Shown here: in pieces, positions 1 through 64,000 of the stretch | Position numbering within the stretch: the first letter of the stretch is position 1 | Layout of the letters: each line of letters starts with the position of its first letter | Source: Leptolyngbya sp. BL0902 | GTDB taxonomy: Bacteria; Cyanobacteriota; Cyanobacteriia; Phormidesmidales; Phormidesmidaceae | NCBI RefSeq assembly: GCF_016403105.1 | Contig: NZ_CP046155.1 | Location: 3,935,906-3,999,905, forward strand | DNA: 64,000 bases | Direction of reading: 5' to 3' | The notes under the pieces: model-generated | What the model was told of the DNA's origin: nothing | Databases searched by the model: none | The model's input: the letters and a program-made list of their open reading frames with translations, nothing else | Position numbers and translations under genes: made by a program

Positions 1-2
1 TC

Positions 3-590
3 GCAGATTTCAACAACGATGGCAACATCGATGTGCTGTGGCGTAATACCGACGGCAGGAATTCAATCTGGACGCTCAACAACGGCACTCGGATCCAGGG
101 GCTGACACTGCCCTCCCAACCCGTTGGCTTTGAGGTCGCAGGGCTCACGGATGTGAACCAAGATGGTTTTGACGACATTATTTGGCGCAATGCAAGCACC
201 GGACAAAACCTGGCGTGGATCATGGATGGTACGACCTTTAGTGGACGCACCATCACCCTGCCCAGCGCGTCCAGTCAATGGAGTCTAGTGGGTATCGCTG
301 ACTTTAACAACGACAAAATTGAGGACTTCGTGTGGCGGACAACGACCGGACGCACCTCGATTTGGGAAATGGGGGCCAATGGTACGCGAATCAGGGGCAC
401 AGGCTTGCCAGATCTCGATCCAGGTTATCAACTGCGGGGTGCGACCGACCTCAACAGTGATAGCCAACCCGATCTGCTCTGGCGCAATTCCACCACAGGC
501 GACACCCTGGCTTGGATCATGAACGGCACAGCGGTTGCTGGAACCATCAACTACCCGACCCTATCCAGCGATTGGCAAGTGTTCGTGTAG
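3..590 (+). CDS. FG-GAP/VCBS repeat protein, C-terminal part (5' end outside window)
   Basis: The reading frame is open to the left edge, so this is the C-terminal part of a longer protein. It consists of four repeats of about 45-50 residues, each with a calcium-loop-like motif (DFNNDGNID, DVNQDGFDD, DFNNDKIED, DLNSDSQPD) followed by a W-R-N/T-x-x-x-G signature and a strand-rich stretch. This is the FG-GAP/VCBS beta-propeller blade pattern of secreted or surface proteins in cyanobacteria; the Asp/Asn loops normally bind calcium. The protein ends right after a repeat (DWQVFV), and a strong terminator follows 35 bases later. The function of the whole protein (adhesin, or an enzyme carrying a propeller) cannot be told, because its N-terminal domains are missing. 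Confidence 0.85.
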   Translation, partial: ADFNNDGNIDVLWRNTDGRNSIWTLNNGTRIQGLTLPSQPVGFEVAGLTDVNQDGFDDIIWRNASTGQNLAWIMDGTTFSGRTITLPSASSQWSLVGIADFNNDKIEDFVWRTTTGRTSIWEMGANGTRIRGTGLPDLDPGYQLRGATDLNSDSQPDLLWRNSTTGDTLAWIMNGTAVAGTINYPTLSSDWQVFV

Positions 591-624
591 AGAATTGAGT
601 TGCGCGTCATAACTTGAATGTGCA

Positions 625-650
625 GGGGGCAGGTCGCTGTCCCCTTTTTT
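625..650 (+). terminator. Rho-independent terminator after the FG-GAP gene
   Basis: A 7-bp stem, GGGGGCA (625-631) with TGTCCCC (638-644), including one G-T pair, has a 6-base loop and is followed directly by six T (645-650). It lies 35 bases after the stop codon of the FG-GAP gene, in the right orientation. Confidence 0.8.
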
Positions 651-816
651 CTTGTTTATGGACAGACGGGGACAAGGTCGCAGTCTTGCCATTGCCAAAA
701 GCTGTCACGGTAGCCATTGCGTAGGGGCCATGGATGGAGGGCAAAGTAAGCCGCCATACCCACAGGGTGATCTGGGCAGATGTCTAGGCCAGGAACTTGC
801 GGAGGGGCTGGCTGGA

Positions 817-1587
817 CTAGAGACGGCGCAGCAGGTAAACGCTATAGCCGTAGGCATCGCTATGACGCTCAAACAGGTCGATTTCTGCCTCGGTGTCTTG
901 AATCACGGCCTGCATCACGGGGTCAGGGGAATTGCCCAACAATTGCATTTTGGCCTTGAGGGGAGGGTAGTAGTTTTGCCACCAAGCCTCAGCGGGAAGA
1001 CGCTCTACGCCCAACACCTCAAACCCTTGAGAAAGGGCCGTTTGGATGTTGTCGGCCTCGCTGGCCATGGCGGGATAGGCCTGTTGCCAGTAGGCTTCGG
1101 CTGGGGCGGGAATGTCCTCGGTAAACCAGCTCAGTTCTGAAATAACCGCCAGACCACCGGGCTTTAACAAAGGCTTCCAAGCCGCCAAGGCTCCGGCAAA
1201 GGTGAGGTTATAGGCGGCCCCTTCCGACCACAGCAGATCCAGTTCTCCGGGGAGCCAGTCTAACGCGCCAAAGTCGGCCTCAATCCACTGAATCTGATTT
1301 TGTAGCCCCCGTTGTTCCGCCCGCTGAGCCGCTTCGATTAAGAAGTCGGAGGCAAAATCCACCGCCCGCACGGTTGTTTTAAACCAGTCGGCTAACAGGA
1401 CGGCGCTGGCCCCGGTACCGCAGCCCAGATCGGCAATGGTGGGCTGCGGCGGCAAGGGGGGCAACTGGGCGAGAATCCGCCGCGACACTGCTTCATCCCC
1501 TGGCCCCTGGCGGTCTAGGCCACGGTGCAGTTCAATCAGCGCGGCAATGACTGGGTCAAGGTGGGGGGCTGGCTGGGGTTCCGTCAT
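817..1587 (-). CDS. Class I SAM-dependent methyltransferase
   Basis: A 256-residue protein with a Rossmann methyltransferase core. Motif I is IADLGCGTGASA near residue 52, where the glycine-rich loop binds S-adenosylmethionine. The acidic end of strand 2 is in VRAVDFAS, and motif post-I/IV regions follow (WIEADFGALDW, LDLLWSEGAAYNL). The family (UbiE/Methyltransf_25-like) methylates small molecules; nothing here fixes the substrate. It is probably a soluble cytoplasmic enzyme. It is transcribed leftward, and the next gene upstream on the same strand is the lipoprotein gene, whose stop lies about 85 bases away. No sign of truncation. Confidence 0.85.
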   Translation of the reverse strand: MTEPQPAPHLDPVIAALIELHRGLDRQGPGDEAVSRRILAQLPPLPPQPTIADLGCGTGASAVLLADWFKTTVRAVDFASDFLIEAAQRAEQRGLQNQIQWIEADFGALDWLPGELDLLWSEGAAYNLTFAGALAAWKPLLKPGGLAVISELSWFTEDIPAPAEAYWQQAYPAMASEADNIQTALSQGFEVLGVERLPAEAWWQNYYPPLKAKMQLLGNSPDPVMQAVIQDTEAEIDLFERHSDAYGYSVYLLRRL

Positions 1588-1672
1588 GGTCTCTTAGTTC
1601 CTAGGGGCAGTTCACCCGTCAACGTACACAGGCCAGTTCACTCAGCCAGTCGCCAAGGTCAATTCGCCAAGG

Positions 1673-2218
1673 TTAATTCACAAAGTAGGTGCCATACATC
1701 ATGTACTCATCCCGCTGGGCCTGGGCTTCATCTTCATAGAAGGCGACTTCTACGGTGGTGACGGTGCCCGATGCGTCGGTGTTGGGGATCAGCTTCACGA
1801 AGGGATGGTTGGTGTCGTAGAACTGGGGGTTGGCCTCTAGTTTCAGCAAAAAGCCGCCCTCGGTGCTAATCAGCGTGTAGGGGCTGGTTTGGCCGCTGCC
1901 CCAGGTGATGTCGCCGCTGGTGATGGTCATGGGGCCAAAGGCGAGGAGGACGTTGCTCATGGGCTCCCACTGTTTGACGAGGGCATCGGGGAGCGGGTCG
2001 CGCTGGACAGGGGACGTGGTGCTGGGAGCCTGGGGAACAGGATTGTCTGGGCTGGGGGCTGGCGTTGGGGGTGGTTCAACCGGGGGAGCAGGCTCGGTGG
2101 GGGGGGGTGACGTGGGGGGGGGTGACGTGGCTTGTTCGGGCAAAGGGGCAGTACGGCAACTGGCCACCATTAGGCCCAGCAGCAGGCTCAACCCAACGCG
2201 CCGCCACCTTAGTCCCAT
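1673..2218 (-). CDS. Proline-rich lipoprotein of unknown function
   Basis: The reading frame is open from 2284, but the methionine at 2218 directly precedes a basic n-region (MGLRWRR), a hydrophobic core and a lipobox ending VASC, so I prefer this start (181 residues). After the modified cysteine comes a proline/threonine-rich linker of about 55 residues. A compact C-terminal domain follows, holding 'WEPMSNVLLAFGPM', 'GDITWGSGQTSPYTLIS' and a Tyr-rich end 'DEYMMYGTYFVN'. The linker suggests a small globular domain held away from the membrane. I do not recognise the family. The promoter region is shared with the metal-transport operon starting at 2571 on the other strand. Confidence 0.7.
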   Translation of the reverse strand: MGLRWRRVGLSLLLGLMVASCRTAPLPEQATSPPPTSPPPTEPAPPVEPPPTPAPSPDNPVPQAPSTTSPVQRDPLPDALVKQWEPMSNVLLAFGPMTITSGDITWGSGQTSPYTLISTEGGFLLKLEANPQFYDTNHPFVKLIPNTDASGTVTTVEVAFYEDEAQAQRDEYMMYGTYFVN

Positions 2219-2570
2219 CGATCTAGCGGTGCGGCCACCCTCGGCGGCAATTTTGGCAATGGTGAGTACGGGTTGAATAGACATACCTAGCCCTTCTTCG
2301 AGAACCCCTGATCGGAGCCATGCGCCGACATCGGCAAAACGCCGAGAGTATAGCGTTAATGCTTCCTATTATGACCATTGGATTTTGGAACAATGACGGC
2401 CAAGCCTGATTCTGGCTGGGCTTGACTGCTCAAAAGCCCCCTCAGTGCCCCCCCAGGGCATTGAAGTTTTAGGACGGGCAGGGTTAAGTAGACAGGAGAT
2501 TGCAGGCCCACCGTTAACCTATCTTCACCTTCGGTTGGTGGCCCTGTCCGACGTATTCAACGGATATTCC

Positions 2571-3434
2571 ATGCCCCATTTTCTAAAACTGGCCGCTAGT
2601 GGCGTTGCCCTCGCCACGCTGGTGGCCCTCCAAGCCTGCGGTGGCGCTTCTACCACAACGGAAGAGCCCAGCGCTGCGCCCCAAGCCGCTGGCGATGCTG
2701 CCGAAACAGGTACTCTGGCCATTCGCGCCAATGGGGAAGACTTTGTGCGTCAGGGTTTCACCAGTCGCGATGGCTGGAAAATTACCTTTGACCATGTGTA
2801 TGTTTCCCTATCCGACATCACCGCCTCTCAAACCGATCCGCCCTTTAACCCAGAGGCCGGGGAAGAACTCCAGGCTAAGGCCCAAGTGGTGGTAGACAGC
2901 CCGAAGGTGGTGGATTTGGCCGAGGGCGACGACAGCGCTGATCCCGTGTTAGTCACCGAATTGGAGGCTCCGGCGGGACGGTTCAACGCCCTGGCCTGGA
3001 CGATGGTTCCGGCGGCGGATGGCCCTTCGGCGGGCTATTCCCTCTGGCTGCAAGGCACGGCCACGAAGGACGGCCAAACCCTGCCCTTTACTCTGAGACT
3101 TTCTGAAGCCTTGGCCTTTACCTGCGGCGATTTCGTCGGCGACGAGCGCAAGGGCATCCTAGAAGCCAACGGCACGGCGGATCTAGAGGCCACCTTCCAC
3201 TTCGACCACCTGTTTGGCGATGGCGATGCCCCCGCCGATGACGACATCAATACCGGAGCCCTAGGGTTTGATCCCCTGGCAGCCCTGGCCGAAAATGGCG
3301 AAGTCAACCTCGATAGCGCCGCCCTCGAAGCGGGTCTTTCGGCGGAAGACTACGCAACCTTCCTCAACATTCTGCCCAGCCTGGGCCATGTGGGCGAAGG
3401 CCATTGTGAAGAAATTCAGTTAACGGCCTCATGA
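2571..3434 (+). CDS. Metal-uptake-associated lipoprotein (NikK-like accessory)
   Basis: The frame opens at 2445, but the start at 2571 gives a lipoprotein signal (MPHFLKLA..., hydrophobic core, lipobox LQAC), which fixes the start and gives 287 residues. The mature part has a beta-rich domain with 'GWKITFDHVYVSLSDI', resembling DUF4382-type domains. It also has His/Asp-rich patches that could bind metal: FHFDHLFGDGD followed by an acidic run, and GHVGEGHCEE near the C-terminus. It is the first gene of an operon whose members overlap; its stop overlaps the next start as ATGA. By position and export signal it fits the extracytoplasmic accessory component described for ECF-type nickel transporters. 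Direct metal binding is inference. Confidence 0.7.
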   Translation: MPHFLKLAASGVALATLVALQACGGASTTTEEPSAAPQAAGDAAETGTLAIRANGEDFVRQGFTSRDGWKITFDHVYVSLSDITASQTDPPFNPEAGEELQAKAQVVVDSPKVVDLAEGDDSADPVLVTELEAPAGRFNALAWTMVPAADGPSAGYSLWLQGTATKDGQTLPFTLRLSEALAFTCGDFVGDERKGILEANGTADLEATFHFDHLFGDGDAPADDDINTGALGFDPLAALAENGEVNLDSAALEAGLSAEDYATFLNILPSLGHVGEGHCEEIQLTAS

Positions 3435-3973
3435 AATATTCCCTGGCTTTACTGTTAGCAGGATGGAGCGGCTTGGTTGCAGCCGTCCCGGTCTTTGCCC
3501 ACGGAGCCAAAATTGAGTACCAACCCATCAACGGCATCGAAGTTCAAGCCCGCTATGATTCGGGGGAACCGATGAGGGCCGCACAGGTGAATGTCTACGC
3601 CCCCGACAACCCCAGCGAACCCTGGCAAACGGGCGTCACAGACGACGACGGGCGCTTCGTCTTCTCCCCCGACCCTAGCCGACCCGGTAACTGGGAGGTG
3701 ATGGTGCGCCAAGCGGGCCACGGGGATGTGGTGGCGATTCCGGTGGGGGAAGCCCCGGCAGCGGCGAATGCCTCGACGACGGGGGACTCGGCGGCATCAG
3801 GTTCCAGTGCCACCGATGGCACCACTGAGGTCGCTGACAACGCGAATCGTCCCGCTGTGTTGGCGAATGCCGGATCACCCCGTGCCGCCGGAGTGCCCCT
3901 GTGGGTGAGCATGGCGGCGATGGTGTGGGGCTTCGTGGGCACCGCCCTATTTTTTGCGAGGGGTAAGCGCTAG
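3431..3973 (+). CDS. NikL-like accessory membrane protein of the ECF metal transporter
   Basis: A 180-residue protein with an N-terminal signal peptide (hydrophobic to about residue 23, probable cleavage after VFA) that would leave a mature N-terminus beginning with His-Gly (AHGAKIEY). A transthyretin/carboxypeptidase-regulatory-like domain follows (DSGEPMRAAQVNVYAPDN ... TDDDGRFVFSPD). Then come a Ser/Thr/Ala-rich linker and one C-terminal membrane segment (about 155-175) ending in RGKR. This is the architecture of the NikL component of NikKLMQO-type transporters. It overlaps the upstream lipoprotein gene by four bases and the downstream nikM/cbiM by one base (TAGTG). The exposed N-terminal histidine is a possible metal ligand (inference). 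Confidence 0.75.
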   Translation: MKYSLALLLAGWSGLVAAVPVFAHGAKIEYQPINGIEVQARYDSGEPMRAAQVNVYAPDNPSEPWQTGVTDDDGRFVFSPDPSRPGNWEVMVRQAGHGDVVAIPVGEAPAAANASTTGDSAASGSSATDGTTEVADNANRPAVLANAGSPRAAGVPLWVSMAAMVWGFVGTALFFARGKR

Positions 3974-4617
3974 TGCACATTCCCGACGGTATTGTTTCGG
4001 CCCAGGTGTGCGCCGCTGGCTATGCCCTCACGGGGCTGGCGACCTGGTATTCCCTGCGCCAAATCAACCGCAAGCCTGACCCCAGTGCGGAAATCCCCAA
4101 GGCATCGTTGCTGACAGCGGCGTTTTTTGTGGCCTCGTCCATCTATATCCCCGTGCCGCCCACCAGTGTGCATTTGATTTTGAACGGCCTGCTAGGGGTG
4201 GTGCTGGGCTACTTTGCCTTTCCGGCCATTTTGATTGGCCTGTTTTTTCAAGCGTTGGTGATCGGCCACGGCGGGTTAACCACGCTGGGGGTGAATGCCG
4301 CGATGATGGGCATTCCGGCGTTGCTGGCCTACCACATTTTCCAGGGGCGACAATCCATCGGCAAGGTGCTGCCGGAGCCTGCCCGAACCGGGGTGTTTGC
4401 CTTTTTGGGCGGTGCCCTGGGCTTGGGCATCGCGGCGCTGATTTTTCTGGCCCTGGTAATTCTCAACATTCCCGCCGATGTGGATGCTAATGCCGAGCGG
4501 GCCGCGATTCTCACCCTGTCCATCGCCCACATTCCGTTGATGATGGTGGAAGGAACCTTCACCGCCATGCTGGTGCTGTTTTTGCAGCGGGTCAAGCCCG
4601 AATTGCTGGAGGGCTAG
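3973..4617 (+). CDS. cbiM: ECF transporter substrate-binding membrane protein NikM/CbiM
   Basis: A 214-residue S-component of an energy-coupling-factor metal transporter, with about six hydrophobic segments. It starts with the hallmark N-terminus MHIPDG. The residues that coordinate Ni(II) in structurally studied NikM/CbiM proteins, the N-terminal Met, His2 and a histidine near position 67, are all present (His67 in VHLILNG); a further conserved His lies in VIGHGGLT. The start is GTG at 3973, overlapping the previous stop, and no other start would keep His2. Database names for this family default to CbiM (cobalt), but the neighbouring NikK/NikL-like genes and absence of cbiN or cobalamin-synthesis genes favour nickel. 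Confidence 0.92.
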   Translation: MHIPDGIVSAQVCAAGYALTGLATWYSLRQINRKPDPSAEIPKASLLTAAFFVASSIYIPVPPTSVHLILNGLLGVVLGYFAFPAILIGLFFQALVIGHGGLTTLGVNAAMMGIPALLAYHIFQGRQSIGKVLPEPARTGVFAFLGGALGLGIAALIFLALVILNIPADVDANAERAAILTLSIAHIPLMMVEGTFTAMLVLFLQRVKPELLEG

Positions 4618-4619
4618 GC

Positions 4620-5417
4620 ATGGGAGCGTTGCGGTCTGAAACCTACATCCACCGCGAGTCGGTGATTCATCGCTGGGCACCCCGGCTGAAGCTGGTGAGC
4701 TTGCTGGCGCTGATGTTTGCCTTTGCCACGGTGCGTCAGTTGGTGCTGGTGCCCTGGATGCTGGCCTTGGCCCTATTGCTCTATGCCCTGTCGGAACTGC
4801 CCTTTTCCTTTTTGCGCCAACGGTTGAGCTATCCCGGCCTATTTATTTTGGCGGTAGTGGTGCTGTTACCGCTGACGGTGGGCGAAACGGTGCTGGCCCA
4901 TTGGGGGTGGTTCACCCTGCGCCAGGAAGGTTTACAGGCCACGGGGCTAATTTTGGGCCGTTTTCTGTCGATTTTAACCCTCGGCTTCATTTTGCTGGGC
5001 ACCACGCCGTTTTTGACGATTTTGAACACCATGCGCCGCCTGGGCCTGCCCGTCATTTTGGCGGATATGACCCTCCTCGCCTACCGCTACCTCTACGAAA
5101 TTGCCGACACCCTAGCGACCATGCAGCAGGCCATGCGGCTGCGGGGCTTTGGCCAAACTCGGCAGCGCTGGTTTCGCATCAATGGACAGGCCATGCAACA
5201 GCGGGCCATGCTGGCGGGTAATTTGCTGATTCGCAGCTACGAACAGTCGGAACGAGTTTACAAGGCTATGCGGCTGCGGGGCTATGGCTACGGCGTGGCC
5301 TCAACGGTTAGCACCGGGACAGCCACCCCAGCCCCCGGCCTGAGCTGGCTGCTGACGGGGGCCGTCCTGCTGGCGGCGGCGGGGATTGTGATTGCAGAAG
5401 GACTGTTGCGCCGATGA
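4620..5417 (+). CDS. cbiQ: ECF transporter transmembrane T-component NikQ/CbiQ
   Basis: A 265-residue membrane protein of the CbiQ/EcfT family with four to six hydrophobic spans. It also has two conserved coupling motifs of the type A-R-G, seen here as AMRLRGFGQ (near residue 177) and AMRLRGYGY (near 217), which contact the ATPases. It couples ATP hydrolysis by the downstream ATPase to the NikM/CbiM S-component. It starts two bases after the cbiM stop, and its TGA stop overlaps the ATG of the next gene, which suggests translational coupling. A final C-terminal hydrophobic segment (about 240-260) is present. Confidence 0.9.
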   Translation: MGALRSETYIHRESVIHRWAPRLKLVSLLALMFAFATVRQLVLVPWMLALALLLYALSELPFSFLRQRLSYPGLFILAVVVLLPLTVGETVLAHWGWFTLRQEGLQATGLILGRFLSILTLGFILLGTTPFLTILNTMRRLGLPVILADMTLLAYRYLYEIADTLATMQQAMRLRGFGQTRQRWFRINGQAMQQRAMLAGNLLIRSYEQSERVYKAMRLRGYGYGVASTVSTGTATPAPGLSWLLTGAVLLAAAGIVIAEGLLRR

Positions 5418-6205
5418 TGGATTCCGTTTCCACCAGCCTCAACTCCATGACCACTCCCGGACAGCGGCCCGTGGCCATCGCCGCCCAATCCCTCTCCTTT
5501 TCCTACCCTGACCAGCCCGGTGTGCTGTGCGGCCTTGATTTGGCGGTACACGAAGGGGAACGGCTGGGCATTATTGGCCACAACGGCTGCGGCAAAACCA
5601 CCCTATTCATGCTGCTTTGCGGCGTCCTCACCCCCAGCACCGGGGAGATTGCCCTGTTTGGCGAACCCCTCAAGCCGGGACAATTTCGGCCAGAGGTGGG
5701 GCTGTTGTTCCAAGACCCCGACGACCAACTCTTTTCCGCCTCCGTGCGCGACGATATTGCCTTTGGCCCCCAAAACATGGGCTTAGATCCGGCTGAAGTC
5801 GAAGCCCGTGTCGCCCAGGCCGCCGAAATGACGGGCATCACCCCCCTGCTGCCCCGCCTGCCCCACCACCTCTCTGGCGGCGAAAAGCAAATGGTCGCCA
5901 TTGCCGGACTGCTGGCCATGACCCCCAAAATTCTCCTCTGCGACGAACCCACCGCCAGCCTCGACCTCCGCACCCGTCGCCGCCTGATCCGCTTCCTCAA
6001 AAACTCCACCGAAACCCTGCTGATCTCCTCCCACGATTTGGAGTTTGTCCTAGAAGTTTGTGATCGCGTCCTGCTGATCGACGAAGGCCGCATCATCGCC
6101 GACGGCTGCCCCAGGGTGGTGATGGGCGATCAAGCCCTGATGGAAAAACATGGGTTGGAAAAACCTCATTCGCTGATTCCGCACCAAGATGCCCACCACG
6201 GCTAG
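5414..6205 (+). CDS. cbiO: ECF transporter ATP-binding protein NikO/CbiO
   Basis: A 263-residue ABC ATPase that energises the metal transporter. All nucleotide-binding elements are visible: Walker A GHNGCGKTT, Q-loop in LLFQDPDDQLF, signature LSGGEKQ, Walker B ILLCDEPTASLD and the H-loop in LISSHDLEFV. The Q-loop sequence QDPDDQLF is typical of ECF/CbiO ATPases. The start at 5414 overlaps the cbiQ stop (ATGA). It is the last gene of the operon; its end overlaps by four bases the 3' end of the convergent GAP-family gene. One ATPase gene only, so the ATPase is expected to act as a homodimer. Confidence 0.93.
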   Translation: MMDSVSTSLNSMTTPGQRPVAIAAQSLSFSYPDQPGVLCGLDLAVHEGERLGIIGHNGCGKTTLFMLLCGVLTPSTGEIALFGEPLKPGQFRPEVGLLFQDPDDQLFSASVRDDIAFGPQNMGLDPAEVEARVAQAAEMTGITPLLPRLPHHLSGGEKQMVAIAGLLAMTPKILLCDEPTASLDLRTRRRLIRFLKNSTETLLISSHDLEFVLEVCDRVLLIDEGRIIADGCPRVVMGDQALMEKHGLEKPHSLIPHQDAHHG

Positions 6206-6906
6206 GCTCCCATTGCCCAGAGGCTGCTCCAGCCCTTCCAGAAAAAGACGGTGCCAAATAGGAGCGAAACCACGAGGCCAATTATTCGCTGGTTCTTGGT
6301 CAGCCACTCGTTCGCCATTCGCAGGAAACCACTGGCAGGGCCAGGAACGGCGGCATAGAACAGCAGGGGCAAAATCAAAAGCGACTGCGCCCCCAGGATG
6401 TACACCAGATATGCCTGAAGGGCGGCGGCACGGTCTAAATTGGCCTCGCGAATGATCCCCAGGGCGGCGAGGGTAAACACCCACAACTTGGGGGCGATAG
6501 TGGTGAGCATTAGGCCCATGCCCAGCAACTTGAGGGGTTTGGCCTGGTCAATCTGTTGAAACAACTTGGGGGGCGGCGCATCGGGGTCGGGGGCATGGAT
6601 GAGAGACTTGCAGGCCGAAATCAGCAGCATCAACCCCAGGGCCATCAGCAATAGTGCCATCACCAGCTGGGGCGCGTTGGATTCTGAAAATACCTCAGCC
6701 TGCCCCAAGACCATGCCAAACAGCCAGCCCTGAAACAGCCGCACCAGGGTAATGCCCAGCACAAAGGCGATGGCCTTCCCCAAGCCGCGCCGACTCTGCA
6801 AAATCAACAACACAATAACGAGCCACAGGGGAGCCAACGCCGCCCCCAGCATCAACGGCAGCAGGTCAAGGAATAGAGTTGTCGGCAACATCAATGGCAC
6901 CAGCAA
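6202..6906 (-). CDS. GAP family (Sap-type) polytopic membrane protein
   Basis: A 234-residue protein with six predicted membrane spans: about 10-33, 42-65, 80-102, 127-152, 165-185 and 205-228. The pattern of short polar loops, with a Pro/Asp-rich cytoplasmic loop between spans 3 and 4 (HAPDPDAPPPK), matches the GAP/Sap family. Its named member in mycobacteria supports export of a glycolipid; the cyanobacterial members have no assigned substrate. A second possible start lies five codons downstream. It converges with cbiO and shares its last four bases with it, but is not part of that operon. Confidence 0.75.
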   Translation of the reverse strand: MLVPLMLPTTLFLDLLPLMLGAALAPLWLVIVLLILQSRRGLGKAIAFVLGITLVRLFQGWLFGMVLGQAEVFSESNAPQLVMALLLMALGLMLLISACKSLIHAPDPDAPPPKLFQQIDQAKPLKLLGMGLMLTTIAPKLWVFTLAALGIIREANLDRAAALQAYLVYILGAQSLLILPLLFYAAVPGPASGFLRMANEWLTKNQRIIGLVVSLLFGTVFFWKGWSSLWAMGA

Positions 6907-7074
6907 TCAGCATCAACAGGGGTGAGTGGGCAGACCCTCGGCCTCGCTAGCCTCTCACCTCGCTAGCATCTACGGTTATCTACCCACGGGTTGAGTATGA
7001 TAAAACCATGTCATCAATGGTGACATTTCTTTACAACCTTCCCCCTTGCCCTTCTCCCCAGATTTCCCCCCATT

Positions 7075-7974
7075 ATGGTTGCAGAACTGACGATTGCCGC
7101 CCTCGAAACCCGCACCTGGCGCTGGCAAGATCACCGCATTACCTACACCGTGCAGGGGCATGGTCAGCCCTTGGTGCTCATTCACGGGTTTGGGGCGTCC
7201 TTGGGCCACTGGCGCAAAAATATTCCTGTGCTGGCGGAGGCTGGATACCAGGTCTATGCCCTGGATTTGCTAGGATTTGGGGCGTCGGATCAGCCTGTGT
7301 TGGACTACAGCTTGGATCTGTGGCAAGCTCTGTTGTACGACTTTTGGGCCGAATTTATTCAAACCCCAGCAATCTACGTCGGCAACTCCATCGGCGGATT
7401 GCTGACCCTGATGATGCTGGCCAACCACCCCGAAACTGCCCAGGCCGGGGCCGTTCTGAACTGTGCGGGCGGGCTGAATCACCGTCCCGAAGAAATGTAC
7501 CCGCCCCTCAGTTGGGTGATGGAAGCCTTTACCTGGCTGGTGAGTTCTGACACCGTGGGGCCAGTGGTGTTTAACCAGGTGCGCCGCAAGGGGCGGATTC
7601 GTAGTTCCCTAAAGCAGGTCTACCGCAACCGCGCCGCCATCACCGACGAACTGGTGGAGATGATCTACGCCCCCGCCTGTCAGCCCAACGCCCAAAAGGT
7701 GTTTGCCTCCATCGTCACCGCGCCCCCAGGGCCAAAACCCAGCGACCTGCTGCCTGCCATCGCCCAACCCCTCCTCGTCCTCTGGGGCGAAAATGACCCC
7801 TGGACGCCCATCCAAGGGGCCAAGCTCTATCGTCAACGGGCCGATGACCCCACCCAAGCCGTTACCTTCCACAGCATCCCCAACACCGGACACTGCCCCC
7901 ACGACGAACGGCCCGACGTGGTGAACCCCCTGCTGATTGACTGGCTGGGAACCCTAGATTCCGCCATCCGTTAA
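7075..7974 (+). CDS. Alpha/beta-fold hydrolase (plant/cyanobacterial chlorophyll-dephytylase-like group)
   Basis: A 299-residue serine hydrolase. The oxyanion-hole motif is LIHGFGAS (residues 35-42), the nucleophile elbow is VGNSIGG with Ser105, the acid is likely the Asp in LWGENDPWTP, and the base is the His in TGHCPHDE. The segment DLLGFGASDQP after strand 4 and GNSIGG instead of GHSMGG are typical of the cyanobacterial/plastid branch that includes pheophytinase- and dephytylase-like enzymes. Membership in that branch is by resemblance; the substrate is not proven. No signal peptide; stands alone between divergent and downstream genes. Confidence 0.85.
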   Translation: MVAELTIAALETRTWRWQDHRITYTVQGHGQPLVLIHGFGASLGHWRKNIPVLAEAGYQVYALDLLGFGASDQPVLDYSLDLWQALLYDFWAEFIQTPAIYVGNSIGGLLTLMMLANHPETAQAGAVLNCAGGLNHRPEEMYPPLSWVMEAFTWLVSSDTVGPVVFNQVRRKGRIRSSLKQVYRNRAAITDELVEMIYAPACQPNAQKVFASIVTAPPGPKPSDLLPAIAQPLLVLWGENDPWTPIQGAKLYRQRADDPTQAVTFHSIPNTGHCPHDERPDVVNPLLIDWLGTLDSAIR

Positions 7975-8129
7975 GCATCCTGACCCATCGCTGCCCAAAG
8001 GCCACTATGGACAGCCTTGTTCGACTGTATACAATGGACGGTATGCAAAATGAAATCCGGTTAGGATCAGAGAATTTCCAACGACTACAAACCCTCTCGA
8101 TGGCGGCGACTTAGCCATCACCCCCAGCC

Positions 8130-8152
8130 TCTCTCCCAGGGGGAGAGGGGAG
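8130..8152. repeat. Single-hairpin relative of the CCCTCTCCC repeat
   Basis: CCTCTCTCCC followed by GGGGAGAGGGG forms an imperfect hairpin, flanked by CCCCCAGC and GAGCCGG. It resembles one stem of the larger repeat at 40126-40221 and lies in the 5' region of the amidohydrolase gene. Confidence 0.6.
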
Positions 8153-8209
8153 CCGGAAATGCCCTCAACATCCTTCACTGTCCCTCTCCTACCCTTACCC
8201 CAAACCCCT

Positions 8210-9502
8210 ATGACCACCGTGCCCACCCTCCAGTCCCAAGGTCAACCTTCCCCCGATCAGGCCGTTCATGGTCAGCCCGTGCTGCGGGTGAACGGCAAGC
8301 GCCTCAACCAAAGCCTGGACGACCTCGCGGCCATTGGCCAGATGGACAACGGCGGCATTTGTCGGCTGGCCTTTAGCCCGGAGGATGTGCAGGGGCGTGA
8401 ACTGGTGCGCCGCTGGATGATTGAAGCCGGGATGACCGTGCGGCTCGATACGGCGGGTAACATGATCGGACGATTGCCGGGACAACTGGATCTTCCGGCC
8501 CTGGCCACGGGTTCCCACATTGACACGGTGCCCTGCGGTGGCAAGTTTGATGGCTGTTTGGGGGTGTTGGCGGGCATTGAAGTGGCCCGCACCCTACAAG
8601 AGCACAGCCTTCAGTTGGATCACCCCTTTGAGGTGATTGTGTTTGCTGACGAAGAAGATACCATGATCGGCAGTCGCGCCATGGCCGGAACGGCGTCCTT
8701 GGACGTGACCGACTATCGCCGCAAGGATGGCCACCCCATCGACCAGTGCATTCAACAGGTGGGGGGCGACTGGAGCCGCCTTGCCCTGGCCCGCCGCACC
8801 CGGGGCGAGGTCTGCGCCTTTGTGGAACTGCACGTAGAGCAGGGGGGCGTGCTGGAAACCGCCAAGGCCCAAATCGGTGTGGTGCAAGGGGTGGTAGGGA
8901 TGCAGCGCTACCAAATTCAAATTACCGGACGCCCCAACCACGCCGGAACCACCCCCATGGATCTGCGCCAGGATGCCCTCGTGGCCGCTGCTCAGGTGGT
9001 GCTAGCGGTAAATCAACTGGCTACGGAACCACCGGGGCAGCGGGTGGCCACCGTGGGCGCGTTGCAGGTGTCGCCCAACGCCGCCAACATTGTGCCCGGT
9101 AAAGTCGTCGCTAGTCTCGATGTGCGGGATCTCGATCAAGACGTGATCGATAAACTGGTGAACGACCTCAAAATCGAGCTGGTCGCCATTGCCCAGCGCA
9201 CCCACACCCACATCGAAATCCTGCCCCAGCTCAATGTGGCCCCCAGCCCCGCCGCCCCCCACATTCAGTCCACCATTGCGGAAGTCTGCACCACCCTGGG
9301 TCTGAGTTCCATGTCCATGCCCAGCCGCGCCGGACACGACGCCCTCGAAATTGGCCGCTTCACCGACATGGGCATGATTTTTGTGCCCAGCGAAGGCGGC
9401 TTCAGCCACTCCGAAGTGGAATACACCTCCCCCGACCAATGCACCCAGGGGGCCAACGTGCTGCTCGAAACCTTGCTGCGGCTGGATCAGCACTACAGCT
9501 AA
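8210..9502 (+). CDS. M20-family Zn amidohydrolase (hydantoinase/carbamoylase type)
   Basis: The frame opens at 8159, but ATG 8210 (MTTVPTLQ) is preferred because the extra 17 codons run through a hairpin-rich intergenic stretch. The result is a 430-residue enzyme of the allantoate amidohydrolase/N-carbamoyl-amino-acid hydrolase group. Metal-binding and catalytic signatures are GSHIDTVPCGGKFDG (His and bridging Asp), VFADEEDT (catalytic Glu pair), HVEQGGVLE (His and Glu of this subfamily) and a C-terminal His in GGFSHSEVEY. The dimerisation (lid) domain includes ITGRPNHAGTTPMD. The likely reaction is removal of a carbamoyl or ureido group, releasing ammonia and CO2 in nitrogen salvage; the exact substrate is open. 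Confidence 0.88.
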   Translation: MTTVPTLQSQGQPSPDQAVHGQPVLRVNGKRLNQSLDDLAAIGQMDNGGICRLAFSPEDVQGRELVRRWMIEAGMTVRLDTAGNMIGRLPGQLDLPALATGSHIDTVPCGGKFDGCLGVLAGIEVARTLQEHSLQLDHPFEVIVFADEEDTMIGSRAMAGTASLDVTDYRRKDGHPIDQCIQQVGGDWSRLALARRTRGEVCAFVELHVEQGGVLETAKAQIGVVQGVVGMQRYQIQITGRPNHAGTTPMDLRQDALVAAAQVVLAVNQLATEPPGQRVATVGALQVSPNAANIVPGKVVASLDVRDLDQDVIDKLVNDLKIELVAIAQRTHTHIEILPQLNVAPSPAAPHIQSTIAEVCTTLGLSSMSMPSRAGHDALEIGRFTDMGMIFVPSEGGFSHSEVEYTSPDQCTQGANVLLETLLRLDQHYS

Positions 9503-9637
9503 GCCCGGTCAGCCTAGGCCATCCACCGAGAGCCATGGGCTCGGGAGCCATGGGCTAGCGTTGGCCGTGCCGCCCGTCCTGAAGTCAGGGTTGTTCTTCG
9601 TCCTGCGGTCTTCTGCTGTTGGCCAAGGATGGGGGCG

Positions 9638-12001
9638 CTAGCGAGGGGCGAGGTACTGACGGAAAAACTGAATTTGGAGCTGGGCGGCAAGGCGCTGTAA
9701 CTGTGGATCCGCGATGCCGTGACCTTCTCCCTCAAACTGGTAGAGGGTAATGGGGGCTCCGGCAGCTTCGAGGGTGTCGTGGAAATTGCGGGCCACATCG
9801 ATCTGAAGGAAATCCTCGGTGCCGTGGAACATGAGGGTGGGGGTGGTGATGGCCGTGGCCCCGTAGAGGGGGGACGCCGCGAGGTAGGCGGCAGGGTCTT
9901 CCATGGGGGCTTGGCCCACCAAGTAGGACAGCAGAGCCGAATAGCCCAGTTGCCACTCCGTGATGGTGTCGAGCAGGGAGCATTGGGGGTTGGCCGCCGC
10001 AAACAGCCCCGGAAACAGACGCAGGCTTTGGGCCGCAAAGTAGCCCCCATAGGAACACCCGCTAACGCCGACTTGGTTAGCCCTTGCCCAGCCCTGCTGC
10101 ACAATTTGTTGAATGATGTCTCGTCCCTCCGCGAGGTCAATGTAGCCAAAGTTTTGCGCTTCGGCTTGGCGACGGTAGAAGGCTGGCCCAAAGCCCTCCC
10201 GTCCGGTGAGGGGCACCACCAGAACGGCAAGGCCAAAATTGGGTAACAGATTAAGGGGAGCTTCCACCCCCGTGCTAAAGGCATTGGCCATGGAAAACCC
10301 TGGCCCACCCTCCTGCCAAAAAACCATGGGTACCCCCTGGGGCGGGAAGACTTGGCCCGCAGGCTGCACCAAGAAGCCCTCACGGGAGCCGTGGTCGGTA
10401 TTAAATTGCACGGGCTGGTACTGCACCCGATTGGCTTGTTGTAAATCAGTGTTGATCTGGGTGAGGGCCTCGGGCAGGTCTGAGGTATTTGGGCGCAGGC
10501 GGAACAGTTCCGGCGGCTGGGTCACGGAGGAAAAGCCGTAGATGATGGTGTCGCCGTTGGGACTGAGCGCCAGGGCCGTTGGATCCACAGCGCCCGGAGG
10601 TAGGGGGAGTTTACGCAGGGGGGAGGATTCGGCGTTACGGTACGGGGATGGACTCAGGGCCGTCGGGGGTGCCGCCGCTAGGTCGTATACCCACAGGGGC
10701 CGATGGTGGCCCGCCGTCGCCCAAAACAGCAGTTGATCTGGCCCCAAAAACCAGCCGTGGGAATCCTGCGGCCCTTGCAGGGCAGGGTCGTCGATGGTGT
10801 GGAGGAGGGTGCCCTTGAGGTCGTAGACCTGGTGGTAGGCCGAGTCGGGAAAGAGGTAGGAGGGATGGGGTCGGCCCGCAAGGCGCGCGGGGCGGTAGCG
10901 TTTGACCAACAGGCGACGACCGTCGGGGCTCAGCAGGACATCGGCAAAGCCATCCCCCCAGTCCCGAGGATCTGCCGAGGGCTCGGTTAAGGGTTGCCCC
11001 TCCGGCAAGGCCACCGTGTCATCGCCATGGCCCTGATCGGATCGCAACTCCACAGGCTGCGGATTGGGCTGGGACAGATCAAACACCCGTACCCAGTTGT
11101 GTCGGCGGAAGGGATTATCCTCCGGGGGCATCCGCCCCAGGGCATCCTGCACGGCGGTGCTGGCCAAACTGGGGCTCGTTGGGCTGCGGTCGTAGAGTTG
11201 CTGAGCCTCCGTAGCGGCGGCAACCATGGCCATCTGCTGACCATTGGCCGACCAGGTGATAGTCTGAATCGCAAATTCCTGGGGGAGGCGAGCCACTTCC
11301 AAGCGATGTAGGGTATCTAGGGCTACCAGGAAAATCACGTCCTCCTCTGGCCCATAGACGCGAATGGCCAAACGGGAGAAATCCGGCGATACCCCTAGCA
11401 CTTCCCCCAATTCCTCTCCCACGGGCGCAATCTGGAGCCGTGAGACCACTCCGGTGGCTCGGTTCAGGGTGACAATTTCCCATGGGCCAAAGGGGTTTCG
11501 CTGCAAAAAACGGAGGGTGTCGTTGCCCAACCAGCGCACTAACCCCACGGGATTGACGATGTCATACTGGAGATCCGGAGCCTCCGTGAGATCGCCCGTG
11601 GTGAGGTCGAGGAAATGTAGGGTACGGCCATCGGGGGCCGCAGACGCAGCCAAGGCCACCAGCAGGGTGCGACCGTCGGGGCTGAGGGTACTGAGAATTT
11701 CAGGACGCTGTACCCCTTGCAGCAGGGCCAGCAGGTCTTGCTCCTCGTCAGACAGGGTGGAAAAGGATGGATCCGCTGCCGCCTCTAGCCCCACGGTGAC
11801 AATGGCAGCGGTGGCGATCTCTGGGGCCCAGGCTAGCCCCACGGTGCCCAGCAGGGCCGCCCAGCCCCACCGAGCCCAGTGCCCCCCCATTGGGTAGGGA
11901 AATTGCGGTGATCGCGGGAACCACCGGGATGCTTTACCGTGGAAGAAGCGGGAACCGCTGCGGGGTAAAAAAATGGATCTAACTCCCGGAATCAGCCCCA
12001 C
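9638..12001 (-). CDS. S9-family serine peptidase (prolyl oligopeptidase type), exported
   Basis: A 787-residue protein. An N-terminal export segment (hydrophobic around 43-65, ending IATAAI) is followed by a seven-bladed-propeller-like region rich in DGR/SPDG strands (about 90-540). The C-terminal alpha/beta-hydrolase domain (about 540-785) carries nucleophile Ser in GCSYGGYF, acid Asp in FHGTEDFLQ and base His in EGEGHGIAD. A second in-frame start at 11890 (MGGHWARWGW...) lies closer to the hydrophobic core and may be the real one. Peptidases of this type trim short peptides; export to the periplasm is inferred from the N-terminus. It is divergent from the CHAT gene, with about 80 bases between them. 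Confidence 0.88.
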   Translation of the reverse strand: MGLIPGVRSIFLPRSGSRFFHGKASRWFPRSPQFPYPMGGHWARWGWAALLGTVGLAWAPEIATAAIVTVGLEAAADPSFSTLSDEEQDLLALLQGVQRPEILSTLSPDGRTLLVALAASAAPDGRTLHFLDLTTGDLTEAPDLQYDIVNPVGLVRWLGNDTLRFLQRNPFGPWEIVTLNRATGVVSRLQIAPVGEELGEVLGVSPDFSRLAIRVYGPEEDVIFLVALDTLHRLEVARLPQEFAIQTITWSANGQQMAMVAAATEAQQLYDRSPTSPSLASTAVQDALGRMPPEDNPFRRHNWVRVFDLSQPNPQPVELRSDQGHGDDTVALPEGQPLTEPSADPRDWGDGFADVLLSPDGRRLLVKRYRPARLAGRPHPSYLFPDSAYHQVYDLKGTLLHTIDDPALQGPQDSHGWFLGPDQLLFWATAGHHRPLWVYDLAAAPPTALSPSPYRNAESSPLRKLPLPPGAVDPTALALSPNGDTIIYGFSSVTQPPELFRLRPNTSDLPEALTQINTDLQQANRVQYQPVQFNTDHGSREGFLVQPAGQVFPPQGVPMVFWQEGGPGFSMANAFSTGVEAPLNLLPNFGLAVLVVPLTGREGFGPAFYRRQAEAQNFGYIDLAEGRDIIQQIVQQGWARANQVGVSGCSYGGYFAAQSLRLFPGLFAAANPQCSLLDTITEWQLGYSALLSYLVGQAPMEDPAAYLAASPLYGATAITTPTLMFHGTEDFLQIDVARNFHDTLEAAGAPITLYQFEGEGHGIADPQLQRLAAQLQIQFFRQYLAPR

Positions 12002-12082
12002 CAGGGGCGAAAAGCCTATTTATCATACCTGTCCCTTGTGGCCCGTCCTGGGTTTGCAAGCCTTTATTAAGAGTTGGCCTTA

Positions 12083-14692
12083 GTGATTCAAGAGTTCCAC
12101 ATCTCGATCACGCCCATGATGGGGCCAGATACCTATCTGCTGCGCACCGAGGCCGTGGCAGCGGGGGTGCCCCTGGCAGAAGCCCAAGTCACCTGGCCCG
12201 TGGCCGACTGGCTGGATCGGGCTAAGCGGCTCCTGCAAGACCCGCTGCACCAACTCCTCAGCGAGGCCGCCGCTGATCGGCCCCAGGGTTCTGAACCAGA
12301 AGCCGCCATTCGTCTGGGGCAAGACCTCTATCAGCACCTGTTCCAGGGGCGTATGCGGGATAGCTGGCTGGCCGCCCAGGGCGTGGCCCAGCACCTCAAG
12401 CAGCCCCTGCGGTTGCGGTTGGGCTTTAAAGATAATCGTCTGCAAGGCGTCCCCTGGGAACTGCTCTACGGCGAGGATCGGCCCCTGGCCACGGGCATGG
12501 ATATCACCCTCTGCCGCTACTACCAAGGGCCGAATACCGTCGATTTGGCCGCCCTACCGCCCCTGGCCCCCGACTCCGAGCCCCTGCGTGTGCTGATGGT
12601 CGTCTCCGCCCCCAGCGACCAGCACCGCCTTGCCCTCACCCAGGAAATTAAGCCGCTGCTGGCTAACCTACAAGCCGCCCCCAGTCGCCCTAGCTTCCCT
12701 AGCCATCCGGGCGTCCGCCTGCGCCAGCCCCTAGAGATTCAGATCACCCTCCTAGAGCAGCCCGGACGGGCCGAACTGGTGCAAGCCCTAGAACAGGGAA
12801 ACTTCCAGGTGCTCCACTATGCCGGACACAGTGACGCCAGCGCTGACCCTGGCCCCAGCGCTGGGAGGGATGGCGGCGGCGGCGATCTATTTTTGGTGAA
12901 TCGCCACAATGGCCTGACCGAGAACCTCAGCGGCAAAGAACTGGCCGGACTGCTGGTGAATAACGGCATCTGGCTGGCGGTGTTCAACTCCTGCCGAGGG
13001 GCCTATACCCCCGACACCGAAGCCCAGGCCGACTGGCATTTGCCCAACCTGGTGCAGGCCCTGGTGACGCGGGGGGTTCCCGGCGTCATTGCCATGGCCG
13101 ACCGCATCCCCGATGATGTGGCCATCACCTTCACCCAACTGCTCTACCGCAACCTGCGCCAGGGCTATCCGGCGGATGTCTGTCTGAGCCGAGTGCGCCA
13201 GGGGTTGATGACCGCCCACGGTTCTCGCCAGCCCCTCTGGATGCTGCCCATCCTCTACCTGCGGCCTGGGTTTGATGGCTATTTGTGTGCCACCCCAGAG
13301 GCCCAGAGTACCGACTGGCTAGGGCCGTTGTCCCTGACAGACATGGCCCTCGATCCGGGGCTGATTCCCCCAGACTACAGCGCCGATCCCGACATCTCTA
13401 GCTTGGCCCAGGAGGTTTTCGCCAGCTCTGGGGCCTTGTCCTCAGACGCGCCATCCGCCACCGTTCTGCCCGACTGGCTCACCGACTGGGATGCTGCCAC
13501 CGAGCCCGAGGCAGACCCCGTGGCCCACTTGGTTCAGCAACTCACAGCGACCCGTCCCGGCGATGCCGTCGCCGCTGAACCAGCATCGCCATCCCCTGTC
13601 CCAGCAACCTCCGCTGAGCCCCCCGCCGGATCGCCCCAGGGATCATCCATCGACTCAGGTCTAGCCGCCCTCACTCCACCCCAGCCCCCCCTGCCTTCCC
13701 CCGCCGTTGCTCCCCCTGCGGCCCAACCTCCACCTCGCCGGGTGGTGGTAGGGGGTAGTCCTAGCGCCGAGGTGGCTTCGTCCCGTCCGGTGGCCCCAAG
13801 GCGGGGGGCGTTCTATCAGGCGTTATCTACCCTGCCCTTGGCTTGGCGCTGGGGGCTGGCAGGCGGGCTAGCCCTAGGAGCAGCGGCGGTTGTAGGGCTG
13901 TTCCTGCGCCCAACGGCCCCACCAGCCCCACCCCAGCCCGCCCCTGCCCCCGGAGGCTGGACGACCCCCTCCCCGGAGGGGCCACTCTCCAGCAGCGGTA
14001 ATGGGGTGGTAGTGCTGCAAGCCATCCAACACCTGACCACAGGCCGACCTGCCCAAGCCCGCCGCTCCATTGAGCACCTGCTAGATCAGCGCGATTTAGC
14101 CGCTGCCCAATCGGTGCTGGCCGCCGCCGATGCCGACCAGCTCTTGGAGGCCGACTTGGCCTTTGTGCGGGGGCGCTTGCTGTGGCAGCAGGCCATGATT
14201 GGCGACCAGGGGGCCACTCCCTACGATGCCCGTCGGGCGTGGGATCAGGCTATTCAAGATCGGGAGGACTTCCTAGAAGCCTGGGTGGCCCTTGGCTTTG
14301 CCCACTATGTGCTCGCTGACAATGATTTGGCCATTGCCGCCTGGGAGACGGCCCTGCGCCTCGACCAAGCCCAACTGCGGGATCGCAACCCCGATGGCCC
14401 GTCTCAGGTGTCCTCTAGCTTCACCACCAACGCCATGGCGGGGTTGGCCCTGGCCTATGCCCGCCGAGGGGAACAAACCACCGACCCCGCTGAACGCCAA
14501 GCCGCCCTGGCCCAGGCCAACACCTACCTCCTGATGGTGGTCAACCTCGACCCCACCATCCTCGACCCCAGAGTTCTGGGCCTGCGCTGGATTTGGACGC
14601 CCGCCCTGATCGACACCTGGCGCACCACCGTCAGCCGTCTGGCTACCCTAGCCCCCGATCCAGAGGCCCTCCCACCGGAGGCTGCCGACTAG
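12083..14692 (+). CDS. CHAT-domain protein with membrane segment and TPR-like C-terminus
   Basis: The frame allows TTG 12074, but GTG 12083 gives the usual family N-terminus (xIQEFHISITP) and has AAGAG nine bases upstream; from it the protein has 869 residues. The N-terminal part (about 1-400) is a caspase-like CHAT peptidase with His in HYAGHS (His245/His249) and Cys in NSCRGA (Cys304). Then comes a long Pro/Ala/Ser-rich linker (about 410-575), one membrane segment (about 588-608), a second Pro-rich stretch, and a helical repeat region with TPR-like units (about 640-830). Such proteins are expanded in filamentous cyanobacteria; HetF is a functionally studied relative. The proteolytic target is unknown. 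Confidence 0.88.
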   Translation: MIQEFHISITPMMGPDTYLLRTEAVAAGVPLAEAQVTWPVADWLDRAKRLLQDPLHQLLSEAAADRPQGSEPEAAIRLGQDLYQHLFQGRMRDSWLAAQGVAQHLKQPLRLRLGFKDNRLQGVPWELLYGEDRPLATGMDITLCRYYQGPNTVDLAALPPLAPDSEPLRVLMVVSAPSDQHRLALTQEIKPLLANLQAAPSRPSFPSHPGVRLRQPLEIQITLLEQPGRAELVQALEQGNFQVLHYAGHSDASADPGPSAGRDGGGGDLFLVNRHNGLTENLSGKELAGLLVNNGIWLAVFNSCRGAYTPDTEAQADWHLPNLVQALVTRGVPGVIAMADRIPDDVAITFTQLLYRNLRQGYPADVCLSRVRQGLMTAHGSRQPLWMLPILYLRPGFDGYLCATPEAQSTDWLGPLSLTDMALDPGLIPPDYSADPDISSLAQEVFASSGALSSDAPSATVLPDWLTDWDAATEPEADPVAHLVQQLTATRPGDAVAAEPASPSPVPATSAEPPAGSPQGSSIDSGLAALTPPQPPLPSPAVAPPAAQPPPRRVVVGGSPSAEVASSRPVAPRRGAFYQALSTLPLAWRWGLAGGLALGAAAVVGLFLRPTAPPAPPQPAPAPGGWTTPSPEGPLSSSGNGVVVLQAIQHLTTGRPAQARRSIEHLLDQRDLAAAQSVLAAADADQLLEADLAFVRGRLLWQQAMIGDQGATPYDARRAWDQAIQDREDFLEAWVALGFAHYVLADNDLAIAAWETALRLDQAQLRDRNPDGPSQVSSSFTTNAMAGLALAYARRGEQTTDPAERQAALAQANTYLLMVVNLDPTILDPRVLGLRWIWTPALIDTWRTTVSRLATLAPDPEALPPEAAD

Positions 14693-14694
14693 AC

Positions 14695-16161
14695 CTAGGG
14701 CAACGATGGCCCATGGGCGGCGGCATAGCGGTCGATGGCATCAAACAGGGCAACGATGTGGTCTGGCGTGGTGAAGGGATTCAGCAGCACCGCCTTCAGC
14801 CACCGTTGCCCTTGCCACAGCGGCAGCGACAGAAACACTTCGGCCTCCGTCAGCAAAAAGTGTTGCAGTCCGGTATTCCAGGCGTCCCAGGTATCTTCGG
14901 GCTGGTCGGGCGGGCAGCCCCGAAAGCACAGGACGTTCATCTCCGGTTCCGTCGCAAGAGCCAGGTAGGGTCGCTGATGAATATGATCCACCATCAGCGC
15001 CGCCAGGTGGTAGCCGTGGTCTACCAGGGCTGCACAACCCGCCTTGCCCAGGTGCTGCAACGACAGCCACAGCTTCAGCACATCGGGATGACGGGTGCCC
15101 TGCACCGAAATTTCCCCCAGGTTGACCCAGTCGGCATCGGTGTTCATGTAGGGGGCCGGGATGCGGAAATGGCTCTGGAGGAGGCCCATTTCCCGAAACA
15201 GCACCGAGGCACAGGTTTTGGTAACATACAGCCACTTCTGAGGATTAAAGGTGACAGAGTCAGCCACCTCAATTCCCGCCAGCCGATGACGATGCTGGGG
15301 CGAAAAGGCTAGGGCTCCACCATAGGCCGCATCCACATGGAACCAGAGGTCGTGGGCCTGGGCGATCTGGTGAATAGCAGGCAGGGGATCAATATTGCCC
15401 GTCACGGTGGTTCCCGCCGTGGCAACTACTGCAAAGGGCTGCTGGCCCTGGGCCTGAGCCTGGGCAATGGCCTGCTCCAGGGCTGCCACATCCATCCGGC
15501 CCTGGCTACTTGGAATGAGGATCACCCCTTCTAGCCCCAACCCCAGCACCATCGCGGCCTTTTGAATGGAGGTGTGGGCCATATCAGAGGCAAACATCAC
15601 CGGAGCCGCCTGTCCGGCGATGCCCCCGCCCAGACAGCCCAACTTCACATTGCGAGCCACCGTCAACGCCTGCAAATTAGCCAGAGTGCCTCCACTGACC
15701 AAAAGCCCCCCAGATCGTTCTCCCAGCCCAAACATCTGGGCAATTTCCGCCATCAACAACGGCTCTAGCCGCGACAGCAAGGGCGACATTTCCACACTCA
15801 GCATGTTGTTGTTCAGGGCCGCTGTCACCCAATCCCCCAGGATGGAGACCGTGGTAGGCAAGGGATCCATATGGCCCAAATAGCTGGGATGAGCCGGGTT
15901 CATCGCCCCTGCCATCACCTCCTTCAAACCATCCACCAGCTCAGCCAAACTCCCCGACTGGTCAGGAATCGTGCGATAGATACTCCCTTCAGCTAAGGGC
16001 ATTGGCCCCTGCTGTCCAGCCACCGCCAGGTAGTCCGTAATATCTTCGGCCACCCTCTGCATCACCGCCACCATCGCATCCCGGTTTTGGCCTAGGGGAT
16101 GAACAAAGGCATGGACAGGCAAACCAGCAGGAACCATAGCAGACCTAAGGGCAAAGAGCAT
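14695..16161 (-). CDS. PLP-dependent group II decarboxylase
   Basis: A 488-residue fold-type I PLP enzyme of the aromatic-amino-acid/diaminobutyrate/glutamate decarboxylase group. The cofactor-binding signatures are SGGTLANLQAL (phosphate binding), VATAGTTVTGNIDPL, FHVDAAYGGAL (Asp to the pyridine nitrogen, His stacking on the ring earlier in DMAHTSIQKAAMVLG) and the Schiff-base Lys in FNPQKWLYV. Classical members have a His before the Lys (NPHKW); here it is Gln, as is usual in a cyanobacterial subgroup often labelled 'aspartate aminotransferase family'. The substrate amino acid cannot be read from the sequence. Its 3' end lies two bases from the stop of the convergent CHAT gene. Confidence 0.85.
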   Translation of the reverse strand: MLFALRSAMVPAGLPVHAFVHPLGQNRDAMVAVMQRVAEDITDYLAVAGQQGPMPLAEGSIYRTIPDQSGSLAELVDGLKEVMAGAMNPAHPSYLGHMDPLPTTVSILGDWVTAALNNNMLSVEMSPLLSRLEPLLMAEIAQMFGLGERSGGLLVSGGTLANLQALTVARNVKLGCLGGGIAGQAAPVMFASDMAHTSIQKAAMVLGLGLEGVILIPSSQGRMDVAALEQAIAQAQAQGQQPFAVVATAGTTVTGNIDPLPAIHQIAQAHDLWFHVDAAYGGALAFSPQHRHRLAGIEVADSVTFNPQKWLYVTKTCASVLFREMGLLQSHFRIPAPYMNTDADWVNLGEISVQGTRHPDVLKLWLSLQHLGKAGCAALVDHGYHLAALMVDHIHQRPYLALATEPEMNVLCFRGCPPDQPEDTWDAWNTGLQHFLLTEAEVFLSLPLWQGQRWLKAVLLNPFTTPDHIVALFDAIDRYAAAHGPSLP

Positions 16162-16380
16162 CCTCTATTATCGATCACCGCTGGGATCGGGCGGCGTGAA
16201 AATCTGCACTAAGTTACTTTTCAGCAATGAGTTGCCACAGCAGGGAGATCGTAACGAAAGTCCTCTAGAAAGTTAAGCAAAGTTTTACTTTATAGATCTC
16301 TCCAAATGCAGCCGCTAAACTTAAAAAATAGGCTATCTTGTCGGCTTCGATGGTGCTCTACTTGGCAGGATAAAGAGACT

Positions 16381-18417
16381 ATGAAGATTTTATTTTTGGC
16401 CGCAAATCCACGCGGAACAGATCAACTTCAACTTGATCAGGAAGCTAAGAAAATTGAAGATGGCTTAGAGCGCTCTAAATTAAGAGAGCAATTTACCTTA
16501 GTTACCAAATGGGCTGTTGACGCCGAAAGTCTGCGTCGAGCCATGCTGAAAGAGCAGCCTGACATTGTCCACTTTTCTGGCCATGGTGCTGGCGATACAG
16601 GTCTTGTGCTTGTCGGACAAGATGGAAGTCCTAAGCCTGCAACTGCTGAAGCTTTATCTGGGCTTTTTCAGATCTTCCATGATGTTAAATGTGTTCTTCT
16701 GAATGCCTGCTTTGCCGAGATACAAGCAAAGGCTATCGTTGAACATATTGATTATGTTATTGGCATGAAGCGAGCAGTAAAAGATAGTACTGCTATTGCT
16801 TTTGCGACAGGCTTTTATGATGGCCTAGGTTATGGTCTAGATATTGAAGATGCTTTTAAACTGGGACGTAATGCCATCCAATTCGAGGTAGCCAGTTTTC
16901 CAAACCATCGCCAGGTAAGTCAAGACAGCAGGGATATCGAACTTCCCGATGTTGAGCCGTATGAAGCTGTCGATATTAGCGAAGATCTTAATCCCACCCT
17001 ACTGAAAAAAGATAGATTAGCTAAAACCGACTTAGGTTCTGTTGTCGCCTCTGAATCTTTAGCCGAAAAGCTAAGGGCGGCTGAAACCATGAATACGACT
17101 GAAGCGATTGATCAGTATCGTAGTCGAGTCAGGGACTTTTTGGCTGACCAAAAGCTTAATCCTATTGAGGAGTTTCAGCTAGCTACTCTAGCGAAGGTTC
17201 TAGGGATTTCAGACCTGATGGCAAATCAAGTCCTCAAAGAGGAGCAACAGGTTATCGATGCTGCCCGCAAGAACTACCGGGCCGTCTTCCAAGAAACCAT
17301 CAGCAAGGGCTACTATCCCTTTAGCTCTCAGATTAACCAAGAGCTCAAAGAGCTACAATCTCAGCTTGGATTGAGCAACGCTGATGTTGAAGAAATTACC
17401 CTGCCTATCATTCTCAGCTATGAAAAAAATCGCCGCACTTCTGGGCCTCGAACAACTCATCCCACCCCAATTAGCTACTCGCCTGGCCCAGTTCGTCCCT
17501 TTATTTCCAGCCGCAATTTTATCCTTGGGGCCCTGCTTGCGGCCTCTGGCATCGTGTCCACGTTACTGATTATCAACTTGCCCAATCCATCCCCCCTGCC
17601 TGATATGCCGGAGACGCCGCCTTCTCAAGCCCAAGAACCTCACCCAATGGGAGCAACTCCAGAATCGGATGAAGTACCTGCTGTCATCTCGCCAGGAGCT
17701 CAGTCGGTGAATATCCGCGCTGGACGGAGCGCCAATACTGATGTAGTTGCTATTCTTTCCCGTGGTGAGGTCTTCTACACGTTGCCCGAGAACGGCGACT
17801 GGTGGCCTGTGCGGAACACGAGTGGCAGCTTAGGCTACGTCCGCAGTAGCTGGATTAGCCTAGATTCAGTCGATAGTTCTAGCACCCCTCAACCTTCAAG
17901 ATCCACTGCTGTTCAGCCAACGCCAGAGCCTCACCCCATGGGGCTAACTCCAGGCCCTAATGAGGTTCCAGCCGTCATCCAGAATGCTCAGGCTGTGAAC
18001 ATCCGGTCTGGACGCAGTAATGACGCCTCGGTAGTAGGTACGTTGAGCCAAGGAGAGGTTTTTCAAACGATTCCGCAGGGGCAGGTAGGATGGTGGCCCG
18101 TGCGGAAGGCGAACGGCACTTTAGGTTATGTTTACAGCACCCGGATTAGACTGGCTTCTGACAATTCAGCTAACTTTCACCCCCTAGACCCTCGTAATCC
18201 TAGCGCTCCCACGGCTGTGCAGAGAGCGACGATTCAAACCAACGATGGGTTTCTGGTGGTAAGGACGGATAAGACACCTCAATCCCCCGAGGTGGATCGG
18301 ATCGTGACTGGGGAAGTATTTGAGACCATTCCTCAGAGTGATACTTGGTGGCCAGTGCGGACGGCAGATGGCAGCCTAGGGTATAGCAATAGCGCCTATA
18401 TCAGGCTTGCTGAGTAA
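16381..18417 (+). CDS. CHAT protease with two effector-associated helical repeats, membrane anchor and three SH3 domains
   Basis: The frame is open from 16306, but ATG 16381 begins the conserved strand MKILFLAANPRGTDQLQLD and is preceded by AAAGAGA; this gives 678 residues. Domains: CHAT caspase-like peptidase (1-175) with His68 in HFSGHG and Cys110 in LLNACFAE; two related helical units at 244-287 and 298-345, both of the pattern Y-R-x-x-(V/F)-x-x-x-(L/I)-...-LGxSxxxxxx(V/I), like effector-associated domains of bacterial conflict proteins; one membrane span (378-399); then three bacterial SH3 domains (about 435-505, 535-605, 620-678), each with a WWPVR core. The first half is visibly more AT-rich than its neighbours, suggesting transfer. 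A role as a regulated protease in stress or phage defence is inference. Confidence 0.85.
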   Translation: MKILFLAANPRGTDQLQLDQEAKKIEDGLERSKLREQFTLVTKWAVDAESLRRAMLKEQPDIVHFSGHGAGDTGLVLVGQDGSPKPATAEALSGLFQIFHDVKCVLLNACFAEIQAKAIVEHIDYVIGMKRAVKDSTAIAFATGFYDGLGYGLDIEDAFKLGRNAIQFEVASFPNHRQVSQDSRDIELPDVEPYEAVDISEDLNPTLLKKDRLAKTDLGSVVASESLAEKLRAAETMNTTEAIDQYRSRVRDFLADQKLNPIEEFQLATLAKVLGISDLMANQVLKEEQQVIDAARKNYRAVFQETISKGYYPFSSQINQELKELQSQLGLSNADVEEITLPIILSYEKNRRTSGPRTTHPTPISYSPGPVRPFISSRNFILGALLAASGIVSTLLIINLPNPSPLPDMPETPPSQAQEPHPMGATPESDEVPAVISPGAQSVNIRAGRSANTDVVAILSRGEVFYTLPENGDWWPVRNTSGSLGYVRSSWISLDSVDSSSTPQPSRSTAVQPTPEPHPMGLTPGPNEVPAVIQNAQAVNIRSGRSNDASVVGTLSQGEVFQTIPQGQVGWWPVRKANGTLGYVYSTRIRLASDNSANFHPLDPRNPSAPTAVQRATIQTNDGFLVVRTDKTPQSPEVDRIVTGEVFETIPQSDTWWPVRTADGSLGYSNSAYIRLAE

Positions 18418-18441
18418 GTTTTTAGGGTTGATGGTTGACTC

Positions 18442-19305
18442 CTAAATACTGGCGGCCAGGATGTGGCGCTGGATGAACTGGCGCAGGTGGTGGTCAAAGT
18501 CGGCCCCTGCTTGGGAAATGAGGTCGTTGTGGTCGGCGTTGGGCACCAGCCAGAGTTCCTTGGGGGCGGGGGTGGCCTGGTAGAGGGCTTGGCCCATGGT
18601 GGCGGGCACCGAGGCATCGGCCAGCCCATGAATGTAGAGGGTGGGCATGGTTAGGTGGGGCACCTTGGCCAGCGACTCAAAATGCTGGGTGAGGATCGTC
18701 CGCACCGGAAACCAGTTCTGGTAAGCAGATCGTTCGGCCATATCGCCCATGGAGGTAAAGGTTCCCTCCACCACCACCCCCGCCAGAGAGGAAGCGTGGA
18801 TGGCAAGATTAATCGCAAGGGCACCGCCGAGGGAGTGACCGTAGACGATCAGATGATGGGGGTCAACGGCTTTTTCGCGAATTAGGAAATTGTACGCAGC
18901 CATGGCATCGGCGTAGAGACGGGCCTCGTTGGGGAAAGGCCCAGAACTACGGCCATAGCCTCGGTAGTCTACGGTGAGCACAGAGACGCCTAGGAGGCGC
19001 AGACGCTGAACCTGGCTGATGTTGCTAGCAATGCTGCCGGAGTTGCCGTGCAGATAGAGAACCGTCAGCCCAGGGGAAGCTTCGGCAGGTAGCCACCAAC
19101 CATGGAGTTGCCCCGCTGCGCCATCGGCCTCCACTGGAATCCAAACCTCGTCGTAGTCGATGCCCCAATCCGCTGGCGTTAGCGGGTCGAGAGCCGTGGG
19201 AAGGTACATCATTCGCCGCTGTATCAGCCAAAGCCACCCACACAGCGCCCCGTACACTAGACCAGAAACACCCAGAAGGCCAAGCAGAAGTTTGAGGAAG
19301 GTCAT
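18442..19305 (-). CDS. Membrane-anchored alpha/beta hydrolase
   Basis: From the start at 19305 (MTFLKLLLG...; the frame is open to 19353) the protein has 287 residues. An N-terminal hydrophobic anchor (about 3-25) is followed by an alpha/beta hydrolase domain with oxyanion motif YLHGNSGSI, nucleophile elbow YGHSLGGALA, Asp in IHGLADASVP and His in ADHNDLI. This layout matches the ABHD13/BEM46-like family of membrane-associated serine hydrolases, which often act on lipids or acylated proteins. The substrate is unknown. It converges with the CHAT-SH3 gene, ending 24 bases from that gene's stop. Confidence 0.85.
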   Translation of the reverse strand: MTFLKLLLGLLGVSGLVYGALCGWLWLIQRRMMYLPTALDPLTPADWGIDYDEVWIPVEADGAAGQLHGWWLPAEASPGLTVLYLHGNSGSIASNISQVQRLRLLGVSVLTVDYRGYGRSSGPFPNEARLYADAMAAYNFLIREKAVDPHHLIVYGHSLGGALAINLAIHASSLAGVVVEGTFTSMGDMAERSAYQNWFPVRTILTQHFESLAKVPHLTMPTLYIHGLADASVPATMGQALYQATPAPKELWLVPNADHNDLISQAGADFDHHLRQFIQRHILAASI

Positions 19306-19563
19306 AGCCAGGGCCAGGTAGATGCGGCAAGGAGTCTTATCATTGATGCCCATTATGGCGGAGGCCCGAAATTCCCCCTGCCGCGACTGTGACGCTTTTT
19401 CTCTAGATAGGATGGTGGCACTTATGCTAGGCCACCCTAGTCTCTAGGCTACTCTGGGTCTCCCAGTGGTCTGGGCCTAGGGCAACCGGTAGTGGATTAA
19501 CGTAAAAGATAGAGAAAATAAGCCATCGTCGTCGCATTTCTAGCTTCTGAGGGCGTAGGCCCT

Positions 19564-19803
19564 ATGACCATCAAGATGACCTGTCCAACCTGTGGGTCTC
19601 ACGATATCTCCAAGAACGGCACCACTCGGTGTGGTAAGCAAAACTACAAGTGCCAAGACTGCAACCGCCAATTCGTTGAGGATCTCCCGTGGAAGCCGAA
19701 AGACAAGAATGCACGGGCTTTCGTCAATCTACTACTGTTGGAGAACATACTGTCCTTTTCCAAAACGCTAGAGAATCACATTGGTGCGACTGGTACAGAT
19801 TAG
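19564..19803 (+). mobile_element. IS1-family InsA-like fragment (truncated transposase)
   Basis: A 79-residue frame whose first 40 residues are the zinc-finger N-terminus of IS1-type InsA: CPTCGSHDISKNG, then RCGKQNYKCQDCNRQFV, with two CxxC pairs. After about residue 50 the sequence no longer looks like InsA, and the frame ends by residue 79. No insB/DDE part follows on either strand. This is a remnant that may still encode a small zinc-ribbon protein. An inverted repeat (19802-19858) begins at its stop codon and may mark the event that truncated it. Confidence 0.7.
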
Positions 19804-19858
19804 ATTTAATGATGAGTATTGTCCACCCTACCTTCTAGGTTTACCAATGATTAAATCT
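19802..19858. repeat. Short imperfect inverted repeat flanking the IS1 remnant's end
   Basis: AGATTTAATGAT (19802-19813) and ATGATTAAATCT (19847-19858) are inverted copies with 11 of 12 positions matching, enclosing 33 bases. It sits exactly at the truncation point of the InsA-like frame, between two decayed genes. It could be a stem-loop or a tiny insertion-derived element. Confidence 0.45.
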
Positions 19859-19904
19859 GTTGCATCTTGAGAATAGGTGCACTGCGCTGACCCCGTGGCG
19901 CTAG

Positions 19905-20039
19905 GGTTTTCATAACAATACGGTATTAGAAATCTACGAGGGGGAGGATCTTTGCTACCTGGTTGAGTTCGCAGATTTGGAAGGTTGTGAATACGCGATG
20001 GCAGTGTTGATGCCGGATGAAATCCTGCCCCTGCGTTAG
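19905..20039 (+). pseudogene. Decayed DUF4926-like small gene (C-terminal fragment)
   Basis: A frame open from 19905 to TAG at 20037-20039, without a plausible start, reads '...TVLEIYEGEDLCYLVEFAD' then 'LEGCEYAMAVLMPDEILPLR'. This is the beta-strand pattern (V-E-x-Y-x-x-x-x-x-x-V-E-F-x-D ... D-E-I-x-x-L) of DUF4926/small antitoxin-like proteins of cyanobacteria, lacking the N-terminal 25-30 residues. No partner toxin gene is visible next to it. The family assignment is from memory of the pattern. Confidence 0.5.
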
Positions 20040-20108
20040 AAACAGCGCGTTAGAAGTGGCCGTTAACTGGCTGAAAACGCTACTCAATAGAATGGGCTGG
20101 CAAGATGT

Positions 20109-20131
20109 GGCGACTTGAATGCAAAGTCGCC
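20109..20131. other. Hairpin downstream of FTR1 gene
   Basis: GGCGACTT (20109-20116) and AAGTCGCC (20124-20131) form a perfect 8-bp stem with a 7-base loop, just beyond the FTR1 stop. There is no T-run after it on the minus strand, so it may be an RNA 3'-end structure rather than a classic terminator. Confidence 0.4.
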
Positions 20132-20135
20132 AGTG

Positions 20136-21071
20136 CTAGGGTTGGCTAGGGGAGGGTTTGGTGGGAGAGCCTTTGGCCACAGGCTGAGGGCTGAGGCTAC
20201 GAAAATAGCTCCCGCCCACGGTAAACCAAAACCCCACATAGGCTAGGAGCTGTACGAGATAAAGATGATCGCGATAGCCCAGCAGAGTTTTGAGCACTAG
20301 ACCGGGGAACTGTCGCTCTGACAGCAGGGTGCTGGTATCCCACACCAGCGGCCCAAGGACACAGGAGGTTTGGGAAAAACAGAGATCCACAGCCCGACGG
20401 TCAATCTGGCTGAGGGCGGCGAGGGCGGCATCGAGGTTTTTAAATACCGATACCACCAGTCCGCCCACAATCAGCAGCAGCAGCAGCCCCATGACCTGGA
20501 AAAACTGTTTGAGGTTAATCCGCACGCCCCAGCGAAAGAGGGCCAGACCAATGAGTGCGGCCCCCAGCAGTCCGGCCAGGGCCCCCGTTGCCGCCGCCGT
20601 ACTGGCTTCGACATTGGTGAACACAAACAGCACCGTTTCAAACCCCTCCCGCAGCACCGCAATGCAGACCAGACTAAACAAACTCCAGCCAGCGGTTTGG
20701 CTGTCTTGCAGGGCCGACTGCACCGTCCCTTCAATCTCACCCTTGAGACTGCGGGCTTGGCGAGTCATCCACAGCAGCATCCAGCTCAGCATAATAATGG
20801 CCACCGCCCCAAATAGGACATTGAGCAGGGGCTTGAGGATACTTTGCAAACTGGGTAACACCTGCTGAAGCTGTTGTAGGCCAGACCCCAGCGCGATCCC
20901 AATCATCACGCTACCCACCAGCCCTGCTACCACACCCAAATATACCCAGCGGTTGAGGGCTTGTCGTTGGGCCTTGGCCAGACAGGCCAGCACAATTCCC
21001 ACCACTAGGGCCGCTTCTACGCCCTCGCGCAGGGTAATAACGAAGGTGGGCAGAGCGGCAGTGAAGTCCAT
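20136..21071 (-). CDS. FTR1-family iron permease
   Basis: A 311-residue membrane protein with about seven spans. Both iron-translocation motifs of the FTR1/EfeU family are present: LREGVEAALVVG in the first span and LREGFETVLFVF in the middle, each with the REGxE signature whose Glu residues handle Fe(III). It imports high-affinity iron across the cytoplasmic membrane; in other bacteria it works with EfeO/EfeB, but no such genes are nearby. A Cys pair region (LCFSQTSCVLGPLVWDTS) near residue 230 is typical of the cyanobacterial form. The C-terminus is hydrophilic and Pro/Ser-rich. Confidence 0.9.
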   Translation of the reverse strand: MDFTAALPTFVITLREGVEAALVVGIVLACLAKAQRQALNRWVYLGVVAGLVGSVMIGIALGSGLQQLQQVLPSLQSILKPLLNVLFGAVAIIMLSWMLLWMTRQARSLKGEIEGTVQSALQDSQTAGWSLFSLVCIAVLREGFETVLFVFTNVEASTAAATGALAGLLGAALIGLALFRWGVRINLKQFFQVMGLLLLLIVGGLVVSVFKNLDAALAALSQIDRRAVDLCFSQTSCVLGPLVWDTSTLLSERQFPGLVLKTLLGYRDHLYLVQLLAYVGFWFTVGGSYFRSLSPQPVAKGSPTKPSPSQP

Positions 21072-21228
21072 GGCTTTTGGTGGGGCAATGCGGTAGTTCT
21101 GTTTAGTATTGTGTCAGACTCTTTTGTTCCTTGCCGCGCCAATCGTCTTCCCTGGCTCCCTTTCCGGCTCCTTTGGCCCACGCACCTCAGAGGTAACGCC
21201 ATCCCCCGCCCGGTTTGTGCTCGTTATC

Positions 21229-21257
21229 TTAAGAAAAGTTGGGACATTACTTATAAT
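21229..21257 (+). promoter_or_regulatory. Candidate sigma-70-type promoter of rpaA
   Basis: TTAAGA (21229-21234) and a perfect TATAAT (21252-21257) are separated by 17 bases, in the 340-base gap between FTR1 and rpaA. They lie about 150 bases before the rpaA start and point toward it. A long 5' leader would follow. Nothing else is recognised in this gap. Confidence 0.45.
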
Positions 21258-21409
21258 TTATCCAGGAATTGTATTATTCCGACATTGCTCTTTACAAAGA
21301 AATGCTAGGCTTGAGGCCGCTGCCTGCGTTGCGCCCCCGGCATTGCACCCAGTTCCCGAAGCTTTCCATCGCCATGATGGGATCGGCCAGTTGTTACCCC
21401 TGATACACG

Positions 21410-22144
21410 ATGCCTCGTATACTCGTCATTGATGATGATCCCGCCATTGCAGAGCTAGTTTCTGTCAATTTGGAAATGGCTGGCTATGATGTGAACCAAG
21501 CTGGCGACGGCATTAAGGGGCAAGCCTTGGCGGTGCAGCTCATACCTGATTTAATTATGCTCGACCTGATGCTGCCCAAGGTAGATGGTCTAACGGTATG
21601 CCAGCGCCTCCGACGGGATCGGCGCACCGCTGAGATTCCGGTGCTGATGCTCACGGCCCTCAGCCAAACCCAAGATAAAGTTGACGGCTTCAACGCCGGA
21701 GCCGATGACTACCTAACCAAGCCCTTCGAGCTGGACGAAATGCTGGCCAGGGTACGGGCCTTGCTGCGCCGCACCGACCGCATTCCCCAAGCCGCCAAGC
21801 ACAGCGAAATCCTCAACTATGGCCCCCTCACCCTCATCCCAGAGCGCTACGAAGCCATCTGGTTTGACAAAACCGTGAAGCTCACCCATCTAGAATTTGA
21901 GTTGCTGCACTGCCTGCTTCAGCGCCACGGCCAAACGGTCTCCCCCAGCCAAATTTTGCAGGAAGTCTGGGGTTACGAACCTAACGACGACATCGAAACT
22001 ATCCGTGTCCATGTTCGCCACCTCCGCACCAAGCTAGAACCGGATCCACGCCATCCGAAATACATCAAAACCGTCTACGGTGCGGGCTACTGCCTAGAAC
22101 TTCCCGCCTCTAGCAGCCAAGCCATGGCCGAGAGCGCGTCCTAG
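21410..22144 (+). CDS. rpaA: OmpR-family response regulator RpaA
   Basis: A 244-residue regulator. The receiver domain (1-120) has the acidic pair IDDDP, phospho-acceptor Asp in LIMLDLMLP, Thr in LMLTALSQ and Lys in YLTKPF. The OmpR-type winged helix (about 140-232) reads [14 protein letters not shown] and [14 protein letters not shown]. The segments [20 protein letters not shown] and [19 protein letters not shown] between the domains are the hallmark of RpaA and separate it from RpaB. RpaA is phosphorylated by SasA and is the output regulator of the KaiABC circadian clock, activating dusk genes. It is monocistronic here, with a long upstream leader. Confidence 0.92.
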
Positions 22145-22276
22145 AACAGCCTCCTAGAGCAACCGAACCTAGGGCTACCCAAGGGCGCAGTCGGGAAACG
22201 TCTTGAGGGGCATTCTAGATTAGGCAGGTGCCTGGTAGCTGTGCTGGCCAGCGTTGGTTAGCGTCTGCCCTGTCTT

Positions 22277-22383
22277 ATACCAAATCCAAGTTAGGAAACC
22301 CCGATTCTTAACCCCGCCAACGGTAGGGGCAAGGCCTCTTCGCCCGATAATGATACCGGGGGCAAACGAGCCGGATTTAGTAT
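22277..22383 (+). repeat. Dispersed repeat / MITE-like element, copy 1
   Basis: A 107-base unit bounded by ATACCAAATCC (22277-22287) and GGATTTAGTAT (22373-22383), inverted with 10 of 11 matching. Its right 65 bases (22319-22383) match a second locus at 61685-61748 nearly base for base. It includes a small internal palindrome around GGTAGGGGC...CGCCC. No coding potential. Terminal inverted repeats and dispersion suggest a non-autonomous element; no clear target duplication was found. Confidence 0.65.
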
Positions 22384-22416
22384 TGGATCTTGGCGAAAGC
22401 GCCCGTAGAAAATGAT

Positions 22417-22447
22417 AAAAAAAGAGCCTTCTAAACGTAGAAGACCC
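22417..22447 (-). terminator. Rho-independent terminator of tRNA-Arg
   Basis: On the minus strand, GGGTCTTCT pairs with AGAAGGCTC (9-bp stem with two G-T pairs, 6-base loop), followed by seven T. It lies about 10 bases beyond the tRNA 3' end. Confidence 0.85.
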
Positions 22448-22456
22448 TTTTTGTAA

Positions 22457-22530
22457 CGGGCGAGGAGGGATTCGAACCCCCGACACCGTGGTCCGTAGCC
22501 ACGTGCTCTAGTCCACTGAGCTACACGCCC
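22457..22530 (-). tRNA. tRNA-Arg (anticodon ACG)
   Basis: A 74-base tRNA that folds fully. The acceptor GGGCGTG pairs with CTCGCCC except for one T-T mismatch, and the discriminator is G. The D-arm is GCTC/GAGC, the anticodon stem is CGTGG/CCACG with loop CTACGGA (anticodon ACG, A34 expected to become inosine), the variable loop has 5 bases, and the T-arm is GGGGG/CCCTC with TTCGAAT. It reads CGU/CGC/CGA arginine codons. CCA is not encoded. Confidence 0.95.
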
Positions 22531-22623
22531 CTGTCAGGCTTTTTATCTTATCACAGTCTTTTGGTAATTTGGAGGCAGGAACAACATTTTTCGCGATCTT
22601 TAAAGGCATTCTAGGAGCACCCC

Positions 22624-23124
22624 ATGACCGCCCCCGTTGACCTCAGCCACCTAGACGCCCAAGGCCAAGCTCATATGGTGGATGTGAGCGCCAAGGCCAC
22701 CACTGTGCGGCAGGCGGTGGCCGAAGCCATTGTTAAAATGCAGCCCCAAACCTTAGCCACCATCGAAGCGGGGAATGCCCCGAAGGGAGATGTGCTGGGG
22801 ACGGCGCGGATTGCAGGCATTATGGCGGCAAAGCAAACGGCGAACCTGATTCCCCTGTGCCATCCGCTGCCCATTCATGGGGTGGAGGTGGCGATTAATC
22901 CCGATGCTAGTCTACCGGGCTACCGCATTCAGGCCACGGTTAACGTCAAGGCGGAAACCGGGGTGGAAATGGAGGCCCTAACGGCGGCCTCGGTGGCGGC
23001 TCTGACCCTGTACGACATGGCTAAGGCCCTGGAGAAGGCGATGGAGATTCAGTCCATCCGGCTGCTGAGCAAAACTGGGGGGAAATCCAGCGATTATCAG
23101 GCTGCTGCCCCCCAGGCTCGGTAG
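22624..23124 (+). CDS. moaC: Cyclic pyranopterin monophosphate synthase MoaC
   Basis: A 166-residue molybdenum-cofactor enzyme. It converts 3',8-cyclo-7,8-dihydro-GTP, made by MoaA, to cyclic pyranopterin monophosphate. Family signatures are [32 protein letters not shown], the active-site strand [10 protein letters not shown] (catalytic His) and the conserved helix-strand [25 protein letters not shown] (split here for length: [12 protein letters not shown] and [13 protein letters not shown]). The length is normal. It stands alone; no other moa genes occur in the window. It starts about 90 bases from the divergently transcribed tRNA-Arg. Confidence 0.95.
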
Positions 23125-23179
23125 CGCAGGCCATGGTGCTGGGGGCAGACCAGGGCAGGGCAGAAATCCCTATCAACCC

Positions 23180-23434
23180 TCACCGCGCCCAATGACGCTG
23201 TATCCAGTGGTTCTGAGCCCAATGATGGAAGGACTGCCAGACCTGCTGACCCCAGCGCTGTCCCCTGACCCAGATCGACCCTAGGGGGGAGGGTGGGGGC
23301 GAGACGGCGGCATGAGCGCTGTTTTGGAGTTGACAGCTTTGTAATTGGTTGAGGAGGTCGGCCAGGGCTGGATCGGCCAGGGCAAATTGGGCGGGTAGGC
23401 AGCGATCCTGGTTTTGGCAAGAACGGCACAGCAT
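23180..23434 (-). CDS. Small hypothetical protein with Cys-rich N-terminus
   Basis: An 84-residue frame starting MLCRSCQNQDRCLPAQFA, with three cysteines in the first 12 residues (CxxC...C), then a helix of Leu/Ala and a Trp/His/Gln-rich C-terminus (WGQQVWQSFHHWAQNHW). The Cys cluster looks like a small metal- or redox-binding motif, and the helix is well formed, so it may be real; overlapping frames in the same stretch look random. I do not recognise a family. Confidence 0.4.
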   Translation of the reverse strand: MLCRSCQNQDRCLPAQFALADPALADLLNQLQSCQLQNSAHAAVSPPPSPLGSIWVRGQRWGQQVWQSFHHWAQNHWIQRHWAR

Positions 23435-23908
23435 AGGCAGACAAGCCGAAGCTTGGGGCGCAACAACGACGGAGACACAATCAGCGACAGCGCTAGGGGG
23501 AAGTTGGGAATAGGGGCGTTGCCTCGCCTATTCTGAACGATCCCTCAGGCTTAGGGTTCCCCAACGGAACAATCCAACGCAAAGCGTTACGATTCCGCAC
23601 GCTAGGTTTTGCACGCTAGGTATAGCCCAAGCCCTAGGCGGAAACGGTGCGCTGTGAACATACGGGATAGCTGCGCCCTGCCCAAAACATACCTTGTGCT
23701 CAATCTCGGTTGTTGATCCCCGATTGAAAGGCCGATAGCCCGATTATTGCTCCCCGCCTACAGGCCGACCCCGCCCAGGCTGAACTTGCCGTTGGCGGAT
23801 CCTCCTCAACGAGGAAAGCCTCAATGTATACCGGGGTTTTTATGCCGATGGAGTATCACCCGGTTTCATCTGAGGCGATCAGGAGTAGCTGAGCGATGGG
23901 CCGACGAA
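23435..23908. other. Intergenic stretch without recognised genes
   Basis: About 470 bases with no frame that looks protein-like. A CCTCAACGAGGAAAG hairpin-like piece occurs around 23805-23820, but I found no known small-RNA signature (RNase P RNA, tmRNA, 6S, SRP). It lies upstream of neither flanking gene: moaC and the small frame end on one side, and the thioredoxin-like gene ends on the other. Confidence 0.4.
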
Positions 23909-24490
23909 CTAGCCAAAGTAGGCGGGTTCGTTGCCGGGAGTCCATTTAATGTTGCACCCAATGCTGGGCCGCTGTTCAGCCGGGATCGGTTGACCTGCGA
24001 GGACGGCCTCAATGGCGGCGCGCAGATCTTTTCCGGTGACGGGGATGCCGTTGCTGGGGCGGCTATCGTCTAGTTGACCTCGGTAGGCCAGACGTTGCTG
24101 ACCATCAAACAAAAAGAAATCCGGTGTACAGGCCGCCGTGTAGGCTTTGGCTACGGCCTGGGTTTCGTCAAAACAATAGGGAAAGGGAAAGCCCCATGCT
24201 TCGGCCTGGGCTTTGAGGTGTTCTGGGCCGTCTTGGGGATGGGTTTGCAGGCTGTTAGCGCTGATGGCGACGATGCCCAGCCCCTGGGGGCCATAGTCGT
24301 GCCCAATACGGGCCAGTTCCGGTTCCACATGCTTAACAAAGGGGCAATGCCGACAGATGAACATCACCAGCAGGGCACGGGCATTGACAAAGGAACCTAG
24401 ATTCACCGTTTGGCCCGAAACCACATCGGTGAGGCTAAAGGCTGGGGCGGCGGTGCCTAGGGGCAGCATGGTTGATTCCACCATGACCAT
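23909..24490 (-). CDS. Thioredoxin-fold (AhpC/TSA-like) redox protein
   Basis: A 193-residue protein of the peroxiredoxin-like thioredoxin family. It has a strand LLVMFICRHCPFVKHVEPEL carrying a C-x-x-C motif (CRHC), the conserved Asp/Glu helix, a cis-Pro loop in AACTPDFFLFD and a C-terminal IGCNIKW motif with a further Cys. The combination CRHCPFVKH ... SIGCNIKWxPGN defines a widespread cyanobacterial group whose partner is unknown. There are alternative starts at residues 3 and 8. No signal peptide, so probably a cytosolic disulfide reductase or peroxidase-like protein. Confidence 0.85.
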   Translation of the reverse strand: MVMVESTMLPLGTAAPAFSLTDVVSGQTVNLGSFVNARALLVMFICRHCPFVKHVEPELARIGHDYGPQGLGIVAISANSLQTHPQDGPEHLKAQAEAWGFPFPYCFDETQAVAKAYTAACTPDFFLFDGQQRLAYRGQLDDSRPSNGIPVTGKDLRAAIEAVLAGQPIPAEQRPSIGCNIKWTPGNEPAYFG

Positions 24491-24702
24491 GGGCCAATCC
24501 TCCTGAAAAATGGGGTTTGCCCCTAGCCTATAGCAAAAGGTTGGCTGCGCCCATGCTTACCTAAAGGCCAACGAGGGCCAACGGGCGGCGGTGGGCAATC
24601 TGTCCTGCAAAACCGTCCTGATAGCTGGAGGGTTTCTCTGAAAACTAGACTAGATAGTGGTGTTGCCCCTGACGCCCCCAACGCAGCCACTATCTCCTAA
24701 CT

Positions 24703-27105
24703 GTGCATCCTTATCTATCATCAGGGGAACAAATCGTGGTGGATCAAACGTGGTTAAAGCATACTGAACAGGCTCTTTTGGTGGGCTCTGGGTTAGGGAC
24801 GGTAGCTGCCTTTGCAGCTCAGAATGTTGCCCTCGCCTCAGCCCCGTTAACGGTGATGGCAGCGGTGGGTCTCCTGAGCCGTCGGCAAACTGAGCGCCAG
24901 CTTGAGGAAGCCCAGGAAAAACTTGTCCGCCAGCAGCGCCAAACCAACCATCGGATTACTAGCCTCAGCAAGCAAGTGACCGCTCTGCCCTCCCCGGAGG
25001 CCCTGACCAATTTTCAGCGGTCAGTATTGGATCGCAACAATCGCACGTTTTTGAGAATGTCCCAGGATATTAAGGACATCCGCGACTACGTGGATGAGCA
25101 GGCGCAGATGGTGAAGCCTCCAGACTTGAGCCAAATCCACCAAGACATTGCCCAACTGCAAGATCAGTATGCCCACACCTACACCACCGCCCAAAATCTG
25201 GCGACCTACGTGCAGCGGCTGGCAACGGTGCCGCGCATTGAGGGTACTGAAACCAAGCTGTCTCAGGTGCGTACTAGCCTGATGCAGACCCGCGTTACCC
25301 TGGAGGCCCTGCGGTCGGAGACTCGCAATGCCGTGACCTCCCTGCAAGACACCATGGCGCAGATGGATCGTCGGGTGCAGGACGTTGCCGCGCCGCCGGA
25401 TGTGAAGGCCCTGCGAACGGAACTGGCGGAGATGGCTAAAACCCTGGGCAATCTGGTGCCCCAAGCCGACTTTACTAACCTGGCCACCCACGTCAAAGAA
25501 CTCACGCGCCAGCAGGCGGATCTAGAGCGGGCGCTAACCCAAATTCCTGTAGGGCCGATGCCGGGCCGTTTTTCGGAACCAGCGGCGAGGGCTGACCATG
25601 CCCTGGCTGAGATAGACCGCCTCCGTCAGGCGATCCACCAGCTTCAGCAGCAGGTGAGCTGCCAAGAAACGGCGGGCCACACCCGCGAACAGGTGCAGCA
25701 GGTAGTGTCGCAATACCTGGGCCAGCTCAAGGCCCAACTGGCCCAGTTAGAGGGCGTCACCCAAACCTTGGCCGAGCGGCAGCGGCAGTTCGCCCACCAG
25801 TGGGCGGAGGCTAGTTCAGCCTCGGGGGGAGATATCGCCACTCGCCAGGGGCTCACCCAATTGGCCAAGCGCCTGCACCAAACCGAAGCGACTCTCCAAA
25901 CCCTGGAGCAACAGGCCAATGATCCATCCCGTACCGCGATGGCGAGCCCGTGGATTCTAGATTTCCCGGTTCCTGTAGATACCCCTGTCCCTGCTTCCCG
26001 TTCTGCTAGTCGGCAGGCCCTAGAACAAGCCCTGGAACAAGCCCAGCGACGCCTTCTGATCGTTTGGCCCTGGGCCAGTCAAGTGGTGCTTGATGAAGAT
26101 CTTTTGAAGCGGTTCAGGCGGTTGCTAGATCGGGGGGGGCAGTTGGAGTTGGGCTGGTGCCACCAGGGCGATCCCCAGGAAGGACGGCTGGTGTGGCGGA
26201 TTAGCCAGCGCTGGAACACCGATGGAGGCCAGCTCACGAGCCTGAAGACGGCCCTCAATCAACTCTTGCCCCTGCGCGAACATTATCCTGATCGATTCAA
26301 GTTCAAAATCATGGGGTCTGCCGAAAGCTTTCTTGTCTGCGATAGTGGCCCCGATGGCGACCCCAATCACACCTATGCTGTGGTCAGCCTCAAAGCCTTG
26401 CCCACCCATAGCGTGCCGATTCCGGGCGTGGAGGCAAAGATCAAAACCGCCAGCCCCCAAGTGGTGAATACCCTGATCCAACGCTTCCAAAAGCCCACTA
26501 TTGCCCCCAACGATAAAGACGCCTTTTTCAATCGGGGCACCACCCGCCACGACCTCCGCGATCAACCCGGAGCCATCAGCGACTATAGCCAAGTCTTGGC
26601 TCTCCAGCCCGACCATGCCGTGGCTCTGAATAACCGAGGGGCGGCTCGCCTAGAGATGAACCTCGCCGACGAGGCCGAACTCGACTTCACCGAAGCCATC
26701 AGTCAAAACCCCCGTCTCTTTGCCGCCCACTGCAACCGGGGCTGGCTCCGCCTAGAGCAACGCCGCTACCCCGCCGCCGTTCAAGACTTTACCCGCGCCA
26801 TTGAACTCAAGCCCAACCTGCCTATGGCCTATGTGTATCGAGGGAGTGCCCTGCAAAAATTGGGGGACCTCAAGGGGGCGGTGCGCGACTACAGTGACGC
26901 CATCGCCTGTGGCGACCCCATCGCCCTGCCCTACTGCTATCGCAGCGCCGCCTACGAAAGCCAAGGTGATGCCGAACGGGCCATTGCTGATTTGGAACGG
27001 GCTAGTGTTCACCTCGAAGCCCAGGGGGATCGGCAAGCCCTGACCTCGGTGCAGCGCACCCTGCAACGGCTGCAACAAAACCGCACCCTCCAGGCCAACC
27101 GCTGA
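24703..27105 (+). CDS. Membrane-hairpin, coiled-coil, PLD-like and TPR protein
   Basis: An 800-residue protein starting at GTG. Segments: a hydrophobic hairpin (about 25-58); a long coiled coil (about 60-410) with regular Leu/Gln heptads; an alpha/beta module (about 425-605) with the strand LLIVWPWAS, 'LLDRGGQLELGWCHQGD' and 'RFKFKIMGSAESFLVCDS', which resembles a phospholipase-D-like fold but lacks the catalytic HKD residues; and four to five TPR units (about 607-760). This layout is typical of cyanobacterial scaffolding proteins that hold a complex near the membrane. No catalytic residues are evident, so a binding or sensing role is likely. The PLD-like reading is inference. Confidence 0.8.
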   Translation: MHPYLSSGEQIVVDQTWLKHTEQALLVGSGLGTVAAFAAQNVALASAPLTVMAAVGLLSRRQTERQLEEAQEKLVRQQRQTNHRITSLSKQVTALPSPEALTNFQRSVLDRNNRTFLRMSQDIKDIRDYVDEQAQMVKPPDLSQIHQDIAQLQDQYAHTYTTAQNLATYVQRLATVPRIEGTETKLSQVRTSLMQTRVTLEALRSETRNAVTSLQDTMAQMDRRVQDVAAPPDVKALRTELAEMAKTLGNLVPQADFTNLATHVKELTRQQADLERALTQIPVGPMPGRFSEPAARADHALAEIDRLRQAIHQLQQQVSCQETAGHTREQVQQVVSQYLGQLKAQLAQLEGVTQTLAERQRQFAHQWAEASSASGGDIATRQGLTQLAKRLHQTEATLQTLEQQANDPSRTAMASPWILDFPVPVDTPVPASRSASRQALEQALEQAQRRLLIVWPWASQVVLDEDLLKRFRRLLDRGGQLELGWCHQGDPQEGRLVWRISQRWNTDGGQLTSLKTALNQLLPLREHYPDRFKFKIMGSAESFLVCDSGPDGDPNHTYAVVSLKALPTHSVPIPGVEAKIKTASPQVVNTLIQRFQKPTIAPNDKDAFFNRGTTRHDLRDQPGAISDYSQVLALQPDHAVALNNRGAARLEMNLADEAELDFTEAISQNPRLFAAHCNRGWLRLEQRRYPAAVQDFTRAIELKPNLPMAYVYRGSALQKLGDLKGAVRDYSDAIACGDPIALPYCYRSAAYESQGDAERAIADLERASVHLEAQGDRQALTSVQRTLQRLQQNRTLQANR

Positions 27106-27132
27106 TGCCAATGGCCGCGAGTTTGCCCACCC

Positions 27133-27171
27133 AAAAAACACCCATGGGCGTCTAGGACGGCTCCATGGGTG
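27133..27171 (-). terminator. Rho-independent terminator of pntAB
   Basis: On the minus strand, CACCCATGG (plus 27163-27171) and CCATGGGTG (plus 27139-27147) form a perfect 9-bp stem followed by six T (plus 27133-27138). It lies 25 bases beyond the pntB stop. The stem could also slow readthrough from the TPR gene on the plus strand. Confidence 0.8.
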
Positions 27172-27195
27172 CCTGGGGGAAACGATGGCGACGGG

Positions 27196-28608
<1,413 letters not shown>

Positions 28609-28634
28609 GGGAAAGGGGGATAGGGGGAAACGTT

Positions 28635-28681
28635 TTTGAATTTTGCCTTTTGAACTTTGAATTCAAAAGGCAAAATTCAAA
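28635..28681. repeat. Perfect 20-bp inverted repeat between pntA and pntB
   Basis: Arms 28635-28654 and 28662-28681 are perfect reverse complements of 20 bases, with a 7-base loop (CTTTGAA). The arms are AT-rich (TTTGAATTTTGCC...). In the pntAB transcript this would form a stable stem just upstream of the pntB ribosome-binding region. It could be an intercistronic mRNA stabiliser, a partial terminator or the relic of an insertion. Confidence 0.85.
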
Positions 28682-28704
28682 GTTCAAAAAGGACTGCTCA
28701 GGCA

Positions 28705-30321
28705 CTATTTATGAAACATATTCAGCATTCGCTGGGAGACCATGAAGCCGCCTGCGATGTTGACGGTGCCGAGGAAGAGGGCGATGGCTCCGAGGATCGT
28801 CATCGGTGAGGTGATGTCGTTGGAGATTTGCAACATGCCACCGATGATGATGATGCCGCTGATGGCGTTGGTGACGCTCATCAGGGGGGTGTGCAGGGCG
28901 GGGGTCACGTCCCAAATCACCTTCCAGCCGAGGAAGCTGGCTAGAATGAAGACCGTCAGGTGGGTGAGGAAGGACTCCGGTGCCCAGAGGCCGATGGCGA
29001 CGAAGGCGAGGGCGATTAGGACGGGCCAGATCAGTTGGGCAATGGGGGACTTTTTGGCAGGGGTGTCGTCTTTGGACGTGCTAAATACTGAGGACTCCGC
29101 CGGACTGGGTGCCGCTGGGGCTTCCGGCTTGGGCGCAGGCCAGATCACTTGTCCTTGGTGAATCACCGTGGTGGCGCGGATCACCTCGTCGTCGAGGTTG
29201 AGGTCGTACCCCTTGGCTCCACCCAGGTCGCTGAGCAGGTGGTAGAGGTTGTTGCCGTAGAGTTGGCTGGCTTGGGCGGCCATGCGGCTGGGCAGGTCAG
29301 TCAGGCCGATGATGGTGACACCGTGGTGGGTGATGATTTCCCCCGGCTGGGTGACTTCGCAGTTGCCGCCCTGTTCTGCGGCCATATCTACGATGATCGA
29401 CCCCGGTTTCATGCTTTCCACCATGTCACGGGTAATCAGCAGGGGCGCTTTTTTGCCGGGGATCAGCGCTGTGGTGATGATGATATCCACCTCCTTGGCC
29501 TGCTGGGCAAACAGGGCCATCTCGGCGGCGATGAAAGCTTGGCTCATCACCTTGGCATAGCCACCGTCCCCGGTGCCGTCCTCTTGGAAGTGCAGTTCCA
29601 GGAACTCGGCCCCCATGCTCTGCACCTGTTCTTTCACCGCAGGGCGAGTGTCAAAGGCTTTGACGACGGCTCCGAGACCCCGTGCCGTGCCGATAGCGGC
29701 CAATCCCGCCACCCCAGCGCCGATGATCAACACCTTGGCCGGAGGGGTTTTGCCCGCTGCTGTGATTTGCCCAGTGAAGCAACGACCAAACTGGTTGGCG
29801 GCTTCCACCACGGCGCGATACCCGGCAATGTTGGCCATCGAACTGAGGGCATCCAGCTTTTGGGCGCGGGTAATGCGGGGGACGGAATCCATCGCCAGCA
29901 CGGTGCCGCCCTGGTGGGCCAGTTTCTCCATCAGGTCAGGATTTTGGGCAGGCCAGATGAAGCTGATCAGGGTGCCATCGGGGCGGAGCAGATCGGCTTC
30001 GTGGCAGTCCAATTCGGGATGCCACTGGGGCGCACGGACTTTCAGCACAATATCCGCCCTCTGCCACAGGCTACGGGCATCGGGCAGAATGCGGCAACCG
30101 ACGGCTTCGTAAGCCTGATCGCTAAAGCTTGCTGCCGCCCCGGCTTGGGATTCGACCAGCACCTCAAAGCCCAACTTTTGCAACTTCTTGACCGTATCTG
30201 GGGTGGCGGAAACGCGCTGTTCTCCCGCAAAAATTTCCCTAGGAACACCGACTGTCATCCCTGTGGGCTTAGCCTCAGTAGAATCCTCCGTCATGGGTTC
30301 AATTGGGGTGGCGATAGTCAT
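28705..30321 (-). CDS. pntA: NAD(P) transhydrogenase subunit alpha PntA (fused domains I and II)
   Basis: A 538-residue subunit. The NAD(H)-binding domain I (about 20-400) is related to alanine dehydrogenase, with VLIIGAGVAGLAAIGTARGL and the mobile loop YAKVMSQAFIAAEMALF. A Pro/Ala/Ser linker (about 405-435) leads to a membrane domain II with four spans (about 440-535). In many cyanobacteria these two halves are separate genes; here they are one polypeptide, as in E. coli. The start at 30321 is ATG, with a further in-frame Met nine codons in. It forms an operon with pntB. Confidence 0.94.
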   Translation of the reverse strand: MTIATPIEPMTEDSTEAKPTGMTVGVPREIFAGEQRVSATPDTVKKLQKLGFEVLVESQAGAAASFSDQAYEAVGCRILPDARSLWQRADIVLKVRAPQWHPELDCHEADLLRPDGTLISFIWPAQNPDLMEKLAHQGGTVLAMDSVPRITRAQKLDALSSMANIAGYRAVVEAANQFGRCFTGQITAAGKTPPAKVLIIGAGVAGLAAIGTARGLGAVVKAFDTRPAVKEQVQSMGAEFLELHFQEDGTGDGGYAKVMSQAFIAAEMALFAQQAKEVDIIITTALIPGKKAPLLITRDMVESMKPGSIIVDMAAEQGGNCEVTQPGEIITHHGVTIIGLTDLPSRMAAQASQLYGNNLYHLLSDLGGAKGYDLNLDDEVIRATTVIHQGQVIWPAPKPEAPAAPSPAESSVFSTSKDDTPAKKSPIAQLIWPVLIALAFVAIGLWAPESFLTHLTVFILASFLGWKVIWDVTPALHTPLMSVTNAISGIIIIGGMLQISNDITSPMTILGAIALFLGTVNIAGGFMVSQRMLNMFHK

Positions 30322-30874
30322 GGGTAATTATCCTTAATCTCTATTCCTGAGGGGCCAATATTGTGCATCGGAAAAAACAAGCTAAAACTCAACTCAGCCA
30401 AGACAAAATAGGTTTCAATCCTAGCCAAGAGCACAAAGAACGCGATTTGCGATGCTTAAGATAATCCGTAATTCAGGGATAACATCATTCCCATGCGATA
30501 AAGCATCGAATAAATGACAGCCCGTAAGTTTTGGATATTAGCCGAAAAACAGACCTTTCTCCTGAGTAAGCCTCTATGACTTTGCCTGAAAGTGGCTATC
30601 AGTACCCCAGTAAATCCCTACAGTGAAATTGAGGCTGAATGATTTACAAAGCGCAAACAAGATCCAAAGCTTTACTATCTGGATAGTAAAGGGAATGGGG
30701 AGCAATGGGGAGGAAACTTCAAGAATGTTTTATGTGTCTGCAAATAACGACAGACTGTGTGCGGTCTAGAATGTAGAGTCTTCGGCGTTGTTTCGCCTAG
30801 GCCGCTGTTTCGTCTAGACCCAGCCTGTGGACTGGGGCCACCCCGCCCCTAGGGGTTTAAGCCGGGGGGCGGCT
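30322..30874. other. Intergenic region upstream of pntA, left of the insertion sequence
   Basis: About 550 AT-rich bases with no credible gene. It should hold the pntA promoter, and at its right end the original 3' end of the DUF3084 gene: on the minus strand the bases just outside the insertion sequence read GGC TTA AAC CCC TAG, the lost last codons. It also contains the palindrome at 30670-30691. Confidence 0.6.
30670..30691. promoter_or_regulatory. Perfect 10-bp palindrome upstream of pntA
   Basis: CTTTACTATC (30670-30679) and GATAGTAAAG (30682-30691) are perfect reverse complements separated by two bases. A regulator-binding site is possible; it lies about 350 bases upstream of pntA, which is far for direct control. 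Not followed by a T-run. Confidence 0.4.
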
Positions 30875-32085
30875 CAGGGCAAACGCATACTCATTTTGTG
30901 AGCGTCAGCACCTTGAAGAGATAGTCGTTATCCCATCCGGCCTTGAGTCGTTTGGCTTTTTTGCCAACCTTGGCGGAGGATTCCTGCGTGAGAAGGTTGA
31001 GGGCCAAGTGTCGCAAGACGACCATATTTTGGGGGGCGTAGCCCGTGCGAATGCGACAGTCATCCTCATGGAAAGCGACATCAAGGCACCAGTGGAGGCT
31101 ATTTTCAATGCCCCAGTGGCTGCGGGTGGCCTGGGCAAAGCGCTCTACTCCGCCGTCAAGGCTGGTGAGATAGTAGCGTTGGGTGATCGTGGGAGCCTGC
31201 CCAGGAAGACGACGCTCCGATTCAATCAAGCCCACCCGCTTTAAGCCGAGCCACTGGTCGGCATCGACGAGATGCTCCACCTCCCCCAGGAGCCAATGAC
31301 GGCGGATTTCAATGCGACCATGGCCTTTCTCAATCGTTTCATAGGCTTCGTGGGGCATGGCCTTGAAGCCCTGCTGTCGGGCATGGTCAAAGATCTGCTG
31401 CACATCCTCGTAAAGGCCGGGCTGATTGCCCTTGAGGCTGAGGATGTAGTCCCCTTCCTGCTCAATAATCTGCTGGGCAATGGCCTTCTGAGTCCCCATG
31501 GCATCTAGGGTGACGATGCATCCTCTCAAGGCCAGCACCTTCAGTAAGGCTGGAATGGCCGTGATTTCATTCGATTTCTCATCCACGGCCACTTGCCCAA
31601 GCACCAAGCGATTCTCCGCCGCCCAGGCGCTCACCATATGGATGGCCCCCTTCCCTCGACCTCGGTCATAGGACTGCCGCACCGTTTTGCCGTCAATGGC
31701 CACCACACTGCCCTCACTCAGCGCCGATACCGATTTCACCCAACTCAGAAAACACCCCTGCAATTGGTCGGGGTCAAGTTGAGCAAACAGACGGCTAATC
31801 GTGTCGTGGGACGGAATTCCGCTTGGCAGCGCCAGAAAGGTCTTCAGCCACGCCGCTTTGCTTTGCCCGTAGGCTTCCACCTCCACCCAACTCTCCGCCC
31901 CACAGACCACCGCACAGATCGTTAACCCGATGATGTCTAACAAGCGGTGCTCAATCAGGTACGGAGTACGCGGATCCTCTAACGACTCAAAATGATTCAG
32001 CAGCCTATCCGTGGGGGCCATAGGATGTCTCCATCTCAACCTTCCCCATCAGTATCCCTGTTTCCACGAGTATGCGTTTGCCCTG
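30875..32085 (-). mobile_element. Complete ISAs1-family insertion sequence
   Basis: A 1211-base element bounded by perfect 18-bp inverted repeats: CAGGGCAAACGCATACTC at 30875-30892 and its reverse complement at 32068-32085. It is flanked by a 10-bp direct repeat GGGGGCGGCT (30865-30874 and 32086-32095), the target duplication. It holds one transposase gene, intact and on the minus strand. The perfect ends and duplication indicate a recent insertion. The target is the last codons of the DUF3084 gene. Confidence 0.96.
30891..32021 (-). CDS. ISAs1-family transposase
   Basis: A DDE transposase of 376 residues from ATG 32021 (MAPTDRLLNHF; the frame is open to 32039, adding MRWRHP). The N-terminal domain of the family is visible (LLDIIGLTICAVVCGAESWVEVE is its helix, with PSHDTISRLFA after it). 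The catalytic triad candidates are the Asp in VVAIDGKTVR, the Asp in VTLDAMGTQ and the Glu in GIENSLHW, followed by the DVAFHEDDCRIRTG motif. No frameshift or stop, so it is probably active. It ends at base 30891, inside the left inverted repeat. Confidence 0.95.
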   Translation of the reverse strand: MAPTDRLLNHFESLEDPRTPYLIEHRLLDIIGLTICAVVCGAESWVEVEAYGQSKAAWLKTFLALPSGIPSHDTISRLFAQLDPDQLQGCFLSWVKSVSALSEGSVVAIDGKTVRQSYDRGRGKGAIHMVSAWAAENRLVLGQVAVDEKSNEITAIPALLKVLALRGCIVTLDAMGTQKAIAQQIIEQEGDYILSLKGNQPGLYEDVQQIFDHARQQGFKAMPHEAYETIEKGHGRIEIRRHWLLGEVEHLVDADQWLGLKRVGLIESERRLPGQAPTITQRYYLTSLDGGVERFAQATRSHWGIENSLHWCLDVAFHEDDCRIRTGYAPQNMVVLRHLALNLLTQESSAKVGKKAKRLKAGWDNDYLFKVLTLTK

Positions 32086-33524
32086 GGGGGCGGCTGGATG
32101 AAGTTGCGGGTGCTAAAGAGGCGGCGACCCTGGCGAGAAGCCACGATATCGATGCGGATGGGGCCAGCGGCATAGATATCGCGGAGGGCAACGGCTTGTA
32201 AATCAAGGGGTTGGGTTTCTTGCTGCACAGCGGTAAGGAAGCGCAGCAGGGTCTCGGTACGGTTGTCGGCGATGATCACATCGTCTTCGATGACGCCGTT
32301 TTGGGTGGCGATGAACTGGGTGGAGGCTAGCAGCACGTTCATGCGTTCCACCAGTTCTTGGTCGGAGCGGGTGGCGGTTTCGAGGGCTACGCTGGAAATT
32401 ACGGTGCCCTGGGGGGCAATGAGCGCATTGGGGCCAGCATCCACAAACACCCGAATGCAGGGGGCTTCGCCGCGCACTACGCAGGGATCGCCAATCACAT
32501 AGTTAGCCGCCGAAAGCACCCGAATCACAAATTCTCCCCCCGCCGAGAGCCGATCCACGAGGCGCTCTACCTCCTGGTTGCCAATGGCGATGGCCTGTTG
32601 ATCGAGGGGAGTGCCGGGGGCAATGGCCTGGATGGCAATTCGGTTGGCCTCCGCCAGCAGTTGGTTCACCACTTCCCTCGCCTGGGCGCGGCTGGTGATG
32701 TTGACCACGCCGGAGAGGAGTTCCTGATTGCGACCTAGGGCAATGCTGCCCTGAAACAACCCTTGAAACTGGCTTTCTAGGTCTCTTACCTGTTGGGCGA
32801 GCAGGTTTTGCTGGGTTTGCAAGTCGGCTAGTCGTTGCTCCCGCTCGGCAATGGATTGATCCCGCTCAGCGATGGCTTGATCTAGGGTGGCAATGGTTTG
32901 GTTGATGGCAGCCAGGGATCGATCTCGCTCGGCAATGGCGGCATCCTGCTGGGCAATGGTGGCATCGCGTTCGGCAATTTGGGCTTGAATGGTCTGCTGT
33001 TGCTGCACGAGGCGATCCCGCTCGGATCGGAGGGTTTCGGTGGAGCGCTGGAGGGCCTCAGCCTGGGCCGAAACCGTGGTGAGCTGATCGCGGGTGCGTT
33101 GCAGTTGGGCTTGGGTGCGCTCCTGTTGTTCTACCGCTTCCTCTAGGGATTGGTTGATGTCTCGCAGTCGAGCCAAGGCCCGCTGCCGTTCTGTGGAGGC
33201 TGAACGCAGATCCTCCCGTACCTGTGCCTGTTCCGCGAGGGACTGGGCCAGTTGATCCTCTGCACTCGCTAGGTCTGATTGGATGCGACCTAGCTCGAAT
33301 AACCCCGTGCGAAGCTGGCTGCTGATGCCAAATAGGATCGCCAAGGTGGAGGCCGAAATGACGCTGCCCGTGGCAATGCTGACCAGGGTCGCTGTTTGGC
33401 GGGGGCGCAGGTTGAACAGGCTAAGGCGAGCCTTACCCACCTTAGTCCCAATGCGGTCGCCGACGGTGGCAATGATCCCGCCTAGCACCAGCATCGCCAG
33501 TATCAATACATATCCAGAAACCAT
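32049..33524 (-). CDS. DUF3084 membrane coiled-coil protein, 3' end altered by the insertion sequence
   Basis: A 491-residue protein with an N-terminal membrane segment (about 4-22), a conserved stretch (GDRIGTKVGKARLSLFNLRPR), a second membrane segment (about 46-66), a long coiled coil (about 75-240) with near-repeats of IAERD(Q/R)SI, and a globular DUF3084 domain (about 250-480). DUF3084 proteins are common in cyanobacteria and not characterised. The last 11 residues (RANAYSWKQGY) and the stop are encoded by the inserted ISAs1 end. Joining the flanks across one copy of the 10-bp duplication restores an original ending ...IQPPPGLNP and TAG, so only four residues were exchanged and the gene probably still works. 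Confidence 0.9.
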   Translation of the reverse strand: MVSGYVLILAMLVLGGIIATVGDRIGTKVGKARLSLFNLRPRQTATLVSIATGSVISASTLAILFGISSQLRTGLFELGRIQSDLASAEDQLAQSLAEQAQVREDLRSASTERQRALARLRDINQSLEEAVEQQERTQAQLQRTRDQLTTVSAQAEALQRSTETLRSERDRLVQQQQTIQAQIAERDATIAQQDAAIAERDRSLAAINQTIATLDQAIAERDQSIAEREQRLADLQTQQNLLAQQVRDLESQFQGLFQGSIALGRNQELLSGVVNITSRAQAREVVNQLLAEANRIAIQAIAPGTPLDQQAIAIGNQEVERLVDRLSAGGEFVIRVLSAANYVIGDPCVVRGEAPCIRVFVDAGPNALIAPQGTVISSVALETATRSDQELVERMNVLLASTQFIATQNGVIEDDVIIADNRTETLLRFLTAVQQETQPLDLQAVALRDIYAAGPIRIDIVASRQGRRLFSTRNFIQPPPRANAYSWKQGY

Positions 33525-33619
33525 GCCCCTGCGGTCAACCCTGTTCCATTCACTCCCTGCCTCACTCTACTGTACGGATGCAGGCTTGGGGGGCCGATGC
33601 CCGATTCTGAGGCATCCCC

Positions 33620-33988
33620 TTACCGCCGAGGCTGAACGGCCTGACAGACGAAGGACAGGAGATCCGCCGCTGATAGGTTAGCTGGTTGGCCAGTGCCCAC
33701 TGGGGAAGCGGCGGTGTCGGGGAGATCCATCGCTGGCGTGGTCGCCGGAGAGGTCTCTGCCGAAACTGGCCGACAGTCGTAGGTTTCCAGGGGTAGGGCG
33801 GTACCATCCACACTCACCACCCCCTGATACTGCCAAAAATACTTGGCGCTACGCTTCACCGACTCCAAACATACCCGATGCGCTCCTAGGGGCTGACATT
33901 TCAATGCCGCCACCGCCGGACGAGGCCAAGCCATCACCGCCACCGCCAACCACACCGCCAGCACCCCGATCCCCACTCGCCTCACCAT
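33620..33988 (-). CDS. Small secreted protein of unknown function
   Basis: From ATG 33988 (MVRRVGIGVL...) the protein has 122 residues. The frame is open to 34024, but the upstream codons run through a GACTCCC tandem repeat and look non-coding. A signal peptide (to about residue 28, ending PAVAA) precedes a short mature domain with four Cys in the pattern LKCQPLG, HRVCLES, YDCRP and SFVCQAV, likely two disulfides, and a Thr/Pro-rich loop between them. No family recognised. It lies 40 bases downstream of the cyclase gene on the same strand. Confidence 0.65.
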   Translation of the reverse strand: MVRRVGIGVLAVWLAVAVMAWPRPAVAALKCQPLGAHRVCLESVKRSAKYFWQYQGVVSVDGTALPLETYDCRPVSAETSPATTPAMDLPDTAASPVGTGQPANLSAADLLSFVCQAVQPRR

Positions 33989-33992
33989 CGCC

Positions 33993-34022
33993 CCAACTCC
34001 CGACTCCCGACTCCCGACTCCC
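33993..34022. repeat. GACTCCC heptamer tandem repeat
   Basis: About three to four imperfect copies of the 7-base unit GACTCCC in the gap between the secreted protein and the cyclase gene. This is a simple-sequence repeat common in cyanobacterial spacers. Confidence 0.6.
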
Positions 34023-34027
34023 AATCC

Positions 34028-36304
34028 CTAACCCCGATGCACATGGTAGGTGGGGAAGGATCCATAGTGCTTGGCCCACAGCACTTGCCCCACATAGTCG
34101 CAGGTGAAGGCTTGCACGTTTTCGGAAGCGGCCATGGCGGCAAAGGCTTGGCTGGCGTAGACCCGGCCAGGGGGGGTAATGGGCTCAATGCGGGCAGCGT
34201 GGTTCACATGGTTGCCCACGTAGTTCACCTGTCCGGTAATAGGATCCACGTTGCGATAGACGGGGCCAGCGTGGAGGGCAATCCGCAGGTTCATGTCCGG
34301 CGGCAGGTGGTGGTGCTCCCATTGGGTGGTTTGCATCAGGTCGCATAGGTCAAGGGCAAAGGTGCCCGCCTGCTCCACTGAGGCAAAGACGTAGTAGAGG
34401 GCATCGCCCCAGGTATTTTTCATGAGGGGTGGGACGGGCATTTGATCAGAGAGTTGGGCAATGGCCCCTAGGAAGCACTGGGAAAACTGCAACACCTGAT
34501 CTTCCTTGAGGTCGGTGAAATGCACCACATCGGCAAAGAGGAGGGCACAGATTTCCCGCTGGGTGTCGGCAGCGGCGGGCGGAATCGAGATTGGAGGAGA
34601 TGAGGGCTGAGACCCCAACCCTTGGTCAGGGCAATGGCGGGCCAGCAGCGCAGCGAGATCGACAATGTCCACATGGTCATTCCACTGCCGCCAGTAGGAG
34701 ACGGTATGGGCGGTACCGCCATGGCCATCCCCCGGTTGGCCGTCCCACACGGCCAAGGGCACCAGGGAGGTTTGCAACTGTTGCGCCCGCATACTAGCCA
34801 GCCCGTGGAGCAGTCGATTGGAGTACTCGTAGGAAATAGCGTCGTCCTTGGGCTTGTGATCTGAGGCAATGATCACCTCCCGCGCATGGGACAACACCCG
34901 CTGAAACCGAGCCAGCCAATCGTCCGTAGCTTCGTCGGAGGGTTGATCCTGCACCGCATCGGCCACGAACTGCTCTTGGTTGTAGGGCAGCACAATGTTG
35001 AGTTCGCCCCCCAGATCCAGCAGCGCCTCCAAAAACAAGATATCGCCCCCCGAAGCCGCCGAGGCAAAGCCCACGTAGGTGCCTAGGCTCTTCAGCCGCT
35101 CGTAGATGGCCTGATAGACTGGGCGTTCCAACTCCGCTGGAAAGCGAGGAACGGATCGTCCGGGCTGGTCTACCCGATGCCCACAAAACACCGCCACCCT
35201 CGGCAGGGAAAACCACTGGTTGAGGGTTTCCACCTCCTGGTTAAAATGGCGCATCAGCAGGGCCGCATTGCGATAGCTGGAGCTGAGGTCGCCGTAGCGA
35301 CTGGCCCCCCGCTGAGCGGCCTGGGTGTAGTATTGGGCGGCGGCATCCCAGTGGTTCAAAATCAACTCCGCTTCGCCTAGGGTCGCCAGCACCCAGTAGG
35401 TATCTTGCTCCTGGGTGGTTTTTTCGGCGAGGGCCGTTAGGCTGAATTGACGCACCTCCTCCGCCAGGGTTTGGGCCAGAGCCAAGTCCCCCGCCATCAC
35501 CGCCATGGTGGCGGCGTTGATGCCCGTCCAGATGCTGCGGCTGTGGCGATAGGCTTCGAGATATTCCTGAAAGGCGAGGGTTAAGTGTCGCTGTCGCTGC
35601 TCTGGATCGCGGGACTGCTTCCACAGGTCTTTGTGGGTGCGGGCATAGAGCCCCAGGGTTTGTTCGTCGCGCTGGCCCATCTGCACCAGTTCTGCCAGCA
35701 GTTGGTTAGCTGCTTGAGTGGCTCCGCTGCGGGCTAAGGACAGGGCCAAAAGCTGCTGCAATCGCAGGTTATCCGGCCAGCGATGGAGCCCTGCCATGAC
35801 CACGTCGTAGGCCAGGATGGGCTGTCCCTGCTGAAGCAGCATATCCCCCAGGGCGGTGTGCAGGTCGGGGGTGGCGGGTTGCAGGTTAATCAGCTCATTG
35901 CGTAGGGCCACCAGTGACGCCAGTCGAATATTGGCAGGGCTGTTTTCCCCGGCGAGCTGGGGCACCTGCAAGGGTGGGCTGGGGGTGGTGTTGGTTCCCG
36001 GTGGTGGATTGGCCTCAGACGCCTGCATAGCTAAGCGATAGCCCATGGCCAACACGATCTTGAAGTTATCTAGGAACAGCCGCCGTTTGGCGGTTTTTAC
36101 CTCCTCTGGTAACGCCTCAAAGGGCACCAGGTGGGGATGGGTTTGGCGCACTGGATCCACCTGCGATCCTTGCTGCCAGCCCAGGTGCAGCAGGGCATTA
36201 CACCAACGGCCATGATCCTGCTGAGACAGCGCTTCCGCCAACTGCACATATTCTGGCGGCAGCACCACCGAGGACGTATCCAGCAAACCCGTAAAGTATT
36301 CCAC
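34028..36304 (-). CDS. RyR-TPR-SLOG-like-nucleotidyl cyclase fusion protein
   Basis: A 758-residue protein. Residues 1-95 form a RyR domain (ending THPHLVPFEALPEE ... NFKIVLAMGYRL). A helical TPR-like region follows (about 130-345), then an alpha/beta domain (about 365-560) with FCGHRVD, SAASGGDILFLEALLDLG, IVLPYNQEQF and PLAVWDGQPGDGHGGT, which resembles SLOG/LOG-type nucleotide-binding folds. Residues 584-757 form a class III cyclase with metal ligands Asp592 (FADVV) and Asp634 (TWGDAL), Lys629, and transition-state residues Asn701 and Arg705 (NHAAR). So the cyclase appears catalytically complete. It should make cAMP (or cGMP) in response to a ligand sensed by the other domains; which ligand is unknown. 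No membrane segment. Confidence 0.85.
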   Translation of the reverse strand: MEYFTGLLDTSSVVLPPEYVQLAEALSQQDHGRWCNALLHLGWQQGSQVDPVRQTHPHLVPFEALPEEVKTAKRRLFLDNFKIVLAMGYRLAMQASEANPPPGTNTTPSPPLQVPQLAGENSPANIRLASLVALRNELINLQPATPDLHTALGDMLLQQGQPILAYDVVMAGLHRWPDNLRLQQLLALSLARSGATQAANQLLAELVQMGQRDEQTLGLYARTHKDLWKQSRDPEQRQRHLTLAFQEYLEAYRHSRSIWTGINAATMAVMAGDLALAQTLAEEVRQFSLTALAEKTTQEQDTYWVLATLGEAELILNHWDAAAQYYTQAAQRGASRYGDLSSSYRNAALLMRHFNQEVETLNQWFSLPRVAVFCGHRVDQPGRSVPRFPAELERPVYQAIYERLKSLGTYVGFASAASGGDILFLEALLDLGGELNIVLPYNQEQFVADAVQDQPSDEATDDWLARFQRVLSHAREVIIASDHKPKDDAISYEYSNRLLHGLASMRAQQLQTSLVPLAVWDGQPGDGHGGTAHTVSYWRQWNDHVDIVDLAALLARHCPDQGLGSQPSSPPISIPPAAADTQREICALLFADVVHFTDLKEDQVLQFSQCFLGAIAQLSDQMPVPPLMKNTWGDALYYVFASVEQAGTFALDLCDLMQTTQWEHHHLPPDMNLRIALHAGPVYRNVDPITGQVNYVGNHVNHAARIEPITPPGRVYASQAFAAMAASENVQAFTCDYVGQVLWAKHYGSFPTYHVHRG

Positions 36305-36465
36305 AGACGTGTGACCGACGAGGGGATGAACAACAGAGGATGAACGATCAGGGCAACTCGATCCGATGGCTCTAGGTTAACAGGGCACTTGCCTGGGCGG
36401 TATCTTCCCGGTGGCAATCTTGGCCAGGATCATCACCCCCCGCTGGAGAACGCCTCGGCTATTCC

Positions 36466-37395
36466 CTAGCGGCTATGGTCAGCTTCGTTGTAGAAGGCCA
36501 GGGCGCTGCGCCATACCAGGTAGCCATTGGCATTGAGGTGCAGGCCATCGGTGGACAGATCAGGGCGCAAAAATCCCTCACCATCCACAAAGAGGGGATA
36601 GAGATCGAGGTATTCTACCCCAGCCTCGGAAGCCACCTGTTTCAACTGGGCATTGACCGCCACAATGCGCTCTGGGGGCAAGGCCAGCAGCCGATCCCGG
36701 CCTTCCCAGGTCGCCGATGGGCCACCGTGGGGCAGAATGGACTGCACCACAATTTGAGCCTGGGGATGTTGCGCCCTAAGACGGCTGATGATCGCCCGCA
36801 GGTTGCCGACTAGTTCGGCATCGGATCGACCCCAAATCAGATCGTTGATGCCGATCATGATGAAGACCGATTCAACCGGATTTTGATCGAGCAGGATGAT
36901 GCGATTCAGTAGGCCGCTGGAATTTTCCCCGGAAATGGCCTGGTTTAGCCAGGTGCGGCGACCGGGCAACAGGCTAGACGGAAACCAAAGGGAAATGGAA
37001 TCCCCCAGTAACACCGTTTGGCGGGGCAAATTGGCCTGGGCGGCGGCAGTGGCTTCCGCCTCTAGCAGCGCTACCCACTGCTGGTAGTCGAGGGTGCGAC
37101 GGTCGCCCAGGGTGGGCGGGGTTGCGGGGCCAGAGAGACCATCAGCCGCAAAGGCATTGGCCACCGACAGGACGCCGTGGGTAGGACGATGCACCTGCCG
37201 AAACAGCACCAGCACCGTAATGAACAGCAGCCCATTCAGCACCAGGGATAGTAATACCCATAGGGGCACCTCCTCCAGCCGCCGCAGGGCTGAAGCCAGT
37301 TGGGGGGGAAGGGAGCGAGGCGAAGTCACCGCGTTAGGATATCCGAGAAAAACGGCAGGTTCAAGGACAGAGACAACCTGGAAGGCAGGGGTCAA
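36466..37395 (-). CDS. SGNH/GDSL-type esterase with N-terminal membrane anchor
   Basis: A 309-residue protein. A hydrophobic anchor at about 43-65 is followed by an extracytoplasmic SGNH hydrolase domain. All four blocks are present: block I LLGDSISLWF (nucleophile Ser), block II with the Gly in AISGENSSGLL, block III IMIGINDLIW (Asn of the oxyanion hole) and block V STDGLHLNANGY (Asp/His). Such enzymes deacylate lipids or acylated polysaccharides. The cytoplasmic N-terminus is about 40 residues. The substrate is unknown. Stands alone on the minus strand. Confidence 0.85.
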   Translation of the reverse strand: MTPAFQVVSVLEPAVFLGYPNAVTSPRSLPPQLASALRRLEEVPLWVLLSLVLNGLLFITVLVLFRQVHRPTHGVLSVANAFAADGLSGPATPPTLGDRRTLDYQQWVALLEAEATAAAQANLPRQTVLLGDSISLWFPSSLLPGRRTWLNQAISGENSSGLLNRIILLDQNPVESVFIMIGINDLIWGRSDAELVGNLRAIISRLRAQHPQAQIVVQSILPHGGPSATWEGRDRLLALPPERIVAVNAQLKQVASEAGVEYLDLYPLFVDGEGFLRPDLSTDGLHLNANGYLVWRSALAFYNEADHSR

Positions 37396-37475
37396 GGCCT
37401 ATGGCCCAAATTTTACGTCCAAAATCTCGATTCGTCCTGCCTGAACTGCCTATGATTGGACGATGGCCGCTCCCT

Positions 37476-38567
37476 CTACACGTTAAACCGGAACAGCATC
37501 ACGTCGCCCTCCTGCACCACGTAGTCTTTGCCCTCGCTGCGTACCAAGCCCTTTTCCTTGGCGGCGGCCATGGAGCCGTGATCGACGAGGTCTTGGTAGG
37601 CAACAGTTTCGGCCCGAATAAAGCCCCGCTCGAAGTCGGTGTGGATGACGCCTGCGGCCTGGGGAGCCAGCATTCCGGCTTTGATCGTCCAGGCGCGGGT
37701 TTCCTTGGGGCCAGTGGTGAAGTAGGTTCGCAGGCCCAGCAGTTCGTAGGTGGCGCGAATCAGGGTCATCAGTCCCCCTTCGGTGACGCCTAGGGCATCC
37801 AAAAAGTCCCGCCGTTCGTCGTCGTTGAGGTCGATTAGTTCCGATTCTACCTGGGCCGAAATGACTACTACTTGCGCCCCTTCCTGGGCAGCGACTTCGC
37901 GCACCTGTTCCACCCAGGCGTTGCCGCTAGCCAGGTCGTCTTCGGAGACGTTGGTGGCGTAGATCACGGGCTTGCGCGTCAGCAGACCCAGGGGTTTGAT
38001 GATGGCCTCGGCTTCGTCATCCAGCTCTACCTGGCGGGCAGTTTTGCCTTCGTTGAGGACGGGCAGAATTTTTTCCAGGATGGCTAACTCGGCCTGGGCT
38101 TCTTTGTCGGCGCGGGCCAGCTTGCGCACACGATCTACCCGCCGTTCCAACTGAGCCAAATCCGCTAGGGCCAGTTCGAGGTTAATCACCTCCATGTCGC
38201 GCACCGGATCGACGGAGCCGGACACGTGGATGATGTCGTCGTCCTCAAAGCAGCGCACCACATGAACAATGGCATCCACCTCGCGGATGTTGGCCAAAAA
38301 CTGGTTGCCCAAGCCTTCCCCTTGGCTGGCCCCTTTGACCAGTCCGGCGATGTCCACAAACTCCACCCGTGCAGGCACCGTTTCGGCAGAATTAGACAGA
38401 TCCGTTAGCACCTGAAGCCGAGGATCGGGCACCGCCACCACTCCTACGTTGGGCTCGATGGTGCAGAAGGGAAAGTTGGCGGCTTGGGCCTTGGCGTTGG
38501 CAACCACGGCATTGAAGAGGGTGGATTTTCCAACGTTGGGCAGGCCCACAATTCCGGCTCGCAGCAT
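37476..38567 (-). CDS. ychF: Ribosome-binding ATPase YchF
   Basis: A 363-residue Obg-family P-loop protein from ATG 38567 ([18 protein letters not shown]). The frame is open 24 codons further, but those are not family-like. The P-loop is GLPNVGKST, switch II is [18 protein letters not shown], and the altered G4 motif YATNVSED explains its preference for ATP over GTP. A coiled-coil arm occupies about 125-200, and the C-terminal TGS domain includes [15 protein letters not shown] and ends [10 protein letters not shown]. It binds the 70S ribosome and acts in translation and stress response. Confidence 0.95.
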
Positions 38568-38754
38568 GGGTTTAGGTCTTGGGATAAGGGGACAGGACAT
38601 ACCATCATACCCCTTCAGCATAGGGGACGCTGTTCCCAATTCAGCCGCCCTTGCCGTCGCCTGTTACAACCGCTGAGGGTTGCTATACCCTTAAGGACGA
38701 CAGGGGCTTTACCGATGGGCCTGAAAACACCGTGGGCAGGGGAGGACAGGGGCA

Positions 38755-39351
38755 ATGGCGAGGAGCAGTTGGCGGACGGGGGTAATGGGCCTAGGTCTAG
38801 GGCTGCTGCTGTCGGGCTGTCAGACGTTGGGGCTAGCGGGTTCCTCCCCTGATGGTGCCATAGAATCCGGCAATCAGTTTGTTAGTCGCTCGGTGCGGGG
38901 AAGTCAGTTAATTAGCCGTACCCTGCCCGCCAGCTTGAGCCTGCGCCGGGGCTGGCAAATGGCCCCTCCCCAGACGCTCCACCCCAATGCTGATCTGCAA
39001 GCCTACCATCCCGGACAGGCCATTTTTTTGGTCGTGTTGGGGGAAAGTAAGACCAGTGTTGCGTCAGGAACCCTAGAGCAGCAGGCGCTTCAATACCTCC
39101 AGATCATGCGGCGGAGCTTTGACCAAGTGACCAGCCCAGAGTCGCGCACGGGGGTGGCCCAAATTAGCAGCTATCCGGCGGTGCAGTATGCCTTCCAGGC
39201 TGCTGTGCGGGGGGAGTCTGTAGCCTACCTTCACACCACCGTTGAGATGGGTGAGTATTACTACCAAGTCGTAGCTTGGACAAGGGCCGACCGCTATCCC
39301 GCCAACGCCGACGAAATGCGGGCCATCGTGCAAGGCTTTGGCCCCGATTAG
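38755..39351 (+). CDS. Lipoprotein of unknown function (PsbP/DcrB-like features)
   Basis: A 198-residue protein with a lipoprotein signal (basic start MARSSWRTG, hydrophobic core, lipobox LLSGC, Cys at about 22). The mature part has alternating strands and helices with LRRGWQMAP, 'QALQYLQIMRRSFDQV', 'YPAVQYAFQAAVRGESVAYLH' (split here: YPAVQYAFQAAV, GESVAYLH) and 'YYYQVVAWTRADRYPANADEM'. The mature part has the look of the PsbP/DcrB/Mog1 fold, in which a protein-specific loop precedes a late helix (MRAIVQGF). The family is a resemblance only. It is anchored in the thylakoid or plasma membrane, facing the lumen or periplasm. Confidence 0.65.
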   Translation: MARSSWRTGVMGLGLGLLLSGCQTLGLAGSSPDGAIESGNQFVSRSVRGSQLISRTLPASLSLRRGWQMAPPQTLHPNADLQAYHPGQAIFLVVLGESKTSVASGTLEQQALQYLQIMRRSFDQVTSPESRTGVAQISSYPAVQYAFQAAVRGESVAYLHTTVEMGEYYYQVVAWTRADRYPANADEMRAIVQGFGPD

Positions 39352-39461
39352 CGTTGCGTGCCTTCAGCCAGGTTATCTATGGTTGTCTGTAACCTCTCTG
39401 GGGTTTACCTGTCGCCCATCTGTGGCCTAATAGAAAAGGACAAAACGCGCAGAAGGAGATC

Positions 39462-40112
39462 GTGGGCGTGAGTAAGCAGTGGCTCGGTGGCCAAGGAACA
39501 AGCGGGATGATGGCGCAACTGAAGGCGCTATGGCCAAAACTGGCCTCCTGGCAACGAGGGCTGGGCCAAGGGGTGATGGTGCTCGGCCTCGTTACCCTGC
39601 TGTGGCTTGGTCTAGGGGGGCAACCCAGCGCCCAGGCGGGCCTCACCGACGATAACTATGACGGCAACATCTTCGCCCTCTATGCCGGAAATGGCTCCCT
39701 CGTGCCGCCCAAGGTTAGCCTAGAGCAGTCGTTGAAGTACAACAAACCCGCCATTGTCGTCATCTACGTGGATGACAGCAGCGACTGCAAACTGTTCTCC
39801 TCCACCGTTTCCCAACTGCAAGCGCCCTACGGTCGGGTGGCCAACTTCATCCCCGTTATGGCCGACGCCATCCCCGTCAAAGCCGAGTATGCCCCCAACG
39901 AACCGGGCTACTACTTCAAAAACGCCGTTCCCCAAACCCTGGTGTTCGACGCCGAGGGCAAGCTGCGCTTCAACGAAATTGGCAACGTCAGCTACGAAGC
40001 CATCGACGACGTGATGCGCGACATCTTTGACCTGCTGCCCCGCACCGAATCCGTAGAACTGCGCCGCCGCCCCGTCAACGAAGTCAACGTAGAACTCGTC
40101 CCGGTTGATTAG
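39462..40112 (+). CDS. Thioredoxin-like thylakoid photosystem I accumulation factor
   Basis: A 216-residue protein starting at GTG. A signal/anchor segment (about 34-62, ending PSAQAG) is followed by a thioredoxin-fold domain with strand PAIVVIYVDDSSDCKLFSS, a single Cys in place of the CxxC pair, cis-Pro region NAVPQTLVFDAEGKL and a C-terminal amphipathic tail. This family is conserved in cyanobacteria and plastids and is annotated as a thylakoid factor needed for photosystem I to accumulate. With only one Cys it is unlikely to be a dithiol reductase; a binding or chaperone role fits better. Confidence 0.85.
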   Translation: MGVSKQWLGGQGTSGMMAQLKALWPKLASWQRGLGQGVMVLGLVTLLWLGLGGQPSAQAGLTDDNYDGNIFALYAGNGSLVPPKVSLEQSLKYNKPAIVVIYVDDSSDCKLFSSTVSQLQAPYGRVANFIPVMADAIPVKAEYAPNEPGYYFKNAVPQTLVFDAEGKLRFNEIGNVSYEAIDDVMRDIFDLLPRTESVELRRRPVNEVNVELVPVD

Positions 40113-40125
40113 TCGTCGTTGGTTT

Positions 40126-40221
40126 GCCCTCACCCTAAATCCCTCTCCCAACCTGGGAGAGGGACTTTGAAACTCTTCTGGCTCCCCTCTCCCTTCTGGG
40201 AGAGGGGCTGGGAGTGAGGGC
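40126..40221. repeat. Nested hairpin repeat (CCCTCTCCC type)
   Basis: Two perfect inner stems, CCCTCTCCC/GGGAGAGGG (40141-40163) and CCCCTCTCCC/GGGAGAGGGG (40184-40207), lie within an outer pair GCCCTCACCC (40126-40135) and GGGAGTGAGGGC (40210-40221). This is a dispersed palindromic repeat of the kind found in many bacterial genomes. A single-stem relative lies at 8130-8152, before the amidohydrolase gene. Confidence 0.8.
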
Positions 40222-40267
40222 TGGGGGAACGTGTTGATTCACCCAACCTATCAGATCTGCCCCATCC

Positions 40268-40975
40268 ATGCAGCGACTCATTGTTCAACCCAGCCAAATT
40301 CAGGGCAATCACCTTACCCTCACGGCCGACCAACAGCACTATCTCTATCGGGTGCTGCGGCTGGCAACGGGGGATGGCTTCCTGGCCTTGGATGGCCACG
40401 GTCAACAGTGGGTCGCCACGTTGGGGAAGAGCCCGGAATTAGCCCACCTCGACTCGCTGGAATCGGCCATCTCCATTCTGCCGAACGTCACCCTAGCCAT
40501 TGCCCTCCCAAAAGGCAGCGGCTTTGACGACGTAGTGCGCCAAACCACCGAACTGGGCGTGGCCACCCTGCAACCGCTGATCACCCAGCGCACCCTGCAC
40601 CAGCCCAACCCCAAAAAGCTAGACCGCTGGCAACGCATCGCCGCCGAAGCCACGGAACAATGCGAACGCCCCCAACTGCCCAGCCTGTCCCCCCCTAAAA
40701 CCTGGGCCAATTACCTCCGCCAAGACCTGCCCCCCCAGCGCTGGATCTGCCTCGCCCGTGGAGATTCCCAACCGTTGCTCACCATTGCTCAGGCCAGCGA
40801 TCCCAACCTGGACACCGTGATTGCCACTGGCCCAGAGGGCGGCTGGACAGACTCCGAAATTGAAGCCGCCCTCGCCGCCGGATTTCAGCCCGTTTCCCTG
40901 GGGCCAACGGTGCTCCGGGCCGTGACTGCTCCCATAGTGGCTCTGTCGCTGGCCCTAGCAGGGCTTTCCCGTTAG
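40268..40975 (+). CDS. rsmE: 16S rRNA (uracil-1498-N3)-methyltransferase RsmE
   Basis: A 235-residue SPOUT methyltransferase. The N-terminal PUA-like domain (about 1-70) has LTLTADQQHYLYRVLRLATG. The trefoil-knot SAM site is formed by VIATGPEGGWTDSEIEAA and VSLGPTVLRAVTAPIVALS, both hallmark sequences. The segment KGSGFDDVVRQTTELGVATL and AAEATEQCERPQLP are also diagnostic. It methylates U1498 of 16S rRNA in the assembled 30S subunit. Normal length. Confidence 0.94.
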   Translation: MQRLIVQPSQIQGNHLTLTADQQHYLYRVLRLATGDGFLALDGHGQQWVATLGKSPELAHLDSLESAISILPNVTLAIALPKGSGFDDVVRQTTELGVATLQPLITQRTLHQPNPKKLDRWQRIAAEATEQCERPQLPSLSPPKTWANYLRQDLPPQRWICLARGDSQPLLTIAQASDPNLDTVIATGPEGGWTDSEIEAALAAGFQPVSLGPTVLRAVTAPIVALSLALAGLSR

Positions 40976-41035
40976 GGCTAATTGTCGCAGATGGCGCTTC
41001 ACAGTTTTAGGAGAGCTGACATAGGGAAGTTGACA

Positions 41036-44000
41036 TCAAACAATCGTTCCTGTAATCGAGTATTGACCTAGGCTGCCATAATTACTGTACCCAGTCGTTA
41101 AGTCTCCCTTACCAGTGCCTTGAATACTGAGATAGTAAGTGCCCAAACTAAGATAGCGACTGATAAGAACTGACAAAGAGTCTGTCGGATCATAGGTTGC
41201 GATAATTTGGCCTGCACTGTTGTAAAGTCTGACCAAAATATCTAGGTTTGCACCAATTTCAAAGGCATTGATATTGAGCGAAAGATTGCCTCCAGTGGAT
41301 TCAAACCTGAACCAGTCAGCATCAGTATTCCTTTCGATAATGCCGTAGGTTCTAACTGTTGAGCCATTAAACATTAGGCTAGATGCAGTGCCTAGGGAAC
41401 TGCCATAGTCATCTGAACGATATCCAAATCCGTTATTACCTGTGATAATTGCCAAATCGTCCTGCGTGTTACTAGCTCCTGAATACTGACCATTGCTCCA
41501 TTGAGTAAGTTCCTGGTAATAACCTACCCCCATGATAGAAGCCCAGCCATTATGTCCTTCATAATATTCAGGCCCACCAGTTACGCCATCATGACTCAAG
41601 CCTAAGGTATGGCCCACCTCATGGGACACTGCCTCAGCAATACTTTTTTCCGAGTAAAACTTCTCACTGAAGATAAAGGTTGGAGTGTCACTATTCCAGT
41701 TAAAGGAATTAAGATAAGCTGTCCCCCCAGCAGTTTGAGAATACCAAGCTCCATTCCCTCCAATTACGACACGAATGCCCCACCGTGTATCGTTGCTATC
41801 ACTTTTAATCAAATCAGATAGGACAGGAGCCGCAGTTGTTACGTTCACATTAAAGGGGATAAAGTCTTCTGCCACCCGACGCCAAATATTCCAGATATTT
41901 CTCCGCTCATCCGTTGAAAAGCTGGTATTGTTGCCATCCATATCATAGGCTGGCGTAGCAATACTACTACCATTGTTATATCTGCTGTTCCACTCAGTGT
42001 TGGTAGTAGTATGCCCATCAAAATCTAGATAGATGGTGTGGTTGGCACTAGAGTGACTATGGAGTGAAAAAACTTGATTGGCATCAAAAGCTTGATAGGT
42101 TGGCGGAACATAGCCAGAATTCCAATTAACAGTGATCGCAGCAGCGGCGACGTTATTGAACTCATTGCTTTCGGTGACGTAGTTATAACCATCGGCTTCA
42201 AAGAGGATGTATTTAGTCCCTGTCCCCCAGTTTGAGTTGTAGGTGAAGCTAAATGAGTCATATTCTGAAGAACCAGCGGCTAAACTTCCAACATAGTTCT
42301 CCCCTAGGTAACGGTCACTGCTGGTATTGAGTGTGGCATCATCCGATAGCCAATAGCGGACATAGCTATAGCCAGCATTAGCCGTTCCTTGGTTGCGGGT
42401 ATTGCTACTGATATTGACCGTATTGCCTACCGTAACAGAAGTTGGTGCAGACTGGTTTTGAATGATGAGATCTGCTTGTGGTAATGAGTTGATCGTTATA
42501 GCTCTATAGGCAATATTATTACCTTCATTGCTTTCAGCAACTTGGTTATAGCCGTCAGCTTCAACCAAAATATACTTTGTCCCAGTTCCTAGACTACTAC
42601 TGTAGGAAAAGCTAACGGAGTCGTATATTGAGCTTCCGGCACCAATAGACGCAATAGATCTATTGCGCAGGAAATAATCGTCACTACTAAGCGTCATGTC
42701 GTTAGATAGCCAGTAGTTGACATAACTGCTGCTAGCAGTACCTGCACCTTGATTCCTAACGTAATAACTCACTGAAATTGAGTCACCCACAGTAATCGAA
42801 CTAGGTGTGTATAAATCTGTAACGATTAAGTCTGGCTGAGCCAACGGATTAATGGTGATTGCTCGATAAGCTACATTATTAGCTTCATTACTTTCTGCCA
42901 CAGAACCATAGCCGTCAGCTTCAAAGAAAATGTATTTCGTTCCCGTGCCCCAACTTGCATTGTAGGTAAAGCCAAACGAGTCATACTCTGAAGACCCGGC
43001 AGCTAAACTACCGACATAGTTCTCCCCTAAGTAACGGTCACTGCTGGTGTTGAGCGTGGCATCATCTGAGAGCCAATATCGAACATAGCTATAGCCAGCG
43101 GAAGCCGTTCCTTGGTTGCGGGTATAGCTATTGATGTTGACGGTATTGCCAACGGTTACAGAACTTGGCGCAAATGGGCTCTGAATAACGAGATCTGGCT
43201 GTCCACCGACGGTGATTGCAGCAGCGGCGACGTTATTGAACTCATTGCTTTCGGTGACGTAGTTATAGCCGTCAGCTTCAAAGAAGATGTATTTCGTTCC
43301 CGTACCCCAACTGGCATCATAGGTGAAGCTAAACGAGTCATATTCTGAAGATCCAGCAGCCAAACTGCCAACATAGTTATTCCCTAAAAATCGGTCACTG
43401 CTGGTGTTGAGCGTGGCATCATCTGAGAGCCAATATCGAACATAGCTATAGCCAGCAGAAGCCGTTCCTTGGTTACGTGTATAGCTATTGATGTTGACGG
43501 TATTGCCAACGGTTACAGAACTCGGTACAAATGGACTCTGAATGACTAGATCTGGCGAAATAGCTGTGGCGTTTAGAGTGAGGTTGTAAGTTGTGTCACC
43601 ACTAGCCCGATAGACCTGAGCGTAATAGGTGCCTGCATTCAACTGACGACTAATACTTTCTGCACTATTGCCTGTTAGATAAGAACCTCCAAGGATAGAG
43701 CCCGCACTATTCAGCAGCCGAACATTGGCATCAGCCCTCAGTCCAGTTAAGCTGAGGCTGAAGTTGCTAGTGGTACCGACATCAAAGCGATAGTAATCGT
43801 TGGTATCAATGCTGCCAACCCAATCGGTGAAGCTGCGAGAACCGACCAGGGTACCCACATTGCGGGCGGCACTGAGGGTATTGCCTGCGGAGTCTAGGGG
43901 TGTGGCATTGAGAGAAAGGCTGTAGTTCGTGTTCCCACTAGCTCGATAGACCTCTACATAATAGGTGCCTGCACTCAACTGACGACTAATACTTTCTGCA

Positions 44001-45922
44001 CTATTGCCCGTCAGATGAGAGCTTTGAAAGGCAGTGCCTGCGCTATTTAGCAGTCGGACATTAGCGTTGGCACTCAGTCCGGTTAAGCTCAGGCTGAAGT
44101 TGCTTGTAGTACCGATATCAAAGCGGTAGTAATCATCGCTATCACCGCTGCCGACCCAGTCGGTAAAGCTGCGAGAGCCGACTAGGGTACCCACATTGCG
44201 AGCAGCACTGAGGGTATTGCCTGCGAAGTCTAGGGGGGTAGCGTTCAGAGAAATGCCGTAGTCCGTGTTCCCACTGGCACTATAGACCTGCGCGTAATAG
44301 GTACCTGCACTCAACTGACGACTAATACTTTCTGAACTATCGCCCGTCAGATAAGAGCCTTGAAGTGTAGAGCCCGCACTATTCAACAGCCGGACATTGG
44401 CATCGGCACTCAGTCCCACTAAGCTGAGGCTGAAGTTGCTGGTGGTACCGACATCAAAGCGGTAGTAGTCATTGGTATCAACGCTGCCAACCCAGTCGAT
44501 AAAGCTGCGAGAACCAACTAGGGTACCCACATTACGAGCGGCACTGAGGGTATTGCCTGCGGAGTCTAGGGGCGTAGCATTGAGAGAAAGGCTGTAGTTC
44601 GTGTCCCCACTAGCCCGATAGACCTGTGCGTAATAGGTGCCTGCACGCAACTGACGGCTAATACTTTCTGCACTATTGCCCGTCAGATAGGAACCTTGGA
44701 GCACCGTGCCCGCACTATTTAGCAGTCGGACATTAGCATCGGCACTCAGTCCAGTAAGATTGAGCCGGAAGTTGCTAGTAGTACGGAAATCAAAGCGGTA
44801 GTAATCATTGGTATCAACGCTGCTAACCCAATCGGTAAAGCTGCGAGAGCCGACTAGGGTACCCACATTGCGAGCAGTACTGCGGGTATTGCCTGCATAG
44901 TCTAGGGGCGTGGCATTGAGAGAAAGAATGTATTTAGTATCACCAGTAGCCCGATAGATCTGTGCGTAGTAGGTACCTGCACTCAACTGACGACTAATAC
45001 TTTCTGAACTACTGCCCGTCAGATACGATCCTTGGAGCACAGAGCCCGCACTATTCAACAGCCGGACATTGGCATTGGCACTCAGCCCAGTGAGGTTAAG
45101 GCTGAAGTTGCTGGTGGTACCGATATCAAAGCGGTAGTAATCATTGGTATCAGTACTCCCGACCCAATCGGTAAAGGTTCGAGGGCTGACTAAGCTACCC
45201 ATATTACGGGCCGTACTGAGGGTATTATCCTGCTCTACAGCAATGGATTGGCCGTTGAGCCAAAGGTATCCGCTATCATCTTCCTGCTTTAAATACGCTA
45301 ACTCATTCAGGCATAGGTCTTGGCCTAGGACGAGGCGCGCAAAGATATCTCCTTCATCTCCAGAAGCATCTATTGTATTAATTTGATCATCAATAAAATG
45401 ACCAATTTCCTCTAGCAAAACCTTGGTAATGTCCTGATAACTGCCGTTGCTGATAAAGGTATCTGAAAGAAAGATGGTATTAAGTGCGGCTGCATAGGCT
45501 CCATTGGCACCATTCAAAATGGTGGCATCAAGAATTTGGAATTGGGGGAGATTGGCTAGATTTCCTTCTAGGAAGTTCTGCCTTAAAGACTCTGCAATTT
45601 GTTGATCATAATTCTCGCCAAAGGCAAGACCTGTGATTTCTTCATAGGCTGAACTTTCTGCAAAGCTTCTAAGGGTTGCTCCAACACTGTGGCTAATCCC
45701 TTGAATCCAAGCCTTAAAATCTAGGGCTGAGAGCTCAGAGAGTGCTACTGGCTTGAGATCATTGTTTATTGGGAAGCCAGCACTAAAGCGACTTTCCTCG
45801 AAGAGTGTAAAGGAATCGCTGAAGGAAAAAGTGCTACTAGGGGCGGCATTGTGCCCAGAGGCATAATCTTGAAATTCAAGGGCAGAAGAAGACATAAGGT
45901 TCTCTATACATGGGTGATCCAT
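41036..45922 (-). CDS. Giant secreted metalloprotease with five PPC-like and four CARDB repeats
   Basis: A 1628-residue protein. The N-terminal domain (about 1-230) includes LLEEIGHFIDDQIN, like a degenerate zinc motif. Next are five tandem PPC-like repeats of ~108 residues (about 231-775; each has ARNxGxL, DYYRFD, VRLLNSAG, AGTYYAQVY), four CARDB domains (about 785-1240; PDLVIQS, VRYWLSDD, ESNEANNVA) and a metzincin peptidase domain (about 1260-1500) with HEVGHTLGLSH and the Met-turn candidate ASIMG. A final PPC domain (about 1505-1628) ends the protein. No classical signal peptide is seen, so export by a type I or similar route is inferred. It is AT-richer than its neighbours, and its repeats are highly similar at DNA level. 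An alternative start lies at residue 10. Confidence 0.9.
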   Translation of the reverse strand: MDHPCIENLMSSSALEFQDYASGHNAAPSSTFSFSDSFTLFEESRFSAGFPINNDLKPVALSELSALDFKAWIQGISHSVGATLRSFAESSAYEEITGLAFGENYDQQIAESLRQNFLEGNLANLPQFQILDATILNGANGAYAAALNTIFLSDTFISNGSYQDITKVLLEEIGHFIDDQINTIDASGDEGDIFARLVLGQDLCLNELAYLKQEDDSGYLWLNGQSIAVEQDNTLSTARNMGSLVSPRTFTDWVGSTDTNDYYRFDIGTTSNFSLNLTGLSANANVRLLNSAGSVLQGSYLTGSSSESISRQLSAGTYYAQIYRATGDTKYILSLNATPLDYAGNTRSTARNVGTLVGSRSFTDWVSSVDTNDYYRFDFRTTSNFRLNLTGLSADANVRLLNSAGTVLQGSYLTGNSAESISRQLRAGTYYAQVYRASGDTNYSLSLNATPLDSAGNTLSAARNVGTLVGSRSFIDWVGSVDTNDYYRFDVGTTSNFSLSLVGLSADANVRLLNSAGSTLQGSYLTGDSSESISRQLSAGTYYAQVYSASGNTDYGISLNATPLDFAGNTLSAARNVGTLVGSRSFTDWVGSGDSDDYYRFDIGTTSNFSLSLTGLSANANVRLLNSAGTAFQSSHLTGNSAESISRQLSAGTYYVEVYRASGNTNYSLSLNATPLDSAGNTLSAARNVGTLVGSRSFTDWVGSIDTNDYYRFDVGTTSNFSLSLTGLRADANVRLLNSAGSILGGSYLTGNSAESISRQLNAGTYYAQVYRASGDTTYNLTLNATAISPDLVIQSPFVPSSVTVGNTVNINSYTRNQGTASAGYSYVRYWLSDDATLNTSSDRFLGNNYVGSLAAGSSEYDSFSFTYDASWGTGTKYIFFEADGYNYVTESNEFNNVAAAAITVGGQPDLVIQSPFAPSSVTVGNTVNINSYTRNQGTASAGYSYVRYWLSDDATLNTSSDRYLGENYVGSLAAGSSEYDSFGFTYNASWGTGTKYIFFEADGYGSVAESNEANNVAYRAITINPLAQPDLIVTDLYTPSSITVGDSISVSYYVRNQGAGTASSSYVNYWLSNDMTLSSDDYFLRNRSIASIGAGSSIYDSVSFSYSSSLGTGTKYILVEADGYNQVAESNEGNNIAYRAITINSLPQADLIIQNQSAPTSVTVGNTVNISSNTRNQGTANAGYSYVRYWLSDDATLNTSSDRYLGENYVGSLAAGSSEYDSFSFTYNSNWGTGTKYILFEADGYNYVTESNEFNNVAAAAITVNWNSGYVPPTYQAFDANQVFSLHSHSSANHTIYLDFDGHTTTNTEWNSRYNNGSSIATPAYDMDGNNTSFSTDERRNIWNIWRRVAEDFIPFNVNVTTAAPVLSDLIKSDSNDTRWGIRVVIGGNGAWYSQTAGGTAYLNSFNWNSDTPTFIFSEKFYSEKSIAEAVSHEVGHTLGLSHDGVTGGPEYYEGHNGWASIMGVGYYQELTQWSNGQYSGASNTQDDLAIITGNNGFGYRSDDYGSSLGTASSLMFNGSTVRTYGIIERNTDADWFRFESTGGNLSLNINAFEIGANLDILVRLYNSAGQIIATYDPTDSLSVLISRYLSLGTYYLSIQGTGKGDLTTGYSNYGSLGQYSITGTIV

Positions 45923-46254
45923 GCAGCTAATTTGAATTATTGTTTGCGATAATTCTTGATTTTTATAGCTCTAAAAATTGCCTGGGCTCGAGAATCTCGA
46001 CGATTTTTAGGCTCAACATTTCCAAAACTTGATATGACTTTTATGTCTTATCAAGCTCAAGGAGTGATGGGAGTAAGCGTGCTATTGAAGCTTTATCTTT
46101 ACGACCCCATCTTGGCACAGCTATAACACTGAAGATGCCAGAGTATTTACGGATGTTTTGGTGGTTTTCTGAGGATGCCTTGTCTAACAAAGCACCCATA
46201 GGGGTGAAATCCCTGAGAAGATACTCGACCTTTCCCTCGATGGTTTAAGCCAAG
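45923..46254. other. AT-rich intergenic region upstream of the metalloprotease gene
   Basis: About 330 bases without a gene. The composition matches the metalloprotease gene (AT-rich) rather than the following peroxiredoxin-like gene. It contains the promoter side of the metalloprotease gene; I saw no clear motif. Confidence 0.5.
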
Positions 46255-47058
46255 TTAGTCAATTAACAACGACGGTGAAATCGTTGCTGGGAGGTGAGTT
46301 AAAAATGTGAGGGGGTTGCTCTTATGTTCAGCAAAGTCGAGGATGCCGCGATCTCGGTGTTCATAGATGAGCTGATGATCGGCATCCAATAAAAAGGTGC
46401 CGCCCCGTTGGGTGAGGTAGGCCGCATCGGGGACGTAGATATTCCATTTACCCAGCACTTCGGCCATATTGCGGAGGCGCAGGGTGGCGAGTTCAAAGGG
46501 GCGCTGGAACCCGCTGCCTCCGGCCCAGCGAAAGAATCGTCCCCGCAGTGGTGGCAGGGGGAAGGCTTTGATTTCTTCATCATCGCCAATTAGTTGGGGG
46601 GCGTTGCGGTCGCCGCGATAGCCTCGGAATACTTCGGCCAAGGTGCCGGGGCTGGCGATGCCCGCACACATCAGCATCAGGTTGACCCAAGCCCGTTGCC
46701 CAGGGGCAAGGCCAGGAATCTGGAGCGATAGGCCCTCGTATAGACCAAGCTGGCGGTGCAGGTCGGCGATGGGGTCTACCCACAGTTGTTCGGCAGGAAA
46801 GCCCGTGAACTGGCAGAAGGCTTGCCCCGATTCGCGGTTGCCAATGCCCACAGCTCTCACAGTCACATTCTTGGCCGCCAATTCGTCCCAGCCGCGCCGC
46901 ACCCACCAGGCATATTCTAGACTGTCAAAGTCTCCCAACTGGGGCAGCACCAGCACCAGGGTATAGGGGGCACCGTCCACCCCAGACAGGACGGACACCA
47001 TGGCTCCATCGCTGACCCGTTGCCGCGGGGTTTGCTGCAAGATTGGGTAGGTTTCCAT
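46255..47058 (-). CDS. Peroxiredoxin-like (AhpC/TSA family) protein
   Basis: A 267-residue protein of a cyanobacterial AhpC/TSA-like group. The thioredoxin fold is visible as TLVLVLPQLGDFDSLEYAWW, VRAVGIGNRESGQAFCQFTGF and LWVDPIADLHRQLGLYEG, with a later strand GGTFLLDADHQLIYEHRDRG. The usual peroxidatic Cys at the end of the first strand (TxxC) is replaced by LPQLGD, so peroxidase activity is doubtful; the remaining Cys is in AFCQFTGF. Function unknown. Divergent from chlP with about 340 bases between. Confidence 0.8.
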   Translation of the reverse strand: METYPILQQTPRQRVSDGAMVSVLSGVDGAPYTLVLVLPQLGDFDSLEYAWWVRRGWDELAAKNVTVRAVGIGNRESGQAFCQFTGFPAEQLWVDPIADLHRQLGLYEGLSLQIPGLAPGQRAWVNLMLMCAGIASPGTLAEVFRGYRGDRNAPQLIGDDEEIKAFPLPPLRGRFFRWAGGSGFQRPFELATLRLRNMAEVLGKWNIYVPDAAYLTQRGGTFLLDADHQLIYEHRDRGILDFAEHKSNPLTFLTHLPATISPSLLID

Positions 47059-47299
47059 ACTCAGCCTAGGTGATTCGTCTCGCCAGTGTGCTACTCACTA
47101 TTATGGCGTTGTTGCTGTGTTAGGCATGGCGTCCCGACAATGATATCCCCAGAATGATGCTCCCAGAACGAGGCACGCATCTGGAGGCTTCTCGGCGAGA
47201 TCGAGCCGTTTTCTGGTATTAATACTTATCAGTAAATAGAAAACTCTCTGGCTAAGGAATAGATCCCATCCGAATCCAGGTGTCGCATTGTAAACGAGT

Positions 47300-47318
47300 G
47301 TTGCAATCTGGTTACATC
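47300..47318 (+). promoter_or_regulatory. HLR1-like direct repeat upstream of chlP
   Basis: GTTGCAAT (47300-47307) and GTTACATC (47311-47318) each match seven of eight positions of the (G/T)TTACA(T/A)(T/A) half-site bound by RpaB in cyanobacterial light-regulated promoters. The spacer is three bases instead of the usual two. It lies about 80 bases before the chlP start. Weak evidence on its own. Confidence 0.3.
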
Positions 47319-47399
47319 CTCTCCCAGGTGGCCCGATCCGCCTGAATTCGCGTGATAGGATGCCTCTCGTAGCTTTTCACGATTTCGGGAGACACATCC

Positions 47400-48635
47400 T
47401 TGTCACTTCGGGTAGCAGTAGTAGGATCAGGTCCGGCAGGCTCCTCGGCTGCCGAGACGTTGGTAAAAGCCGGTATCGAGACCTATTTGTTTGAGCGCAA
47501 GTTAGACAACGCCAAGCCCTGCGGTGGGGCTATTCCCCTGTGCATGGTGGATGAGTTTGACCTGCCCCCCAGCATCATCGACCGCCGGGTGCGGAAGATG
47601 AAAATGATCTCCCCTTCCAACATTGAAGTCAACATCGGCGAAACGCTGAAGGATGACGAGTACATCGGCATGTGCCGCCGCGAGGTGATGGACGGCTTTA
47701 TGCGGGATCGGGCCGCTAGCCTAGGAGCCAAGCTGATTAACGGCACCGTCTACGCCCTAGACCTGCCCAAGTCCAGCAATCAGCCCTACACCCTCCACTA
47801 CACCGAGCACCGCGAAGACGGTCTGGTGGGTGATAACAAGTCTCTGCAAGTGGATCTGGTGATTGGGGCCGACGGCGCGAACTCCCGCGTGGCCAAGGCC
47901 ATTGATGCCGGGGACTACAACTACGCCATCGCCTTCCAAGAGCGGATTCGTCTGCCCGAAGACAAAATGGCCTACTACGAAGACCTGGCGGAAATGTACG
48001 TCGGTAACGATGTCTCCCCCGACTTCTACGCCTGGGTGTTCCCCAAGTATGACCACGTCGCCGTGGGCACCGGAACCATGCGGGTGAACCAAGCCAAAAT
48101 CAAGCAGCTCCAGGCTGGCATCCGCGCCCGTGCGGCCAAGCGTCTGGAAGGCGGCGAAATCATCAAGGTGGAAGCACACCCCATTCCTGAGCATCCCCGT
48201 CCCCGTCGGGTTGTCGGTCGCGTGGCTCTAGTGGGCGATGCGGCGGGTACCGTCACCAAGTCTTCCGGCGAAGGCATCTACTTTGCGGCCAAGTCGGCCC
48301 GGATGTGTGCCGAAACCATCGTGGAATTCTCCAACGGTGGCCAGCGCATCCCCACCGAAGACGACCTCAAGGTGTACCTGAAGCGTTGGGACAAGCAGTA
48401 CGGCATGACCTACAAGGTGCTGGATCTGCTGCAAACGGTGTTCTACCGTTCCGATGCCACCCGCGAAGCCTTCGTGGAAATGTGCTCCGACATCGACGTG
48501 CAGAAGCTCACCTTCGACAGCTACCTCTACAAAACCGTGGTGCCTGCCAACCCCCTAGTGCAGATGAAAATCACCGCCAAAACCGTGGGTAGTCTGATTC
48601 GCGGCCACGCCCTGTCTCCCACCCGGAGCTGGTAG
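47400..48635 (+). CDS. chlP: Geranylgeranyl reductase ChlP
   Basis: A 411-residue FAD-dependent reductase with N-terminal dinucleotide fold VAVVGSGPAGSSAAE, the family motif FERKLDNAKPCGGAIPLCMV, the second nucleotide motif DLVIGADGANSRVAKA and the FAD-binding VALVGDAAGTVTKSSGEGI. It reduces the geranylgeranyl group of chlorophyll and of geranylgeranyl diphosphate to phytyl, for chlorophyll a and tocopherol. It starts at TTG (47400) with GGGAG about nine bases before; no better-placed ATG exists upstream of the FAD motif. A strong terminator follows. Confidence 0.94.
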   Translation: MSLRVAVVGSGPAGSSAAETLVKAGIETYLFERKLDNAKPCGGAIPLCMVDEFDLPPSIIDRRVRKMKMISPSNIEVNIGETLKDDEYIGMCRREVMDGFMRDRAASLGAKLINGTVYALDLPKSSNQPYTLHYTEHREDGLVGDNKSLQVDLVIGADGANSRVAKAIDAGDYNYAIAFQERIRLPEDKMAYYEDLAEMYVGNDVSPDFYAWVFPKYDHVAVGTGTMRVNQAKIKQLQAGIRARAAKRLEGGEIIKVEAHPIPEHPRPRRVVGRVALVGDAAGTVTKSSGEGIYFAAKSARMCAETIVEFSNGGQRIPTEDDLKVYLKRWDKQYGMTYKVLDLLQTVFYRSDATREAFVEMCSDIDVQKLTFDSYLYKTVVPANPLVQMKITAKTVGSLIRGHALSPTRSW

Positions 48636-48683
48636 GTTCCCACGCGGTTAGTCACTGAGGTGGCGTTGGGCCATCTAGATCAA

Positions 48684-48719
48684 CAGGAGTCGTTGGGCGT
48701 TCCCCGGCTCCTGTTTTTT
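48684..48719 (+). terminator. Rho-independent terminator of chlP
   Basis: CAGGAGTCG (48684-48692) pairs with CGGCTCCTG (48705-48713) with one G-T pair, a 12-base loop and six T (48714-48719). It lies 49 bases after the chlP stop. Confidence 0.88.
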
Positions 48720-48864
48720 GTGTTGGGTGACGTGAAAACAACCCGTTGGATAAGGTCTGCGGACGAGGTTGGGGGACTCAAGCACCTGAGCCACGGCGGG
48801 GACGTAGGAGGACTTTTTGGGAGAACTGTGCCAGAATTGCGCCGTCGGTGTCTCGATCCTGGTC

Positions 48865-48871
48865 AGGAGGT
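48865..48871 (+). promoter_or_regulatory. Strong Shine-Dalgarno site fixing a TTG start
   Basis: AGGAGGT, a near-perfect complement of the 16S rRNA tail, ends six bases before TTG 48877. The upstream GTG 48817 and the downstream ATG 48904 have no such site, and TTG 48877 also gives the best signal peptide (LKRRFSLNG as the basic n-region). Confidence 0.75.
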
Positions 48872-48876
48872 ATGCC

Positions 48877-50871
48877 TTGAAACGCCGCTTCTCTCTCAAT
48901 GGAATGAGTTGCTCAGGGGGGCAGATCCTCGTCGCCCTAGTTCTCGCCGTTGCCCTCGGCCAGGGAATGGGTAGCCGCGTTTGGGCCATCGATCCAGTGC
49001 GGCCTAGTCCTAGGGGCACGTCTCCAGTTGTGACCGATCCAGCCAGCGAAGTGGCTCCGGCGGTGATTGAGATTACCCCCGGTCGTCGGCCCCTGCCCCC
49101 GGTGGTGGCCCTGGCCATGGAGCAAGAACTGAAAAACTTGATTGGTCGTCTGGAGAGTGCGCTGCTGCTGTCCCAATCCCGCGATCTGCCGACCACCCTA
49201 ACCCTAGCTGAGGCCGAGCCTGTACTCACCGCTGCTGTGGGTACCGTTGATTTGGGATCAGAGCTATCCCCCTTTCTGCATCCAACGCTGGCGGAGGCCC
49301 GACAACTCCTACAGGATTGGCCCACCCTGCTGGCGGAGGACAACCACGAAGCCCTGAAGGAACGCTGGTTGGCGGTGCGGGATGGGCTGTGGGAGAGTTT
49401 TCCCAGGGAACGGCCCTACGCCCAGCCAGAGATTCGGGCGGTGTGGCTAGATCGGGGCACCATTGTAGGGGCCAGAAACCCAGAGGGGCTGGCCCGGTTG
49501 TTTGATCGCCTCGCCGCTGCGGGCATCACCACGGTGTTCTTTGAAACGGTGAATGCGGGCTATCCCATCTACCCTAGCCAAGTGGCCCCGGAGCAAAATC
49601 CCCTCACCCGCCGCTGGGATCCCCTCGCCAGTGCGGTGGAACTGGCCCACGCCCGCAATATGACCCTGCACGCCTGGGTGTGGGTGTTTGCCGCAGGCAA
49701 TGAGCGCCACAACCGTTTGCTGAACCTGCCCGCCGACTACCCCGGCCCGCTGCTGTCTCGCTATCCCCACTGGGCTGGGTATGACAACCGGGGCAATACA
49801 ATTCCCATCGGCCAAGATAAGCCCTTCCTCGACCCCGCCAACCCAGAGGCACGCAGCTACCTGATTCGCCTGATGTCGGAAATGGTGCGGGAGTACAACA
49901 TCGACGGCATCCACCTCGACTACATTCGCTACCCTTTCCAGGATCCAGGGGCTAATCGCACCTACGGCTATGGCGAAGCCGCCCGCTGGAACTTTCGCAA
50001 CATCACCGGGGTCGATCCCCTCGAACTGTCGCCCCGGCCCAACCCCAGCCTCAGCCAAGGGCAACAGCTCCAGCAGCGGGTGCTGTGGGATCGCTGGACG
50101 GAATTCCGCATTCACCAGGTCAACTCCTTTGTTGCCACCCTCAGCACCACCCTGCGGCGACAGCGTCCGGGGCTGGTGATCTCGGCGGCGGTGTTTGCCC
50201 ACCCTGAGCATGAACGGCTACAAAAAATTCAGCAGGATTGGGGCACCTGGGCCAAGGCAGGCCACATCGACTGGGTCGTATTGATGAGCTATGCCCAAGA
50301 CACCAGCCGCTTCGAGCAACTGCTGCGCCCCTGGCTGGGGGGGCAAACCTTTGGATCAGCCCTAGTGATTCCCGGCATTCGCATCTACAACCTTTCCACC
50401 CAGGCCGCCCTCGATCAAATGCAAACCGCCCGCGACTTGCCCACCCCTGGCTTTGCCCTCTTTGCCGCCGCTGACTTCAATTCCAGCTTTGACACCCTCC
50501 TTGCCCAAACCCAAGCTACCCCAGCCCCCAGCGCCCCCGTCCCCCTGGCCCTAGAGCGCTACCAAGCCCTCCAGCGGGAGTGGAATTGGCTGCTGAGTCA
50601 GCAAAAACTATGGATGGAACGCTCCGTCCTAGAGCAGTGGGTGCAGAACGTGAACCAGCTAGAAGCCGACTTTATTGCCCTGGCCGACTCCCCCTCTCAG
50701 CGCGGGCTAGATCGCGTGCAGCAGGGGCTCACCCGCGTGCGAGAGCCGCTCACCTCGCAAATGCTGATTGAAACGGCCAACAGCGCCTACCGCCTTCAGG
50801 TGTGGCACCATCGCCTAGGAACCATCGAACACCTGCTGCGCCACCACGAAGCCCAGCAAGGAAGACGTTAG
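48877..50871 (+). CDS. GH10-like (DUF187) glycosyl hydrolase, exported
   Basis: From TTG 48877 the protein has 664 residues. A signal peptide (about 1-36, ending RVWAI) is followed by a spacer of about 160 residues and a TIM-barrel domain of the 'family 10 glycosylhydrolase'/DUF187 group: EIRAVWLDRG, TTVFFETVNAGYPIYPS, LHAWVWVFAAGN and DGIHLDYIRYPFQD (with the acidic residues of the active site), then IDWVVLMSYAQD. The C-terminal 120 residues are helical. Related exported proteins hydrolyse or bind cell-wall or extracellular glycans; the substrate is not known. It follows chlP but is separated by its terminator. Confidence 0.88.
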   Translation: MKRRFSLNGMSCSGGQILVALVLAVALGQGMGSRVWAIDPVRPSPRGTSPVVTDPASEVAPAVIEITPGRRPLPPVVALAMEQELKNLIGRLESALLLSQSRDLPTTLTLAEAEPVLTAAVGTVDLGSELSPFLHPTLAEARQLLQDWPTLLAEDNHEALKERWLAVRDGLWESFPRERPYAQPEIRAVWLDRGTIVGARNPEGLARLFDRLAAAGITTVFFETVNAGYPIYPSQVAPEQNPLTRRWDPLASAVELAHARNMTLHAWVWVFAAGNERHNRLLNLPADYPGPLLSRYPHWAGYDNRGNTIPIGQDKPFLDPANPEARSYLIRLMSEMVREYNIDGIHLDYIRYPFQDPGANRTYGYGEAARWNFRNITGVDPLELSPRPNPSLSQGQQLQQRVLWDRWTEFRIHQVNSFVATLSTTLRRQRPGLVISAAVFAHPEHERLQKIQQDWGTWAKAGHIDWVVLMSYAQDTSRFEQLLRPWLGGQTFGSALVIPGIRIYNLSTQAALDQMQTARDLPTPGFALFAAADFNSSFDTLLAQTQATPAPSAPVPLALERYQALQREWNWLLSQQKLWMERSVLEQWVQNVNQLEADFIALADSPSQRGLDRVQQGLTRVREPLTSQMLIETANSAYRLQVWHHRLGTIEHLLRHHEAQQGRR

Positions 50872-51003
50872 GCGGGAGATACGCCCTGCGGCTTCATCAT
50901 CAATCGCGTTTTGGAGCTGCCGGAACTAGAAATTTACAATTTTCTGGGTTCTTGAGTTGACAAACGCCCCATAAAGCCACATTATAGAAATCGCCCCACA
51001 CGG

Positions 51004-51077
51004 GGGCCTGTAGTTCAACCGGTTAGAGCACCGCCCTGTCACGGCGGAAGTTGCGGGTTCGAATCCCGTCAGGCCCG
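51004..51077 (+). tRNA. tRNA-Asp (anticodon GTC)
   Basis: A 74-base tRNA with acceptor GGGCCTG/CAGGCCC, D-arm GTTC/GAGC, anticodon stem CCGCC/GGCGG with loop CTGTCAC (anticodon GTC), T-arm GCGGG/CCCGT with TTCGAAT, and discriminator G. All stems pair. CCA is not encoded. No integrase or attachment-site duplication was seen nearby. Confidence 0.97.
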
Positions 51078-51091
51078 TTCAAAAAGTCACG

Positions 51092-51132
51092 AAATTAGGC
51101 TGAGCTCTCCAAGGGACTCAGCCTAATTTTTT
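51092..51132 (+). terminator. Rho-independent terminator of tRNA-Asp
   Basis: A perfect 13-bp stem, AAATTAGGCTGAG (51092-51104) with its complement (51117-51129), has a 12-base loop and a run of T to 51132. It lies 15 bases after the tRNA. Confidence 0.92.
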
Positions 51133-51284
51133 GCTTTGCACAGAATAGGGGAGGAGGGGGGCGTTCTTCAGCTAGCCTTCTGGGAGCCGTGGGTTGGAGG
51201 GGGCAGATTCGATAGCCTGAAGCTGGCTGAAGAAAAGTGGGGGTGGGGTAACGCACCCAGAAAACAGCGACGAAACGCGATGCC

Positions 51285-52358
51285 CTAGAGGTCTTCGCCC
51301 TCCTCCAGTTGATCTTCCTCCCCGGCCTCGGGTTCTTCGATGGCGGTGGGGTTGCCGTTGATGGCCAGTTTTTCGCGCACTTGGGCTTCCACCTTCACTG
51401 CAAAGGCGCTGTCTTCTAGAAGACGAGTAATGGTGTTGTCGCGTCCTTGGCCAATGTTGTCGCCTTCGTAGCTGTACCAAGCGCCCTTGCGGGTAATCAC
51501 TCCGGTTTGTTCGGCCAAATCGACTAAGCAGCCCATGGTAGAAATGCCCTGGCCAAAGAGAATGTCGAACTCAGCAATGCGGAAGGGGGGAGCGACTTTA
51601 TTTTTGGCTACTTTCACCTTGGCGCGGATGCCGTATTCCTCTGTGCCCTTCTTCAGGGTTTGGATGCGGCGAATGTCTAGTCGTACCGAAGCATAGAACT
51701 TGAGGGCGTTACCTCCGGTGGTGGTTTCGGGGTTGCCATAGGAAATGCCGATCTTCTGTCGCAGTTGGTTGAGAAAAATAACTGTACACTGCGACTTGCC
51801 AATGCTGCCCGTAATTTTCCGTAGGGCTTGGCTCATCAATCGGGCCTGTAAACCCACGTGGGCATCGCCCATTTCTCCTTCAATTTCGGCGCGGGGCACC
51901 AAGGCCGCCACCGAGTCTACCACCACCACATCAATGGCTGAAGACCGCACTAGCTGATCGACCACCTCTAGGCCCATTTCTCCGGTATCCGGCTGAGACA
52001 CCAGCAGTTCGTCAATATTGACCCCCAACGCCTTGGCATAGACCGGGTCAAGGGCGTGCTCCGCATCCACAAAAGCTGCCACCCCCCCCGATTTTTGTAC
52101 TTCGGCAATGGCATGGAGGGCCACGGTGGTTTTCCCGGAACTCTCTGGCCCGTAAATTTCAATCACACGGCCCTTGGGCAAGCCACCCCCCAGGGCTAAA
52201 TCTAGGGTAAGCGCCCCGGTGGGGATGGTCTCAATTTGCATCCGACTGGCTTCACCCAGACGCATAATCGACCCTTTACCAAAGTTGCGCTCAATTTGGC
52301 TGAGCACCATCGTGAGGGCTTTTTGCTTTTCCGAAACGTCGCTGTTTTTAGGGGCCAT
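51285..52358 (-). CDS. recA: Recombinase RecA
   Basis: A 357-residue RecA. The Walker A is GPESSGKTT, Walker B lies in [21 protein letters not shown] (here split: [20 protein letters not shown]), loop L1 is [20 protein letters not shown] (20 residues) and loop L2 lies in [19 protein letters not shown]. The C-terminus is acidic ([17 protein letters not shown]), as usual. It forms filaments on single-stranded DNA for recombination and repair. No clear LexA box is visible upstream, in line with the different SOS control in many cyanobacteria. Normal length, intact. Confidence 0.97.
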
Positions 52359-52975
52359 AGCTGCCTAAGGGGATAACGGGTAGCAGGGGCCGAGGCTGGA
52401 GCCAACCCCAAGGGACTCATGCAGTGTAGTTTCTCTTGGCTAAAAGCTCCATAGGCCAGCGCCACATCGCTGCTAACCCAGGCCACCCAGACAGGCCCAG
52501 CCAAGAATACTGCATCCAACACAGGCATTGTAGTACAACAGAACCCAGCGCAGACGCTCAAGGTCGTGAATCTTTGACAGGAAGAGGTGCCCCGCTTCAA
52601 AGCTGGGATAGTTGGCCCTCGGACTGGCTGGCGGACGGTAGCGACGCGAAACTCAACCTCCATCGAGAATTGTGGGCTGGTTAGGTTGTGCGAGTGCGCC
52701 ACCTAATCTAGATGAGATCAAGGCTTTTTATCATCGTATCTGCCAGCTTTCTTAGGGGCGTCTATCGCCTTTAGCTAATGGGGCTATGGCTATCCGGCGG
52801 ACTAAGGTGATGCCTTGTTCCAGATATTCCCACCGTTCCAGATATTTCCACCGCTCAATAGATCATTCCTTGGCCAAACAAGCCAGTATCCCCCCCCTGG
52901 TAGATGGCAAGGTAGACGGAGTTGACTAGGCTAATAGCCATAGACAACAATCCGTTCTATGGCGGAGTGAGCATC
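52359..52975. other. Divergent intergenic region between recA and ggpS
   Basis: About 620 bases holding the divergent promoters of recA and ggpS. No protein-like frame. Short repeats such as CCACCGTTCCAGATATTTCCACC (near-duplicate of CCCACCGTTCCAGATATTCC, about 52820-52855) lie before ggpS and could be regulator sites for salt induction; this is speculative. Confidence 0.5.
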
Positions 52976-54526
52976 ATGAAATCCTCTTTAGTCATCCTTT
53001 ATCATCGTGAACCCTATGATGAGGTGGTGGAGAATGGCAAGACCTATTATCGAGAAAAGAAAAGTCCCAATGGTATTGTGCCGACGCTAAAAAGTTTTTT
53101 TGCCAATGCAGAAAGCAGCACTTGGGTAGCCTGGAAGCAAGTAAAATCTGATGAGGAAGCAGATTTTGACAACCGAGTGACGATGGATGGATGGAGTGAG
53201 AATGCCGTCATTCGTCGCATTCCCCTCAGTGCTGAACGGGTCAAGGATTTCTATTACATTACGGCGAAGGAATCAATTTGGCCTATTTTGCACTCCTTTC
53301 CCTCCCACTTTACCTACGAAAACTCGGATTGGGAGAATTTTCAGCACATTAACAAGCTATTTGCCGAAGCCGCCTGTGAGGAAGCCGCAGACGATGCCCT
53401 GATTTGGATTCATGACTATAACCTGTGGCTGACACCCTACTACATCCGGCAGAAAATGCCCCATGTAAAAATTGCCTTTTTCCATCACACGCCCTTCCCT
53501 GCGGCGGATGTGTTCAACATCTTGCACTGGCGCGAGGCGATTGTAGACAGCCTGCTCTGCTGTGATCTCTGCGGTTTCCATATTCCCCGCTACGTGGAGA
53601 ACTTTGTCTCCGCTGCCCGCAGTTTGCGCGATGTGAAATTGGTAGAGCGTAAACCTGTTCCCGAAGCCTTTACCCCCTTTGGTACGGCCCTTTCTGAGCC
53701 AGACATGACCACTAAACTGGAGTATAACGGTCGCACGGTGAATGTGGATGCTTTCCCGGTGGGCACCAATCCGGCCTACATTCAGGAATTGGTGAATAAG
53801 CCCTCAGTGCACGATAAGGTAGCCCAAATTCGCGCCGATATTGGCGATAACAAACTGATTGTTTCCGCTGGCCGGGTGGATTATGTGAAGGGCACCAAGG
53901 AAATGCTGCTGTGCTATGAACGCCTACTGCAACGACGGTCTGAACTGCGTGGCAAGGTGAACCTGATTTTGACCGCCGCCAAACCTGCCGCCGGAATGCG
54001 CGTTTACAAAACCGCCCAAAGCGAAATTGAGCAATTAGTCGGACAAATTAATGGGCGCTTTGCCTCCCTCACGTGGAACCCCATTGTGCTGTTCACGGAA
54101 CCTGTTTCCTTTGAGAATTTGGTGGCGATGTACAAAGCAGCAGACATTGCCTGGATTCCGCCCCTGCGCGATGGTTTAAACCTAGTGGCGAAGGAATATA
54201 TCGCCGCCCACCAAGGGGAAGATGGCGTATTGGTGCTGTCAGAATTTACCGGATCGGCGGTAGAATTGCCCGAAGCTATTCTCACCAATCCCTACTCGGA
54301 TCAGGATATGGATGAATGCATTGACCAAGCCCTAGCAATGCCCGCCGAAGAACAGCGTCGCCGAATGCAGGCTCTCTATCGGGCGATTACTCGCTACGAT
54401 GTGCAGCAGTGGGCTAATCATATGTTCCGCGAAGCCAATGCCATCGGCATGGTGGACGAGGCCGTGGATAGCACCATCGACACCACCGAATCTAATGAAC
54501 CCGAGCGGGAACTGGTTCTGGCGTAG
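52976..54526 (+). CDS. ggpS: Glucosylglycerol-phosphate synthase GgpS
   Basis: From ATG 52976 (MKSSLVILYHREPYDEV; the frame is open to TTG 52922) the enzyme has 516 residues, the usual length. It is a GT20-type glycosyltransferase related to trehalose-phosphate synthase. It joins glucose from ADP-glucose to sn-glycerol 3-phosphate, giving 2-O-alpha-glucosylglycerol phosphate, the precursor of the osmolyte glucosylglycerol. Signatures are HHTPFPAADVFNILHWR, SAGRVDYVKGTKEML and PPLRDGLNLVAKEYIAAH (donor phosphate binding). REKKSPNGIVPTLKSFF is diagnostic for GgpS over OtsA. The separate phosphatase GgpP (StpA) is not in the window. The next genes supply and drain its substrate. Confidence 0.95.
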   Translation: MKSSLVILYHREPYDEVVENGKTYYREKKSPNGIVPTLKSFFANAESSTWVAWKQVKSDEEADFDNRVTMDGWSENAVIRRIPLSAERVKDFYYITAKESIWPILHSFPSHFTYENSDWENFQHINKLFAEAACEEAADDALIWIHDYNLWLTPYYIRQKMPHVKIAFFHHTPFPAADVFNILHWREAIVDSLLCCDLCGFHIPRYVENFVSAARSLRDVKLVERKPVPEAFTPFGTALSEPDMTTKLEYNGRTVNVDAFPVGTNPAYIQELVNKPSVHDKVAQIRADIGDNKLIVSAGRVDYVKGTKEMLLCYERLLQRRSELRGKVNLILTAAKPAAGMRVYKTAQSEIEQLVGQINGRFASLTWNPIVLFTEPVSFENLVAMYKAADIAWIPPLRDGLNLVAKEYIAAHQGEDGVLVLSEFTGSAVELPEAILTNPYSDQDMDECIDQALAMPAEEQRRRMQALYRAITRYDVQQWANHMFREANAIGMVDEAVDSTIDTTESNEPERELVLA

Positions 54527-54557
54527 GTTCCCGTGTTAGCCAAGCGAGATGACAAAG

Positions 54558-54578
54558 GGGCTCACCTTACCTGAGCCC
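54558..54578 (+). terminator. Hairpin after ggpS (possible terminator)
   Basis: GGGCTCA (54558-54564) and TGAGCCC (54572-54578) form a perfect 7-bp stem with a 7-base loop, 32 bases after the ggpS stop. Only TTCCTCCC follows, so termination would be weak. A second GC-rich inverted repeat (CCCCCT...AGGGGG) lies at about 54679-54712, in the remaining gap before glpD. Confidence 0.5.
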
Positions 54579-54899
54579 TTCCTCCCAATGGTCGTGAGAG
54601 GGTTGCTGCTGTGAGCCTTGGACGGTGATGCCTTGGCTCACCCACTCCAACCACCGATGCTAAATTCACATAGAAAACCCCCTACATCAACTGAGTCTTT
54701 CCCCGTTGAGGGGGCTATGCCAATGACAAGCTCAGCCAGAGCGGGATCGATTTTTCAATCGTGGATCAAAAACCGGGATTTAGTAGGAGGAGCCAACTCC
54801 TCGGATTAGCGAAAATATCTGCTGAAGCAGGCTAAATTTTCCCCACCGCTGCCAGCCAGTTATAACCAACCACCATTCAGAAAAATACTGTAATCATCC

Positions 54900-56585
54900 A
54901 TGCGAAACTTCCAGGCCATCGCCACCCAACCCTACGATCTCATCATCATTGGCGGCGGCATCAATGGAGCAGCCACAGCGCGAGATGCCGCCCTAAGAGG
55001 GCTTAAAACGCTCCTCCTTGAAAAGGGCGATTTTGCCGGAGGAACCACCAGTTGGTCTACCCGTTTAGTCCATGGGGGATTGCGCTATTTGGAATATTTT
55101 GAGTTCCATTTAGTGCGCGAATCCCTCCACGAACGGGAGGTTTTACTGCGTAACGCGCCCCACCTGGTCAAGCCTGTGCAGATGACGATTCCCATCTACC
55201 GCAGCGGCTCCCGTCACTACCGGGTGATTCAAACCGGGATGGTGCTCTATGACGTGCTGAGCTACGACAAATCCTTGCCCAACCATCGGATGCTGTCGCG
55301 CCAGAGCACTCGCCAACTCTTTCGGGCGATGGATAGCGACGACTTGGCTGGAGCCGCCCAATACTACGATGCCCAGGTGGAATACGCCGAGCGGCTGTGC
55401 TGGGAGAATATCCTAGACGCGCACAAGGCCGGGGCCACGGTGCTGAACTATGCCGAGGTGACGGATATTCAGGTGCAGAATCAGCGGATTGTGGGTCTGA
55501 CGGTGCGGGATGGGCTAAGTCAGAATGGTCTTGGGCAAAACGTGGCCCAGGTGCAAACCCACGCTAAAACTGTGGTGATTAATACCTCCGGCCCCTGGGT
55601 GGATGCGGTCTGTGGCCTGAGCGAATCGCCCCTCAGCCAAGGGCGGCAAATTGGCGGCACCAAGGGCAGTCATCTGATTGTGGATCGCTTCCCCGGTGCG
55701 CCGGAGTCGGCCCTGTATGTGGAGGCCAAAACCGACGGGCGGCCCTTTTTCATTGTGCCCTGGCTGGGGCAAGTGCTGATAGGCACCACCGACGAACGCT
55801 ACAACGGCCCCCTCGACCCGATCAAAGCCGACGATGCCGAGGTGGATTACCTAATCGCCGAAACCAACCGCGTTCTCCCGGCGGCTCACCTCACCCGCAA
55901 CGATGTGCGATTCACCTATTCCGGCGTCCGCCCCCTGCCCTATGCCGAGGGCAAAAAAGCGGGCAGCATCACCCGCGCCCACATCCTGCACGACCACAGC
56001 CGCGAGGGTGCCCAAAACCTGATTTCCCTAATCGGCGGCAAACTCACCACCCATCGCCAGGTAGGGGAAGAATTTGTCGATGCCACCTTCCGCAAGCGGG
56101 GCAAACCCGTGCCCCCCTGCCCTACCCATCGCCGCCCCCTGCCCGGTGCCCTGAGATTGGATGATCCCCAGGTGCTTCCCCTCACCGAACGCTACCGAGA
56201 TCGCATCGCGCCCCCCGTCCTCAACCACCTGCTGAGCCTGTACGGTGCCCAAACGCCCCAAGTGCTGGCCCTGGTGGATGAGTCTCCCGACCTCGCCCAA
56301 CCTATCCATCCTGCCTATTCCGATATCCAGGCCCAGATTGTCTTTGCTGTCCAATCCGAAATGGCCCAGACTTTCATAGATATCCTGCGTCGCCGCACCA
56401 CCCTGGCCATGCACCACGACTACGGATTCAACGCCCTGCCCACCGTCGCCCAAGTTCTGCGCCACCACTGCAACTGGGACGAGGAACGCTGTGATCGCAA
56501 CATCCAGGCGTACCATCGATTTATGGAAACCAACTGCATTCCCGACTATGCCTTGGGACGGGAGGCGGCGCTACAAGAAGTTTAG
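54900..56585 (+). CDS. glpD: FAD-dependent glycerol-3-phosphate dehydrogenase GlpD
   Basis: A 561-residue membrane-associated flavoenzyme. The FAD fold is LIIIGGGINGAATARDAALR, with the family motifs LLEKGDFAGGTTSWSTRLVH (20 residues), GGLRYLEYFEF and GTTDERYNGPLD. It oxidises sn-glycerol 3-phosphate to dihydroxyacetone phosphate and passes electrons to quinone. Beside ggpS and gpsA it would recycle glycerol 3-phosphate when glucosylglycerol is not needed. The start at ATG 54900 has no strong ribosome-binding site. Gap of 374 bases to ggpS. Confidence 0.94.
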   Translation: MRNFQAIATQPYDLIIIGGGINGAATARDAALRGLKTLLLEKGDFAGGTTSWSTRLVHGGLRYLEYFEFHLVRESLHEREVLLRNAPHLVKPVQMTIPIYRSGSRHYRVIQTGMVLYDVLSYDKSLPNHRMLSRQSTRQLFRAMDSDDLAGAAQYYDAQVEYAERLCWENILDAHKAGATVLNYAEVTDIQVQNQRIVGLTVRDGLSQNGLGQNVAQVQTHAKTVVINTSGPWVDAVCGLSESPLSQGRQIGGTKGSHLIVDRFPGAPESALYVEAKTDGRPFFIVPWLGQVLIGTTDERYNGPLDPIKADDAEVDYLIAETNRVLPAAHLTRNDVRFTYSGVRPLPYAEGKKAGSITRAHILHDHSREGAQNLISLIGGKLTTHRQVGEEFVDATFRKRGKPVPPCPTHRRPLPGALRLDDPQVLPLTERYRDRIAPPVLNHLLSLYGAQTPQVLALVDESPDLAQPIHPAYSDIQAQIVFAVQSEMAQTFIDILRRRTTLAMHHDYGFNALPTVAQVLRHHCNWDEERCDRNIQAYHRFMETNCIPDYALGREAALQEV

Positions 56586-56719
56586 ACAGCACAACGTGAA
56601 GGGCAAAAGGCAACAATTCGGTACAGGCTAAGCTATCCCAACCTTTTCATACGAACGCCCCAAGACGCTCTAGTATCTCTCCCCGCTCCCCAACAACCCA
56701 TAACCAACCCCCAATAATT

Positions 56720-57721
56720 ATGACTGCCACCCTTTCCATTCCCCAAACGACTAACGACATTTTTGAAACCTATAAGCACCGCCAAATTACCCTTACTATT
56801 TTGGGGTCTGGAGCTTGGGGCAGCGCCCTAGCCCACATTGCCAACAGCAACGATCACCACGTCAAAATGTGGTCTCGGCGGGGGAATATGTCCCTAACAG
56901 AAGCCGTTGATGGGGCGGAAGTGATTATCTCTGCCATTTCGATGAAGGGTGTGCCAGATTTAGTCAATCAGTTGAAGGATCTCAACATTCCTGAAACCAC
57001 CATCTTGGTAACGGCCACTAAAGGACTTGATCCCGGAACAACGCTGACCCCTTCCCGCATTTTTCAAAACGCTTTTCCCAACCATGCGGTTGCGGTTTTG
57101 TCTGGCCCTAATTTGTCTAAAGAAATTGAGCAGGGGCTTCCTGCCGCTACGGTAATCGCCTGCGAAAACGAAACCGCCGCCGAAGCTGTGCAGCATATTT
57201 TCGCCTCAGAAAACTTTCGTACCTATCGCAGCACCGACCCCCTAGGAGCCGAACTAGGGGGCACCCTGAAAAACGTGATTGCCATTGCGGTCGGCGTTTG
57301 TGAAGGGCTAAATCTCGGCTCTAATGCTCGCTCTGCTCTCATTACCCGCGCCCTGCCCGAAGTGATGCGTATTGGCACCCACCTCGGCGGACAGCCCGAA
57401 ACCTTTCTTGGCCTCTCTGGTTTGGGGGATATGTTGGCCACCTGCACCAGCCCCCTCAGCCGCAACTATCGGGTGGGCTATGGTCTTGCCCAAGGCAAAT
57501 CTTTGGCGCAGATTTTGGATGAACTGGGCAGCACCGCCGAAGGGGTAAATACCGCCAAAGTGCTGATGACCATTGCCCAGCGAGAAAACGTTTCGGCCCC
57601 CATTTCCCAACAAGTTTATCGCCTCCTCCAGGGCGACATTTCGGCTGAAGAAGCCGTTGCCGCTCTGATGGAACGCAAACTCAAAGCTGAGGACTATCAA
57701 CAAGTCCTAAATGCTGAATGA
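56720..57721 (+). CDS. gpsA: NAD(P)H-dependent glycerol-3-phosphate dehydrogenase GpsA
   Basis: A 333-residue enzyme making sn-glycerol 3-phosphate from dihydroxyacetone phosphate, for phospholipids and here also for glucosylglycerol. The NAD fold is LTILGSGAWGSALAHIA. The catalytic region reads GAELGGTLKNVIAIAVGVCE with Lys, and GLSGLGDMLATCTSPLSRNY binds substrate. Relative to the E. coli enzyme, about 30 residues are missing between MWSRRG and VIISAISMKG, and about 25 are added at the N-terminus; I believe this is the usual cyanobacterial form. The stop is followed directly by the 9-bp duplication of the MITE. Confidence 0.94.
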   Translation: MTATLSIPQTTNDIFETYKHRQITLTILGSGAWGSALAHIANSNDHHVKMWSRRGNMSLTEAVDGAEVIISAISMKGVPDLVNQLKDLNIPETTILVTATKGLDPGTTLTPSRIFQNAFPNHAVAVLSGPNLSKEIEQGLPAATVIACENETAAEAVQHIFASENFRTYRSTDPLGAELGGTLKNVIAIAVGVCEGLNLGSNARSALITRALPEVMRIGTHLGGQPETFLGLSGLGDMLATCTSPLSRNYRVGYGLAQGKSLAQILDELGSTAEGVNTAKVLMTIAQRENVSAPISQQVYRLLQGDISAEEAVAALMERKLKAEDYQQVLNAE

Positions 57722-57730
57722 GTTGCCTAG

Positions 57731-57859
57731 CTGATGGACTGACAAAACTTGCTAAAACCCATTCCGTCGAAGGGTCAGGAGACCTGCTTCCTAAATGAAT
57801 CCAGGGCTGTAGGAGCGCGGTTTTCGCGCCCGAAGCAGCAGCTTTTGTCAGTCAACCAG
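57731..57859. mobile_element. MITE with 23-bp terminal inverted repeats and 9-bp target duplication
   Basis: A 129-base element. Its ends, 57731-57753 and 57837-57859, are inverted copies matching at 19 of 23 positions (core GACTGACAAAA / TTTTGTCAGTC). It is flanked by the direct repeat GTTGCCTAG (57722-57730 and 57860-57868). An internal hairpin GAGCGCGGTTTTCGCGCCC is present. There is no coding sequence. The duplication's right copy contains the stop codon of the next gene (minus strand), so before insertion the two genes' stop codons were only five bases apart. Confidence 0.88.
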
Positions 57860-57864
57860 GTTGC

Positions 57865-58998
57865 CTAGTTCGACAAATGTTTGCCGCAGTGGCCAATTTC
57901 GATCCGTTGGCTCTCGCGGTTAATATTAAAGTAGATACGTAGAATTTTGTTCATTCCTGTGCCGCCGCCAAGTTTAACGTGTTTAAACATTTCCTTGCGT
58001 TGACTACCGTTCCAAAAGCACCGTTCATCTCGTAGCTTTTTGTCATTTTCAACGGTTTTGCTTTCTGGAGTGCATTCCAGATTGTAGTTTTCTCTCAAAA
58101 AGCCGTACAGGTTATCGCCAATGTCGCCATCCTGTTCAAAGTAGTGCTGCCCAAACCAAGCCAAACTTTGTAAAGCACGGTAAGCATCATCAGGACGGAT
58201 AAAGTTGGAGGCGTCAGCGGAGACACGGGCGGAATCCCAGACATCTAGAACGTCATCAAACATGGTTTCAGCAAAGTCGAGGGCTTCGCGTACACGACCA
58301 AAGTTCATGTCAATCGTGGCATGAAAAAGCTCTCTGTCACTCGTGCTGTGCTGACGGCAGGCAGAAACGATCTTGATGCGGTGTAGCCCTTGTAAGTCTC
58401 GTTCAATTTGGGCTTGAGCTTGCCAGAGTTGTTCAGTTAGGCTTGCTTTTTCCTGTTCTATCTCATCAATTCTATGGATGAGTCCCTCTTGCTGTTGGAG
58501 TAACCCAGGATAGGCTTTGAGGCGTTGGTCGTAATCGATAATTTCTTCGTGCTGGGCTTCAATTCTTCGATATTCCTCTTGCCAGAGGTCAACAATTTGC
58601 TTAAGTTGATTAATTTCAATCTCTAGGTTTGTCTTCTGGCTTCCAGCTTCTGTAATAGCTTGAGTTAGCTTGTCGCGATTTATCACAAGATCGAGATTAT
58701 TCTCAATCGCAGAGAGCTGCTCAATAGATAAGGATTCAAAGGATTGAATAATAGCGTTGCGTTGTCTAAGGCTGCGATTCTCCGCCGTCAGGTTATCCAC
58801 CGTGTCCTGAAGGCATTTAGCTTCACTGGAAAGTTCAGATTGAGTTGTCCATAGGCGAGCATTCTCATCCTCTAGAGAGGCGATTTTAGCCTGAATCCTT
58901 CGGCTTCTTTGACTCAGAGAATAGATGGATTTTAATAAGAAGCCTAAAACAGTAAGGCCAATGATAATAGTCAGTAATTCAAGTCCACTCATGGGCAT
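57865..58998 (-). CDS. Membrane-anchored coiled-coil protein with uncharacterised C-terminal domain
   Basis: A 377-residue protein. One N-terminal membrane segment (about 8-26) and a long coiled coil (about 30-215, several Glu/Gln/Leu heptads) precede a conserved-looking C-terminal domain (about 215-375) with SACRQHSTSDRELFHATIDM, 'DDAYRALQSLAWFGQHYFEQ', RCFWNGSQRKEMFKHVKLGG and 'LRIYFNINRESQRIEIGHCG'. The end (RIYF...IxIGHCGxHL) resembles domains in uncharacterised bacterial proteins with coiled coils. The gene is AT-rich against its neighbours, suggesting acquisition. A start two codons in is possible. Function unknown. Confidence 0.75.
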   Translation of the reverse strand: MPMSGLELLTIIIGLTVLGFLLKSIYSLSQRSRRIQAKIASLEDENARLWTTQSELSSEAKCLQDTVDNLTAENRSLRQRNAIIQSFESLSIEQLSAIENNLDLVINRDKLTQAITEAGSQKTNLEIEINQLKQIVDLWQEEYRRIEAQHEEIIDYDQRLKAYPGLLQQQEGLIHRIDEIEQEKASLTEQLWQAQAQIERDLQGLHRIKIVSACRQHSTSDRELFHATIDMNFGRVREALDFAETMFDDVLDVWDSARVSADASNFIRPDDAYRALQSLAWFGQHYFEQDGDIGDNLYGFLRENYNLECTPESKTVENDKKLRDERCFWNGSQRKEMFKHVKLGGGTGMNKILRIYFNINRESQRIEIGHCGKHLSN

Positions 58999-59261
58999 TT
59001 ACCTAGGGTAGTTTTTGAATGACAAGGGGTTGGCTTGACCACAGTGACAGAACGACATCCTCTTCCCTGGCGACCAGTGAATTCGTCTTAGCTTTCCCAA
59101 AGGCTAGCCATTGCTATCGGCCATCGACAACCCCAAGGGCTTGGAGCGTGGGGGTAGCGCCTACAGATGGCTGGCCATAAAGGCAGCGAAGATGGCCGTT
59201 CGACCGTGGATTTGAATTAAGATCGGTAGGCAGATTTTTCGTCGTTTTTCGAGCGCCTACC

Positions 59262-61637
59262 ATGACCGCCTACGCCGCCGCTCCCTTCAGCCCCGAAGAG
59301 ATTGCCTCTGAGGGCATCAAGCCGGAAGAGTATGACGAGATTGTGGAGCGCCTGGGTCGCCATCCCAACCGGGCCGAGCTGGGTATGTTTGGGGTGATGT
59401 GGTCGGAGCACTGCTGCTATAAGAACTCGCGTCCGCTGCTGAAGCAGTTCCCCACCGAGGGGCCACGGGTGCTGGTGGGGCCAGGGGAAAATGCGGGCAT
59501 CATCGACGCGGGGGATGGCCTGCGGGTGGCCTTCAAAATTGAGTCCCACAACCATCCGTCGGCGGTGGAGCCGTTTCAAGGCGCGGCGACGGGGGTGGGC
59601 GGCATTCTGCGCGACATTTTCACCATGGGGGCGCGGCCCATTGCGGTGCTGAATTCCCTGCGATTTGGCGATTTGGCCGATAGCCGTACTCGGCGGCTGT
59701 GCCAGGGCGTGGTGGCGGGCATTTCCCACTATGGCAACTGCTTTGGGGTGCCCACGGTGGGCGGCGAGGTCTATTTTGACGCGGCCTACAACGGCAATCC
59801 CCTGGTCAACGCCATGGCCATTGGCATCATGGAAACGCCGGATATTGTGAAATCTGGGGCGGCGGGGCTGGGGAATCCCGTCCTCTATGTCGGTTCCACC
59901 ACCGGGCGTGATGGCATGGGCGGGGCCAGCTTTGCCAGTGCCGAACTCACCGACGAATCCGAGGCCGACCGTCCGGCGGTGCAGGTGGGCGATCCGTTTT
60001 TGGAAAAATCCTTGGTGGAAGCCTGTTTGGAAGCCTTCAAAACCGGGGCCATCGTGGCGGCGCAAGACATGGGCGCGGCGGGGATCACCTGTTCTACCTC
60101 AGAAATGGCGGCCAAGGGTGGCGTCGGCATCGAGCTAGACCTCGACCTCATTCCCGTGCGGGAAACGGGCATGGTGCCCTACGAGTATCTGCTGTCCGAA
60201 TCCCAGGAGCGGATGCTGTTTGTGGTGGCGGCGGGTCGAGAAGCTGAAGTCATCGAAGTCTTTGAGCGCTGGGGTCTCCACGCCGTTGTGGCGGGTACGG
60301 TAATCGAAGATCCCATCGTGCGGATTCTATTTAAAGGTGAAGTCGCTGCCGAAATTCCGGCCCTGGCCCTGGCGGAAAATACCCCCATCTACCACCGCGA
60401 CCTGCTGCCCGAACCTCCGGCCTATGCCCAAGCAGCCTGGGATTGGAGTGAAGCCAGCCTGCCCACAGCCACGGTATCGGGACTGGCTAAGGAGACGGGT
60501 GCAACCGCCTGGACGGTGATTCTGCACCAGCTTTTGGGTCAGCCTACTATTGCTTCTAAACAATGGGTCTACCGTCAGTACGACCACCAAGTGCAGAACA
60601 ACACCGTGCAATGCCCCGGCCAGGGCGATGCGGCAGTGATTCGGCTGCGTCCGCTGGAATCGGTGCCCGGTTATCAACCCAGTGAGGTGGTGCGAGGGCT
60701 GGCCGCTACGGTGGACTGCAACGCCCGCTACGTCTACCTCAACCCCTACGAAGGGGCCAAAGCCGCCGTGGCCGAAGCCGCCCGTAACCTAAGCTGCGTC
60801 GGTGCCCTACCCCTAGCAGTGACGGACAACCTCAACTTTGGCAGTCCCGAAAAGCCCATCGGCTATTGGCAACTGGCCGAAGCCTGCCGGGGCTTGGCCG
60901 ATGCCTGCCGCGAGTTTGAAACCCCCGTCACCGGGGGCAACGTGTCCCTGTACAACGAAACCGTAGACAGCGAGGGCAACCCCCAGCCCATCTATCCCAC
61001 CCCCGTCGTCGGTATGGTGGGCCTGATTGACAACCTCAACTTCACCTGCGGCCAGGGCTGGCAATCGGCGGGGGATCTGATCTATCTGCTGGGTGTGACC
61101 CTCGAAACCACCGCAACGGCCACCGCCAACGACCGTCCCCTCGTTACCCTAGGCGGTTCGGAATATCTGATGGTGGTGCAGGGCCAAGCCACGGGCCACC
61201 CCCCCGCCATTGATATGGCCCTAGAAAAACGAGTGCAAGCCGCCTGTCGCCACGGCATCGCCCAGGGCTGGGTGCGCTCCGCCCATGATTCTGCTGAAGG
61301 TGGTCTAGCCGTTGCGCTAGCGGAATCCTGCATCAGCAGCCAACTGGGGGCAGCGGTAACGGTGCCTTTGGATGCGAATCAAACGGATCTGCGCTGGGAT
61401 CGGGTGCTGTTTGGGGAAGGCGGTGCCCGGATTCTGGTATCCGTTTCGCCTGAGCACCAAGCCGCCTGGGAAGCCTACCTGGCTGAAACCTTGACAGGCC
61501 ATTGGCAACCCCTCGGCACCGTCCAGGGCGATACCCTCACCCTCACCACCCAAGACGGCAAACCCCTGATCGCCGACACCGTCACCCAACTGGCGGACAT
61601 CTGGAGCCACGCCATCGCCGAACGCCTAGCGGCCTAA
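59262..61637 (+). CDS. purL: Phosphoribosylformylglycinamidine synthase subunit PurL
   Basis: A 791-residue PurL of the short type that works with separate PurS and PurQ. It converts FGAR, ATP and glutamine-derived ammonia to FGAM, the fourth step of purine synthesis. Signatures are [35 protein letters not shown] (20 residues), [32 protein letters not shown] and [10 protein letters not shown], and near the end [17 protein letters not shown]. The two ATP/AIRS-like halves are both complete. PurS and PurQ are not in the window. Its C-terminus is followed by the dispersed repeat at 61685. Confidence 0.97.
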
Positions 61638-61684
61638 GTTGTTCCATAGCGAGAGACCGGGGTTCTGAGATTCCCGGCCTAGCA

Positions 61685-61748
61685 AACGGTAGGGGCGAGA
61701 TCTCCTCGCCCACGGATGATACTGGGGGCAACGAGCCGGATTTAGTAT
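61685..61748 (+). repeat. Dispersed repeat / MITE-like element, copy 2 (core)
   Basis: These 64 bases match 22319-22383 with few differences, including the same right end GGATTTAGTAT. Sequence to the left (from about 61654) is only loosely similar to the rest of copy 1. It lies between purL and the Rpn-type gene, ending eight bases before the latter's ATG, and probably contributes to its leader. Confidence 0.7.
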
Positions 61749-61756
61749 CAGACCCC

Positions 61757-62641
61757 ATGAAAACGGATAAGCTCTACTACCAAATTTTTCTGGCTCAGCC
61801 TGCTCTTTTGGCAGAGTTGATCCCTGGGCTACCCGCCGACTGCCAGTTCGAGTATGTGGCCCCGGTGGTGAAGGAAAGTGAGTTTCGCCTCGACGGGCTG
61901 TTGATGCCGCTGACGGAGGATCCATCAGTGCCCGTCATTTTTATTGAGGCCCAAATGCAGGCCGACCCGCGCTTCTATGGCCGCTACTTTGCGGAAACCC
62001 ACCTCTACCTGTACCAATACCAAATCGAACGTCCATGGCAGGGGCTGCTGATTCTGCGGTCGCCGCAACAAAACTTGGGCTGTGAAGTTCCCTACGCCAC
62101 ACTGCTCCATGGCCAAGTTCAGCGGCTGTACCTCAACGACCTACGGGAGGCCACAGATTTGCCCCTATCCCTGGCTCTCCTACGGTTGATTGTGCTGCCC
62201 AATGCGTCTTTACCCAATGCCGCCAAGCAGGTGCTCGACCAAGCCAGGGGCCAAGGGCAAACCGCCTTTCAATCCATCCTCGATAGCCTGGAAGCTATAC
62301 TGATCAACAGGTTTCCCAACTTCACCACCCAGGAGATTCTGGCCATGCTGGATCTAACGATTGCGGATATTCGGCAAACCCGTTTCTACCAAGAAGTCTT
62401 TGCAGAAGGCCGTGAAGAAGGCCGTGAAGAAGGGGAACACATTGGTACCCAAAAGGGAGAAGCCGCGCTGCTGATTCGACTGCTGACCCGTCGTTTAGGG
62501 GCATTGGCCGAGGATCAGGTCGCCCATATTCGTGCCCTATCGCTGCCGCAGTTGGAGGCGTTGCTGGATGTGGCGCTGGATCTCGCAGATGGGGATGAGT
62601 TAACGGCGTGGTTGATGGCCCATCCGGTTGCTGAACCATAG
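61757..62641 (+). CDS. Rpn-family recombination-promoting nuclease (DUF2887/DUF4351)
   Basis: The frame is open from 61502 through the purL 3' end, but ATG 61757 (MKTDKLYYQIFLAQPALLAEL, here to 20) starts the family sequence and gives 294 residues. It is a PD-(D/E)XK-type nuclease related to transposase_31: FEYVAPVVKESEFRLDGLL and VPVIFIEAQMQADPRFYGRY carry the Asp and E-x-Q active-site residues, and YLYQYQIERPWQGLLIL follows. A Glu/Gly-rich hinge REEGREEG leads to a C-terminal DUF4351 helix bundle (LLIRLLTRRLG). Members promote recombination in E. coli and are abundant in cyanobacteria. Complete and probably functional. Confidence 0.88.
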   Translation: MKTDKLYYQIFLAQPALLAELIPGLPADCQFEYVAPVVKESEFRLDGLLMPLTEDPSVPVIFIEAQMQADPRFYGRYFAETHLYLYQYQIERPWQGLLILRSPQQNLGCEVPYATLLHGQVQRLYLNDLREATDLPLSLALLRLIVLPNASLPNAAKQVLDQARGQGQTAFQSILDSLEAILINRFPNFTTQEILAMLDLTIADIRQTRFYQEVFAEGREEGREEGEHIGTQKGEAALLIRLLTRRLGALAEDQVAHIRALSLPQLEALLDVALDLADGDELTAWLMAHPVAEP

Positions 62642-62687
62642 CGTCAATTACCGTCCATCGCTGAGCCCCCATTATTCCAGCGCTGCA

Positions 62688-63476
62688 ATGCCCCTATCTC
62701 CTGCTATCGCTTCGGTACAGACTGCTCCCACGGCGGAGTTTATCTACCCACCGCCGACCTCGTTGCAAGGGGCGCGGCGGATTGTGGTGAAGCCCAACCT
62801 CGGCTATCCCGTGGGGCCTCCGGTGACGGTGAGTATGGCGGTGCTGGGTCGAGTGCTAGAAGGCTTACGGCGGCACAACCCCCAGGCGGAAATCCTGATC
62901 GTCGAAGGGGTATGCTCGAAGGTGTCCTTCGACGCCATCATGGCTAAAAATGGGGTTCATGCCCTGCTGGATGAGGGAATGCGCCTGCTGGATGCTGACC
63001 AGTTGGACTGTGTGGAATATCCCAACCGCTCCCCCAATCCCGTGCGGTTCAAGACCCTGTGGGCACCCAAGCTATTGCAAGAGGTGGATGGCTGCATTTC
63101 TGTCAGCGCCTTCAAACGCACCCAACTGAAGGGCGAGGCACTGATTTCAGCGTCCTTGAAAAACCTCTACGGCCTCTTCCCTAGGGCAAAATATAAAGCC
63201 CGCAGCCCCAACTCACGGGGGCAACTGCATCGGCCCTCGGTGCCCCTGGTGCTTCAGGATGTCTACGGTACCCTGGGCCACTTTTTCCACGGCGGCGTGG
63301 TAGACTGCACCCAAAAATTCGTCAGCCGCGACTGGCAACCCGACCGAGGCGACGGCATCCCCATCGGTCAGGTAATCTGGGGCGATAACCTACTGGCTGT
63401 AGACAAAACCGCCTCCGCGATGGCTGGAGAAGAAACGCCGAGCTACGTTACGGCCCTAGACCCTAACCTCGATTAA
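62688..63476 (+). CDS. DUF362 domain protein
   Basis: From ATG 62688 (MPLSPAIASVQ; the frame is open to 62628, overlapping the previous gene) the protein has 262 residues. It carries the DUF362 core RIVVKPNLGYPVGPP, 'AEILIVEGVCSKVSFDAIM', 'LLQEVDGCISVSAFKRTQLK' (20) and SASLKNLYGLFPRAKY. In other bacteria DUF362 is often fused to ferredoxin domains; here there are no Cys clusters, so no iron-sulfur site. Function unknown. Confidence 0.8.
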   Translation: MPLSPAIASVQTAPTAEFIYPPPTSLQGARRIVVKPNLGYPVGPPVTVSMAVLGRVLEGLRRHNPQAEILIVEGVCSKVSFDAIMAKNGVHALLDEGMRLLDADQLDCVEYPNRSPNPVRFKTLWAPKLLQEVDGCISVSAFKRTQLKGEALISASLKNLYGLFPRAKYKARSPNSRGQLHRPSVPLVLQDVYGTLGHFFHGGVVDCTQKFVSRDWQPDRGDGIPIGQVIWGDNLLAVDKTASAMAGEETPSYVTALDPNLD

Positions 63477-63697
63477 CGGCATCGGTCGCCCAGGGTAGTG
63501 CCTTTAACCTTGGGAGTGACCTCTGCCACTTTGGGCACGGTGTCATAACACGCGATAGCCTTGTAACCAGCTTTCAGAGACATCGGTGGCCCTAGCGATA
63601 TCGGCTAGCCGCTGCCTGATTTTCCTCCGTCCCACGCACTAATGCACTACCAATCTTCCTTGTGATTAACTAAGTTCAGTGAGTTGCATTGGGGTGA
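63477..63697. other. Short intergenic region between convergent genes
   Basis: About 220 bases between the stops of the DUF362 gene and the minus-strand nuclease gene. No feature recognised. Composition shifts to AT-rich toward the right. Confidence 0.5.
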
Positions 63698-64000
63698 TTA
63701 CTCATTTGCTCTAAGCTTTGCCAACGACTTACGATATTCCGCTGCTTCGGCAACTTTAGTAATACGAACTTCTGATGTGCATACCGAAGATTCTTTATCA
63801 ATTTCTTGAACAGCAGCAACGATTTCATCTAGCGATACCTTGAAAAATTCTTTTCGAGAGTTAACGCTATTAATGCGCCTATTATCAAATAATTTGTGTA
63901 GCTTTGACTCAAGCTCTGGAGCATTGCTACACGAAATCATGGCGTGTATATCAAAGGGAAACGGAACAGAAGCGTTACTGAGTTCAGAAATTCTATCTTC
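63698..64000 (-). CDS. T5orf172/GIY-YIG-family nuclease, C-terminal part (5' end outside window)
   Basis: The frame is open to the right edge and reads DRISELSNASVPFPFDIHAM, then ISCSNAPELESKLHKLFDNR, NSVNSRKEFFKVSLDEI and a helical C-terminus, 100 residues in all. This is the C-terminal half of the T5orf172 (MUG113) form of GIY-YIG nuclease, with the catalytic Glu in ELESKLH and the conserved RKEFF. The internal ATG 63940 is not a real start. Many such proteins carry a DUF4041 coiled-coil N-terminus. AT-rich, like the coiled-coil gene at 57865. Conflict-system function is possible but not shown. Confidence 0.8.
   Translation of the reverse strand, partial: EDRISELSNASVPFPFDIHAMISCSNAPELESKLHKLFDNRRINSVNSRKEFFKVSLDEIVAAVQEIDKESSVCTSEVRITKVAEAAEYRKSLAKLRANE

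What the first reader, a model, noticed from the sequence alone, without database searches (positions are those of the whole stretch)
34028..36304. RyR-TPR-SLOG-like-cyclase fusion: a possible ligand-gated cyclic-nucleotide producer
A RyR domain (best known in ryanodine receptors and in bacterial conflict proteins), a TPR-like region and a nucleotide-sensor-like alpha/beta domain are fused to a cyclase whose metal and transition-state residues all remain. In bacterial conflict systems RyR and SLOG domains sense nucleotide-derived signals, so the protein may turn one signal into cAMP/cGMP. I have not seen this combination described.
Basis: partly seen in the sequence, partly recalled or inferred. 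Interest (0 to 1): 0.65.

Follow-up and report, generated by a model that had tools for sequence, protein, structure and literature searches.

The report
TIR-linked RyR–SLOG nucleotide cyclase
A cyanobacterial protein that probably makes a small cyclic nucleotide signal carries built-in sensor parts of types that elsewhere read signals made from NAD, and some of its relatives sit next to the kind of gene that makes such signals, which suggests an undescribed two-step immune relay.

Summary
Confirmed, on the minus strand: window 34028-36304 encodes one 758-residue protein, RyR – TPR-S/ASK1-like repeats – SLOG – class III cyclase. RyR, TPR-S and cyclase pass Pfam cut-offs; SLOG has no sequence match, but its model matches YpsA at Z 17.9 and, more weakly, TRPM2 and ThsA. 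It is not a one-off: one genome scan gave 66 loci, and 24 of 67 aligned rows (window included) carry RyR. TIR_2 is the commonest Pfam family among 122 immediate-neighbour proteins (19); by slot, 19 of 123 at ±1 against 3 of 263 at ±3 or beyond. A 2026 preprint shows phage RyR domains binding or cleaving 2'/3'cADPR; their ligand residues keep the same spacing here, except that Asp is Lys73. Best reading: a receptor for TIR-made, NAD-derived signals that answers with a cyclic nucleotide. 'cAMP/cGMP' is unsupported: the base-selecting positions are Asn630/Asn694. Against: no TIR gene beside this copy; TIR proteins like its genome's two occur in relatives without the cyclase; three genomes with RyR-less relatives show no TIR_2; 46 of 65 anchored loci have no TIR at ±1. 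No activity was tested.

The parts
34028..36304 (-). whole gene, 758-aa RyR-TPR-S-SLOG-class III cyclase protein, GTG start, stop included
36029..36283 (-). RyR domain, residues 8-92; His31, Trp34, His56 kept at the spacing of RyDEP H75/W78/H100; the position of RyDEP D117 is Lys73
   Evidence: Pfam PF02026 E 2.2e-17; residues and spacing; RyDEP residues from PMC13232231
36086..36088 (-). Lys73 codon, at the position equivalent by spacing to the RyDEP catalytic Asp117
35195..35977 (-). TPR-S / ASK1 central-regulatory-region-like helical repeats, residues about 110-370 (Pfam TPR-S 167-267)
   Evidence: PF20308 E 4e-19; model matches ASK1 5ulm_B Z 21.6, rmsd 3.4, 246 aligned
34628..35206 (-). 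SLOG-fold domain, residues about 367-559
   Evidence: model pLDDT 92.7; YpsA 2nx2 Z 17.9, DprA Z 12.5, LOG about 10, TRPM2 9.9, BcThsA SLOG with 3'cADPR 6.9
34031..34564 (-). class III nucleotidyl cyclase domain, residues 581-758
   Evidence: PF00211 E 3.5e-10; model matches cyclases at Z 19-22
34529..34531 (-). metal-binding Asp592 codon
34403..34405 (-). metal-binding Asp634 codon (NTWGD motif)
34415..34417 (-). Asn630 codon, at the adenine/guanine-selecting Lys/Glu position
34223..34225 (-). Asn694 codon, at the second base-selecting position (Asp/Cys)
34202..34204 (-). transition-state Asn701 codon
34190..34192 (-). transition-state Arg705 codon

Best explanation
The protein is a receptor-enzyme of a TIR-linked signalling family. 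A TIR protein turns NAD+ into an ADP-ribose-type signal (such as a cADPR isomer). The RyR domain, the SLOG domain, or both (with the TPR-S repeats as scaffold or third sensor) bind it, and binding brings two cyclase domains together in a homodimer that makes a 3',5'-cyclic mononucleotide, which then acts on a downstream receptor. In this cyanobacterium the TIR source would act from elsewhere in the genome. Shown here: the domains, the SLOG and ASK1-like folds by prediction, the retained catalytic residues, the recurrence of the architecture and the excess of TIR neighbours in the family. Inferred: the ligand, the gating, the product and the immune role.
For: Pfam RyR, TPR-S and cyclase above cut-offs. 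SLOG fold nearest YpsA, with TRPM2 solved with ADP-ribose and ThsA solved with 3'cADPR also matched. ASK1-like repeats Z 21.6; in worms SARM1/TIR-1 acts upstream of ASK1/NSY-1 (PMC8920508, passages). RyR residues spaced 0/+3/+25/+42 as in RyDEP, whose relatives bind 2'/3'cADPR (PMC13232231, parts 1-2 of 6 and passages). TIR_2 is the most frequent Pfam family among 122 immediate-neighbour proteins (first 420 residues each), 19 of 122. A locally built TIR profile gives 19 of 123 slots at +-1, 5 of 112 at +-2, 3 of 263 at +-3 or more, Fisher p 8e-8 for +-1 against +-3 or more; 13 of the 19 are on the cyclase's strand, 6 on the other. Of 61 loci (5 fragments left out), a TIR at +-1 occurs in 11 of 25 with RyR and 6 of 36 without, p 0.02. 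By eye, a Glu sits at the usual TIR catalytic position in many of the 22 TIR proteins aligned (position recalled). DrHyd/TIR-like domains are fused to TPR-S and SLOG in L016 and L127.
Against: No TIR gene lies beside the window copy. Near-full-length relatives of the own genome's two TIR proteins occur in genomes without the cyclase: G390, G391, G395 and G399 for one, G387 and G408 for the other; so there is no specific co-occurrence. Three genomes with RyR-less relatives (G007, G016, G029) have no TIR_2 match. 46 of 65 anchored loci have no TIR at +-1, and only 7 of 22 clusters at 60% identity do; the p values ignore relatedness. Six of the 19 adjacent TIR genes are on the opposite strand, so not in one operon. 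RyR Asp is Lys73 here. The ThsA SLOG match, Z 6.9, is in the range that the tool calls possibly just a common arrangement. The worm paper, in the passages seen, does not show that TIR-1 acts on ASK1 through an NAD-derived signal. No cNMP effector recurs beside the family: cNMP_binding is not among the 25 most frequent neighbour families shown; one was seen at L036.
Confidence: 0.45

Rival explanations
1. An ordinary class III cyclase that uses its N-terminal domains to sense a metabolite such as ADP-ribose, NAD or another adenine nucleotide and makes cAMP for CRP-type regulators; no immune role, and TIR neighbours are incidental to signalling-gene islands.
For: The own genome has 13 cNMP_binding domains, 12 over cut-off; animal RyR domains have been solved with adenine-containing ligands (PMC13232231); TIR genes can be many in these cyanobacteria (26 TIR_2 matches in G170, 10 in G215).
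Against: Patchy distribution, 6 of 386 phylum genomes (own included) and 0 of 22 other genus members, does not look like housekeeping; TIR_2 stands above any unrelated neighbour family, 19 versus 5 or fewer; the base-selecting residues are not those of adenylate cyclases.
Confidence: 0.27
2. A signal eraser or sponge: the RyR domain (and SLOG) binds or breaks cADPR to shut a TIR system off, and the cyclase is a secondary output.
For: RyDEP is a glycosidase, and two relatives characterised in detail act as sponges (PMC13232231); 22 rows keep the Asp at the catalytic position.
Against: In the window protein the position of the catalytic acid Asp is Lys73, so RyDEP-type hydrolysis is unlikely; a fused, conserved cyclase argues for signalling.
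Confidence: 0.1
3. The cyclase domain is not an active cyclase but binds a nucleotide or acts as a regulatory domain, with base-selecting and, in relatives, transition-state Asn lost.
For: Asn at the Lys/Glu position in 66 of 66 rows with a letter there, and Ser in place of the transition-state Asn in 43 of 67 rows.
Against: Both metal Asp present in 66 of 66 rows with a letter there, and Arg705 in 64 of 67; a paper passage says Rv1900c lacks the Asn yet is active (PMC4886424, passage); the window protein keeps Asn701.
Confidence: 0.13

Closest known systems
Thoeris (ThsB TIR + ThsA SIR2-SLOG)
   Same: TIR gene beside a SLOG-bearing protein in part of the family; SLOG of BcThsA was solved with 3'cADPR (7uxs title)
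   Different: output is a cyclase instead of a SIR2 NADase; extra RyR and TPR-S; window copy has no adjacent TIR
RyDEP, phage RyR-domain anti-Thoeris proteins (PMC13232231)
   Same: RyR domain with His/Trp/His at identical spacing
   Different: host multi-domain protein, not a phage single-domain protein; Asp is Lys73 in the window copy, Asp in 22 aligned rows; RyDEP itself was not aligned
ASK1/MAP3K5 central regulatory region and TPR-S proteins
   Same: TPR-S/MAP3K_TRAF_bd match and fold Z 21.6
   Different: kinase replaced by cyclase; no PH domain was looked for
Pycsar (cyclase PycC + TIR or membrane effector; recalled)
   Same: class III cyclase linked with TIR genes
   Different: here TIR would act upstream and sensors are fused to the cyclase; no PADLOC model matched any of 5 family members
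TRPM2 (SLOG-type N-terminal domain)
   Same: SLOG fold Z 9.9
   Different: bacterial soluble cyclase, no channel

Membership tests
RyR domain (PF02026) | curated profile score | tested here: met
   63.5 bits against cut-off 27.4
RyR domain, RyDEP-type ligand site | His/Trp/His contacts to ADP-ribose ligand at +0/+3/+25 | tested here: met
   His31, Trp34, His56; by spacing, RyDEP sequence not at hand
RyR domain, RyDEP-type glycosidase | catalytic Asp at +42 | tested here: not met
   Lys73 here and Lys in L019; Lys also in the L026 frame (counted by eye); Asp in 22 rows
TPR-S (PF20308) | curated profile score | tested here: met
   69.5 bits against 27.6
SLOG superfamily | fold | tested here: met
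   predicted model: YpsA Z 17.9, then DprA, MoCo carrier, LOG, TRPM, ThsA
SLOG superfamily | sequence profile match | tested here: inconclusive
   no convincing Pfam match in 43 members; one member has DNA_processg_A at E 0.091; no dedicated YpsA/ThsA comparison was run
SLOG superfamily, cADPR-sensing clade | binds cADPR or ADP-ribose | not testable with these tools
   needs a binding assay
class III nucleotidyl cyclase | profile score, two metal Asp, transition-state Asn/Arg | tested here: met
   40.2 bits against 21.9; Asp592, Asp634, Asn701, Arg705
adenylate or guanylate cyclase in the strict sense | Lys/Asp (AC) or Glu/Cys (GC) base-selecting pair (recalled) | tested here: not met
   Asn630/Asn694
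class III nucleotidyl cyclase | makes a cyclic nucleotide | not testable with these tools
   needs an assay
Thoeris | TIR gene next to the receptor gene | tested here: not met
   window neighbours are a 134-aa ORF, DUF3084, GDSL lipase and YchF (YchF named from its sequence, recalled); met in 19 of 65 anchored family loci
Thoeris | NADase or other known ThsA effector domain | tested here: not met
   Pfam and PADLOC scans show none
Pycsar | PycC-type cyclase model and partner effector | tested here: inconclusive
   no PADLOC hit for 5 cyclase-bearing members; whether that library holds a PycC model was not checked

The most novel reading that the evidence does not exclude
A two-messenger immune relay: a TIR enzyme makes a cADPR-type signal, and the RyR-TPR-S-SLOG receptor converts it into a second, amplified cyclic mononucleotide whose base may not be A or G, because the base-selecting site is Asn-based throughout the family rows seen. 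It would be a bacterial parallel of SARM1 acting on ASK1, and a host-side use of the RyR domain that phages use as an eraser or sponge.
Probability: 0.25. Interest if true: 0.88.

Novelty: new variant of a known kind. Interest (0 to 1): 0.62.

Why it matters
If true, NAD-derived immune signals in bacteria would be amplified through a second cyclic nucleotide, and RyR domains would have a host receptor role beside the eraser and sponge role reported in phages. It gives a directly testable bacterial model for how RyR, SLOG and ASK1-type TPR domains read NAD-derived messengers, a question also open for animal ryanodine receptors and SARM1–ASK1.

Tried and rejected
Genome scan with the single protein matched 7 stretches but no relative; repeated with an alignment. 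A test for specific co-occurrence of the own-genome TIR types with the cyclase failed: 29 of 38 and 15 of 38 genomes have a match at E ≤ 1e-30, many of them to the CHASE2 part or to the TIR part alone, and near-full-length matches also occur in genomes without the cyclase. Phages: with the whole window protein only RyR matched, in 2 records. Plasmids: 10 records with partial matches, none covering 80%. PADLOC: no hit for 5 family members. No TIR domain was found inside the family proteins by the local profile at E ≤ 1. Absence of a SLOG Pfam hit was not taken as absence of the fold. Six structure calls were only waiting.

Bias to note: the patterns were NTWGDALY and YG[TS]FPTYH, so Asn at the base-selecting position is partly selected for. 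Eleven rows with NTWGDGLY or NTWGDGLF, which the first pattern cannot match (L018, L020, L021, L025, L029, L031, L036, L039, L040, L041, L052), also have Asn.

Limits of the neighbour counts: ORFs were called mechanically, so GC-rich loci hold spurious neighbours; in L060, L062 and L064 the anchor was an antisense ORF, and L082 had no anchor; none of these four carries a counted TIR. L019 and L054 come from one assembly and count as two loci.

Rows dropped: L082 from the family alignment; L042 and L049 from the neighbour counts, as copies of genomes G029 and G007; one of 123 ±1 slots was not passed on, so 122 proteins were scanned by Pfam; fragments L051, L054, L080, L081, L082 from the RyR/TIR table. 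In that table L026 counts as RyR-bearing although its RyR is in another frame, and the short ORFs L070-L073 count as without RyR although they may be incomplete.

Full report
Observation. The gene lies on the minus strand at 34028-36304 and encodes 758 residues. Pfam places RyR at 8-92, TPR-S at 167-267, the overlapping MAP3K_TRAF_bd at 178-324 and Guanylate_cyc at 584-740, all over the curated cut-offs. The full-length model has mean pLDDT 88.1. It matches cyclases over 580-758 at Z 19-22 and the ASK1 central regulatory region over 110-370 at Z 21.6, rmsd 3.4, 246 aligned.

SLOG. Residues 362-562 have no convincing sequence-level match. Folded alone (pLDDT 92.7), the domain's best Foldseek matches are YpsA (E 4e-7), then DprA, ShosA and MoCo carrier. 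VIA-align gives YpsA Z 17.9 (rmsd 3.0, 161 aligned), DprA 12.5, LOG about 10, TRPM2 solved with ADP-ribose 9.9, and BcThsA SLOG with 3'cADPR 6.9 (rmsd 3.8, 129 aligned). The tool warns that Z under 8 may mean only a common arrangement, so the ThsA row alone would prove little.

Family. In its genome the protein has one full match; one further weak match (E 0.002) is to the cyclase part only. It is found in 6 of 386 phylum genomes at E ≤ 1e-20, own genome included, and in none of the 22 other genus members at E ≤ 1e-10. A genome scan with an alignment gave 66 loci from cyanobacteria, Acidobacteria, deltaproteobacteria, Methylomirabilota, Chloroflexota, alphaproteobacteria and others; most records are metagenome bins. 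Of 67 aligned rows, 24 carry RyR with His and Trp in place. The nearest long matches are L026 (71% in the best segment) and L019 (59%). In the genus, 11 relatives' loci around the neighbouring GDSL gene were held: a YchF-like gene is also matched in 10 of 11, and the cyclase in none (about 1,500 bases held on the side where the cyclase lies here). So the gene sits in a variable spot; a DDE transposase lies a few genes away.

Cyclase. Asp592 and Asp634 are present in all 66 rows with a letter there; Arg705 in 64 of 67; the transition-state position is Asn in 14, Ser in 43 and other or gap in the rest. A held paper states that Rv1900c lacks the Asn and is active (PMC4886424, passages). At the adenine/guanine-selecting position the family has Asn (NTWGD) in 66 of 66 rows with a letter, partly selected by the search pattern, though 11 rows outside that pattern have it too. 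The second position varies (Asn in 26, Thr in 21 of 67). In the profile alignment with a soluble guanylate cyclase, Asn stands where that enzyme has Glu. The product therefore cannot be called cAMP or cGMP from sequence.

RyR. PMC13232231 (a preprint; parts 1-2 of 6 and passages read) reports that RyDEP binds and cleaves 2'/3'cADPR through H75, W78, H100 and D117; six of eight tested relatives bind the signals, the tested relatives do not cleave them, and the two characterised in detail act as sponges. The offsets 0/+3/+25/+42 fit His31/Trp34/His56/Lys73 here without a gap, and the phage Nepra RyR keeps His, Trp, His and, counted by eye, Asp at +42. I did not align RyDEP itself. Asp is kept in 22 rows; Lys occurs in the window protein and L019 and, by eye, in L026. 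So RyDEP-type cleavage is unlikely in the window protein, but binding is not excluded.

TIR neighbours. Among 66 family loci examined (65 with an anchor ORF), a local profile built from 13 TIR seeds finds a TIR gene at ±1 in 19, within ±2 in 24 and anywhere held in 27. By slot: 19 of 123 at ±1, 5 of 112 at ±2, 3 of 263 further out; Fisher p 8e-8 for the first against the last, not corrected for relatedness; 7 of 22 clusters at 60% identity. Of the 19, 13 are on the cyclase's strand and 6 on the other. A Pfam scan of 122 immediate neighbours (first 420 residues each) makes TIR_2 the most frequent family (19), then ThsB_TIR (10) and TIR (8), related models of the same domain; no other of the 25 families shown exceeds 5. 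The partners are of several types: TIR-WD40, TIR-TPR and TIR alone. A TIR at ±1 is more frequent with RyR (11 of 25) than without (6 of 36), p 0.02, also uncorrected. L019 and L054 are overlapping contigs of one assembly, 98.5% identical over 266 bases; L054 has a TIR gene 3 bases past the cyclase stop, on the opposite strand. L016 and L127 carry a DrHyd/TIR-like domain fused to TPR-S and SLOG without a cyclase (the domain name is recalled, with a PADLOC 'TIR effector' match in L016); L016 also has a SLATT_1 match below its cut-off. This suggests that TPR-S–SLOG is a swappable sensor.

Results against. The window copy has no TIR beside it. Its genome has two TIR proteins elsewhere: a 1078-aa one with three TIR matches, 44% identical to the L012 neighbour, and a 484-aa one, 56% identical over 195 residues to the L054 TIR. 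Near-full-length relatives of the first occur in G390, G391, G395 and G399, and of the second in G387 and G408; none of these six has the cyclase. The raw tallies, 29 of 38 and 15 of 38, include many matches to CHASE2 or to the TIR part alone. Genomes G007, G016 and G029, with RyR-less relatives, have no TIR_2. The own genome has 13 cNMP-binding domains, which is not specific.

Mechanism. Most likely (0.45) an ADP-ribose-type signal from a TIR is bound by RyR and/or SLOG; the TPR-S region transmits it; and a homodimeric cyclase, with catalytic sites at the dimer interface (established for class III cyclases, recalled), makes a cyclic nucleotide. RyDEP is itself a homodimer, so a RyR dimer could drive cyclase dimerisation; this is inference. 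The SARM1–ASK1 parallel is a lead only: the worm paper (passages) places TIR-1 upstream of ASK1 but the passages seen do not show an NAD-derived signal between them. Rivals are a metabolite-sensing ordinary cyclase (0.27), an inactive cyclase domain (0.13) and an eraser or sponge (0.10).

Literature. Word searches listed no paper whose title or abstract start describes RyR–TPR–cyclase proteins; most listings were capped (for example 15 of 47 and 12 of 132), so this is weak evidence of absence. Term searches within PMC7159879, PMC8195603 and PMC9503650, which discuss cNMP cyclases or SLOG in conflict systems, find no 'RyR'; in PMC8195603 'ryanodine' occurs only in the reference list. The 2020 paper by Burroughs and Aravind, which I recall as predicting TPR-S to read NAD-derived signals, is not held, so novelty of the bare architecture is not established.

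Changes made on checking: genus count corrected to 22, locus count to 65 anchored, the co-occurrence counter-evidence restated by coverage, strands of the TIR neighbours added.

Noticed in passing
window 16306-18417 (+): CHAT-domain protein with three SH3_3 stretches; PADLOC 'chat' E 4e-15. A possible caspase-like conflict protein about 16 kb from the cyclase.
   Followed up: partly
window 30891-32039 (-): DDE transposase (DDE_Tnp_1 and its associated domain) near the cyclase, in line with a variable region.
   Followed up: no
L016:7411-10722 and L127: DrHyd/TIR-like - TPR-S - SLOG fusions without cyclase in two other cyanobacterial genera; L016 also has a SLATT_1 match below its cut-off.
   Followed up: partly
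L011 and L012: Cyclase relatives flanked by large secreted-type proteins; the L011 neighbour has a two-partner-secretion (TPS) domain, and TPS occurs in 3 of 122 immediate neighbours.
   Followed up: no
L026:4989-6960: The closest relative's gene is split between frames: RyR in one ORF, TPR-S onward in another; read as two pieces.
   Followed up: no
phage records (H13-H72 listed): The RyR stretch of L018 matches in 285 phage records at E <= 1 (60 listed), many annotated as hypothetical.
   Followed up: partly
window 41036-45922 (-): 1628-aa protein with five PPC and four CARDB stretches and a Reprolysin-like metalloprotease match.
   Followed up: no
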